From positions 1 through 45,121 of the forward strand of contig JASGMM010000008.1 of the NCBI GenBank assembly GCA_030156435.1: 45,121 nucleotides of DNA, written 5' to 3'. The position numbers and the translations under genes are program-made. Every line of letters begins with the position of its first letter. Position 1 is the stretch's first letter. Under the pieces are notes generated by a model. The model was not told the origin of the DNA, made no database searches, and saw nothing but the letters and a program-made list of their open reading frames with translations. The DNA comes from Clostridiales bacterium (GTDB lineage: Bacteria; Bacillota; Clostridia; Mahellales; Mahellaceae). Of this stretch, positions 1-45,121 are shown one piece after another.

Positions 1-165
1 TGGACGCCCGACCAGCCGGCACTGAGCATGGACGCGAATTGCCGGCGTTAGCTTGCTCAAGCGAAACGAATTGTAAGTACGCCAGCAATATTTCATGAGT
101 GGGCGTAGGCTTTATATCATTGCATGCGCTAAACTTGTCATATTACGAATCGCAGATAGATTATA
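1..165. repeat. Dispersed repeat, copy A (runs off left edge)
   Basis: The first 17 bases are the reverse complement of 13776-13792. Bases around 28-55 are a near reverse complement of 13637-13665. The block from about 85 to 155 (GCAATATTTCA, then AGGCTTTATATCATT, then CATATTACGAATCGCA) recurs in the same orientation at about 13837-13930. No open frame of note is seen. Mixed orientations of the shared pieces suggest a rearranged intergenic repeat family rather than a gene. The left boundary lies outside the window. Confidence 0.6.
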
Positions 166-185
166 CTTAAAGAAAGAGGTATCAC

Positions 186-623
186 ATGATGTATAAAGAT
201 ATTTGGAATGGTACACAAGATATCATAGGGAACAGCAAAACAAAGAAATTTACAGTAGATGGTTACTTTCAGTATAATAATATAACATTTTATATACCAG
301 CATTGTATAAATTTGAAAACCATATAATACTTGAGCTTTTTTCTAAAAACAATCATGAAAACATTTGGATACTGGTAATTAAGGAAATGCATGTTAATGG
401 ACAAGTTATATTACAGCCGCATAGTGCTGTATCTTATTTCAATACGCCTGCTAGAAAGTGGAGAACAGAAATAATAGCACATTCCACTAAATTTGGTTTC
501 ACGGAATCTGATTCTTTCTTTTTACAACGCACATTGTTTGATACAAAAATGAATTTTGAGAATGTATCCTCCTTAGATTTTATTATTGGCGAAACTTTGA
601 TTACTAACGTTTCTAAAGCATAA
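186..623 (+). CDS. Hypothetical protein, AT-rich orphan
   Basis: A 145-residue protein that I do not recognise. It starts at an ATG (ATGATG doublet) about 7 bases after AAAGAGG, a reasonable ribosome binding site. It has no signal peptide or membrane segment and is rich in Asn, Phe and Ile, with many aromatic residues in the first half, suggesting a small beta-rich cytosolic fold. Base composition is clearly more AT-rich than the housekeeping genes further right. It sits between a dispersed repeat and a transposon-like gene set, so recent acquisition is plausible. No function can be assigned. From the stop to about 730 no good gene is seen. Confidence 0.55.
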   Translation: MMYKDIWNGTQDIIGNSKTKKFTVDGYFQYNNITFYIPALYKFENHIILELFSKNNHENIWILVIKEMHVNGQVILQPHSAVSYFNTPARKWRTEIIAHSTKFGFTESDSFFLQRTLFDTKMNFENVSSLDFIIGETLITNVSKA

Positions 624-768
624 TGTATTATATAATTTAAAGCACTACATAAGGATTTTTTCATACTAATCCCCCTGACGCCACATCTGAATATTTCATC
701 ATTTCCGTACTGGCGGTTCACAGTAATGATACTGCCCGTTTGAAGAAATATATAATCCCTTTGAGGAT

Positions 769-1044
769 TTGAATATAGAGCAGGCAAAACAGCCTTTTGC
801 ATTGAAACGTTGCCCTTTCAGCCTCGATACACTCGAGCAGCTTTACACAGAGAATGTGCCTAAAGGAGCCGATGCGTTGGACAATATAGGGGATCCGCAT
901 AATATACTCGACTCGTCAGACAGGCTGATGGGTTGGATCACTCGCTTGGCAAAACGGACAGAGGATGCAGGCCTTTTGGAGAGCCTGTCGTCCTCCTATC
1001 TTAGGATAACGCAGGTTTTGCCCAGCATTAACAAATCCCTATGA
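769..1044 (+). CDS. Unknown protein in transposition-type ATPase operon (ORF1)
   Basis: A 91-codon frame from a TTG. The frame is open back to about 730, so the true start is uncertain or the 5' end has been lost; GAGGA sits only one base before the TTG, too close to serve it. The protein has no family I recognise: it is hydrophilic, mostly helical and ends in a Leu/Ser-rich segment. Its TGA stop overlaps the ATG of the next frame as ATGA, a classical coupling arrangement that supports both frames being real. Context (AAA+ ATPase and RHH protein downstream) suggests a transposon or integrated-element accessory protein. It could be the remnant of a larger gene whose 5' part is missing. Confidence 0.45.
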   Translation: MNIEQAKQPFALKRCPFSLDTLEQLYTENVPKGADALDNIGDPHNILDSSDRLMGWITRLAKRTEDAGLLESLSSSYLRITQVLPSINKSL

Positions 1045-1280
1045 CGCTGGATATGTTCATGGATACCATAGGGCGTATATTGGGCATAAGCTGTTTTACA
1101 TATAGCGATAAAGAGAAGATATATGAGTTTTATGATACGTTCAAGAGGTTTGGTGTTGATCTGGTCGCGGATATATTGGAGAGGCTTAAAGGTCAATACG
1201 ATGATTTCGGCAAGAACATCATATTCTATCTGAACATGCTTAAAAGCGCCGTTGACGACGCTGAGCTGATAAGTAAGTAA
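1041..1280 (+). CDS. Unknown small protein in transposition-type ATPase operon (ORF2)
   Basis: A 79-residue frame starting at the ATG of an ATGA overlap with ORF1, so probably translated by coupling; there is no separate Shine-Dalgarno. Predicted almost wholly helical and acidic, with no membrane segment or cysteine pair. I recognise no domain. It is followed 23 bases later by the AAA+ ATPase gene in the same orientation, and the four frames at 769-2355 read as one operon. Its role is inferred only from position: an accessory factor of a mobile element. Confidence 0.45.
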   Translation: MTLDMFMDTIGRILGISCFTYSDKEKIYEFYDTFKRFGVDLVADILERLKGQYDDFGKNIIFYLNMLKSAVDDAELISK

Positions 1281-1303
1281 AAGGAAAGGTAGGTAATATA
1301 ATT

Positions 1304-2086
1304 ATGCTAAATAAATTCTTCGGATTAAGCGGACTGCCGTTTGGTTCAAACATACGTTCGTATTTTGAAACAGATGGCTTTATGGCAAACAAGGCATCGC
1401 TTGAAACGCTGTTGTTTGGGCCACAGATAGCACTTGTATCGGGGCAGGTAGGCAGCGGCAAGTCGTCGCTGGTAAAGGCCTTTGTAAACGGCCTGGACCC
1501 TGCTGATTATCGCGTGGTATATACGTCGTCCAGCAACCCTGCCACCAGGGCTTTGTACAGGAGTATAGCCGAGGCTTTCGGTATCAAGGCTCAGTGGTAT
1601 GGAGGTGATGTGAAGCTGCAATTGTTAGGGCATTTCGACGAGCTCATATCCCAAGGTAGATACCCTATCGTCATACTGGATGAGTGTCACACCTATTCTC
1701 TGGCTATATTAGATGAGCTTAAGACCTTCTTCGACAGCAAGAATAATTTCTCCATGATATTGATAGGCCAACCGTCTATACATAAGAACCTTGATAGTTC
1801 ATATGCTCTGCCGCTTAAGCAACGTATATCCGTATTCATAGAGACAGGCGGTCTGAGTTTAGAAGAAACCAAGGGGTATGTAGAGCATCATGTAGCTTCG
1901 ACCGGTGGTAAACAGCCTATATTCGACGATAAATGCTATCCTGTATTGTATCAGCTAACCGGCGGTATACCGCGTATGATAAACCAGGTATGCTATCAGG
2001 TCATGGTACGAGCATACGGCGCCAAGAGCAACATTATAACCGATAATATGATAACATCAGCTTTTGAATCATTGAGATATCATTAA
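1304..2086 (+). CDS. AAA+ ATPase, ExeA/TniB/TnsC-like transposition type
   Basis: A 260-residue ATPase of the AAA_22 / ExeA-like class. Walker A is GQVGSGKSS at about residues 47-55. Walker B is IVILDECH at about 121-128, followed by a sensor-1-type region ending in GQP near 155. The C-terminal part has the LTGGIPRMIN motif of the ExeA/TniB lid domain. The protein starts LNKFFGLSGLPF, typical of ATPases that accompany DDE transposases, where they select the target or activate the transposase. RBS is AAAGGTAGGT before the ATG. No transposase is found in the window, so the element looks incomplete. ExeA-type secretion ATPases are larger and have a peptidoglycan-binding part, which is absent here. 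Confidence 0.75.
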   Translation: MLNKFFGLSGLPFGSNIRSYFETDGFMANKASLETLLFGPQIALVSGQVGSGKSSLVKAFVNGLDPADYRVVYTSSSNPATRALYRSIAEAFGIKAQWYGGDVKLQLLGHFDELISQGRYPIVILDECHTYSLAILDELKTFFDSKNNFSMILIGQPSIHKNLDSSYALPLKQRISVFIETGGLSLEETKGYVEHHVASTGGKQPIFDDKCYPVLYQLTGGIPRMINQVCYQVMVRAYGAKSNIITDNMITSAFESLRYH

Positions 2087-2100
2087 GGGGACTGATATGT

Positions 2101-2355
2101 ATGAACAAGCGCAATCAGCTGAATATACGGGTCAGCGATGAGTTTATGGAAGAGATAGAAAGGTTTTGCGCTGATAAGAGCATAAGCAAGAGCGAATTTA
2201 TGCGACGGTGTGTGGAAGAAGGCATACGTCATGAAGGATATAATCAGATAAATGTCGATATGCTGGAGTTTATGAGGGATAAGGACAGTATATATATGCT
2301 GACCAAGAGGATGGATAAGTTCAGACGGCGGGTTATGTATATACATGTATATTAA
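2101..2355 (+). CDS. Ribbon-helix-helix DNA-binding protein
   Basis: An 84-residue protein with a ribbon-helix-helix (Arc/CopG/MetJ type) N-terminus. The strand QLNIRVSDE (about 5-13) is followed by a helix, the turn DKSISKSEFMRR and a second helix, the usual RHH spacing for a dimer that binds DNA through the beta ribbon. The C-terminal half is charged and ends in a basic segment. It starts 14 bases after the ATPase stop and is followed by a terminator, so it is the last gene of the set. Likely role is repression of the operon or a DNA-binding part of the element; antitoxin is an alternative, but there is no adjacent toxin. Confidence 0.7.
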   Translation: MNKRNQLNIRVSDEFMEEIERFCADKSISKSEFMRRCVEEGIRHEGYNQINVDMLEFMRDKDSIYMLTKRMDKFRRRVMYIHVY

Positions 2356-2365
2356 TTCTTTAGCC

Positions 2366-2390
2366 AGGCATCGGAAACGGTGCCTTTTTA
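2366..2390 (+). terminator. Rho-independent terminator with GAAA tetraloop
   Basis: AGGCATCG, loop GAAA, CGGTGCCT (one T-G wobble), then a T tract. It lies 10 bases after the RHH gene stop and closes the 769-2355 gene set. The group II intron fragment begins just beyond it. Confidence 0.85.
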
Positions 2391-2399
2391 TTATGATTT

Positions 2400-2812
2400 T
2401 GCTGCCAAGCTCAATGGCCGATATACTGTCAAATCGCGTGGCTTACAACAGCTTGGCTCCGTTTACAAAACGCTTACCTCTCATACTCTTTCGAGAACCT
2501 CCGAGATCTCCCGGGTACATTAAATATACCTCGTAAGCTCGCCACGCTCTTGGGCCCCGGTCGAACCTCCGCATCCTTGCCGTTTCGTTTGCGGATTGCT
2601 GCCTGCTGCCTAGGAGACAGCATCGGCTTCGACACAATTTTCTAACGGGGCTGTATCGCTTCACGCTTTCGCATTGCGGCTCGCTTGCTCCCATGCCTAC
2701 GCTTAAACCTAGCCTCGCGGCTTCGGCTCCAAGGCTTGGTACCGGCTGTTGGCCAGACTTTGCCGGGCTCGGTGTTTCGCCGGGCTATATACCTAGCGCC
2801 GAACCGGCGCAC
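2400..2812 (-). mobile_element. Group II intron 5' fragment (domain I), truncated
   Basis: Read on the minus strand from 2812, the block opens with GTGCG, the canonical group II intron 5' end, followed at once by a GCGCCGGTTCGGCGC hairpin. It is G+C-rich and highly structured, with phrases typical of bacterial intron domain I such as CCCGGGAGATCT and AGAGTATGAGAGG. A GCCAAGCT/AGCTTGGC pair closes a stem near 2405-2460. No reverse-transcriptase ORF and no domain V hairpin follow, because the intron meets the terminator and RHH gene at about 2400. So only about 400 bases of the 5' RNA part remain. An 83-codon minus frame inside it (2443-2694) is very probably not coding. Class cannot be set from this fragment. 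Confidence 0.65.
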
Positions 2813-2944
2813 ACCCCAATAAATAAAAGTAATAGTAATAATCCAATTTAATTATTGGGCGATTTTGAAAAAGTCAAGATAGAAAGCTGACGTAAATAGG
2901 GGATGATAGATAAAAATACGAAGAAAATTTTTAATCAAGTTTAA

Positions 2945-3178
2945 ATGATGAAGGACAAGGAGCAGCTGCAGGTAATAATTAACTGGAAGCAAAAGTGGAT
3001 ATATATGGAGAATGTTGGAGGTGAGACGATAGACAGTCAAGCCTTTAACATAGATTTCAAGGGCTTTTGGAGTTTCCGAAAGTACTCTTACACCTTTATG
3101 GAGGTTTATATAAAATTTGGGATCGTCTCTCATGCTCCTAAGGATTTGCATAAAATAATCAAAGAAATTACCAAATAG
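2945..3178 (+). CDS. Hypothetical protein
   Basis: A 77-residue frame from an ATG doublet with no clear Shine-Dalgarno (the upstream is AT-rich). Composition is aromatic and basic (many Trp, Tyr, Lys), with no signal peptide or membrane helix. I recognise no family. It could be the tail of a longer gene lost at the intron/repeat junction, or a small orphan. An overlapping minus-strand frame (2852-3187) has less natural composition and is probably its shadow. Confidence 0.35.
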   Translation: MMKDKEQLQVIINWKQKWIYMENVGGETIDSQAFNIDFKGFWSFRKYSYTFMEVYIKFGIVSHAPKDLHKIIKEITK

Positions 3179-3327
3179 GGTTTCCATACAACGTTTTTTT
3201 TACATAGCTGAAAAGTCTTGAGATCCGCTAGAAATAGCGGATCCAATACATCATATTTTCTTACAACTGTCGAAGATGGGAATATATCACTTATTTTGTT
3301 TTTTGCAATAGGCTTTTTGCCGGCAAC

Positions 3328-3366
3328 AAAAAAGCAGCACAGTTATATAACGAGCTGTGCTGCTTT
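3328..3366 (-). terminator. Strong terminator, 12-bp perfect stem
   Basis: AAAGCAGCACAG (3331-3342) pairs perfectly with CTGTGCTGCTTT (3355-3366). On the minus strand the stem is followed by six T (A run at 3328-3333), so it terminates minus transcription coming from 3561-3770 or the region just upstream. It may also act weakly on the plus strand. Nearby, GATCCGCT/AGCGGATC (3222-3243) forms a second hairpin of unknown role. Confidence 0.8.
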
Positions 3367-3370
3367 AAAG

Positions 3371-3560
3371 CTAAGAAATATGAACTCTTTTGTGCTCAAT
3401 CTTCTTCTTCGTCTCTTCGCTGTCCTCACGAAAATATTTTATCAGCTGCGAGTGAGACATATATAAACATCGTCCCTTCATTAAATGTGCTCTTCACAAT
3501 TACCCGCTTACCGTTATACTTATACTCGTACGGTCTTATCTTCCATCGGTAATATTTTTT
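3371..3560 (-). pseudogene. Remnant coding sequence after an in-frame TAG
   Basis: On the minus strand the frame of the small membrane protein stops at TAG (3563-3561), but the same frame stays open for 44 further codons to a TGA at 3428-3426. That stretch reads like protein (KIRPYEYKYNGKRVIVKSTF). An overlapping second frame, ATG at 3460 to TAG at 3373-3371, encodes 29 charged residues (MSHSQLIKYFREDSEETKKK). The two overlap by 35 bases and together look like one frameshifted reading frame, followed directly by the strong terminator. No family is recognised. These may be two tiny genes, or the decayed end of a longer one. Confidence 0.3.
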
Positions 3561-3770
3561 CTAGGATAGCATTTCTTTTTTATCGTTTATGACTATAGAA
3601 GCAACCAAAGCAATCGGGAACAAGAAAAAGCTAAATATATACCATTTTGCAAAATTCCTACCTTTTTCATAAGCTCTAACAGCAGGGTAAGTCGAGAACA
3701 AGCCCAGCAGCATAAAAGCAAGAGTTCCCAATAATCCCACGGCTGTATAAAAATTCGGTCCTATAATCAT
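3561..3770 (-). CDS. Small two-helix membrane protein
   Basis: A 69-residue protein with two predicted membrane helices (about residues 8-26 and 43-61) joined by a basic loop (RAYEKGRNFAKW). A good RBS, AAGGAGG, lies 10 bases before the ATG. It begins 23 bases after the stop of mgtA on the same strand and is probably the last gene of that transcript, so it may share M-box control. I recognise no family. A small partner of the Mg2+ ATPase is possible by position only. The frame continues open past its TAG stop (see the remnant at 3371-3560). Confidence 0.6.
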   Translation of the reverse strand: MIIGPNFYTAVGLLGTLAFMLLGLFSTYPAVRAYEKGRNFAKWYIFSFFLFPIALVASIVINDKKEMLS

Positions 3771-3793
3771 CTACACATAACCTCCTTAACAGT

Positions 3794-6472
3794 TTACAGT
3801 AGTTCACCATATCTTCTTCTATACATCGTCTTCATAAATGTTGCCAGCAACATATAACATAGGATCATAGCCAGCAACCATGAGAAATAGATAGCAGGCA
3901 TTGCCGCCATTCCCAGAACCCTTCCAAACGGCGTGTAAGGCGTGACGGTACCGACAGCAATGACCGCAGAGGTGGATAATAATACTGGTATCGATGCGCG
4001 GCTCTGAATAAACGGGATTCTTGGCGTACGAATCATATGGATGACGAGCGTCTGTGACCATAAACTCTCTACAAACCAGCCGCTGTTAAATAAGCTTATA
4101 AACGATGCGCTATTTATTCCTTTTGAACCGTAAGCACCGCCTGTGATAACAGGACAAATAACAAAAAACATGATGATATAGGTAGTAATATCAAACACCG
4201 AACTCGTGGGCCCAAGCCATATCATGAAACTTCCTATAGAGGAAGCATCCCATTTGCGCGGTATCTTAAGATAATCCTCATCCATGTTATCCCACGGAAT
4301 AGCGATGCAGGAGATGTCGTAAATCAAATTAAGAAAAAGGATCTGAATCGGCTGCATCGGCAGAAATGGGAGAAAGGCACTTGCAGTCACTACTGAAAAC
4401 ATATTGCCAAAATTGGAGCTCGTGGTCATCTTGATATACTTTATGATATTACCAAAGGTACGACGTCCTTCTATAACGCCTTGCTCGAGCACCGTTAGGT
4501 CTTTCTCAAGCAAAATTATATCGGCAGAATCCTTGGCGACATCTACCGCCGTATCGACTGATATGGCGACATCAGCTTCATGCATAGCAGCCGCATCATT
4601 TATGCCATCTCCCATGAATCCCACAATATGGCCGTTGCTGCGCAGGGTTCTGACAATCCTAGCTTTTTGCTGCGGAGTGAGCTTGGCGAAAAGATTCGTT
4701 TTTTCTACAACCACAGCAAGCTTTTCGTCATTCATCTCTTCAATTTCAGAGCCTAGCAACATGTTATCGACTTTAAGCCCCACTTGCCTGCATATACATT
4801 TTGCCACTGCATCGCTATCTCCTGTCAGTACCTTTACGGCTACGCCATAGTCATTTAGGGCCATGATAGCTGCTGCTGCGGTATCTTTCGGAGGATCAAG
4901 GAAAGCTAGGTAACCTATAAGCACCATATCGGATTCATCTTTTACAGAAAAGACACCTTCTACAGGCGGATTATTTTTCTGCGCGACGGCTAAAACTCGC
5001 ATCCCTTGGTTACTGAGCTCAGCTACGGTACTGATGATCTCCTTGCGTATGTCATCGCTCAATTCAACGACTGTACCATTGTATTCGGTATAGGTACAAA
5101 TCGAGAGCATCTCTTCCACTGCACCTTTTGTGATAAGCTGGGTTTTGCCATCCTGATCGCGTATGACAACGCTCATCCTTCGTCTGTTAAAATCAAATGG
5201 GATTTCATCTACCTTGGTATACTTTTCCCGCAGAGAACGATAGGGCTCGGTTTTCGCATGATTGATTATAGCGACGTCCATGAGATTTTTAAGCCCCGTC
5301 TGATAATAGCTATTCAAAAATGCATGACGCAGTATTCTCTCATCCTCATTGCCATGTATATCAAGGTAGCGTTCCAAGACGATGTGATCTTGTGTAATCG
5401 TGCCAGTCTTGTCAGTACATAGGACATCCATGGCACCGAAATTCTGTATGGAGTTCAGATGTTTGACGATGGTTTTTTTATTTGCCATCGCGACTGCACC
5501 TTTTGCAAGATTTGTAGTGACGATCATGGGTAACATCTCAGGCGTAAGGCCGACTGCGACAGATAAAGCAAACAAAAACGCCTGAAACCAATCACCCTTG
5601 GTAAAACCGTTTATAAAAAATACAACGGGCACCATGCACATCATAAAGCGAATCAGAACCCAACTTACCGAATTAATGCCCTTTTCAAAACTCGTTGTAA
5701 CCTGGTTATCTGAAATAGCCTTGGCCATTGAACCGAAGCAGGTAAAATCACCCGTTGCCAAAACAATGCAAACGGCAGAACCGCTGACGACGTTGCTACC
5801 CATAAAGGCGAGATTTGGCAGATCCAGTGGATTTTTGGTTTCTTGAGCGATGGCATAGCTAAATTTTTCAACCGGCTCGCTTTCACCGGTCAAAGACGAT
5901 TGACTGACAAACAGGTCCTTACAGGAAATAATGCGTACATCTGCCGGGACCATATCGCCTGCCGTCAAAAAGATAATATCGCCGGGTACTATATCCGCGC
6001 TGGGCACTTCTTTTCTACCTTCCTCGCCGCGGGTTACAGTAACGGTTGTGGTAACCATTGTTTTAAGCTTCTCAGCTGAATTATTGGAACGGGTCTCCTG
6101 AATGAAGCGAAGCAGGGCGCTGATTATCACCATTGTACAGATTATAATTACAGTTGATGGATCCTTTTCGCCCGGAGCAACTATTACAACATCCGTGAAA
6201 AACGAGATAGCGGTAAGAACAAAAAGCACGACGGTGAATGGGTTTATGAAGGCGTCTATAAGCCTCTTATAAACCGACTCCGGCTTCTCACGGGAAATTT
6301 CATTCTTCCCATATTTATCTCTGAGCTCAGCGGCAGTTTCTTCGTTATATCCGTTGAGCGTGGTATTGTACTCTTTCAGCAGTTCATCTGTTTCCATCCT
6401 GCTTGCACGGATCAGTTTTTCTGCCACCGGCGATACAGCGCTGGAAACAGTTTGAATAATTTTCCTTTTCAT
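3794..6472 (-). CDS. mgtA: Magnesium-translocating P-type ATPase MgtA
   Basis: An 892-residue P3-type ATPase that imports Mg2+ across the cytoplasmic membrane at the expense of ATP. TGES actuator motif is at 195-198, PEMLP in M4 at 311-315, and the phosphorylated Asp is D354 in CTDKTGT. The hinge motif is GDGIND. MgtA-specific stretches are [19 protein letters not shown] and the M5-M6 phrase [14 protein letters not shown]. Length and order match full-length MgtA. The start chosen is the ATG with GGAGG 8 bases upstream; an in-frame TTG five codons earlier lies inside that RBS. An M-box riboswitch with a terminator precedes the gene, so expression should rise when cellular Mg2+ falls. Confidence 0.95.
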
Positions 6473-6574
6473 AGTCTTAACCTCCAATTTTTAGTTTTTT
6501 TATACTGCATACAATTACTGCTGTTCAGTAAGGAAGCAAAGACATGAAACACATGACATAAGCGCTTATTGATA

Positions 6575-6685
6575 TTAAATTGATGAGAAAGACAAGCTAA
6601 GAAAATCGAACCGATTTTCTATATGACTGCTTTCTCCGCTACTTAGTCCGTCAGGTTCCATGCCGCTACTACTCTCATCGCTCAT
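6575..6685 (-). CDS. Possible 36-residue leader peptide upstream of mgtA
   Basis: Between the M-box terminator and mgtA there is an ATG (6685) with AAGGTGAG close upstream, and a 36-codon frame ending in TAA at 6577-6575, about 100 bases before the mgtA start. The peptide is very Ser/Glu/Gly-rich (MSDESSSGMEPDGLSSGE) and ends hydrophobic (FDFLSLSFSSI). Codons 22-27 overlap a small AGAAAATCG/CGATTTTCT hairpin. Peptide-based control of Mg2+ transport genes is known in enterobacteria (MgtL), but this sequence is not Pro-rich. It may be a genuine small protein, a regulatory uORF or a chance frame; the RBS and composition make me favour translation. Confidence 0.4.
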   Translation of the reverse strand: MSDESSSGMEPDGLSSGESSHIENRFDFLSLSFSSI

Positions 6686-6750
6686 CTTTCTCACCTTGTT
6701 TCCATTTTAAAATATCTATGTGAAACCCTAAGAGGGTTTGTTTTAACAAT

Positions 6751-6787
6751 AAAAAATCTCTGTCAAAGCTTAAACGCTTGGCAGAGA
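6751..6787 (-). terminator. mgtA: Attenuator terminator of the M-box leader
   Basis: On the minus strand TCTCTGCCAAG pairs with CTTTGACAGAGA (few mismatches), followed by a T6 run. It stands 20 bases after the M-box aptamer and well before mgtA. This is the expected off-switch: Mg2+ binding to the aptamer favours this hairpin. A second hairpin, AAACCCT/AGGGTTT at 6723-6739, follows. Confidence 0.8.
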
Positions 6788-6803
6788 ATATACAAACTCC
6801 ACT

Positions 6804-6978
6804 CATGAATAACATACCTTTAAGGTATACTTGCGTTCAAGCTTTGGCTTCATAGGGCAATGGACTTGCATTAGGCCATGCCTTGGTTTCGACATGGTCT
6901 GTTTAACCTTCTCATAGTGTCTCCACTATTTCGCGGCAGCAACCCGTATCCCTACGGTAACCTCACCTACCGTCATTA
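6804..6978 (-). promoter_or_regulatory. M-box (ykoK leader) magnesium riboswitch
   Basis: Minus-strand reading shows the M-box signature: GGTAGGTGAGG, then ACCGTAGGGATACGGGTTGCTGCC as the conserved internal-loop region, GTGGAGACACT and a long CCATG/CATGG arm. It then has TGCAAGTCC...TTGCCCTATG and GCCAAAGCTTGAACG, which match the order of conserved blocks in the Bacillus subtilis mgtE M-box. A P1 stem can form between TGAATAA at the 5' end (6972-6978) and TTATTCA at 6806-6812. The 5' end overlaps the stop codon of the upstream ATPase gene. It controls mgtA by Mg2+-dependent attenuation. No tool was run; a covariance search would settle the boundaries. Confidence 0.88.
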
Positions 6979-9504
6979 TTCAACAGATTTTAATACTCTT
7001 ATCCTTTTGCTTCTGGCGTATTTCTTAACAATTTCCCACCACATTGTCGATACCGCAGCTATAGCGATTGCCCCAACCAAATATGGCAAAGGCAATGGAT
7101 TCGTGCTTACGATATTATTTAAAGTGGGTATATAGAGGATTGCCAAAAGGCCCAAAACAATCCCCGCATTGATATAACCGATGACTTTATCTCTCAACTT
7201 AAACATATCTTTAAATATGCTGTCTATGTTGGACCTATTAACGTATACCAGCAATAAATTCGCAAATATGAGTATCGTTAATGAGAAGCTTCTGGCCATA
7301 TTCTGCGTAATGCCACTTCGCATCATATACATATACGGAATGAACAATGCGGCAAAAATGGTTGTACCTTGCAATAAAGCTTTTGTTAGCCACTTTGTCG
7401 TGATCAACGGTTCGGATTTTGGCCTAGGCTTTCTGTTCATTATGTCAGGTTCCTCCGGCTGGCGCTCGAATACTATAGAGCACGTAGGGTCTATAATCAG
7501 CTCCAATAATACCACATGTGTAGGAAGCAAAAGCAGCGGTAAGTGCAATAGCGGCGTCAGCACAGCGGTTAAGGCTATGGGTATATGAACGCACAATATA
7601 TACTCGAAAGCCTTCTTGATATTATCGTATATCCTGCGGCCATTCCTTATAGAATCCACGATTGTCGTAAAATTATCATCCAGCAAAATCATATCGGCGG
7701 CTTCTTTTGCAACGCCTGTGCCGCGTTTACCCATAGCAATGCCTATATCGGCATACTTTAACGCCGGCGCGTCGTTGACGCCGTCTCCCGTCATCGCTAC
7801 CACTTCACCGATATCCTTGAAAGCCTTTACTATGCGCATTTTATGCCTTGGTATTACGCGGGCAAAGATATTCGTATTTACTATCCTGTTTTTTAATTCT
7901 TCATCGGTCATTTCTTCCAATTCTTGCCCCGTAATTACATTTTCATAATTTTGTATGCCGATTTCTTTAGCTATGGATTGAGCGGTAATACCATTATCAC
8001 CTGTAATCATTATAACCCTTATCCCCGCCTTGTTGCAAACATCTATGGCATCCGGCACAACCTCTCGCGGCGGATCGGCCAAACCTATCAATCCCAAGAG
8101 CCTCATCTGATTTTCATCAAGGCCTTTGGGGATATCATTCATATCGTCGTTTATTGCCACGGCTATAACCCTGTAACCTTTTGAAGCCATTTCGATTTGG
8201 CGGTTTTCTACGGTTTTCATGTCTTCATCATTTAAATGGCATAACGGTATTATTGATTCGGGTGAACCTTTCGCGGCGAGTGTAGGCTTACCATCCAATT
8301 CCCATACATGCCCCATCATTTTTGATTCGGAACTGAACGGATACTCGAAGATGAGTTTATGCGAAAATGCATCTTTTATATTCATACCGTTTTTTATTCC
8401 GCACTCTATGATGGCTTTTTCCATGGGGTCATAGGATTCCTCTTCGCAGGCTAAAACAGCCCATTCTATGACGCTTACGCCTTTCTCGTCAGTTTTATCA
8501 TAAAAATCATAAATATCCCTGACTTCCATCTGGTTTTTTGTAAGAGTACCGGTTTTGTCAACACACAAAACAGATATGGCGCCAAGGGTTTCTATAGCAG
8601 GTATTCTCCTTACCAAAGCATTTCGTTTAGCCAGCCGCCATGCGCCCATAGCAAGGAAAACAGTCAGAACCACTGGAAATTCCTCCGGTATCATGGCCAT
8701 CGTTACCGTAATAGCTGAGAGCAGCCCGTCTATGAAACTCTTTTGATGTACGAATGTAACGGCGAATACTAATATAAATAAGCCGATACTTACATAAAGG
8801 CTCGCTTTTATCAGTTGCTTCGTCTGCATTTCCAGCGGCGTGGATTGTTCAGGCGCGGCGTTTATGTCGGCACCTATTTTGCCATACTCCGTCTGTAAGC
8901 CTATAGCCGTGACCCGCACGATTGCTGAGCCGTTTATCACGGTTGTCCCGGCATAGCAATAATTTTTCTTCCAATATTCTTTTTCATCCGCAGCATCTGT
9001 TTCTGCATTCTTCCAGCTTATTTGGGATTCACCCGTTAGGGTGGATTCATCCATGCCAAGGTCATGCATTTCAATGATTTGGCCATCCGCGGACACAATG
9101 TCTCCTTCTTTGAGAAGCATTATGTCGCCGACAGTTAATTCATTGCTATCTATGGTTACTAGCTCGTTATTCCTAACGACGGTTATTTTGGGCGACGACA
9201 AATCCTTTAGGGCGTCTAAAGTCTTATCTGTCCGCCATTCTTGGAAAAAGCTTATGCCTGTCACCACCGCGACAAAAAACATCATTATAATACCGTCTCT
9301 GTATTCTCCCAGAAAGAAATAAATGAACGCCGTGCCAAAAAGCAGTGCCAGCATCGGCTCCTTAAATACGGATAAAATGCGTGAAAGCAATGTTTTCTTC
9401 TTTTTAGGTACCAACTCATTCTTCCCGTATTTTAACTGCAAATCCATAACTTCATCGTCAGTGAGTCCGGTGTAATCTCCTTCAAAACCGTTTATCTTTG
9501 CCAT
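6976..9504 (-). CDS. Cation-transporting P-type ATPase, PEEFP type
   Basis: An 842-residue P2-like ATPase. It has an N-terminal cation-ATPase domain (about 10-75), TGES at 157-160, PEEFP in M4 at 273-277, phosphorylated Asp D316 in CVDKTGT and hinge GDGVNDAPAL. M6 carries LELIIDPTCS. PEEFP in place of PEGLP, together with DPT in M6, separates it from classical SERCA-type pumps, so the ion cannot be named with confidence; Ca2+, Mn2+ or another divalent ion are candidates. GGAGG lies 7 bases before the ATG. It has its own TTGCAT-17-TATAAT promoter, flanked by two inverted-repeat operators, so it is likely repressor-controlled. The M-box of mgtA starts at its stop codon. Confidence 0.88.
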   Translation of the reverse strand: MAKINGFEGDYTGLTDDEVMDLQLKYGKNELVPKKKKTLLSRILSVFKEPMLALLFGTAFIYFFLGEYRDGIIMMFFVAVVTGISFFQEWRTDKTLDALKDLSSPKITVVRNNELVTIDSNELTVGDIMLLKEGDIVSADGQIIEMHDLGMDESTLTGESQISWKNAETDAADEKEYWKKNYCYAGTTVINGSAIVRVTAIGLQTEYGKIGADINAAPEQSTPLEMQTKQLIKASLYVSIGLFILVFAVTFVHQKSFIDGLLSAITVTMAMIPEEFPVVLTVFLAMGAWRLAKRNALVRRIPAIETLGAISVLCVDKTGTLTKNQMEVRDIYDFYDKTDEKGVSVIEWAVLACEEESYDPMEKAIIECGIKNGMNIKDAFSHKLIFEYPFSSESKMMGHVWELDGKPTLAAKGSPESIIPLCHLNDEDMKTVENRQIEMASKGYRVIAVAINDDMNDIPKGLDENQMRLLGLIGLADPPREVVPDAIDVCNKAGIRVIMITGDNGITAQSIAKEIGIQNYENVITGQELEEMTDEELKNRIVNTNIFARVIPRHKMRIVKAFKDIGEVVAMTGDGVNDAPALKYADIGIAMGKRGTGVAKEAADMILLDDNFTTIVDSIRNGRRIYDNIKKAFEYILCVHIPIALTAVLTPLLHLPLLLLPTHVVLLELIIDPTCSIVFERQPEEPDIMNRKPRPKSEPLITTKWLTKALLQGTTIFAALFIPYMYMMRSGITQNMARSFSLTILIFANLLLVYVNRSNIDSIFKDMFKLRDKVIGYINAGIVLGLLAILYIPTLNNIVSTNPLPLPYLVGAIAIAAVSTMWWEIVKKYARSKRIRVLKSVE

Positions 9505-9531
9505 TATTATCCTCCAGCCTGAATTATTCTA

Positions 9532-9551
9532 TTGATATCAATTGATAGCAA
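9532..9551. promoter_or_regulatory. Operator O1, downstream of the promoter
   Basis: A 20-bp imperfect inverted repeat TTGATATCAATTGATAGCAA, with half-sites TTGNTATC. It lies between the predicted transcription start (about 9559) and the RBS of the PEEFP-type ATPase. The same half-site recurs in O2. This is the position expected for a repressor roadblock. The cognate regulator is not in the window. Confidence 0.5.
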
Positions 9552-9565
9552 AAGCATTACGATAT

Positions 9566-9594
9566 ATTATATGCTTATGCTTTAGAAAATGCAA
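9566..9594 (-). promoter_or_regulatory. Sigma-A promoter of the PEEFP-type ATPase
   Basis: On the minus strand -35 TTGCAT (9594-9589), a 17-base spacer and a perfect -10 TATAAT (9571-9566). The predicted start is near 9559, about 55 bases before the ATG. Confidence 0.7.
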
Positions 9595-9627
9595 TATATA
9601 GCGCAAAAAAATTAAGCTATCGCAGAA

Positions 9628-9660
9628 TTGTTATCAATTATCGTTATTAATTGATAACAA
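9628..9660. promoter_or_regulatory. Operator O2, long inverted repeat upstream of the promoter
   Basis: TTGTTATCAATTA (9628-9640) and TAATTGATAACAA (9648-9660) are perfect 13-bp inverted arms around a 7-base centre. They lie about 35 bases upstream of the -35 box. The half-site matches O1. Read on the minus strand it also contains repeated GATAAT/GATAAC-like hexamers, reminiscent of a Fur-type box. Two sites astride one promoter would suit cooperative or looping repression. Fur control is inference only. Confidence 0.5.
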
Positions 9661-9935
9661 AACACATATACATTTGATATTCTTTAGTAACTGAAGAGCT
9701 TATTTAGATTACCATTGGGACAATGACATCTAAATTCATAAGATGAATCCAAACTGCATGATGTAAATGAAGTGATATGAAGTCGAAGAATGCCTTGAAG
9801 GCGACCTTGCGTCGCTACAGGCTTGACATATATATCGAGCCTGTAGCAGGCGTAGGCTTTTTATCCTTGCCAAAAAGTGAGGGAGGTAGATTATTGCATA
9901 AAATGGAGTCAATCTATTGGAGTTATGTATAAATA
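9661..9935. other. Gene-free interval with one hairpin
   Basis: No convincing gene. GCTACAGGCT (9814-9823) and AGCCTGTAGC (9838-9847) form a perfect 10-bp stem downstream of the Ca2+ ATPase stop on its strand. It lacks a T run there, so termination is possible but not clear. The words GCGTAGGCTTT at 9850-9860 also occur in repeat copy A. The rest is AT-rich and featureless to me. Confidence 0.4.
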
Positions 9936-12572
9936 TTATAATATTAGACTATTTATTGTAAATTCTATTATCGAAAATAACACAACCACAAACCAATCCC
10001 CATATCCCAGAGCATATGTCTTAAAGATAGCGGATAAAAATGGTATATAGATCACTGCTATAGTCAGTACTAAAGAGGCTAAATTGGCCAATATGAGATA
10101 TGGGTTGCTGAAGAAACCTACTTCAAATATATTGCTTGTTTCCGATTTGCTTTCAAAAGAGTAGATGAGTTCGGCGATGACCAAGGTGATGAAAGCCACT
10201 GTTCTAGCCTTTGCAATATTTCCACCTGAAGTATATAGCATGACCATAAAAGCAGCTAAAGAGCTGGCTCCGATCAAAAAACCCGATAGGGCGATACTGG
10301 TGCCCAATCCTCTGGAGAAAATGCCTTCATCTCCTTTGCGGGGAGGCCTGTTCATAATGCCTTTATCCGGCGGTTCTACACCCAGCGCTAAAGCGGGCAA
10401 TCCATCAGTTACCAGGTTTACCCATAATATTTGGATAGGAACCAATGGTATGGGCATACCCCAGAATGCCGCCGCGGCCATCATTAAGATTTCTCCTAAA
10501 TTACAGGATAGAAGATAACGTATAAATTTTCTGATATTATCATATATTATGCGGCCTTCCTCGATAGCGTTGACTATGGTAGAAAAGTTATCATCCAATA
10601 ATACCATTTCAGAAGCTTCTTTGGCTACATCGGTTCCGCTTTTGCCCATAGCTATGCCTATATTGGCCTCTTTTAGAGCCGGAGCGTCGTTTACGCCATC
10701 GCCGGTCATGGCTACGATATTACGCCTGCTTTTATAGGCGCGCACGATCTTGAGTTTGTGTTTTGGCGTTACCCTTGCGAAGACCGTTATATCAGAAACT
10801 TTATTTTCTAAATCCTTATCGGACATCTCTTCTATTTGATCGCCTGTGAGGACATTATTCTCTTTGGCGTTCATGCCCAATTCCCTGGCTATTGCCATAG
10901 CGGTGTTTTTGTGATCGCCGGTAATGATCACGGGTTTGATCCCAGCACCATAACAGTTTTTTATAGATTTGATAGCCTCAGCCTTCGGAGGATCGATCAT
11001 GCCTTCTAGACCGACGAATATAAGGTTCTCTTCTATCGCCGGGCTTAGCTTACTTTTGGGCGAAAAATCTATTTTTTTATAGGCAAAGGCTAATACCCTC
11101 AGAGCTTGGCCGGCCAGCCTGTCGTTTATATTCAACAAGGTTCTCTTTTGAGTGCCGGTCAGCATTGAAACGCCGCTAGCGTCTAACTTTTGCGCGCAAA
11201 TATTTATGATTTTGTCCGGCGCGCCTTTTACTAAGAGGTAGTAGCCATTCCTTTCCTTGTATATCACGCTCATTCGTTTTCTATCCGAGCCAAAAGGGAT
11301 CTCGGCTATACGCGCAAAATGGCCTGCGGTTTTTTGGTCTATTCCGGCTTTTTTAGATGCGATCAAAACAGCCGCGTCGGTCGGGTCGCCGGAAATCTCG
11401 CCGTTTTTATATTCGGCGTTGTTGCACAGCGCGCCTATCATGAGTAATGTCTGAAGAGGCGTATAGTTGTTGGGGTTTATAGGACCTTTATCGGTTAAAA
11501 AGCCTCCCTTGATGTCATAGCCGCTGCCTGTGACATCGATCATAGTATCACCCGCGAATATCTTCTTTACGGTCATTTTGTTTTCTGTAAGCGTGCCAGT
11601 TTTATCTGAGCATATTACATTTATGCTTCCCAATGTTTCTACCGCCGATAACTTGCGTATTAAGACGTTGCGCTTTAACATCCGCTGAACGCCTATGGCT
11701 AAAGAGACCGTCACTATAGCCGGTAAACCCTCCGGTATGGCTGCTACGGCCAGGCTTACGCCGAACAGGAACATATTGTATACAGGTTCTCCGTGGTATA
11801 TACCGGCGACGGTAATCAATGCGCATACGCCAAGGCATATTAATACGAGTTCACGGCCTATCCGGTCCAAACGTTTTTGAAGGGGGGTGGGTTCTTTATC
11901 GACGTTTTGCAGTAAATCAGCTATGCCGCCCATCTCGGTCTGCATACCTGTTTTAAGAACGATGGCTTTGCCCCTGCCCATAGTCAGAGTCGTGCCCATA
12001 AAGAGCTTATGTTCTTTTGTAATGGTTTCTGCTATTTGATTTGTTTTGATAGGTATTTTTTCTACGGGTACAGATTCGCCGGTTAATATGGACTCATCGG
12101 CCTGTACATTGACAGCTTCAATTAAGGCGCAGTCGGCCGGGACCCTACTGCCGGTTTCTAATATGATTATATCTCCGGGTACTACTTCTCTGGCCGGGAT
12201 ATTTTTTACTGAGCTATCCCTCAGCACTGAAGCATGAGGGGCGGATAGGTCGGTTAACGCCTCCATGGATTTCTCAGCCCGGTATTCCTGAATAAATCCT
12301 AAAAAGGCATTCATGACGATGATTATAACTATTGTGACTGCATCGGCTATTTCGCCGAGAAAGTAGGAGATCAATGTGGCTGCCAGCAGGACCATTGTGA
12401 TGAAGTCCTTAAATTGGTCTAAAAATAATGACAGCACTGATATTTTTTTCGTTTTTGTTAACTCATTGGGACCGTATCTTTTTAACCGCTGTTCCGCTTC
12501 TTTTTGCGATAGGCCATTGAAAAGCCTTATCTGCAGGTCGTTATTCGAAAAAATCCTTTCTTCTCTTATCAT
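9936..12572 (-). CDS. Calcium-translocating P-type ATPase, SERCA/PMR1 type
   Basis: An 878-residue P2A ATPase that probably exports Ca2+ from the cytoplasm. It has an N-terminal cation-ATPase domain (about 10-80), TGES at 164-167, IPEGLPA in M4 at 279-285, phosphorylated Asp D323 in CSDKTGT and hinge GDGVNDAPAL. M6 has NLVTDGLPALALG, which supplies Asn/Thr/Asp ligands for Ca2+ in the SERCA family. The closest named relatives are Bacillus YloB-like pumps. I start at the ATG 7 bases after AAGGAG; a nearer ATG two codons upstream is too close to the RBS, and a longer 927-codon frame has no RBS. It is transcribed divergently from the membrane protein at 12775. Confidence 0.93.
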   Translation of the reverse strand: MIREERIFSNNDLQIRLFNGLSQKEAEQRLKRYGPNELTKTKKISVLSLFLDQFKDFITMVLLAATLISYFLGEIADAVTIVIIIVMNAFLGFIQEYRAEKSMEALTDLSAPHASVLRDSSVKNIPAREVVPGDIIILETGSRVPADCALIEAVNVQADESILTGESVPVEKIPIKTNQIAETITKEHKLFMGTTLTMGRGKAIVLKTGMQTEMGGIADLLQNVDKEPTPLQKRLDRIGRELVLICLGVCALITVAGIYHGEPVYNMFLFGVSLAVAAIPEGLPAIVTVSLAIGVQRMLKRNVLIRKLSAVETLGSINVICSDKTGTLTENKMTVKKIFAGDTMIDVTGSGYDIKGGFLTDKGPINPNNYTPLQTLLMIGALCNNAEYKNGEISGDPTDAAVLIASKKAGIDQKTAGHFARIAEIPFGSDRKRMSVIYKERNGYYLLVKGAPDKIINICAQKLDASGVSMLTGTQKRTLLNINDRLAGQALRVLAFAYKKIDFSPKSKLSPAIEENLIFVGLEGMIDPPKAEAIKSIKNCYGAGIKPVIITGDHKNTAMAIARELGMNAKENNVLTGDQIEEMSDKDLENKVSDITVFARVTPKHKLKIVRAYKSRRNIVAMTGDGVNDAPALKEANIGIAMGKSGTDVAKEASEMVLLDDNFSTIVNAIEEGRIIYDNIRKFIRYLLSCNLGEILMMAAAAFWGMPIPLVPIQILWVNLVTDGLPALALGVEPPDKGIMNRPPRKGDEGIFSRGLGTSIALSGFLIGASSLAAFMVMLYTSGGNIAKARTVAFITLVIAELIYSFESKSETSNIFEVGFFSNPYLILANLASLVLTIAVIYIPFLSAIFKTYALGYGDWFVVVLFSIIEFTINSLIL

Positions 12573-12706
12573 AAGCATGCTCCTTTCGTGGACTAGCATA
12601 TATAGATTTATATGAAGATAAACCAACGAATATAACCTGAATATAATAGGAGTTTTGTGCTGATATCCTTTTGACCTCGCCCTAGATGCGATAAGGTAGG
12701 GGGTCT

Positions 12707-12736
12707 TTGATTGTAACACTATATAATCATTATAAA
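12707..12736 (+). promoter_or_regulatory. Candidate promoter for the YtaF/MntP-like gene
   Basis: TTGATT (12707-12712), an 18-base spacer and TATAAA (12731-12736), about 38 bases before the ATG at 12775. The interval 12573-12774 otherwise holds only a weak GACC/GGTC stem (12673-12705). Confidence 0.4.
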
Positions 12737-12774
12737 TATAATGTGAATATGATTATGTTGTTGGAGGAATACAG

Positions 12775-13395
12775 ATGCATTTGTTATCTTCATTGCTATT
12801 TGCTTTTTCTGTAACTATCGATAGCTTCGTCGTAGGAGTGGCATATGGGATAAAGAAAATAAGAATTTCTTTGCTTAGTAATTTCTTAATTGCTTTAATA
12901 TCGAGTTTCGGAACGTTTCTGGCCATGTCCGTAGGCTTGTTGATAGCGGCGCTCATGCCTTCAGCTATAGGCAATGCGTTAGGCGGTATTATACTTATTG
13001 TGATAGGCTTACTTTCCATATTGGATTATTTCAAAAAAAGGTGCGAGAAACGAAAAGAAGATATAGATGACGCCGCTGATTTGATAGGTTGTACAGACAT
13101 TTTAGACAATCCGGAAAAAGCGGATGCTGATAGTTCGGGTGATATTGATACAAAAGAAGCTGTAACCTTGGCTTTTGCGTTAACTATAAATAACTTAATC
13201 GTTGGTATAGGGGCAAGTATAAGTGCTCTCAATATTATTTTTACTACATTTTGCACATTTGTTCTTAGCATAGTGATGATTGCGTTCGGAGGCCTAATTG
13301 GTAGACATTATTTAACCAAGGCTCTTGGCGAATATGCATTGCTTGTGTCAGGAATAATAATTATTGCTTTAGGCTTGTATGAGATATTTATATGA
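12775..13395 (+). CDS. ytaF: YtaF/MntP-family membrane protein
   Basis: A 206-residue polytopic protein with about six membrane helices in two similar halves, joined by an acidic cytoplasmic loop (about residues 80-125). The first half has FAFSVTIDSFVVGVAYGIKK and the second has FALTINNLIVGIGAS. These are the duplicated signature segments of the MntP (Mn2+ exporter) superfamily, in the form usual for the sporulation membrane protein YtaF. GGAGG lies 8 bases before the ATG. Length fits YtaF. Whether it moves Mn2+ is not known. It stands divergent to the Ca2+ ATPase, so a divalent-cation role would suit the context, but sporulation is the better-known association. Confidence 0.8.
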   Translation: MHLLSSLLFAFSVTIDSFVVGVAYGIKKIRISLLSNFLIALISSFGTFLAMSVGLLIAALMPSAIGNALGGIILIVIGLLSILDYFKKRCEKRKEDIDDAADLIGCTDILDNPEKADADSSGDIDTKEAVTLAFALTINNLIVGIGASISALNIIFTTFCTFVLSIVMIAFGGLIGRHYLTKALGEYALLVSGIIIIALGLYEIFI

Positions 13396-13629
13396 ATTAT
13401 ATGCTTTTCGGCTTCTTTTACCATGCTCAATCGATTCATAACTTTTCGAACTTTGTACCATCTTTTATTGTCTTTATTTATATAGAGCAATAACAGATGC
13501 GTGTGTGAAGATGAGTGACAGATACAGAATAACCGGTAAGAAATCGTAACGGCGATAATCGGAATATTCCGATGCTATAGATTCAGAAACAAGAGCTATA
13601 ATAAACGAAAGGATATCTACTCGCTCCAC
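13396..13629. other. Gene-free interval with a 16-bp palindrome
   Basis: No gene is supported. A perfect 16-bp palindrome, ATCGGAATATTCCGAT, lies at 13558-13573. It could be a protein-binding site, but no promoter is clear beside it. Confidence 0.35.
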
Positions 13630-13935
13630 TCGAACAGGCTAACGGCCGCAATTCGCATCCGTGTTCAGGCGGCCTGCCTCCGACATCCATGCCTTCGGCC
13701 ACGCCTGTTCAACGTTGCGCTCGCAGAGCGTACAGCAAAACGTTCTAAGACCGGCTTCAGGCTATTTGCTTACGCGGCTGGTCGGGCGTCCATGCCTGAC
13801 CTACGCTTGCTCTACGCTGCACTCATTGAGTACGCCTACGCAATATTTCAAGGCGTTCTCAGGCTTTATATCATTTGCATCGCTTAATGTCAGCAGTTCT
13901 AATCACATATTACGAATCGCAAATCCAGCTTATTA
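13630..13935. repeat. Dispersed repeat, copy B
   Basis: This block shares several segments with the left edge of the window: 13637-13665 with the reverse complement of 28-55, 13776-13792 with the reverse complement of 1-17, and 13837-13930 with 85-155 in direct orientation. It is more G+C-rich than its flanks and contains small hairpins (CGCTC/GAGCG near 13710). The plus frame open through it is continuous with the rhomboid gene but has no RBS and unnatural composition, so I treat it as non-coding. Confidence 0.6.
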
Positions 13936-14005
13936 TAGCTTGCATATAAGCAAAGCCGGATATATAATAATATTAACCAAAAGAGGAAAGGCAGGCGATT
14001 GCAAC

Positions 14006-14701
14006 ATGATCCCGCTTAGAGATACCATCCCCAGCAAACATACACCGATAATGACATGGACTATAATAATAATAAACGCCATAGTATTTCTATACCAATC
14101 CTCATTGCCAGACAGGCAGGCTCTGGCCATTGTATATCAATATGCCTTTATTCCTGCGCGTTTGGCTGAATCCTTAAACAACCCCGCAGCATATATACCA
14201 TTATTCACAAGCATGTTCATGCATGGCAATTGGATGCATATAATAAGCAACATGTGGTCTCTGTGGTTATTCGGCGATAATGTAGAGGATAAAATGGGAG
14301 CCATGCGATTTCTTATATTTTACATATTATGCGGCTTAATAGCCGGTTTGGCTCATTTCCTCTCTGGCCCCAATTCTACCGTGCCTACGCTTGGCGCATC
14401 AGGAGCTATAGCCGGGGTAATGGGAGCATATTTTGTGCTGTTCCCTCACTCAAGGATCATCACCTTGATACCTTTCATAATACCGTTTTTTATATATGTT
14501 CCATCCGCTGTATTCTTATTCGTGTGGTTCATGAGCCAGCTATACTCCGGCATTATAGAAGGCATAGCGGGCAGGGCTGTAGGCGGAGTGGCCTGGTGGG
14601 CACATATATTCGGTTTCTTGGGAGGCATTCTTTTATACAGGATATTCATAAGGCGTAAGAATTCTTACCCAATATGGGACGACGAATATTGGCCATGGTA
14701 A
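14006..14701 (+). CDS. Rhomboid family intramembrane serine protease
   Basis: A 231-residue polytopic membrane protein. The rhomboid catalytic dyad is visible: Ser132 in GASGAIAGVMG and His200 in AHIFGFLGG. The conserved HGNWMHIISNM box in helix 2 is at 73-83 (His73, His78, Asn82). It cleaves within or next to membrane segments of client proteins. I choose the ATG at 14006; a purine-rich stretch (AGGAAAGG) lies upstream at a longer than usual spacing, and the 115 codons open before it translate a dispersed repeat. A C-terminal tail, DDEYWPW, is acidic and aromatic. It is followed 28 bases later by a membrane-anchored protease gene, a probable two-gene operon. Confidence 0.92.
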   Translation: MIPLRDTIPSKHTPIMTWTIIIINAIVFLYQSSLPDRQALAIVYQYAFIPARLAESLNNPAAYIPLFTSMFMHGNWMHIISNMWSLWLFGDNVEDKMGAMRFLIFYILCGLIAGLAHFLSGPNSTVPTLGASGAIAGVMGAYFVLFPHSRIITLIPFIIPFFIYVPSAVFLFVWFMSQLYSGIIEGIAGRAVGGVAWWAHIFGFLGGILLYRIFIRRKNSYPIWDDEYWPW

Positions 14702-14729
14702 TTTTATATTTCAAAAGGAGGTATAGAGT

Positions 14730-15557
14730 ATGTTCTTTGATTTACTGTTTCTATTCATAGTAATCTCGGCTTTACAGCCAGTAATGAAACAAAAGATGTT
14801 GGAAGCTTCCAGGCAAAGATTAATATATGACATAGAAAAAAAGCATAACTCTAGAGTCATAGCTATGATACATCGCCAGGAAACCATGAGTATACTGGGC
14901 TTTCCAGTAATGCGCTACATAGACATAGACGACTCCGAAAGGGTTATACGGGCTATACAGATGACCGATCCGGATTTGCCGATAGACCTCATATTGCATA
15001 CTCCCGGCGGGGTGGCTTTAGCCGCTGTTCAAATAGCCCGTGCTCTCAAGAAGCATCCCGGTAAAACAACCGTATATGTACCCCATTATGCCATGTCAGG
15101 CGGCACGCTTATTGCCCTGGCTGCTGATGAAATAATAATGGGCGAGCAATCGGTATTGGGGCCAGTCGACCCGCAGATAGGGCAATATCCGGCGCCATCC
15201 ATCATCAATGTGCTGAAACAAAAACCGCTATCGGCTATCGATGATCAAACCCTCATACTTGCCAATATAGCAGAAAAAGCCATAAATCAGTTAGAAGGCA
15301 GTATAATAGACATTCTGCCTGATCAATATTCCAAGGATGATAAGCAACGTATAGCCAAAATATTGACACAGGGCAATTGGACGCATGACTTCCCTATCAC
15401 AGTTGACGTTGCTAAAAGTCTTGGACTAAATGTAAATACCAATATGCCAAAGGAAATATACCAGCTCATGAATCTGTATCCGCAGCCGGTACGCCAGACA
15501 CCTACTGTGGAATATCTGCCTGGTTATCGCGGCGAACGGGAAAATACTGAAAAATAA
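14730..15557 (+). CDS. ClpP-class membrane-anchored serine protease (SDH family)
   Basis: A 275-residue protein with an N-terminal membrane anchor (about 1-18) followed by a ClpP/crotonase-like fold of the serine dehydrogenase proteinase (SDH) family. HTPGGVALAA (about 89-98) forms the oxyanion region and the nucleophile is the Ser in HYAMSGGTLIALAADE (near 124). The GPVDPQIG motif follows, as in SppA relatives. RBS is AAAGGAGG. It follows the rhomboid gene, and the two may act together in membrane protein or signal peptide turnover; that link is inference. Confidence 0.88.
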   Translation: MFFDLLFLFIVISALQPVMKQKMLEASRQRLIYDIEKKHNSRVIAMIHRQETMSILGFPVMRYIDIDDSERVIRAIQMTDPDLPIDLILHTPGGVALAAVQIARALKKHPGKTTVYVPHYAMSGGTLIALAADEIIMGEQSVLGPVDPQIGQYPAPSIINVLKQKPLSAIDDQTLILANIAEKAINQLEGSIIDILPDQYSKDDKQRIAKILTQGNWTHDFPITVDVAKSLGLNVNTNMPKEIYQLMNLYPQPVRQTPTVEYLPGYRGERENTEK

Positions 15558-15610
15558 GCGCTCACAATCAATTTAGGAGCAGCTTAACATAGACGTTTCG
15601 CTACGGCTAT

Positions 15611-15653
15611 GAAACTGAACCCAAACAACAAAAGATTGCTTGGGTTCAGTTTC
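15611..15653. terminator. Convergent hairpin, 14-bp perfect stem
   Basis: GAAACTGAACCCAA (15611-15624) pairs with TTGGGTTCAGTTTC (15640-15653). It lies between the convergent protease and GH3 genes and probably terminates from both sides, although neither side shows a strong T run. Confidence 0.6.
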
Positions 15654-15681
15654 AAATAATGCCTCGCTCAATACGATTTCA

Positions 15682-17943
15682 CTATTGCTCGTTTAATTTG
15701 CTTATCAGCGTATTCATCATATCTTCGGTGAACATGCCGCTGGAAAATGCCACCAACGCCCTTAGGGGTGTATATTTCATCATAGCAGTCATCATGTCAT
15801 CGGACGGCTCATTTCCTTCTCCCATAGGTATATTCAACTGCGCAGCAAGTTGTTTTATAACCTCAGCCCCGCGCGGGTCTGCCATTATATCCCCCAATAA
15901 TGAATTTCTATGATAGTATTTCTTTATAGGCACCGTAGAATTTACCTTTACAGTTTCCCTGAGAACTATATCCTTTGAAGATTTACCTATTAATATCTCG
16001 AAATCGCCGCTTTCCACGTGCCAGTCCTTTATGTCGGTATTATAATAGGCAAATGCCCTTTTATCCAGCATAAATTCGACTTCTTTTTCTTCTCCGGGCT
16101 CAAGCTCTACCTTGCAAAAGCCCTTTAGCTCTTTTTTAGGCCTTATAACGCTGCTCTCCACGTCCTGTACATACAGTTGAATTATCTCTTTGCCTGCCAC
16201 CTCCCCGACATTCTTTACCTTCACTTTTACCGTAATCGTCTCGGTATCATTGACCTCTTTTTTATCGACCGACATATCATTATATTCAAAACTTGTATAG
16301 CTCAAACCATATCCGAATGGGAAAAGCGGTTCTATCTGCTTAGCATCATAATACCTGTAACCGACAAACAACCCTTCTCTATACTCTACCCTGTCGCCTT
16401 CTCCCGGGAAATTCAAATATGACGGATTATTACATAACTTTTGCGGGAAGGTTTCGGCCAATTTGCCACACGGATTGGCATAACCGAACAGTATATCCGC
16501 TATAGCCCCTCCAAAGGCCTGCCCACCCAGATAAGCCTCTATTAAGCCCTTTACATTGCTTAACCACGGCATCTCCACAGGTGCACCGTTGCTCAATACA
16601 ACAATGGTATTGGCCTGCACCTCCGATACGATCTCTATAAGTTTATTGTGGTTATCGGGCATACGCATATGCGGCCGGTCGTAGCCCTCCGATTCATAGC
16701 GCTCCGGCAATCCTGCAAATACAATCGCCACATCGGCTCTTGCAGCAGTTTCTTTCGCTTCGTTTAGCAACGCTTCGTCCATTTCATCGCTGTCCAGCTT
16801 ATAGCCGTCAGCATATATCACCGCGGTATCTCCAGCCAGTTGTTTTATTTTTTCATAAGGTATATCGATTTCAGTTGGATTTACATGAGAGCTGCCTCCG
16901 CCCTGATACCTAGGGTTTTTAGCAAATGCGCCTATAACGGCTATGGTCCCTTTTTGTTTTAACGGCAGTATGTCATCCTCGTTCTTTAGTAGGACCATGC
17001 ATTGTTCGGCCACTTTTTTGGCAAGCTCGTGATGCACTTTTTTATCATAAATTGTATTTTCTTTCTTGTTATCAACAGCTTCAAATATCACATTAAGAAG
17101 TCTTTTAACAGCTTTGTCGAGCACTTTCTCCGATATTTTGCCGCTTTTTACTGCTTCTACTATCTTTTTGTCGTTTATACCGTTGCTAGATGGCATCTCG
17201 AGATCTAAGCCCGCTACCAATCCTTTGACCCGTTCATCAACCGCACCCCAGTCAGACACCACAAAGCCGTCAAATCCCCAGTCTTTCCTCAACACCTCTG
17301 TAAGCAAATACTCATTCTGTGAGCAGTATGTACCGTTGACTTTATTATAGGCACACATCACGGTCCATGGCTTAGCTTCTTTGACGGCGGTTTCAAAGCT
17401 GGCAAAGTATATCTCTCTGAGCGTGCGCTCATCTATTATAGCATCGACCGACATTCTCCTGTGTTCCTGATTATTGGCAGCAAAGTGCTTTAGCGAGGTG
17501 CCCACGCCTTTACTCTGCACGCCTTTGATATGGTTGGCCGCCATTTGAGAGGACAGATAAGGGTCTTCCGAAAGGTATTCGAAATTTCTGCCGCATAAGG
17601 GCGAGCGCTTTATATTGGCAGCAGGACCCAGTATTATAGAAACGCCCTCGGCCAGGCATTCTTCGGCTAACGCTTCGCCGACCTTTTTTATGAGCTCTCT
17701 GTCCCATGAACATGCAAGCCCCGCTCCTGATGGGAAACACGTTGCAGGTACGCTTTGATTTATACCTAAATGATCTGATTCTTCAGCCTGTTTTCTAAGA
17801 CCATGCGGCCCATCGGTCATCGTAATAGACGGAATGCCAAGCCTTTCTACAGGCTTAGTATGCCAAAAATCCAATCCCGAGCACAGACTAGCCTTTTCTT
17901 CCAGCGTCATCTGTGACACTATGCCTTCGATATCTCTATCCAC
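15682..17943 (-). CDS. Beta-glucosidase, glycoside hydrolase family 3
   Basis: A 753-residue GH3 enzyme without a signal peptide, so cytoplasmic. It hydrolyses terminal beta-linked glucose or similar sugars. The N-terminal TIM-barrel domain (about 1-250) has [12 protein letters not shown] at 152-163 and the nucleophile Asp231 in VVSDWGA. The alpha/beta C-domain spans about 310-540, and a fibronectin-III-like domain ([19 protein letters not shown]) about 570-650. A helical tail of about 100 residues follows, as in other clostridial enzymes. The start is GTG with AGGAGG 10 bases upstream; no better start is seen. It is divergent from the oxidoreductase genes. Substrate (gluco-, xylo- or other) is not decided by sequence alone. 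Confidence 0.93.
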
Positions 17944-18032
17944 GATCCCAAAACCTCCTGTTTGTATATGATACCGCTATTATACCTCTTAATGACCGTC
18001 AGCGGCAAGCCAAAAAATAAAAATCCGCCAAG

Positions 18033-18062
18033 TTGCTGCAATATAGTTTGTTTTGTGATAAT
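18033..18062 (+). promoter_or_regulatory. Candidate promoter for the oxidoreductase operon
   Basis: TTGCTG (18033-18038), an 18-base spacer and GATAAT (18057-18062), about 40 bases before the TTG start of the alpha subunit. Confidence 0.45.
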
Positions 18063-18102
18063 ATATATTAAGAAATATTTATTCACCAAAGGAGGTACTC
18101 AA

Positions 18103-19788
18103 TTGGAGCACAATATATTGGTAGGAGGAGCTGCCGGTCAGGGTATGGATACGGTAGCCACCATTTTGGAAAAAACGCTCAAGCGCAGCGGGTTTTATGT
18201 ATTCTCTAACAAAGACTATATGTCCCGTGTAAGAGGAGGGCATAATTTCACCCAAATACGCTTCAGCACGACACCCATCTATTCCCATTCCAGCAAGCTG
18301 GATGTCATAATAGCGTTGGATTCGCAAACCATACAACTGCATGAAAATCGGTTGGTAAGCGGTGGTAAGATTATATGCGATGAAAAAGTAAGCCCGTCAA
18401 CCGATAATATCATTGCTTTGCCATTGGCCAAAATAGCCGCTGATATAGGTAATCCTCGCGTTATAAATACCGTTGCAACCGGCGCATTATTAAAGCTTTT
18501 CGGTATACCGATGCTTCAAGCCGAAAGGTTGCTGAGCAGCGAATTCTCCGGCGCTGTACTTGATGCAAATATACAAGCGCTTCATAAAGGCTATGATACC
18601 GTAAATACAATATACGAACTGGATTCCCCAGGCAATGACGATAATATATTCATAAACGGTAATCAAGCTATCGCCCTGGGCGCCATAGCAGCCGGTTGCC
18701 GTTATTACTGCGGTTATCCCATGACGCCGTCCACCAGTTTAATGACATACATGGCTCAAAAATCAAACCAGATGGGCATAGTGGTGGAACAGGTAGAAGA
18801 CGAAATAGCTGCTATAAATATGGCGCTTGGTGCATCTTACGCCGGCGTAAGGGCTATGACTGGTTCATCAGGTGGCGGCTTTGCCCTCATGGTAGAAGGC
18901 GTCAGTCTCGCCGGTATAACCGAAACACCCATAGTAATAGCAGAGATCCAGCGCCCTGGGCCTGCCACCGGCTTTCCAACCCGTACCGAGCAGTCTGATC
19001 TGCGCTTTATAATACATGCCGGTCACGGCGAATTTCCCAAAATGGTCATAGCTGTGCGCAACCCCGAAGACGCATTTTACCAAACCGCAAGAGCTTTCAA
19101 CATAGCTGAAAAATATCAAATCCCAGTTATATTGGTAAGCGATCAGTATCTGGCCGACTATGCCCAAACGATAAAGCCATTTGACTTCTCGCGCATTTCT
19201 ATAGATAGATATCTGGATGATGGCGGTTCTATAGTCGAAAAGGAAAAATACAAAAGGTATAAGTTAACGGATAGCGGCATATCACCCCGCCTCATACCCG
19301 GTAGCGTAAAAGGCCAGGTAATATACGTCGACAGCGACGAACACGACGAATATGGCCATATAACCGAATCGGCCGAGATAAGGGCAAATATGGTGAATAA
19401 ACGCCTTAAAAAGGAAGAGCTGCTGCGTCAAGAACTGATAGAACCTGAGCTTTTAGGTAAGGATAATCCTGAAATATTGATAGTAAGCTGGGGATCGCTA
19501 CATGGCCCGTTAAAGGAAACCATAGGCAAGCTTGTAAATGAAGGCATATCCATAGGTGCTCTGGTATTCGGCGACATATGGCCTTTTCCGACAAAGCGCT
19601 TGACAGCCTTGGCTTCCAAAGCAAAGCTCATAGTCGACCTAGAGCAAAACGCAACCGCTCAGTTGGATGGCTTAATAAGGCAGGAGGCCCTTATAAGCTG
19701 CGATAAGAAACTGCTTAAATACGATGGCCGTATATGGAGCCCTGAAGAAATATACGATAGATTGAAAGGAGATGTCCTCAATGTTTGA
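18103..19788 (+). CDS. korA: 2-oxoacid:ferredoxin oxidoreductase, fused gamma-alpha subunit
   Basis: A 561-residue subunit. Residues about 1-180 are the gamma domain (GGAAGQGMDTVATIL; SRVRGGHN). The rest is the alpha pyrimidine-binding part (CGYPMTPSTSLMTYMA; EDEIAAINMALGASYAG; TGSSGGGFALM) and the transketolase-C-like end. With the beta subunit it oxidatively decarboxylates a 2-oxoacid to acyl-CoA and reduces ferredoxin. Gamma-alpha fusion is the KorA/OorA-type layout, so 2-oxoglutarate or a branched-chain 2-oxoacid are the likely substrates. The start is TTG, 7 bases after AAAGGAGG; longer frames have no RBS. It overlaps the beta gene by 8 bases. No polyferredoxin (delta) subunit is adjacent. 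Confidence 0.88.
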   Translation: MEHNILVGGAAGQGMDTVATILEKTLKRSGFYVFSNKDYMSRVRGGHNFTQIRFSTTPIYSHSSKLDVIIALDSQTIQLHENRLVSGGKIICDEKVSPSTDNIIALPLAKIAADIGNPRVINTVATGALLKLFGIPMLQAERLLSSEFSGAVLDANIQALHKGYDTVNTIYELDSPGNDDNIFINGNQAIALGAIAAGCRYYCGYPMTPSTSLMTYMAQKSNQMGIVVEQVEDEIAAINMALGASYAGVRAMTGSSGGGFALMVEGVSLAGITETPIVIAEIQRPGPATGFPTRTEQSDLRFIIHAGHGEFPKMVIAVRNPEDAFYQTARAFNIAEKYQIPVILVSDQYLADYAQTIKPFDFSRISIDRYLDDGGSIVEKEKYKRYKLTDSGISPRLIPGSVKGQVIYVDSDEHDEYGHITESAEIRANMVNKRLKKEELLRQELIEPELLGKDNPEILIVSWGSLHGPLKETIGKLVNEGISIGALVFGDIWPFPTKRLTALASKAKLIVDLEQNATAQLDGLIRQEALISCDKKLLKYDGRIWSPEEIYDRLKGDVLNV

Positions 19789-20620
19789 AACATATGAAAC
19801 GGCGTGGTGCCCCGGCTGCGGTAATTTTGCCATATTGGCAGCGCTTAAGGACGCTTTGACCCAGTTAAACCTCGACCCGTCGGAGGTAGTAATATCATCC
19901 GGCATAGGACAAGCTGCCAAAACGCCGCATTATATAAACGTAAATACATTCAACGGACTGCATGGTCGAGCTGTACCTCCGGCAACAGCTATAAAACTGT
20001 CTAATAAAAACCTGACCGTGATAGCCGAAAGCGGCGATGGGGATACCTATGGCGAAGGCGGAAACCATTTTATACATGGCATACGCCGCAATGTCAATAT
20101 AGCGCACTTCATACACGATAACCAAATTTACGGTTTAACCAAGGGCCAGGCATCGCCGACCACCGAAAAAGGCCAGAGGACTTCGCTCCAGTTCAACGGC
20201 GTGATAGCCGAACCGGTACGTCCGCTCTTTCTCGCGCTTACTATGGGCGCCGGCTTTGTAGCCAGGGGCTTTGCAGGCGACCGTGAGCAGCTCACCGAGC
20301 TTATGAAGGCCGCTATAAATTATAATGGTTATGCCATGATCGATATACTGCAACCCTGCGTGTCATTTAATAAAGTAAATACATTCCAGTGGTACAAGGA
20401 GCGCGTATATCGCCTCCCCGATGATTATGACGCCACCGATTTTAGCAACGCGCTTAAAACCGCTATGGAATGGGGCGATAGAATTCCGACTGGCATAATT
20501 TACAATGTGCCCAGGGATACTTATATAGAGCAGGTAGATTTCTTAAAAGACGGCCCCGCCTTGGTAGACCGCACCTTGGACCCAATGGACGCTAAACAGC
20601 TCCTGGAAGATTTCGTATAG
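19781..20620 (+). CDS. korB: 2-oxoacid:ferredoxin oxidoreductase, beta subunit
   Basis: A 279-residue TPP-binding subunit. Cysteines of a CPGCG motif (Cys10, Cys13) begin the Fe-S binding region, and the thiamine diphosphate motif is GDGDTYGEGGNH at 85-96 with HDNQIYGLTKGQ after it. It contacts the alpha-gamma subunit to form the active enzyme. I start at the ATG overlapping the alpha stop (ATGTTTGA), where AAAGGAG has about 10 bases of spacing; an ATG three codons earlier abuts that RBS. GLTKGQASPTT is typical of Kor/Por beta chains. The substrate is not certain. Confidence 0.9.
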   Translation: MFETYETAWCPGCGNFAILAALKDALTQLNLDPSEVVISSGIGQAAKTPHYINVNTFNGLHGRAVPPATAIKLSNKNLTVIAESGDGDTYGEGGNHFIHGIRRNVNIAHFIHDNQIYGLTKGQASPTTEKGQRTSLQFNGVIAEPVRPLFLALTMGAGFVARGFAGDREQLTELMKAAINYNGYAMIDILQPCVSFNKVNTFQWYKERVYRLPDDYDATDFSNALKTAMEWGDRIPTGIIYNVPRDTYIEQVDFLKDGPALVDRTLDPMDAKQLLEDFV

Positions 20621-20624
20621 AGTA

Positions 20625-20663
20625 TATAGGGTGGAGACAGCTTTCGTTTGTTTCCACCCTATA
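20625..20663. terminator. Bidirectional terminator between korB and GH92
   Basis: TATAGGGTGGA (20625-20635) pairs with TCCACCCTATA (20653-20663), separated by a purine/pyrimidine-rich loop. It lies 5 bases after the korB stop and just before the stop of the convergent GH92 gene. Confidence 0.75.
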
Positions 20664-20666
20664 ATT

Positions 20667-22790
20667 TCATTCAGCCGAAATTCCCCATGCCTTATTCGGA
20701 CGCTCGCTCATATACAGCACCAATGTGCCGCCGGCAACGATATCTTTATGTGCAAACCACGGCGTATTTAACGGATGGCCATTCAATTCGGCGGATTGAA
20801 TATACTTGTTCTTGTTAGACGCATTCACAGCTTTTATGGTAAAGACTTTATCCCCGTCCACACGTATCTTTATCTCCTCAAATATAGGACTTCCTATGTC
20901 ATAAACCGGTTTGCCCGGACATACTGGATAAAATCCCATAGCAGAAAATACATACCAAGAGGACATTGCCCCACCGTCCTCATCGCCGCATATGCCCAAC
21001 GGCCCATCACCGTACCATACGTCCATTATCTGTCGGACAATACGCTGTGTCTTCCAGGGTTGGGCGACGTAGTTATACAAATAAGGTATATGGAAGGAAG
21101 GCTCATTCCCCTGAGGATATTGCCCTATCAAACCTGTAGAATCAGGAAATTGGGCTAAAAACCAGTACTTTGATCCATTGTATTGCTCATTGAACAGCGA
21201 ATCCAATCTCTCTGAAAATTTTTCTTTGCCGCCCATAAGGTCTATCAAACCTTCTATATCATGCTGCACGTGAAAGGTATACACCCATGAATTGCACTCA
21301 GTCGTATAATCTCTACCGCCAAGTCCTCCGCCGAATTTTGGATCGAAATCCTCTACCCATCGACCATCGGCATCCTTAGGCGCCATGAATCCGATCCGCT
21401 CATCATACAAATTCCTGTAATTTAGACTGGATTTTGAGAAATATTCATAGTCTTGCTCTTTGCCTAATATTCTAGCCATCTGAGCTATGCACCAGTCATC
21501 ATAAGAATGCTCTAAAGTAACGGATACTGCTTGACGTCTTTCAAACGGATGTACTTCCTTAACCGTTTCCTGCTCGCCTTTACGGAGTGCGGGGAAAAAT
21601 CCCTTTTCCATATATATTTTATCCAGCTCGGTAAGCGGCCCTTTTTCCCAAGGCAGTTTTGTGCATTCCAAAGCATTCTTTCTCATCGCCTCATAGGCCT
21701 TTTCTACGTCGAAATCATCGTAGCCTTTTATGTACGTATCAATTATAAAAGCGGCCCCATGGTTGCCGATCATGGCGTGATGATCCTCGTCCAGATGAGG
21801 AAAGGTCGGGAGATATCCCGTATTATCGTATATGTGCAAGTAGGATCGTATCATGTCTGTCTGCCTTTTTGAATCTATTATAAGCTGCAGTGGGTGCATA
21901 CACCGATACGTATCCCATAAACCATCATTCACATAAAAATCATGACCTTCACTGTTATGAACCTTTTTATCATAATTGCTATAATATCTGCCATATTCCG
22001 CTACATTTACCATACGCGTCATGGCTCTATAAAGCGAGGTATAAAATATGACCAGCTGCTTTTGAGTGCCACCCTTTACCTCTATAGAGCTCAACGCTTT
22101 ATTCCATGCTTCTTTAGCGCTATTCTTTACATGCTCAAAATTCCAGTCCTGTATTTCATTCATCAGATTTTGACACGCCTGGTCAACATCTATATACGAT
22201 AGACCTATTTTAAGCTCAATGCACTCATTATCTTCCGTTTTATAATCGACAACAAGATCAGCATCATTTCCGTCAGGATTCGGAAGGAATGATTTATTTG
22301 TAAATGCTCTTGAAAACTCCATACATACATAATGCTTTACGCCTTTAAGTTCTCGGTATCCTTTGATTATTTTGGAATTCGTGACTTCAAGGCTGCCAGC
22401 TATCAGCCCTTTTATGAGTATACGAGAATTCGAAGAACGCGGAAAAGTAAAACGATAATATATAGCGTGAGCAGTAACGCTGTATTCGGTTATGATGCCG
22501 TAGTCTTCAAGCAGTACAGAATAATAATACGGCGTCGCTGTCTCGAAATCGTGATCAAATGATGAGGCTATTTGTTCATATTCTCTATCTCCAGAGAAAG
22601 GCATGATAATAATCGCTCCTGCAGGAAAACCGAATATTCTATCGGCCAGATATCTGTCAGTCACTCCTGGGGTAAAAATAGGCGATACCTGAGCCATGCT
22701 ATGAGGAAGCATAACTGTAGGAGATGTAGCTGTAAGCAAATGCCCGATAGAACCTATATATGGATTTACATAATTTACATAGTCCGTCAT
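20667..22790 (-). CDS. Alpha-mannosidase-like glycosidase, family GH92
   Basis: A 707-residue GH92 protein. GH92 enzymes are Ca2+-dependent exo-alpha-mannosidases acting with inversion. N-terminal beta-sandwich begins VNPYIGSIGHL. The alpha/alpha-barrel has NDGLWDTYRCMHPL, the catalytic-region GNEPSFHIPYLYNY followed by QPWKTQ, and GDEDGGAMSSWYVFSAMGFY. All family signatures are intact. There is no signal peptide, so it acts in the cytoplasm on imported oligosaccharides, unlike many secreted Bacteroides members. The start chosen is the ATG after GAGGAG; a TTG five codons earlier overlaps that RBS. Linkage preference cannot be read from the sequence. It lies next to a GH116 gene on the same strand. 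Confidence 0.92.
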   Translation of the reverse strand: MTDYVNYVNPYIGSIGHLLTATSPTVMLPHSMAQVSPIFTPGVTDRYLADRIFGFPAGAIIIMPFSGDREYEQIASSFDHDFETATPYYYSVLLEDYGIITEYSVTAHAIYYRFTFPRSSNSRILIKGLIAGSLEVTNSKIIKGYRELKGVKHYVCMEFSRAFTNKSFLPNPDGNDADLVVDYKTEDNECIELKIGLSYIDVDQACQNLMNEIQDWNFEHVKNSAKEAWNKALSSIEVKGGTQKQLVIFYTSLYRAMTRMVNVAEYGRYYSNYDKKVHNSEGHDFYVNDGLWDTYRCMHPLQLIIDSKRQTDMIRSYLHIYDNTGYLPTFPHLDEDHHAMIGNHGAAFIIDTYIKGYDDFDVEKAYEAMRKNALECTKLPWEKGPLTELDKIYMEKGFFPALRKGEQETVKEVHPFERRQAVSVTLEHSYDDWCIAQMARILGKEQDYEYFSKSSLNYRNLYDERIGFMAPKDADGRWVEDFDPKFGGGLGGRDYTTECNSWVYTFHVQHDIEGLIDLMGGKEKFSERLDSLFNEQYNGSKYWFLAQFPDSTGLIGQYPQGNEPSFHIPYLYNYVAQPWKTQRIVRQIMDVWYGDGPLGICGDEDGGAMSSWYVFSAMGFYPVCPGKPVYDIGSPIFEEIKIRVDGDKVFTIKAVNASNKNKYIQSAELNGHPLNTPWFAHKDIVAGGTLVLYMSERPNKAWGISAE

Positions 22791-22927
22791 GAAACCTCTC
22801 CTCAATTAATATATTTTTGCGTTTTTATATATAATAATATGAACATGTTATCATAAATGAAACAAGAATTAAAACAAGGCTACAATTCTATCTGCTTATA
22901 TTTCAAAATGAGCTTTTGATAAGGACT

Positions 22928-23140
22928 TCACGATCGTAACTTTATAGTCAACGATGAATTTGCTTCAATTTTCACAGTACTGTCAAATGCAATATCGTCT
23001 TCACTCCTGTGATAATTTGCTTCCTTATTCACATCATAAGCAATCGAGTCGATATGCCGGTTTCTTATAAAAGGCAAGCGCAATGTAGCTATATCCAAAT
23101 ATCCATACAAAACCTTTAACTCAACCCTCGGTTCTCTCAA
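22928..23140 (-). pseudogene. Out-of-frame C-terminal piece of the GH116 gene
   Basis: This 70-codon frame overlaps the GH116 stop. Its sequence ([20 protein letters not shown]) looks like the small beta-strand C-terminal extension that follows GWGTF in other GH116 proteins. It has no RBS and its apparent TTG start lies inside the GH116 coding region. If the T4 run at 23139-23142 were T3, the upstream gene would read through as [17 protein letters not shown] and end here. I therefore treat it as the displaced end of that gene, not a separate one. Confidence 0.65.
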
Positions 23141-25565
23141 AAGTTCCCCATCCAGATTCCAAGGACCAGAACACCCGAAATGGTATATCGTCTATAACCG
23201 GGTTAAATCCTATAAGGCGCTTAGTCATATCGAAGACAAATCCCGAATAGCTCAAGAGCAATGCATAGCTTGCCATGGACCTAGCATAATTGCTTCCACA
23301 TTCAAATTCGTTCCACGGATTTCGTTTCCTGCCATCATATCTTTCACGAATAGCCCTTACCACTTTTTCCCCTTCTTTTATAAATCCCTCCTGAATGAGA
23401 TGCTCCGCCGCTTGGTATTCGAAACCATTCATCGTTTCCTGAGCATATGGCACCGATATAGCGGGTTTCTCCCGTCCTGTAGGATATGAGCATATTATCA
23501 TGCCGCTTTCATCGTTTAGTGAGAAAACCCTGCATGGATTGAAAACTTCTCTCATCTTTTTGAAGTTATTTTTATAAATAGCATATATAGCCCTTCGAGT
23601 ATTAGCTGGATCAAATATTTCTCCCAGCCCTACTAAATTGGCATGCCATTGTGCCAGTACCTGGTCAACAATACAGCCCTCTCCCACTTGATACTTGATC
23701 TGTCCTCTTTCCTCGTCCCAGTACGCTTTAATTGTTGAATTCCCTATTAGAGTACCAGTTCTGTCAGTATCGAAGCTTTCCAGAATCGATTTATCTCGGA
23801 GATCAATCAGATGATAATAGTATTCCCCGTTAAACAAATTGGAGTCTACCCATGCCTTACCACTGCGGAATATATCTGTATATCTCTGTGCAGCTTGTTC
23901 ATCACCCAGGTAACTTGCCATCTCTGCTCCTGCTTTCAAGGCGGCAAGATAAAAACCCGTGAGCCACGAATTGGGTCCGAAAAGCTCCATATCCAACGTA
24001 TGATGCTGCCGTCCTGTCAATATTCCCCTCTGCTCTGGATCCCAGCGATCTTCATTTGTATCAGCCCATGCATATTCGATAGATTTTTTTACTCGCGGCC
24101 ATAGCAATCTCAACCATTCATCATCGCCTGAAATCTTCCATTCTCTGTATGTCTTTATCACTCCTCCGAACTGGCCATCAGCACATGGCCTGAAAGACGA
24201 ACGCGGGCTTCCGAGCGGGAGTTGAAGCCTGAAAGACATGCCCCCATCTTCTCGCATATTATATTTATAGTCCAGCTCACGCATAGAACGTTCTAATTTA
24301 GGAAATAAAAACGGCAGTGCATATGCATAATTCCACACATGCGTACATGACCCCTCACAGCAACCGCTATCACAATGGCATCCTTCAAATCCATAAAATG
24401 ATCCGTATTCTAGGCGCAAACATGTGGGGGTTTTAAGTATCGATATGTTTGCCGATATAGCATCTATAACGGCTGATGGAAGAGTAGATGAAAATAATGC
24501 ATTTTTAAAGCAAAGAGTTTGCTCATACAATCGATCCCAATTTTTAAGGCAGTATTGTGCACAGGCGAATGAGTCTTCAAACAAGCCCGTATAATAGTTC
24601 TTCCATTGACCCTTTTGCGATGTTTCACACCCACAGCAGTTTCCTTCGCTGTTTTGGGACCAGTAGTTGGCACAGTTGGGATAATACCATGTTAAAACAA
24701 ACCTCACACTTTTAGTTTGCCCCGCATCTAATGAAAAATGCGTCGCTAAAGTGCTCATATCCACCGCATTGCCCGAGCCTGTTCCGTTGCTGTATCCTTT
24801 ATCTTTATAGGTCCTATTGACGAATCTACCAGGCCTATTCAAATCTCTCCAATATATTTCCAGATCATCGAACCAGCTTCCCCTATACCAATATTCCTGA
24901 TAGCTTACATCATCCATATCAGTAGCAACAGTGAGATCTCCGTAGAGTACATCATCCGGAGTAAGACCTATACAAGCCATCTTGATCCCTTGGACCGGTC
25001 CTTTTTTGGCATACTCATTATATCCACTGCTCATGTTTCCCATGCAGGAAACAACAGTATAATGCAGGGTTTCGTTTGTAGTATTGGTTATAGATATCTC
25101 AAAGAATGCTACCGGCAAACTTGAATCTTTATCATTAAGCGGGATAAATGGGTTAAATGCCGTCATCTTCACATTGCCCGGAAATGTTTTGTCTATAAAG
25201 GACAGCTCTGCAATCGGGAACTCCCCTTTAAATCCTACACCCTTAAAATGCGGCACACCTGACAAATAGGCTCTTGGAGGCCCAAAACCGAAGCTGTTAA
25301 AATGAGAAGCGGCATAATTGCCTGAATAAGGCGGGTATAGATCACCATTCAATATTCGGGCATCTATCACTTCATCGTCTTTTTCCACTTTTACAGCAAA
25401 ATGAGAATACCCGTTATAGCTGCCTTTGTTTGGCCTATTTTGAATCTCCCAATCTATCAGTCGACCGTTTCCAGCCAAGCCTATACACCCTGTACCTATT
25501 CCTCCCAGCGGAAATGATATTTCTTTCAGCCTTTCTTTTTCATAAATAAAATACGAATTATCCAT
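23121..25565 (-). CDS. GH116 glycosidase (DUF608/GBA2-like), C-terminus frameshifted
   Basis: A protein of 814 residues as read. The N-terminal GBA2-type beta domain begins [17 protein letters not shown] (about 16-32). The DUF608 catalytic barrel has [16 protein letters not shown] (407-422), [14 protein letters not shown] (526-539) and VDQVLAQW, where Asp634 matches the family acid/base position. Members are beta-glucosidases, beta-xylosidases or glucosylceramidases. No signal peptide. A cysteine-dense patch ([12 protein letters not shown], about 396-407) precedes the catalytic motif. GAGGT lies 8 bases before the ATG. The reading frame ends just after GWGTF; about 65 C-terminal residues continue in another frame. 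Substrate unknown; it neighbours GH92. Confidence 0.85.
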
Positions 25566-25637
25566 AAATTAGACCTCATTTCATTATTAGGGCGCATGCC
25601 GTGGGCTATATAGAATAATCTTAGGATATATGCAAAC

Positions 25638-25672
25638 GCTGCAGGACAGGCTATAAATTCCTCTCCTGCAGC
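25638..25672 (-). terminator. Possible terminator of the V-ATPase operon
   Basis: GCTGCAGGA (25638-25646) and TCCTGCAGC (25664-25672) are perfect inverted arms. The right arm lies in the last codons of ntpD. The T content after the stem on the minus strand is modest (GTTTGCATAT), so the call is tentative. Confidence 0.45.
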
Positions 25673-26292
25673 ATCTCTTTTACCTTCATGAGCCTAGTCA
25701 AGGTGCTGCGCTCATTTTCATCGAGTTTCATTGTTATATAGCGTATGGTTTCTTCAAGCTGCGGTATCATTATATACTCCAGCGCATTGACGCGTCGTCT
25801 GGTACGCTCTATCTCATCGGCCAGCCTCTGGCACGTCTTCTCCACCTGAGCCAGCTCCAGCATATCTGGCAATATCTCGTGCAGCCTGGCTATAGCGCTG
25901 TCCAATTCTCCGGACGTATTCGCAAATCCGTATGGGTACATCGATACATCGGCTGAGCCATCCTCTTTATATTGTATAGAAGGGACTTCAACGCTCATAA
26001 GATTGACCATCTCGATATTTATATCCATGCGGCGCGTTGGGTACATCACGGCTTCCTCCAACATCTCCTTAGACATAACGGCGCGCGCCAGCAGAACGCT
26101 ATGCAACGCTTCGGTCAATTCCACCTCGACCTTCTCACGCAATTCCTTGTTCTTCTTTATAAGATCCATGAACCGCCGCATAAGCTCATCGCGCTTATCT
26201 TTCATGAGGTCGTGCCCGCGTACAGCGGTGGCAAGCTGACCTTTGAGGCGCGTAAGCTCCATGCGCGTTGGGTTGACGTTCATCTGTGCCAA
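25651..26292 (-). CDS. ntpD: V-type ATPase subunit D (central stalk)
   Basis: A 213-residue subunit D, the coiled-coil rotor shaft inside the A3B3 head. The diagnostic start NVNPTRMELTRLKGQL and the C-terminal coiled coil (RRRVNALEYIMIPQLEETI) are intact. I use TTG at 26292, directly after the ntpB stop with GGGGGTG upstream, because homologues begin with a few residues before NVNPTR. Last gene of the nine-gene operon. A hairpin overlaps its end. Confidence 0.95.
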   Translation of the reverse strand: MAQMNVNPTRMELTRLKGQLATAVRGHDLMKDKRDELMRRFMDLIKKNKELREKVEVELTEALHSVLLARAVMSKEMLEEAVMYPTRRMDINIEMVNLMSVEVPSIQYKEDGSADVSMYPYGFANTSGELDSAIARLHEILPDMLELAQVEKTCQRLADEIERTRRRVNALEYIMIPQLEETIRYITMKLDENERSTLTRLMKVKEMLQERNL

Positions 26293-26295
26293 CGG

Positions 26296-27690
26296 CTACA
26301 CCCCCACATCGGCCTTCTGGACACCGCTCAGATATTTGTCGAGAAATTCGTCGCGTATGCGTTTAAGCTCTGTACGCGGCAATATGGATAACAGTTCCCA
26401 TCCGATATCCAACGTTTGCTCTATCGAGCGGTTGGCATCCCATCCCTGCGATACATATTCCTCCTCGAATCTGTCCGCAAATTTAGCATATATCTTATCG
26501 GTATCCGAAAGCGCCGCCTCACCCAGTATTACCGACAGCTCCTTGGCCTGCTTACCGCGGGCGTAGGCTGCAAAAAGCTGGTTCATGGTATCGGCATGAT
26601 CCTCACGCGTCTTACCGCGACCTATACCCTTATCCTTAAGGCGCGACAGCGACGGCAATACGTCTATAGGCGGCGTCACGCCCTTTCTGAACAACTCTCG
26701 GCTCAATATGATCTGCCCTTCAGTTATGTACCCCGTCAGGTCTGGTATAGGATGGGTGATATCATCCTCCGGCATGGTCAGTATGGGTATCATGGTTATA
26801 GAACCTTCTTTGCCTTTAATGCGCCCGGCACGTTCATACATGCTGGCCAAATCGGTATAAAGATAGCCAGGATAGCCTCGCCTGCCCGGTACCTCTTTGC
26901 GCGCTGCCGATACCTCGCGCAGCGCTTCGGCATAGTTGGTCATGTCGGTCATGATTACCAGTACATGCATGCCGAGATCAAACGCTAGATATTCGGCTGC
27001 CGTAAGGGCCGTCCTCGGCGTCGATATGCGCTCTATAGCCGGATCATTGGCCAAGTTTATAAATACGCAGGCACGCTCTATAGCACCAGTGCGCTGAAAA
27101 TCCGATATAAAGAAGTTGGCTTCTTCAAAGGTGATACCTATGGCCGCAAATACCACAGCAAATCGGCTCTCACCCTCCAGTACCTTGGCCTGCCTGGCTA
27201 TCTGCGCTGCAAGTTGTGCATGCGGCAATCCCGAGCCAGAGAATATCGGCAGCTTTTGTCCACGCACCAATGTATTCAACCCGTCTATGGCCGATATACC
27301 GGTTTGTATAAACTCAGACGGGTAATCGCGCGCAGTTGGGTTCATCGGTTCCCCGTTTATATCCATCCTTTTATCCGGTATAATCTTAGGGCCATCGTCA
27401 TTGGGACGCCCAAGGCCGTCGAATACGCGGCCCAGTATGTCCGGCGATACAGCCAGCTCTATGCCTTTGCCAAGAAAGCGGGCTTTGCTACCGGCTATAT
27501 TCAGGCCCTGAGAGCCCTCGAAGAGCTGCACCAGCGCCTTACCGCCATCCACTTCCAGCACCCTGCCGCGGCGTATATTGCCATCGGCCTCCTCTATCTC
27601 CACTAGCTCGTTGTATTTAGCACCTTCTACCTGTTCGACCAGCGCAAGAGGGCCGGCCGCCTCGCGTATGGTCCTGTATTCCTTTAGCAT
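26296..27690 (-). CDS. ntpB: V-type ATPase subunit B
   Basis: A 464-residue non-catalytic B subunit that forms the hexameric head with A. It has the B-type degenerate P-loop region [16 protein letters not shown], and [29 protein letters not shown] and [13 protein letters not shown], all typical. As expected for B it lacks a true Walker A lysine. The start is the ATG after AAGGAGG, 10 bases past the ntpA stop; an earlier in-frame ATG lies within ntpA. The tail VQKADVGV overlaps nothing. Confidence 0.97.
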
Positions 27691-27700
27691 ATTTGCCTCC

Positions 27701-29464
27701 TTACGCCTTACTGCTTTCCAAAAGCTGGGCAAACTGCTCAGCCATTTGTTTTTCTATCTCATCGAATTGGTTCATGTCTTCTTCTTTTATATACTTGGCC
27801 CGGCCTATGCGCTCTCTCACTGGCAGGTTGGTGATATCATCCAGTTCCACGCCCTCATCCAATGCCCGCTGGCCTCGCTTATAGTAATCCATGATAATTT
27901 TGAGCATGCGGTACTGCTTATTCATCGAGGTATAGGTATCGACCTCATCGAATGCCACCTGATGCAGGAAATCCTCGCGTATTGAGCGTGCCGCTTCCAG
28001 CACCCAGCGATCGCGTATCGATATGGCATCCATACCCACCAAACGCACTATCTCTTCCAGCGACGACTCCTCCTGCAGCAACCTCATGGCCTGCATTCTC
28101 AAATCCATCCAATCCGGCGCTACGTTCTCGTCCATCCAATCCCGTATATTATCTATATAAAGCGAATAGCTCAGCAACCAATTTATAGCCGGGAAATGCC
28201 TGGCACGCGCAAGCTGGGCATCCAGGCTCCAGAATACCTTGACTATGCGCAACGTCGCCTGGGTCACCGGCTCGGATATATCACCGCCGGGCGGTGAAAC
28301 AGCACCTACCGCCGTAAGCGTTCCCTCTCTCTCCTGGCTGCCTATGCATTTTACGTAACCAGTCCTCTCATAGAACTCGGCCAGACGGCTGGACAGGTAA
28401 GCAGGGTAGCCTTCTTCGCCCGGCATCTCCTCTAGTCGGCCGGACATCTCACGCAGAGCCTCGGCCCACCGCGATGTGGAATCGGCCATTAACGCCACGC
28501 TGTATCCCATATCGCGGAAATACTCCGCTATAGTTATGCCGGTATATATGGAAGCCTCACGCGCGGCCACAGGCATATCGGATGTATTGGCTATGAGGAC
28601 GGTGCGCTTCATGAGTGGTTGGCCGCTTCTTGGATCCTTTAGCTCCGGGAACTCCATCAGAACATCGGTCATCTCGTTGCCGCGCTCACCACAGCCTACA
28701 TATACGATTATATCGGCATCAGCCCATTTAGCCAGCTGATGCTGGACCACTGTTTTCCCCGATCCGAAGGGGCCTGGTATGCAAGCTGTACCACCCTTTG
28801 CCACAGGAAACAAAGTATCTATGACGCGCTGGCCGGTAATAAGAGGTCTATCGGGCGGAAGTTTGCGCTTATAAGGTCGCCCGCGGCGGACAGGCCAGCG
28901 CTGCATCATTGTAATCTCTTTTATACCGCCCTTTACAGCTACCCTCGCCACCGTATCCTCTACGGTAAAATCCCCTTCATATATCTCTTCTATAGTACCC
29001 TCTACACCATAAGGCACCATTATGCGATGCTCTACTACAGGTGTTTCCTGTACCACACCTATTATATCGCCGGCCATCACATGAGCTCCTTTTTCTATAG
29101 CCGGCGTAAAATGCCATTTTTTATCCCTGTCCAAAGAAGGAGCTCTCACGCCCCTCGCTATACGGTCGCCCGCCTGCTCGCGTATGGCGTTAAGCGGCCT
29201 CTGGATGCCATCGTATATAGCCTCTATGAGGCCCGGCCCCAATTCCACACTGAGCGGCTGGCCGGTGCTTTCCACCGGTTCTCCCGGCCCCAATCCCGAC
29301 GTCTCCTCATATACCTGTATATAGGCCATATCGCCGTGAATCTCGACGATCTCTCCTATCAATCCCATACCGCTGACGCGCACCACATCGTACATATTGG
29401 CATCACCCATGCCCTGCGCCACCACTAGCGGTCCGGAAACCTTGACTATGCTGCCTTGACTCAA
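27701..29464 (-). CDS. ntpA: V-type ATPase catalytic subunit A
   Basis: A 587-residue catalytic subunit. Walker A is GPFGSGKT at 231-238. The [11 protein letters not shown] motif with the catalytic Glu follows, then the [13 protein letters not shown] and [10 protein letters not shown] segments. The non-homologous insert typical of A subunits lies about 110-190. I choose the TTG giving [11 protein letters not shown], which matches the N-terminus of homologues and has AAGGGTG upstream; a TTG seven codons earlier overlaps ntpF. With B it hydrolyses or makes ATP, driven by or driving ion flow through I and K. Confidence 0.97.
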
Positions 29465-29468
29465 GCCA

Positions 29469-29792
29469 TCACCCTTCTTTCCCAAATAGAATATCGGCGC
29501 CTACAGCCTTTTCCACGTTTCTCTTAAGGTCCTGCATGCCTATACCTTTCACCCCTTGATTGCTGGGGATAGGCGTTATAATAGGGAACACCTTGTCCCT
29601 GTATTTTGCTATAACATTCTCTATTCCTTCAGCCATATTCTCGGTTACAAACAATACAGCGTAATCCTCTTTGGCCAGAGTATCTATGCATGCCGCAGCT
29701 TCATCAAAATTATACACGGCAAACACATCGAGGCCCAGCGATCGAAAACCTACCACCGAATCCCTATCGCCTATCACGCCTACCTTATACAA
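29469..29792 (-). CDS. ntpG: V-type ATPase subunit F
   Basis: A 107-residue subunit F (NtpG in Enterococcus hirae naming), a Rossmann-like protein bound to the D shaft. It starts [19 protein letters not shown], the family signature, and has [10 protein letters not shown] and [11 protein letters not shown]. The start is TTG after GGGAGG, one base past the ntpC stop. Its 3' end overlaps only the unused upstream start of ntpA. Confidence 0.95.
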
Positions 29793-29793
29793 T

Positions 29794-30783
29794 TCAATAC
29801 ACCTCCCTAACTCTCTGCCTTATGGCATCGGAAGGCATATGGTTTATCTTGCCTACCATTATTATGCGCACTATACGCGTTTCGTTCTCTAGCGCCCACA
29901 AATATCCTATAATGGCAGCCGGGCCGAAAGGATCCGACCTGTTGTCGCGTATATAAGAGAGCAACTCATCATCCATCAGCTTCTCATAAGCCGTAAGCCG
30001 CTCGGTACGTTCAAACTCGGCAATACCATCAACAAGGCCATCATAATGTGTAAACCTCAGCCTTTCTATAAGGGCTCCCAATGTTTGGTCCACCAGCTCT
30101 ATAAAGAAGGCCTCATCAAGGTATCCTCCCGGCAAAAGCGCTTTAGCCAAAAATCGGCTGTCTTTTCCCATGGCTTTTACTCGTACAAAAGTCCTTATAT
30201 TTATCATATCGGCCTGTCGCCTGAAAAGCTCCTTTACAAAATCGCTGTGCATATCGTCAGCTATGGCATATACAGCCTCATAATGCGCCTTATCCAGCGC
30301 CATATCTATATCCTGAGGATCGCGGCTTACTTCAAAAGCTGCCTGCGCCTCAATTATAGCATCTCTCAATACATCGGGCATCCCCTTGAAATCATCTTCC
30401 TGCATATACGATTTAAGCTTCTCAATATCCACAGTGCCTAACTTCACCAATATATCATCATCGTACTGCTTAAGGTACCTGTCTTTAAGCAGTACCTTTA
30501 AATTATGGAAGTCATATTTCAACGCCAATATATCGGCCACCGCCGGCGTTGGCGATATGTGCCGTACGAGTTCATACGTCTCTTTAAGCCTGGCGTTAAG
30601 CATAATCTCATATTCGTCGGCATTTATCTGCGATGCTATGGGGCCATATGCCGTTTCGGCCAGGACGCGCAGCGCCTCATCCGCATTAGCGGCCGCTATC
30701 ATACGTTCTATACGGTCTTTATCCAAAAGCCTGGTCTCCAATACCCTCGTGCGCCCTACCGCATATGTAAAATCCACAGGCAT
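29794..30783 (-). CDS. ntpC: V-type ATPase subunit C (d-type)
   Basis: A 329-residue subunit C, which caps the K ring and docks the D/F shaft. It is mostly helical, with the family features YAVGRTRVLETRLLD at the start and ILALKYDFHNLKVLLK near 85-100. NENEIR-type sites in homologues appear here as LENETRIVRI near the C-terminus. Its ATG follows the ntpE stop directly (TAGATG), with GAGGTGG as RBS, so translation is coupled. Confidence 0.93.
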   Translation of the reverse strand: MPVDFTYAVGRTRVLETRLLDKDRIERMIAAANADEALRVLAETAYGPIASQINADEYEIMLNARLKETYELVRHISPTPAVADILALKYDFHNLKVLLKDRYLKQYDDDILVKLGTVDIEKLKSYMQEDDFKGMPDVLRDAIIEAQAAFEVSRDPQDIDMALDKAHYEAVYAIADDMHSDFVKELFRRQADMINIRTFVRVKAMGKDSRFLAKALLPGGYLDEAFFIELVDQTLGALIERLRFTHYDGLVDGIAEFERTERLTAYEKLMDDELLSYIRDNRSDPFGPAAIIGYLWALENETRIVRIIMVGKINHMPSDAIRQRVREVY

Positions 30784-31392
30784 CTATTCCACCTCGCCGA
30801 ATAACGTTTGCGCTATATCTGATTCCAATTCATCACGATCCATGCGCACAAGGGCCTCTACAGAACTGTTCATCTCTATGCCGCCCTTCTTCAATATAAA
30901 ACCGCCACGAATATCACGATGCTCTTCGGATAAAAACATAGATCCGATTTTACCGTCAGCCTTCAACGCCTCATTTATTGAGGCTATGAATTCAGGCGTT
31001 ATGCGCCCTCTGTCAGCAGCAGATATGATAATCTCTTCGTCACCATCTATATCTGATGATAATATCCAACGCTTTATGTATTGGCTGTAATGTTCGGCAT
31101 CCATGGCCTCGATACGCTGGAGCGCCTGCTCAAAGGCTTTATCTATCATTTCCTGTTTGACCGCCAGTATATCCTTGCGCATGCGCAACTGGGCGGCCAT
31201 ATGCATGCGCCGTTTTACTTCGGCAGCATCGGACTCGGCTTTGTTCAATATGCTGCTCTCGATATCATGCGCCTTCTTACGGGCTGCATCGATTATATCA
31301 TCGGCCTCTATACGAGCATCATTGAGTATTTGTTCAGCCTTATCCCTGGCATCATCCTCTATGCGGCGAACTATACTATCTATACCGGCCAT
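30784..31392 (-). CDS. ntpE: V-type ATPase subunit E (peripheral stalk)
   Basis: A 202-residue subunit E. The N-terminal half is a long charged coiled coil (ARDKAEQILNDARIEADD). The C-terminal half is the globular domain that binds the B subunit (DIRGGFILKKGGIEMNSSVE). It pairs with the G/H coiled coil to form the stator. ATG start with GTCTGATAG upstream, 5 bases after the ntpK stop. Confidence 0.93.
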   Translation of the reverse strand: MAGIDSIVRRIEDDARDKAEQILNDARIEADDIIDAARKKAHDIESSILNKAESDAAEVKRRMHMAAQLRMRKDILAVKQEMIDKAFEQALQRIEAMDAEHYSQYIKRWILSSDIDGDEEIIISAADRGRITPEFIASINEALKADGKIGSMFLSEEHRDIRGGFILKKGGIEMNSSVEALVRMDRDELESDIAQTLFGEVE

Positions 31393-31397
31393 ATCTA

Positions 31398-31874
<477 letters not shown>

Positions 31875-33857
31875 TTAAACAGCCTCCTCATTTTCAATAT
31901 CTGTATATTTTGTTTCTATATGGAAAGGCCTAAAGGCCTTACCTCCGCTCTCAAAGAACTTACCGAAAAACTCTATGTATTGAAGTCTGCTGGAATGAAC
32001 ATATGCTCCCAAACCGTTTATGGCCAGATTAAATATATGGCCCAATATCAAGATCGGTATGGAAATGATAAGGTTTATACCGTTCATACCCACCAAACCT
32101 GCCAATATATTTATAACCGTCGCTATCATGCCGGATGCCAAGCCAAGTGCAAATAACCGCGAATACGATAATATATCGCTAAGAAAGCCGGTTATATTGT
32201 AAAGGCTGCCCACACCCGAGAAAACCTTCATAAAAAGGTTTTTCTGCGATCTTCCTTGAGTGAGCAGAAGTATAACTACGCCTGCAATTGCTATATAAAG
32301 CCCAATCTGTGCAGCGCCTGCCAGCTGCGGAGCCGGGGTCGACAGCAGCATATCCGACAATAATGGTGCCAGCCACACCGACGCCCCTCCCAATATCATC
32401 ATCCATGACAGCTGATCGAATATGGCATCGGCTATATGACCGTCTTTTACATTCATATAGGCCTTTAAGCCTATGCCCACCAATATATGGACTACGCCGA
32501 ATATCAGGCTTACTACCATCATAAGCATGGGCTGCTCCATAGGATTAAACCACAGTGGCTTTATATGAAAGAGATCTCCAAACCAGCTTCCGAACATAGC
32601 GCCCCAAAATATCGTGGATATACCACATAATGCCAGCAACATTATGAGTTTTTGCCCCATGCCCTTGGTGCGCATAAAGTGTATCGCCGCAAAAAAGGCT
32701 ACAGATATCAATATGCCGTAAGCCGCATCACCTATCATCATGCCGAAGAAAATGAAGTAAAACGGCGCCACAACCGGCGTAGGGTCAAGCGAATATGGCG
32801 CTGGCATGCTGTACATCTCCGTGAGCATTTCAAACGGTCTTAACAGTTTATTGTTTTTAAACGCTACGGGAAAGGGTTCTCCCTCGGCGGGGTCTTCAAA
32901 ATCCAGCCAATAAGCATCGGTGATGGACGAAACCCTCCCTTGCAGCTCATCCGCCCTCTCTGCAGGCACCCAGCCTGTCAATATAAACGTTTGTCTGGTG
33001 GCAGCAAAGCCAGATAGCACTTCGACGCGCTGCTTTTGTATCATAAGATAATCATTTGCCAATTTAAGATCCAGCCTATACTTCGTCAATTCCGTCGCTT
33101 GCCCGATGACCTCATTTTCAGAACGTTCGAGTTCTGCCAGCTCATACTGCCATTGTTCTATATGCTGCGCGGGCTTCAGTGAGTATTCGGCCAAATCAGC
33201 ATCATTCCATTCATATTGCCTGAGTATCGGTTCCATAGCCTCTTGATCATCTTTATGGAATGCTATGAAAAGATATGCTGTATTACGATCCTGAGAAATA
33301 TTGTTAATATAACAGCCTATATCATTCTCTTCGACAGCCTTCTTAAAGCTGTCTAGCAGTAAAGCAGGCATGGTCCCCAATACAAGGCGCACGAAACGCG
33401 TGTCCCTTACTTCTCTTAAAGACGTATCCAATGCTACCCATGGGCTCATTTGACCTATAACATTGTTTATGCGCATACGTTGGCCTTTTATCGAAGTTAA
33501 TTCTTCATCAAGACCGCGGCACGTTTCATAAACCCTCACGAGCTCGTCTAGCTTTTGTGCTGCCATTTTATAATCGTCGGCTTTAACCAGAGGCTTGCTG
33601 GTAAACATACCCCTTTTATCGGGCACAAAACGTTCCAAAAAGTCCAGCGTATATTTCATTCTGGATATATCGCTATCCAATCGTTCCAGCTTATCCTGAA
33701 CCTGCCGCACATCTATAATGCTCTGCTGTTCATCCGAAAGCTGCTCTTTTACATCGGTTATCTCTACCAATGACATGCGGTGCAGCGTCTGTACGATGGC
33801 CTGCTCATCGCTTATCAATCCCGCCAGTGTGAGTTTTTTCATCTTGACGATAGCCAT
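31875..33857 (-). CDS. ntpI: V-type ATPase subunit I
   Basis: A 660-residue subunit I (the a-subunit equivalent), which forms the static ion channels beside the K ring. Residues about 1-340 are a cytoplasmic coiled-coil arm that binds the stators. About 350-640 hold seven or eight membrane helices with FGMMIGDAAYGIL and SYSRLFALGLASGMIA, where the Arg of SYSRLFALGL is the essential ion-gate residue of the family. GGAGG before the ATG. Length is normal. Confidence 0.95.
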   Translation of the reverse strand: MAIVKMKKLTLAGLISDEQAIVQTLHRMSLVEITDVKEQLSDEQQSIIDVRQVQDKLERLDSDISRMKYTLDFLERFVPDKRGMFTSKPLVKADDYKMAAQKLDELVRVYETCRGLDEELTSIKGQRMRINNVIGQMSPWVALDTSLREVRDTRFVRLVLGTMPALLLDSFKKAVEENDIGCYINNISQDRNTAYLFIAFHKDDQEAMEPILRQYEWNDADLAEYSLKPAQHIEQWQYELAELERSENEVIGQATELTKYRLDLKLANDYLMIQKQRVEVLSGFAATRQTFILTGWVPAERADELQGRVSSITDAYWLDFEDPAEGEPFPVAFKNNKLLRPFEMLTEMYSMPAPYSLDPTPVVAPFYFIFFGMMIGDAAYGILISVAFFAAIHFMRTKGMGQKLIMLLALCGISTIFWGAMFGSWFGDLFHIKPLWFNPMEQPMLMMVVSLIFGVVHILVGIGLKAYMNVKDGHIADAIFDQLSWMMILGGASVWLAPLLSDMLLSTPAPQLAGAAQIGLYIAIAGVVILLLTQGRSQKNLFMKVFSGVGSLYNITGFLSDILSYSRLFALGLASGMIATVINILAGLVGMNGINLIISIPILILGHIFNLAINGLGAYVHSSRLQYIEFFGKFFESGGKAFRPFHIETKYTDIENEEAV

Positions 33858-33859
33858 TA

Positions 33860-34174
33860 TTATGTACCTCCGAGCCTGTCCAATATCAACTTCACTGCTG
33901 CATCCATACGGCTTAAAGCCTGTCCCTTAAGCTGGTCACAGCGCTGCTCATTTGCTCGCAGTTCGGGTTGTATTTCTGCCTCGGCCTCGGCTTTTGCTCT
34001 TTCTAACATCTCAACCGCCTTACGGCGGCTTTCTTTCTCTGACTCAGCTATCAAGGCATCAGCCTCATGCCGGGCTTGTCTTATTATATCGCGAGCCTGC
34101 TCGGCGGCTTTTTGCTCTATAGCCTCGGCCTCGGCCTCGGCTTGTCTTATGTCATCTATGACCTGCAACGCCAC
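33860..34174 (-). CDS. ntpF: V-type ATPase subunit G/H (stator coiled coil)
   Basis: A 104-residue wholly helical coiled-coil protein, rich in Ala, Glu, Arg and Lys (EAEAEAIEQKAAEQARDII). It is the G/H subunit (NtpF in E. hirae) that pairs with E to make the peripheral stalks. It is the first gene of the operon, as in the E. hirae ntp cluster. The start is GTG at 34174 with a weak GGGATGTG upstream; a TTG two codons later is an alternative. Confidence 0.88.
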   Translation of the reverse strand: MALQVIDDIRQAEAEAEAIEQKAAEQARDIIRQARHEADALIAESEKESRRKAVEMLERAKAEAEAEIQPELRANEQRCDQLKGQALSRMDAAVKLILDRLGGT

Positions 34175-34218
34175 TATATCACATCCCGTTTTTCATTATA
34201 AATTCCTTACAATATATT

Positions 34219-34247
34219 AGTTTATACTATATCAATGCTGCCGTCAA
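34219..34247 (-). promoter_or_regulatory. Candidate V-ATPase operon promoter
   Basis: On the minus strand TTGACG (34247-34242) is followed after 17 bases by TAAACT, or after 15 by TATAAA. The position, about 50 bases before the ntpF start, is right; the -10 box is ambiguous. Confidence 0.4.
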
Positions 34248-34299
34248 CCCTCGGTATGCAAAACTGCAATTCATAATATAGGAAATTTGTGTCTATCCA

Positions 34300-34545
34300 G
34301 GTACCATTGCGCATAGGCGACGGTAACGATTAGCCTCAGGGCGATTTTGTGGAGGATATATGGTGAAACTTAGCGAAGTGTAGGATTAGAATTCCCCAGC
34401 GTAACTGAATTATCTAAACAATGTTAAAGACGATCCCGCTCTAAAATGACAAAGTAGCAAAAATTTATCGGCGCTTTGGAAATTCCCGAAACGAGCTCTA
34501 GTTTCACCGATATCCGAAACACATAAGCCGGAGGCTAATAAGTTA
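34300..34545 (+). ncRNA. Putative structured RNA, possibly HEARO/omega-RNA-like
   Basis: A gene-free block with nested complementary arms. Outer arms GGATATATGGTGAAACT (34354-34370) and AGTTTCACCGATATCC (34500-34515) pair over 16 bp with one bulge/mismatch. Inner arms AATTCC..AGCG (34390-34401) and CGCT..GGAAATT (34472-34484) pair inside them. AGGC-GACG-GTAA-CG-ATTA-GCCT (34314-34335) forms a GTAA-loop hairpin before, and ACTTAGCGAAGT a small stem inside. Nesting on this scale argues for an RNA rather than a protein site. The style resembles HEARO, the RNA partner of IsrB/IscB nucleases, but I rely on memory of its look and no such nuclease gene is in the window. A MITE is the alternative. 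Confidence 0.4.
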
Positions 34546-34573
34546 CCAAGCCACCTGAACAATCACGAAAGTT

Positions 34574-35299
34574 TTATGTTCTATTCTTCAACTTATTAAA
34601 AGCATCTTTGAGCAGTATATTCAATATAGGTATTTTATTAAAGCGTATGGCCAATACGATGGGTACTACAGTTATAATTACGTACAATAAAATCGATATG
34701 GCCACGCTGTCTACCGTTATATTCCGTGCCATACTGCCCATATATACGTAAGCTGCCGTTCCATGAATCATACTGAGCATTGTGGCTAATGCATAATCCT
34801 TGAACTTTATATTAGTTAATCCCGAACCATAACTAACAGCGTCCACGGGTAATATCGGCACCACCCTCAATAGGAAAACAGTGCTGAAAGCCTTCTCCTC
34901 CCTAACCTGCGCAAAAACATCGGCAGCCTTGCCTTTTAGAGCACGCTCTAGCAGTTTATTAATAAAACCGCTGCCGAAATATCTAGCCAGACCAAAGGCT
35001 ATAAACGTTCCCGTCACGATGCCTATATAGGTATATATAGTACCATATACAAAACCGAATATAAAGCCGCCCGCAAAAGAAAATAAGCCGGCCGACAAAA
35101 GCGATAACGGCCTTAGCGCACATAAAGCCATGAAAACCAACGGCCCCCACACGCCAAAGGTTTGCAGTGTGCCACCGAGTTTGTTTGGATCTATATATTG
35201 GCTTACATGATATTTGTTGGCTAAGTATACGCCCGACAAAATCAGCCCCACCAATATAATGATACCTATATTTTCTTTCTTTAGCAGTCTTTCCATCAT
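34574..35299 (-). CDS. TVP38/TMEM64 family membrane protein, copy 1
   Basis: A 241-residue polytopic protein of the SNARE-associated/DedA-like (VTT) family. It has five or six membrane helices; the signature region GFVYGTIYTYIGIVTGTFIAFGLARYFG is at about 80-107 and LLRVVPILPVDAVSYGSGL at about 140-160. The F/G-rich re-entrant loop is typical. Some relatives act as lipid scramblases or in polyprenyl-phosphate flipping; the role here is unknown. ATG doublet start with weak RBS 6 bases after the stop of its paralogue, so coupled translation is likely. A hydrophobic-basic tail follows. Confidence 0.88.
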   Translation of the reverse strand: MMERLLKKENIGIIILVGLILSGVYLANKYHVSQYIDPNKLGGTLQTFGVWGPLVFMALCALRPLSLLSAGLFSFAGGFIFGFVYGTIYTYIGIVTGTFIAFGLARYFGSGFINKLLERALKGKAADVFAQVREEKAFSTVFLLRVVPILPVDAVSYGSGLTNIKFKDYALATMLSMIHGTAAYVYMGSMARNITVDSVAISILLYVIITVVPIVLAIRFNKIPILNILLKDAFNKLKNRT

Positions 35300-35304
35300 A
35301 GATA

Positions 35305-35982
35305 TTACATACCCTTCTTGTCGTTATTGCCTGATATCAGATACTTTATCTTATCCTTCCATATCAATGGTATGAGCATAGCCGCTATAAATAATATTAT
35401 GGCAATTATTATTTTTTCAATACTTAATGCCCTTAAGATAGCTCCCATATATACGTAAACAAAAGTGCCAGGCAGTATACCTATAACCGTACCCAATATA
35501 AAATTCCAAACGCCTATTTTCGATAAGCCTGCTCCATAACTTATAGCATCAACAGGCAAGATAGGTGTTATACGAAGCAACATAATTATGATAAAACCAT
35601 GATCGCTGCTTATTCGATCAAAATTATTTAGTTTATCACCAAAATGGCGCACAATAAAATCACGTCCAAAATATTTAGCTATATAAAAAGCCAAAATAGA
35701 ACCTATAACCACACCTATAGACGTATATATGGTGCCGTAAACGGTACCGAACATAACGCCAGCTACTACCGAAAACAAACCCACAGGCAACAATAAAAGC
35801 GGCCTTAATACATTTATGCCTATAAATACCAGCGGCCCCCACGGTCCGGCTGCTCGGACTATTCTCTCCATATTTTCTTCGCTCAAATAGCTTAACAAAG
35901 AATATTTATAAATTATAAACACTGCCAGCGCTACGACAGCTATTAAAACATATAATTTTATATCTTTCCATATAGCGCGCAT
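35305..35982 (-). CDS. TVP38/TMEM64 family membrane protein, copy 2
   Basis: A 225-residue paralogue of the next gene downstream. It has the same pattern: FGTVYGTIYTSIGVVIGS at about 82-99, LLRITPILPVDAISYGAGLS at about 132-151. Identity between the two is visible through the core, so they arose by tandem duplication. AGAGGGGG lies a few bases before the ATG. It follows a CadC-type repressor gene by about 60 bases, in which a TTGTTAC/GTAACAA dyad sits. Confidence 0.88.
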   Translation of the reverse strand: MRAIWKDIKLYVLIAVVALAVFIIYKYSLLSYLSEENMERIVRAAGPWGPLVFIGINVLRPLLLLPVGLFSVVAGVMFGTVYGTIYTSIGVVIGSILAFYIAKYFGRDFIVRHFGDKLNNFDRISSDHGFIIIMLLRITPILPVDAISYGAGLSKIGVWNFILGTVIGILPGTFVYVYMGAILRALSIEKIIIAIILFIAAMLIPLIWKDKIKYLISGNNDKKGM

Positions 35983-36003
35983 AAAGCACCCCCTCTGCTC
36001 TAT

Positions 36004-36021
36004 TTGTTACTTTTGTAACAA
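36004..36021. promoter_or_regulatory. Perfect 7-bp dyad between arsR-type gene and TVP38 genes
   Basis: TTGTTAC, TTTT, GTAACAA. It stands 20 bases after the regulator stop and 22 bases before the first TVP38 start. It could be an operator of the metalloregulator, or a weak hairpin. It does not closely match the classical SmtB/CadC operator half-site. Confidence 0.35.
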
Positions 36022-36040
36022 CGCATTTGAACCATATCCA

Positions 36041-36400
36041 TTATTGATGTTCCACATGCTCCAGCCCCTGGTTAAACAACTGCAATATATGTTCGTCGTC
36101 TAATGAATAGAATACCGATTTGCCGTCTTTGTGAAATTTAACAAGGCGCAAATCTCGCAGAACTCGTAACTGATGCGAAATAGCTGACTGCGTCATGTTA
36201 AGCGCGTCGGCTATATCGCAAACGCAAAGCTCGGCGTTTGCTAAAAGATAGAGTATCTTGACGCGCGTAACATCACCTAACGCCTTGAATATTTCGGCCA
36301 GTCCGATTGCCTCTTTATCCGAAAGCATATTGGCTTTTACCGGATCTACTATATCATGATGCACGCATACTTCTTCACAATCGCCCGTATTATCTATCAA
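36041..36400 (-). CDS. ArsR/SmtB family metalloregulator, CadC-type
   Basis: About 119 residues with a winged helix-turn-helix (MTQSAISHQLRVLRDLRLV). The alpha-3 motif ELCVCDIA carries the CXC pair, and the N-terminal arm has DCEEVCVHH (Cys-X3-Cys). Together these match the thiolate alpha-3N site of CadC, which releases DNA on binding Cd2+, Pb2+ or Zn2+. TTG at 36400 has AAGGAGG nine bases upstream. An ATG at 36409 abuts the RBS and one at 36433 gives 130 residues with a poor RBS. It overlaps the stop of the upstream gene. Likely targets are the downstream TVP38 genes or its own operon, but no metal pump is next to it. Confidence 0.85.
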   Translation of the reverse strand: MIDNTGDCEEVCVHHDIVDPVKANMLSDKEAIGLAEIFKALGDVTRVKILYLLANAELCVCDIADALNMTQSAISHQLRVLRDLRLVKFHKDGKSVFYSLDDEHILQLFNQGLEHVEHQ

Positions 36401-36782
36401 CCGTACCATCCTCCTTATTCGGGGGCAAACCATCTGCCACCAACGCTTTTTCTATTTCAGCGCATATACGCTTCAATCCAAATGGCTGAAGTTTTATTTG
36501 AGGTAACGCCTTTAGTATTTGATCATACGTCCCCATTATAAGCACGTCGGTCTTATCCACCGAAAGGTCGAGCGCACCATGAGAAACAGCTGCATCCCCC
36601 CCTACCGCTAGCATTTCCTGTTTTATTATATTGGCTGCTATAGGGGAGACATCATTGAGTTTTATCATCAAATGAATCATTTTTTTAGCCATAATATCGA
36701 TGGCCAATGGGCTTTTAACGCCTATGCCCTTTAATAATTCCTTTGCTTGAGCCAAATCAATCGACTTTGTTAATGAAACCAT
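36390..36782 (-). CDS. Stand-alone homologue of the N-terminal domain of clostridial dihydropteroate synthase
   Basis: A 130-residue protein. Phrases such as DIMAKKMIHLMIKLNDV, AANIIKQEMLAVGGDAAVS and TDVLIMGTYDQI followed by QPFGLKRI match the N-terminal extension seen before the TIM barrel in dihydropteroate synthases of many Clostridia (recalled from memory). The pterin-binding barrel is absent, and the protein ends after a short charged tail (EDGTVDR), so it cannot catalyse the FolP reaction alone. AAAGGG at 8 bases from the ATG. It overlaps the regulator gene by up to 20 bases and follows the thioesterase by 2 bases. Role unknown. Confidence 0.65.
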   Translation of the reverse strand: MVSLTKSIDLAQAKELLKGIGVKSPLAIDIMAKKMIHLMIKLNDVSPIAANIIKQEMLAVGGDAAVSHGALDLSVDKTDVLIMGTYDQILKALPQIKLQPFGLKRICAEIEKALVADGLPPNKEDGTVDR

Positions 36783-36784
36783 AT

Positions 36785-37195
36785 TTATTGCCCTTTCTCA
36801 AACTTAGAATTTGCTTTGTTAAGGAAACGCTCTATATTTACTATATACCTTTGATGAACGCCCTCGCCTATCATCTCATTCTCGTCAAAAGCACGTACCT
36901 TAAACGTTAAAGCACGTCCATTTATCTCTATCAACTCAGCATCAGCTCTGACTTTCATGCCCACAGGTGTAGCAGCAATATGTTCTACCTCTATGCGTGT
37001 CCCTACTGTGGCATATCCTTTCGGAAGATGAAGATCCACAGCCGATAGGGCAGCTTTTTCCATAAGAGCTATCATGCTCGGCGTTGCGAAAACGCTTATA
37101 GCCCCGCTACCAAACTTTATAGCGGTATCCTTTGCCGCCACGATGGTCTCTACCGCAGCGCAAAGTCCAGTCTGAATGTGAAATTCTTGATCCAA
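36785..37195 (-). CDS. Hot-dog thioesterase, FlK-like
   Basis: About 136 residues of a single hot-dog domain related to fluoroacetyl-CoA thioesterase (FlK). The family features are ATPSMIALMEKAA (helix with the catalytic Glu), VGTRIEVEHIAATPVGM and GEGVHQRYIVN with the C-terminal His. Such small proteins hydrolyse short acyl-CoA; the natural substrate in clostridia is not known. I use TTG at 37195, 12 bases after GGAGG, because the protein then begins DQEFHIQTG like its relatives; an ATG 12 codons earlier lies before the RBS. First gene of a minus-strand set. Confidence 0.75.
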   Translation of the reverse strand: MDQEFHIQTGLCAAVETIVAAKDTAIKFGSGAISVFATPSMIALMEKAALSAVDLHLPKGYATVGTRIEVEHIAATPVGMKVRADAELIEINGRALTFKVRAFDENEMIGEGVHQRYIVNIERFLNKANSKFEKGQ

Positions 37196-37250
37196 TTTAG
37201 CATAAGTCCTCCATTTGTATATTAACTTCATATATTATAACATAAAAGGT

Positions 37251-37282
37251 AAAAAAAATAGAGGGTTATTTCACCCTCTATT
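37251..37282 (-). terminator. ftsH terminator
   Basis: TAGAGGGT (37259-37266) pairs with ACCCTCTA (37273-37280), with two more A-T pairs outside. On the minus strand it is followed by a T8 tract. It lies 13 bases after the ftsH stop and ends the spoIIE-to-ftsH run. Confidence 0.9.
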
Positions 37283-37294
37283 ACGCATACAACA

Positions 37295-39103
37295 TTAGGC
37301 ACTGGCGAAAACCTCGTTGAACTCTTGCTCTCCGAGTTTTTCTTTTTCCATCAAAGCCTGCGCTACTTTATGCAATTTATTGATATTATTGCGCAAAAGG
37401 TTTTCGGCCTTTTTATAGGATTCCTCAATTATATGCTTTATTTCCCCATCGACGAGCGCCGCTACCTTTTCGCTGTAATTGCGATAACTGCCCAAATCTC
37501 TTCCCAAGAACACTTCTTCTTCCTTAGTACCCAGCGTTATTGGGCCTATAACATCGCTCATGCCGTATTCGGTTATCATCTTTCTGGCTATACTCGTAGC
37601 CTTTTCTATATCATTGGACGCTCCTGTGCTTACATCGTTCATTACCAGACTCTCAGCAGCGCGTCCGCCCAATAACTCAGTTATTCTATCTAACATCTCT
37701 TCTTTGGACACATAATACTGGTCCTCTTCCGGAAGGGTCATGGTATAGCCACCGGCTACACCACGCGGTATTATAGACACCTCGTGTACCGGATCGGCAT
37801 GTGGCAAAAGCTTTGCTACCACAGCATGACCTGCTTCATGGTAGGCCACAAGCTTTTTATCCTTCTCGCTGACTATGCGACTGCGCTTTTCCGGCCCTGC
37901 TATAACACGCGTTATAGCTTCTTCTAGTTCCTGCATTGTTATAATTTTTTTACCATTTCTAGCAGCTAATATAGCAGCTTCGTTGAGCATATTCTCTATA
38001 TCTGCTCCCGTAAAGCCCGGTGTACGCTTCGCCAACACTTTCAAATCCACATCAGGTGCCAGCGGCTTGCCTTTTGAGTGAACTTTCATGATCTCCTCGC
38101 GGCCTTTTACATCGGGTGCACCTACTACTACATGACGGTCAAAACGACCCGGACGCAAAAGGGCTGGATCCAATATATCGGGGCGATTTGTAGCCGCCAT
38201 CACTATTATACCCTCATTATCGCTGAAACCGTCCATTTCGACGAGCAACTGATTTAATGTCTGTTCCCTTTCATCGTGGCCACCGCCCAGGCCCGCACCT
38301 CTATGACGCCCTACGGCATCTATCTCATCTATAAATACTATGCATGGCGAGTTTTTTTTGGCTTGGTCAAATAAATCGCGCACCCTCGCAGCACCTACGC
38401 CAACGAACATCTCGACAAAATCCGAACCGCTGATGCTGAAGAACGGCACGCCGGCTTCACCCGCTACTGCCTTCGCCAACAAAGTTTTGCCCGTTCCCGG
38501 TGGACCTATGAGCAACACGCCCTTAGGTATCCTGGCACCCAATTCAAGGAACTTCCTAGGATTTTTCAGAAACTCAACTACTTCTTTTAATTCCTGCTTT
38601 TCTTCATCTGCACCCGCAACATCGTTGAAGGTTACGCGTTTCCTATCATCGGTATGCATCTTGGCCCTGCTTTTGCCGAAAGACATAACCCTATTGCCAC
38701 CGCCTTGAGCCTGCTGCGCAAATACGAACCAGAATACCAGCATAATGCCTATGAGTATGATAAAAGGCAATAAGCTAAGCCATATAGACGGCTGCGGCTC
38801 AGGAGCAGTGGTAAGATTTATAAGCCCCTGTTGCGCCTTTGAATCCACAAAATCGCCGAACGCTGTCATAAGCATCGGCGGCACATAAGCCTTAAATTGT
38901 CTGCCAGTCGTAGCATAACGACCGGTTACTTCATTGCCCGTAATGTTAATGCTGGTGATCTTACCGTTATTTATATCAGTCACTAATGTGGAATATTCTA
39001 TTTCCAATGGGGCTTCAGGTGGTGTACCCCATAATTGCGCCATTATAATTATAATAGCTAATATTAATATATAAATACCAGGTCCTCTTAAAAAACGTTG
39101 CAA
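37295..39103 (-). CDS. ftsH: ATP-dependent zinc metalloprotease FtsH
   Basis: A 602-residue membrane-bound AAA+ protease that degrades membrane and short-lived cytosolic proteins. Two N-terminal membrane helices (about 9-25 and 108-128) flank an extracytoplasmic domain. The AAA module has Walker A GPPGTGKT at 200-207, Walker [10 protein letters not shown] at about 255-263 and the pore motif FVGVGAAR. The zinc site is HEAGH at 422-426. TTG start with AAGGAGG upstream at 9 bases. It follows hpt, the order found in Bacillus. Confidence 0.97.
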
Positions 39104-39170
39104 TATAAAAACCTCCTTCCCGGCTTTACCTTTTTGTATCTTAATATTTTAACATCAATGCCGGTTAAAA

Positions 39171-39707
39171 TCAATACCCTTGTTCCAATCGCAACACGCT
39201 TATATTCGGTAAATTCCGATAGCGCTCATTGTAGTCTAGACCATATCCTACCACAAATTCATCGGGTATGGCAAATCCAACATAATCCACATCCACATCC
39301 GTGAGCCGTCTCTCCGGTTTATCAAGCAAGCAGCATATTTTCACACTGTTAGGATTACGGGTGATTATATTATCCACAAGATAATGGAGTGTCAGCCCTG
39401 TATCTATTATATCCTCTACTATGAGGATATCTTTACCGTCCACAGGCTCGTCCAAATCTTTTAATATTCTCACTATACCCGACGATTTAGTTGAGCTTCC
39501 ATAACTCGATACCGCTATGAAATCAGTAGTTAAAGGAAGGTCTATAGCCCTTATAAGATCGCTGAAGAACACTATAGCCCCTTTTAATACTCCTATCATT
39601 AAGAGATCCTTATTCTTGTAATCCTCAGTTATATCTCGTCCCAATTCTCTAATGCGCTTTTTAATCTGTTCTTCATCCAGTAAAACGCGCTCTAATATTT
39701 CCTCCAT
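39171..39707 (-). CDS. hpt: Hypoxanthine phosphoribosyltransferase
   Basis: A 178-residue HPRT of purine salvage. It converts hypoxanthine or guanine plus PRPP to IMP or GMP. The PRPP motif is ILIVEDIIDTGLTL (about 93-106); the N-terminal MIGVLKGAIVFFSDL and the SSYGSSTKSSG flexible loop are also present. ATG with GGAGGT upstream (TAGCGGAGGT), 11 bases after the tilS stop. Placed between tilS and ftsH as in Bacillus subtilis. Confidence 0.96.
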   Translation of the reverse strand: MEEILERVLLDEEQIKKRIRELGRDITEDYKNKDLLMIGVLKGAIVFFSDLIRAIDLPLTTDFIAVSSYGSSTKSSGIVRILKDLDEPVDGKDILIVEDIIDTGLTLHYLVDNIITRNPNSVKICCLLDKPERRLTDVDVDYVGFAIPDEFVVGYGLDYNERYRNLPNISVLRLEQGY

Positions 39708-39718
39708 GCATACCTCCG

Positions 39719-41146
39719 CTATTCGTTATCACCTGTAGTTTTATATGTCAGCCTCAAAACTCTCCGAGTGGACTCATTAACCTTACATGTATCACTTAAT
39801 CTGTGGCCTATGACCCACAATATCTCATGATCCGATGCTATAAGAGGGATACTGTCCCTGTATATCCTCGGTATCTTTTCATCGATAAAGTATTCTTTGA
39901 GTTTCTTATGACCATTGCTGCCTATAGGCATAAAGCGATCACCCGGCCTTCTATTACGTATATATATGGGAAAATGCACCTTATCCGCATCCATATATGC
40001 AACAGATACATTAGAATTGTAATCTGTAATATCGCTTTTGTCAATAATACAACTTGATAGAATGGCTTGACCATTTTTTACATAAGTATCGCCGGGGACC
40101 AATATAGTATAGCAAAAAGGCTCCGACATGATCCGAACAGCGCATTGCAGGTATATATACACCCTATCATTTCCGCGTTCGGCCATGATATCGGCGGGCA
40201 AGGTCAGTTTCTGACCGACACAGCCTTGCTCGATATATGCCATGAGCTGCTCTATATGCAGGTATTCTATGCTGTCCGCATCGCCTTTAAGTTTGGATAT
40301 AATATATCTTAACAGTCGACGCTGTAAAGCTTTATGAAGGGATTTAAAATCAGGTATATGCAACACTGCTATATCGTCGTTTATATGAACTGACCTTTTA
40401 AAGGCCGCCTCGACGCACGTACTTAAAAATCCATTGTCGTCGCTTAAGATATGAGACATGCGCACCAAAGAATCTACTATATTGGGGTTGAAATTTTGAC
40501 TCAAAAACGGTATAAGCTTCAGTCGTATACGATTACGCATATAGCTCGGATCATCATTTGTATAATCGCGGCGTGAATTCATGCCCGCAGCGGCACAATA
40601 TGCCTCTATATCAATCCGAGGTATATCCAGAAGAGGACGGATTATATCGCCGCGCACCGGCCTTATGCCTACCAAACCATCCAAGCCACTACCCCTCAAT
40701 ATATGCAAAAGTATGGTCTCAGCATTGTCATCTTTATTATGTGCGACCGCTATGCGGTCGCAGCCTCTATACTTACATATTTGTCTGAAAAAGTCATATC
40801 TTATGATGCGGCCTGCCTGTTCTTGCGATAAACCATGCTCTTTTGCATACGACGGTACATCGCAATGCTTTACATATACTGACAAGCCCATGCGCTGTGC
40901 CATCGAGACGACATATTGAGCATCTTCGACCGATTGCTGAGCCCTCATGCCATGCTCCACATGTGCCACTATAAGCTCTGCATCTAATTTGTCGCGCAGG
41001 CTCATCAATACGTGCAGCAATGCCGACGAATCCGGACCGCCTGATACACCCACCACTATTTTTTGGCCTGGCTGTATCATTTTATACTTCCTTATATAGG
41101 ACATCACCCTATTTTGAACCGACGATAAAATATCATTATCCTGCAA
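39719..41146 (-). CDS. tilS: tRNA(Ile)-lysidine synthase TilS
   Basis: A 475-residue enzyme that puts lysine on C34 of tRNA-Ile(CAU), so that it reads AUA. That suits the very frequent ATA codons in this DNA. The PP-loop is VSGGPDSSALLHVL with SGGPDS at 35-40; the N-type ATPase core is followed by the middle domain and the C-terminal substrate-binding module (GDRFMPIGSNGHKKLKEYFID). Length is in the usual range. The start is TTG about 10 bases after AAGGA; a later ATG has a poorer RBS. Confidence 0.95.
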   Translation of the reverse strand: MQDNDILSSVQNRVMSYIRKYKMIQPGQKIVVGVSGGPDSSALLHVLMSLRDKLDAELIVAHVEHGMRAQQSVEDAQYVVSMAQRMGLSVYVKHCDVPSYAKEHGLSQEQAGRIIRYDFFRQICKYRGCDRIAVAHNKDDNAETILLHILRGSGLDGLVGIRPVRGDIIRPLLDIPRIDIEAYCAAAGMNSRRDYTNDDPSYMRNRIRLKLIPFLSQNFNPNIVDSLVRMSHILSDDNGFLSTCVEAAFKRSVHINDDIAVLHIPDFKSLHKALQRRLLRYIISKLKGDADSIEYLHIEQLMAYIEQGCVGQKLTLPADIMAERGNDRVYIYLQCAVRIMSEPFCYTILVPGDTYVKNGQAILSSCIIDKSDITDYNSNVSVAYMDADKVHFPIYIRNRRPGDRFMPIGSNGHKKLKEYFIDEKIPRIYRDSIPLIASDHEILWVIGHRLSDTCKVNESTRRVLRLTYKTTGDNE

Positions 41147-41183
41147 TATATAAAAATCCTTACTTATTATATTAAATGATATT

Positions 41184-42083
41184 TTAAATCAATATCAACC
41201 AATTTGCAATAGACAAAAAAGCAAATAATGCGGCCGCTGCCAATGTAATATTTATTATTTTATCCATTCGATCATTTTCGGATGATTGATCATATATATC
41301 GAGCCCATTCATTGCATTATAAAATTGTTGCAATGTATCGTACCTGCCCTTTAAACCCGCAATTAGGATATTTCTTACTCCAACCGGACACTTAGTACGT
41401 TTGATATCCTCTGTAACCTCATCTATGGATACGCTTACAGGGCTGTACGATTTACCCATTATTAGCACCGTCATGATCATCGATATGGCAAATACCATAT
41501 ATCTCTGATCGGCCAGGCGCCGGCCGACACCCCAACTCGCTATATCATAAGTCGGAGTGAATTCTTTTACAGGGGCATCGGCCTCGGTAAGACTGCTCCA
41601 ATCTATCACTATAATCCTTCGATTAGCTATATCTACCATCACATTTTCCGGCTTTACATCGGTCAGGCAGTATCCTTTCCCCCACACCTTGCTCATCAAA
41701 AAAGCTAGTATACAACCCAAACGCACGGCTCCAGCATATGAGCATTTGCCTGCTCCTATATAATAGCTTAGGTCATATCCTTCTATATATTCGAGCACAA
41801 GAAATGTGTAGCCATGCCACTCATCCAGCTCTATGGCCTCAGGCACCATAGATAAGCATGCCATATCGGTCAGCGAATGGTATTCGTATATCAAATCCTC
41901 TCCCACACACGAGATTTTCAAAGCTACTTTTTTGCCGTCATCTACGCGCTGCGCCAAAAAGACACTGCCCGTACCTCCCCGCCCCAACAGCTTGCTTACC
42001 TCATAACATCGATTGTGCCAGCGTCCACATATATCAGAACCTAAATGTATATCTTCCATTTTAAACAAAAAACGGCTGCTCAT
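41184..42083 (-). CDS. yabT: Sporulation-locus Ser/Thr kinase, YabT-like
   Basis: A 299-residue Hanks-type kinase with one C-terminal membrane anchor (about 277-297). The glycine loop is LLGRGGTGSVFLA (33-45), the lysine sits in VALKIS, and the catalytic loop is LTDVKPENVMV with the usual HRD replaced by LTD. DFG is changed to DWS. Bacillus YabT shows similar deviations (GDLKPDN, DVG), so it may still be active. YabT is a DNA-activated kinase at the septum in sporulation. Its 5' end overlaps yabS by 23 bases with no strong RBS, so it is probably coupled. An ATG eight codons later is a possible start. Confidence 0.85.
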   Translation of the reverse strand: MSSRFLFKMEDIHLGSDICGRWHNRCYEVSKLLGRGGTGSVFLAQRVDDGKKVALKISCVGEDLIYEYHSLTDMACLSMVPEAIELDEWHGYTFLVLEYIEGYDLSYYIGAGKCSYAGAVRLGCILAFLMSKVWGKGYCLTDVKPENVMVDIANRRIIVIDWSSLTEADAPVKEFTPTYDIASWGVGRRLADQRYMVFAISMIMTVLIMGKSYSPVSVSIDEVTEDIKRTKCPVGVRNILIAGLKGRYDTLQQFYNAMNGLDIYDQSSENDRMDKIINITLAAAALFAFLSIANWLILI

Positions 42084-42744
42084 CGTTCAATATATACGAT
42101 ATAGCTGCATTGATGGCATGAGCGGTAGGCGTATTTCCTCGGTGCTTCAATTCATTTAAGTGCCCTTTTAGCAATTCCATATCATCCGTAAAAGGACAAA
42201 TCATCTGATAATGGCTGCCACTTTGCCCTGGAAATGCGATAACCGCCAGATTACCACCGGCCCTTCTCACCTTAAACGAAGCCAGTAAATCGAGTATAGC
42301 AGCACGAGCTGTTTTGAGCTTTACTGCCATACTATTGCTGCAGTCCACCAGTATAACGCATCTTAACGGCGTTTCATCGGCCAGAGTATCAGCATATCGC
42401 ACCAGTGGCAGTCTCATAGCCGGCTCTATATCCAACATATCCGACCCCACTATTTTTTTGACTTGAGCGTTCACGATATTCTCCAGCGTATTATGCATTG
42501 ATCTGTACGTTACAGTACACATAGTAGCCGACAGCATGCCAAGCGGTACCATCTGCCACGTGCCATTCCCCGCTAAAGCTATCGCTTTTATCTCATCGCT
42601 CGATAACACATCGTTATCACCATCTATAATACCTACAGCATTTACGGTTATACCGTTTTGAGCGGCATAGGCCGCCGCTCTGGCCGGGTCCCCTCCGACA
42701 TTGGATCGTCCATCGGTAATAAGCAGAATTTGCTTCATTTCCAT
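42061..42744 (-). CDS. yabS: VWA-domain protein, YabS-like
   Basis: A 227-residue protein with two von Willebrand factor A-like segments. The first begins with ITDGRSNVGGDPARAAAYAA (about 9-28). The second has a MIDAS-like ILVDCSNSMAVKLK near 138-151 and NTPTAHAINAAI near the end. It lies between spoIIE and the kinase, where Bacillus has YabS. GGAGGTG lies 7 bases before the ATG chosen; an ATG seven codons earlier precedes the RBS. Function is not known in detail; a scaffold or metal-dependent binding role in sporulation is likely. Confidence 0.8.
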   Translation of the reverse strand: MEMKQILLITDGRSNVGGDPARAAAYAAQNGITVNAVGIIDGDNDVLSSDEIKAIALAGNGTWQMVPLGMLSATMCTVTYRSMHNTLENIVNAQVKKIVGSDMLDIEPAMRLPLVRYADTLADETPLRCVILVDCSNSMAVKLKTARAAILDLLASFKVRRAGGNLAVIAFPGQSGSHYQMICPFTDDMELLKGHLNELKHRGNTPTAHAINAAISYILNDEQPFFV

Positions 42745-42816
42745 ATCTTTCACCTCCAATAGCATATATAGTATTTTTTACCATAGATGCTATATCTATT
42801 CAACCGAGATGAAAGA

Positions 42817-45121
42817 TTATTTGCTTTCCCATAAGCGTGAAACCAGTACTGTCATATCATCCTCAGGAAAGTCCAGTTCCGCCTCTTCCAACACGTTATA
42901 CAATATGCGCTCCGCCATTTCTTGAGGATTAGGTGTCATAATATTTTCTATAAGGTCGGCCAGCCATCTCTCCTTGTCCTCTATTTTTTTATTTGCATCC
43001 AATACGCCATCGGTAATCATTATTATAAAATCGCCGCTTCTGAATTTGCGTTTTATACTGTCAAATTCCACATCAGCCACTATACCGATAGGTAGTGATG
43101 TAGAACAAACTATCTCTACTTTATCGTTGCTTTTTATAAACGATGGACATGCCCCTATCTTTATAAACTCCGCCACTCCCTCTATCATATCCAGCAAACA
43201 TATGTCCATGGTCGCGAACATCTCACCGGGATCGCGCAGCATTAATACAGAATTTATGGTTTTTATAATAAGATTTTTGTCAAAGCCGACCTCCAGCATC
43301 TGTTCCAGCAAGGTTATGGCAGTTAGGCTTTCAGCAGCCGCCTTTTGTCCTGTTCCCATACCATCGCTTACAGCCATAATATATTTGCCGTTTTTGAAAG
43401 GCATAAAGGTGTAATTATCCCCGCATACCACTGCCCCATGCCTTACTCTGTGAGCCACTCCGGTGACAATATTAAAACGCTCAGCTTCCACCAGACGTAT
43501 TACGCATTCAGTCCGGTCACTGCCGGTATAAGCACTGCTTCTCACCATGAAATCTTTATTCAGCGTTGCGGATACAATGCCGCTTACACGGTGGGCACAC
43601 GAAAGATTATCATCGCACTGTCTGCACACCAACTCTATCTCCAGTTTGCCGTCGCTGTTTTGCGTAACCACCGCGTTGCTCACCCTTATACCTTTTTGAT
43701 CCAATGCCACCATGATTGCATCCTCTACAGCGCTGTCGAAGCTCATATAAATATCTATATCAGACGCCAGCTCGGCTATAACTTCGGACATGCCAGCCAG
43801 TTGATCCGACACCAGCTTCCGACTTTCCTCCATAACCTGCTGGCATTTATAATCAAAGCCGCTGCTGGCATACGTTTGTTCCATCGCCCGTTTTATTTCG
43901 CTTACATGGGGGCATTTTCTGCGTAAATCCATTAATATGCTGCCTTTTTTTGTTTTGCCTTTGTCTTCAACTATTTTCATCAATGTCAGCATATTTTGAT
44001 ATGTATTATATGGCTCTTGTTCCCAGCATTGTTTATAGGAAGAGCAGTACCGACATATTTTGCTGGTCGTTATATTTAGTATATTTGATACATTTTGCTG
44101 GCGCAAGTCGTCGATATCCTGTTTATTTGTATCAAAAGTACGAGCCAATTCATCGAACATTTTAGCAAACCCCATCAGCCGCCTGTTTAAAAACTCCTTT
44201 ATCTTACTTATATAATCCTTTTGAGCCTCCAGCCTGTAGAAACCTGTATATTCCTTCAAGAACTCTATAACCTTACGCGGAAGTGCTATCAATATAATAC
44301 CAGCTATTATGATATCTTCAAACGGCATTATAACAGCCGAAGATCCGTTCATATAATAGGTCAATATGGCATTGCCTATTATAAAACCAGCTATAGAACC
44401 CCACCGACCCAGATGGTTGAATACGCCGGCCAGCATACCGCAAAATCCGAGATCGGCTATGGCATAGCTCGGTATAGAACCCGAAAGCGACATTATAATG
44501 CCGACGGTAATACCCAACGAAGAGCCTACGCCTGTACCCCATATATATCCCAAAGTCATGACCGTGAACAGGCTTATCACATTTTTCAGCGATATATCCC
44601 ATAATCTTATATCGAAAAAACCTTCTACTACCAACGCTATAATAATTCCCAGGGTTATTATCTCTTCAGATGAGAGTATACGGCGGCGAGCGGGCATAAA
44701 GAGCACGTTCTGCACGTTTTTGAATATGAAGATAAATATGAAGGTTATAAGGGCATCGCTTAGTGCAAGAAACATATTGTATAATGTAATGCCTTTAAAA
44801 GCATTGAATACAATATGCGATACCAGTACGCATATCAAGGCCGATACAGCGGTACGCCATGTGATCGAATGCTCGTCCAACTTTGAACGCTCATTTTCGA
44901 CATAAAGATGGAATGCCATATATAGCAGAACTATGGTCAATACGTACTTAAAAGAATCTACGTCAAAGTGGGCCGTCAATATTCCTGCAGCAGCAGCTAC
45001 CCCAAATATAACATCGCGCCTATAAAATGCAAATACTACAGCCAAAAAGGCTACACTAAAAGGCATTAAATATTCTATGATGGATACCCTGCCTATAAAG
45101 AACGTCGCAAATAATATAATG
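42817..45121 (-). CDS. spoIIE: Stage II sporulation protein E, SpoIIE (5' end outside window)
   Basis: At least 767 residues are visible. Ten or so membrane helices fill the N-terminal 300, a regulatory region with CRYCSSYKQCWEQ (Cys pairs, about 345) follows, then the PP2C phosphatase domain with AVSDGMGTGQKAA, FATMDICLLD, FIKIGACPSFI and MITDGVLDAN. It dephosphorylates SpoIIAA in the forespore and so activates sigma F. The frame is open through the window edge (residues before the first internal Met read IGRVSIIEYL), so the true start lies to the right. Conserved neighbours are yabS and yabT. Confidence 0.96.
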   Translation of the reverse strand, partial: IILFATFFIGRVSIIEYLMPFSVAFLAVVFAFYRRDVIFGVAAAAGILTAHFDVDSFKYVLTIVLLYMAFHLYVENERSKLDEHSITWRTAVSALICVLVSHIVFNAFKGITLYNMFLALSDALITFIFIFIFKNVQNVLFMPARRRILSSEEIITLGIIIALVVEGFFDIRLWDISLKNVISLFTVMTLGYIWGTGVGSSLGITVGIIMSLSGSIPSYAIADLGFCGMLAGVFNHLGRWGSIAGFIIGNAILTYYMNGSSAVIMPFEDIIIAGIILIALPRKVIEFLKEYTGFYRLEAQKDYISKIKEFLNRRLMGFAKMFDELARTFDTNKQDIDDLRQQNVSNILNITTSKICRYCSSYKQCWEQEPYNTYQNMLTLMKIVEDKGKTKKGSILMDLRRKCPHVSEIKRAMEQTYASSGFDYKCQQVMEESRKLVSDQLAGMSEVIAELASDIDIYMSFDSAVEDAIMVALDQKGIRVSNAVVTQNSDGKLEIELVCRQCDDNLSCAHRVSGIVSATLNKDFMVRSSAYTGSDRTECVIRLVEAERFNIVTGVAHRVRHGAVVCGDNYTFMPFKNGKYIMAVSDGMGTGQKAAAESLTAITLLEQMLEVGFDKNLIIKTINSVLMLRDPGEMFATMDICLLDMIEGVAEFIKIGACPSFIKSNDKVEIVCSTSLPIGIVADVEFDSIKRKFRSGDFIIMITDGVLDANKKIEDKERWLADLIENIMTPNPQEMAERILYNVLEEAELDFPEDDMTVLVSRLWESK

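Follow-up and report, generated by a model that had tools for sequence, protein, structure and literature searches.

The stretch at positions 34289-34566 of the window (the whole 45,121-nucleotide stretch of DNA analysed here) is a 278-bp non-coding transposable element and one member of a dispersed family. With a probability of about 0.93, it is a MITE that has ends of the IS66-family type and was most likely once moved in trans by an IS66-family transposase. An earlier note on this DNA had described the interval 34300-34545 as a stand-alone nested structured RNA, had compared it to HEARO/omega-RNA, and had listed a MITE and a leader RNA as alternatives. The interval is indeed gene-free and structured, and the list of open reading frames contains none of at least 80 aa within 34289-34566; however, the outermost layers of the structure had been missed. 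The parts of the element and its surroundings are the following:

34289..34566, plus strand: whole MITE copy, 278 bp, delimited by the family alignment boundaries, the terminal inverted repeats and the ORF list
34289..34305, plus strand: left terminal inverted repeat, GTGTCTATCCAGGTACC (family consensus GTGACTRTTCAGGTACC)
34550..34566, minus strand: right terminal inverted repeat, minus-strand reading GTGATTGTTCAGGTGGC
34281..34288, no strand: left flank GGAAATTT, decayed 8-bp target-site duplication matching the right flank at 6/8 bases, recognised from intact 8-bp duplications at other copies
34567..34574, no strand: right flank GAAAGTTT, decayed 8-bp target-site duplication
34322..34337, plus strand: left subterminal inverted repeat GGTAACGATTAGCCTC, which resembles the terminal repeat
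34531..34547, minus strand: right subterminal inverted repeat, plus-strand letters GAGGCTAATAAGTTACC
34355..34374, plus strand: 5' arm of the core stem, GATATATGGTGAAACTTAGC (outer pairing of the earlier note)
34495..34514, plus strand: 3' arm of the core stem, GCTCTAGTTTCACCGATATC (outer pairing of the earlier note)
34390..34401, plus strand: 5' arm of the inner stem, AATTCCCCAGCG
34472..34484, plus strand: 3' arm of the inner stem, CGCTTTGGAAATT
34219..34247, minus strand: promoter-like site, TTGACG-17-TAAACT, between the element and the V-ATPase operon, in a region conserved in both congeners

The window copy is neighboured by V-ATPase subunit genes and a VTT-domain gene (34574-35299); it lies approximately 115 bp upstream of the first gene of the V-ATPase operon, and the final base of its right flank is part of the VTT-domain gene's stop codon. 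Its two terminal repeats agree with the consensus used at 15/17 and 14/17 positions. The left subterminal repeat forms a mini-palindromic end of 44-50 bp together with 34289-34305, and the right subterminal and terminal repeats form a second mini-palindromic end, which is found also on its own, at 44 bp. Elsewhere in the window, group II intron domains were matched at 2545-2777 on the minus strand (RF02005, 117.7 bits), with no obvious intron-encoded protein among the few adjacent ORFs tested, and an M-box magnesium riboswitch was located at 6821-6981 on the minus strand; the gene for a P-type cation ATPase (3794-6487, also on the minus strand) begins roughly 330 nt downstream of it.

The nested pairings described in the earlier note (34354-34370 with 34500-34515, and 34390-34401 with 34472-34484) exist where it had placed them. 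The RNA fold of 34300-34545 on the plus strand reached -78.9 kcal/mol, compared to -55.2 +/- 4.2 kcal/mol in dinucleotide shuffles (z = -5.7; 0/200 shuffles equally good). The reverse strand gave a z of -3.2 and single-stranded DNA a z of -3.6, and the overall shape on either strand is a single long imperfect hairpin; folding on both strands is expected of a palindromic DNA element. Two further pairing layers were found outside those already described, one formed by the subterminal repeats (34322-34337 with 34531-34547) and one by the terminal repeats (34289-34305 with 34550-34566), and these layers place the true limits at 34289-34566. What had looked like a nested "RNA" structure arises from the folding of three sets of inverted repeats in the element: terminal, subterminal and core.

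A BLAST search for other copies and their boundaries, one of the checks that the earlier note had proposed, returned 28 matches in the source genome (G000), and the family alignment again placed the boundaries of the window copy at 34289-34566. Four of the 28, the window itself included, are near full length at 87-100% identity. The first search of two other genomes of the same genus, very probably Mahella, yielded 13 matches in G001 and 17 in G002, and longer queries yielded 32-33 element matches in G002 and 7-10 in G001 (about 40 all told). The family was found in 0/57 more distant genomes of the class, and a scan of a contig collection with the conserved 3' core gave no match; close relatives may be absent from that collection. 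Aligned copies have both ends in common and differ in the middle, where some contain other modules, and shortened copies of approximately 190, 70, 49 or 44 bp are present. The subterminal repeat of the family, GAGGCTAATCAGTTACC, resembles the terminal repeat, so that the element has a small palindrome of about 44-50 bp at either end. In one orthologous pair (L010, L073), a 286-bp copy in the source genome corresponds to a 44-bp copy in G002, and the left end of the latter looks like a fusion of terminal and internal repeat; the pair fits deletion between direct repeats. The core hairpin is retained without the GTGACT ends in two divergent copies, L081 (G002, near 888 kb) and L086 (G001, contig 64); their outer sequence is in other letters (TCCGGAATAT and TTCGGAATAT), and they may represent a subfamily whose ends differ. 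The MITE copies L013, L015, L019, L020 and L021 contain a second palindromic module, GGCTTGACATATATGC...GCATATATGTTTAAGCC, which is inverted in L028 and has the look of a further small mobile element sitting within the MITE. The L013 locus and its counterpart L071 share 1301 bp, including one copy, at 99.4% identity between G000 and G002, compared to about 92-97% at other orthologous loci of these genomes, and this high identity reflects either recent exchange or strong conservation.

Family copies end in inverted repeats GTGACTRTTCAGGTACC and are bordered by 8-bp target duplications. The duplications are perfect at five independent sites, namely L012 (GCCTGTTT), L059 (AAAATAGG), L060/L084 (TGAATAAA, counted as a single orthologous site), L069 (CTCATTTT) and L073 (ATTGTAGT), and approximately eight further sites have duplications with one mismatch. 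The 187-bp insertion at L012 is missing from both G001 and G002. The empty site in G002 is uninterrupted sequence with a single GCCTGTTT, and exactly 8 bases there are common to the matches of the two flanks; in G001, with its trimmed alignments, the flank matches overlap by 6. The window's element is likewise absent from the orthologous site upstream of the V-ATPase genes in G001 and G002, and other sequence is present there. Each congener has another insert at this site (L097 in G002, L098 in G001). The G002 insert is a foldback unlike the window's element, and about 33 nt of flank is repeated at its borders, an unusually long stretch for a target duplication.

The 15-mer of the terminal inverted repeat was sought in 391 genomes of the class and was present in only six. 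Outside the genus, an inverted pair of the 15-mer was found in one genome only (G025), measuring 2,896 bp end to end. Single matches in G371, G082 and G104 lie inside ordinary coding genes and were taken as chance. The G025 element (contig 76; L122, 160-3055) has GTGACTGTTCAGGTACCCC at each end of its 2,896 bp and contains a DruA-family ORF (PF14236) and an IS66 transposase (PF03050, E 2e-24); no target duplication was found at this element. With the G025 transposase as the query for relatives, an element was found on contig 164 of G050 (L123, 821-3674) with ends GTGTCTATTCAGGTAG, a 7-bp duplication CTGGATG, an IS66 transposase with 55% identity to that of G025, and a second ORF that, by eye, we take to be DruA-like. 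An IS66-DruA element of G002 (L126, about 451-3480), whose DruA ORF is likewise our assignment by eye, is interrupted by stop codons, and its ends, GTTAYTATTCACAGCCC, are related to these but not the same. In each of L122, L123 and L126, one pair of terminal repeats encloses both a DruA-family gene and an IS66 transposase; DruA is better known from the Druantia phage-defence system. No IS66 transposase was found in the source genome, and a scan of the contig collection with the IS66 transposase returned only the same G025 record, a MAG named Clostridiales bacterium.

The family presents terminal inverted repeats, a target duplication, short non-coding sequence, and dispersed copies with empty sites, and its ends are shared with autonomous elements in other genera (G025 and G050); these data bear out the MITE that the earlier note had listed as an alternative. 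The same ends flank an IS66 transposase, and the target duplication of IS66 elements is 8 bp, as it is here. No copy in the genus was found to combine exactly these ends with an intact transposase, and for this reason we infer the IS66-type mover of the Mahella copies from elements elsewhere. The family was most likely once moved by an IS66-family transposase, and the simplest account would be a MITE family mobilised by a transposase of the IS66-DruA type, which in this genus has since disappeared or decayed. In this model, the element ends GTGACTRTTCAGGTACC would serve as recognition sites for an IS66-family transposase supplied in trans, which would have bound both ends and then moved the element, and joining to the new site would have generated the 8-bp target duplications. 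The window copy would have inserted between the VTT-domain gene and the V-type ATPase operon, beside the VTT stop codon, and would have decayed after insertion; the imperfect duplication of this copy (6/8) is evidence that counts against the model, as are the lack of an IS66 transposase in the source genome, the interrupted G002 element with its differing ends, the missing duplication at the G025 element and the two divergent copies without GTGACT ends.

The lack in the genus of a transposase with these exact ends would also be consistent with a MITE belonging to some other transposase family, but this is improbable, as two independent full elements with these ends encode an IS66 transposase and DruA, and the 8-bp duplications fit IS66. 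The likeness to a guide RNA that has lost its nuclease, whether HEARO/omega-RNA or another of the IS200/IS605 type, stems from the long nested pairing, and the source genome does contain a HEARO RNA, an IscB-like gene and one TnpB-type C-terminal domain. However, Rfam gave nothing at the element at the gathering threshold and zero matches on either strand up to E=10, so that the Infernal check proposed for HEARO came back empty, and sensitivity is not the problem because the HEARO model (RF02033) scores 164.5 bits on a true copy in the same genome. That copy (L119, contig 90, 1501-1706) lies beside an ORF at 62-1453 on the minus strand, a 463-aa HNH protein that we presume by eye to be IscB-like; a weaker HEARO match, of 43.4 bits, was found on contig 103 (L120). 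Moreover, IS200/IS605 elements are without terminal inverted repeats and 8-bp target duplications, whereas copies of this family end in both. The iscB/isrB/tnpB genes sought in the genome are represented by the IscB-like gene and the TnpB-type domain, but none is beside the element, where the V-ATPase and VTT-domain genes agree with the earlier observation that no nuclease lies near and no remnant of an adjacent IscB/IsrB nuclease was found. Altogether, a guide RNA is extremely improbable. A role as a structured or riboswitch-like leader RNA for the V-ATPase operon would account for the strong fold so close upstream of the operon's first gene; it is nevertheless very unlikely, given that other copies sit at unrelated sites, that the orthologous V-ATPase sites are without the element, and that the element is separated from the operon by the promoter-like site, which belongs to a stretch conserved in three species. 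Judged by its consensus and conservation, this site would probably leave the element outside the operon mRNA.

It is also conceivable, though doubtful, that the MITE hairpin is in addition selected as RNA, for example as an RNase III-cut stem in read-through transcripts or as a domesticated small RNA. In the ten long copies compared, the fold of the window copy keeps 90.5% of its pair cells, against 28-39% in slid controls, a comparison that favours the window fold because the structure was derived from the window copy. Two-sided changes were found in 12 pairs versus 6.3 in shuffles, and inner helices 4 to 9 are 96-100% paired even though two copies share only about 71% identity with the rest. 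However, just over half of the two-sided cells (11/20) trace to one lineage, that of two related copies at about 71% identity to the others; template-switching palindrome correction or transposition constraints could maintain the stem without any role for RNA; and other copies show free replacement or loss of the core modules. The stem is maintained beyond mere recent copying, and RNA selection and DNA-level causes alike fit the tests. A fuller version, also with a low probability, would be a composite MITE with active maintenance of its long stem, in which transcription, where it occurs, gives a processed structured RNA affecting neighbouring genes, and the mini-palindrome ends can persist alone.

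The identification of this stretch as a MITE replaces a false guide-RNA lead with a genus-specific MITE family, and it would link MITEs to the IS66 group bearing a DruA gene. It also illustrates that large palindromic MITEs can mimic structured non-coding RNAs in genome scans, and that copies, target duplications and empty sites tell the two apart. In the library searched, papers on Mahella MITEs and IS66 MITEs gave no description of the Mahella family, and none was found that names DruA together with IS66. Compared to HEARO/omega-RNA (RF02033) of IscB/IsrB, the element has a nested RNA-like fold of similar length, but it has no sequence or structure match to HEARO, and the ends and duplications differ. 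Correia/NEMIS, RUP and ERIC are bacterial MITEs or palindromic repeats that can be transcribed as hairpins, and the Mahella MITE is likewise small, non-coding, palindromic, multi-copy and, most likely, mobilised in trans; unlike them, it has a different end sequence and transposase family, is modular with nested mini-ends, and occurs here in only one genus. With the IS66-family insertion sequences (PF03050, DruA-bearing group) it shares the letters of the roughly 17-bp terminal inverted repeat and the 8-bp target duplications, whereas it is non-coding and 278 bp long compared to about 2.9 kb for the full elements, in which its subterminal and core sequences are not seen. The Mahella copies form a new genus-specific MITE family of a known kind, most likely the IS66 type.
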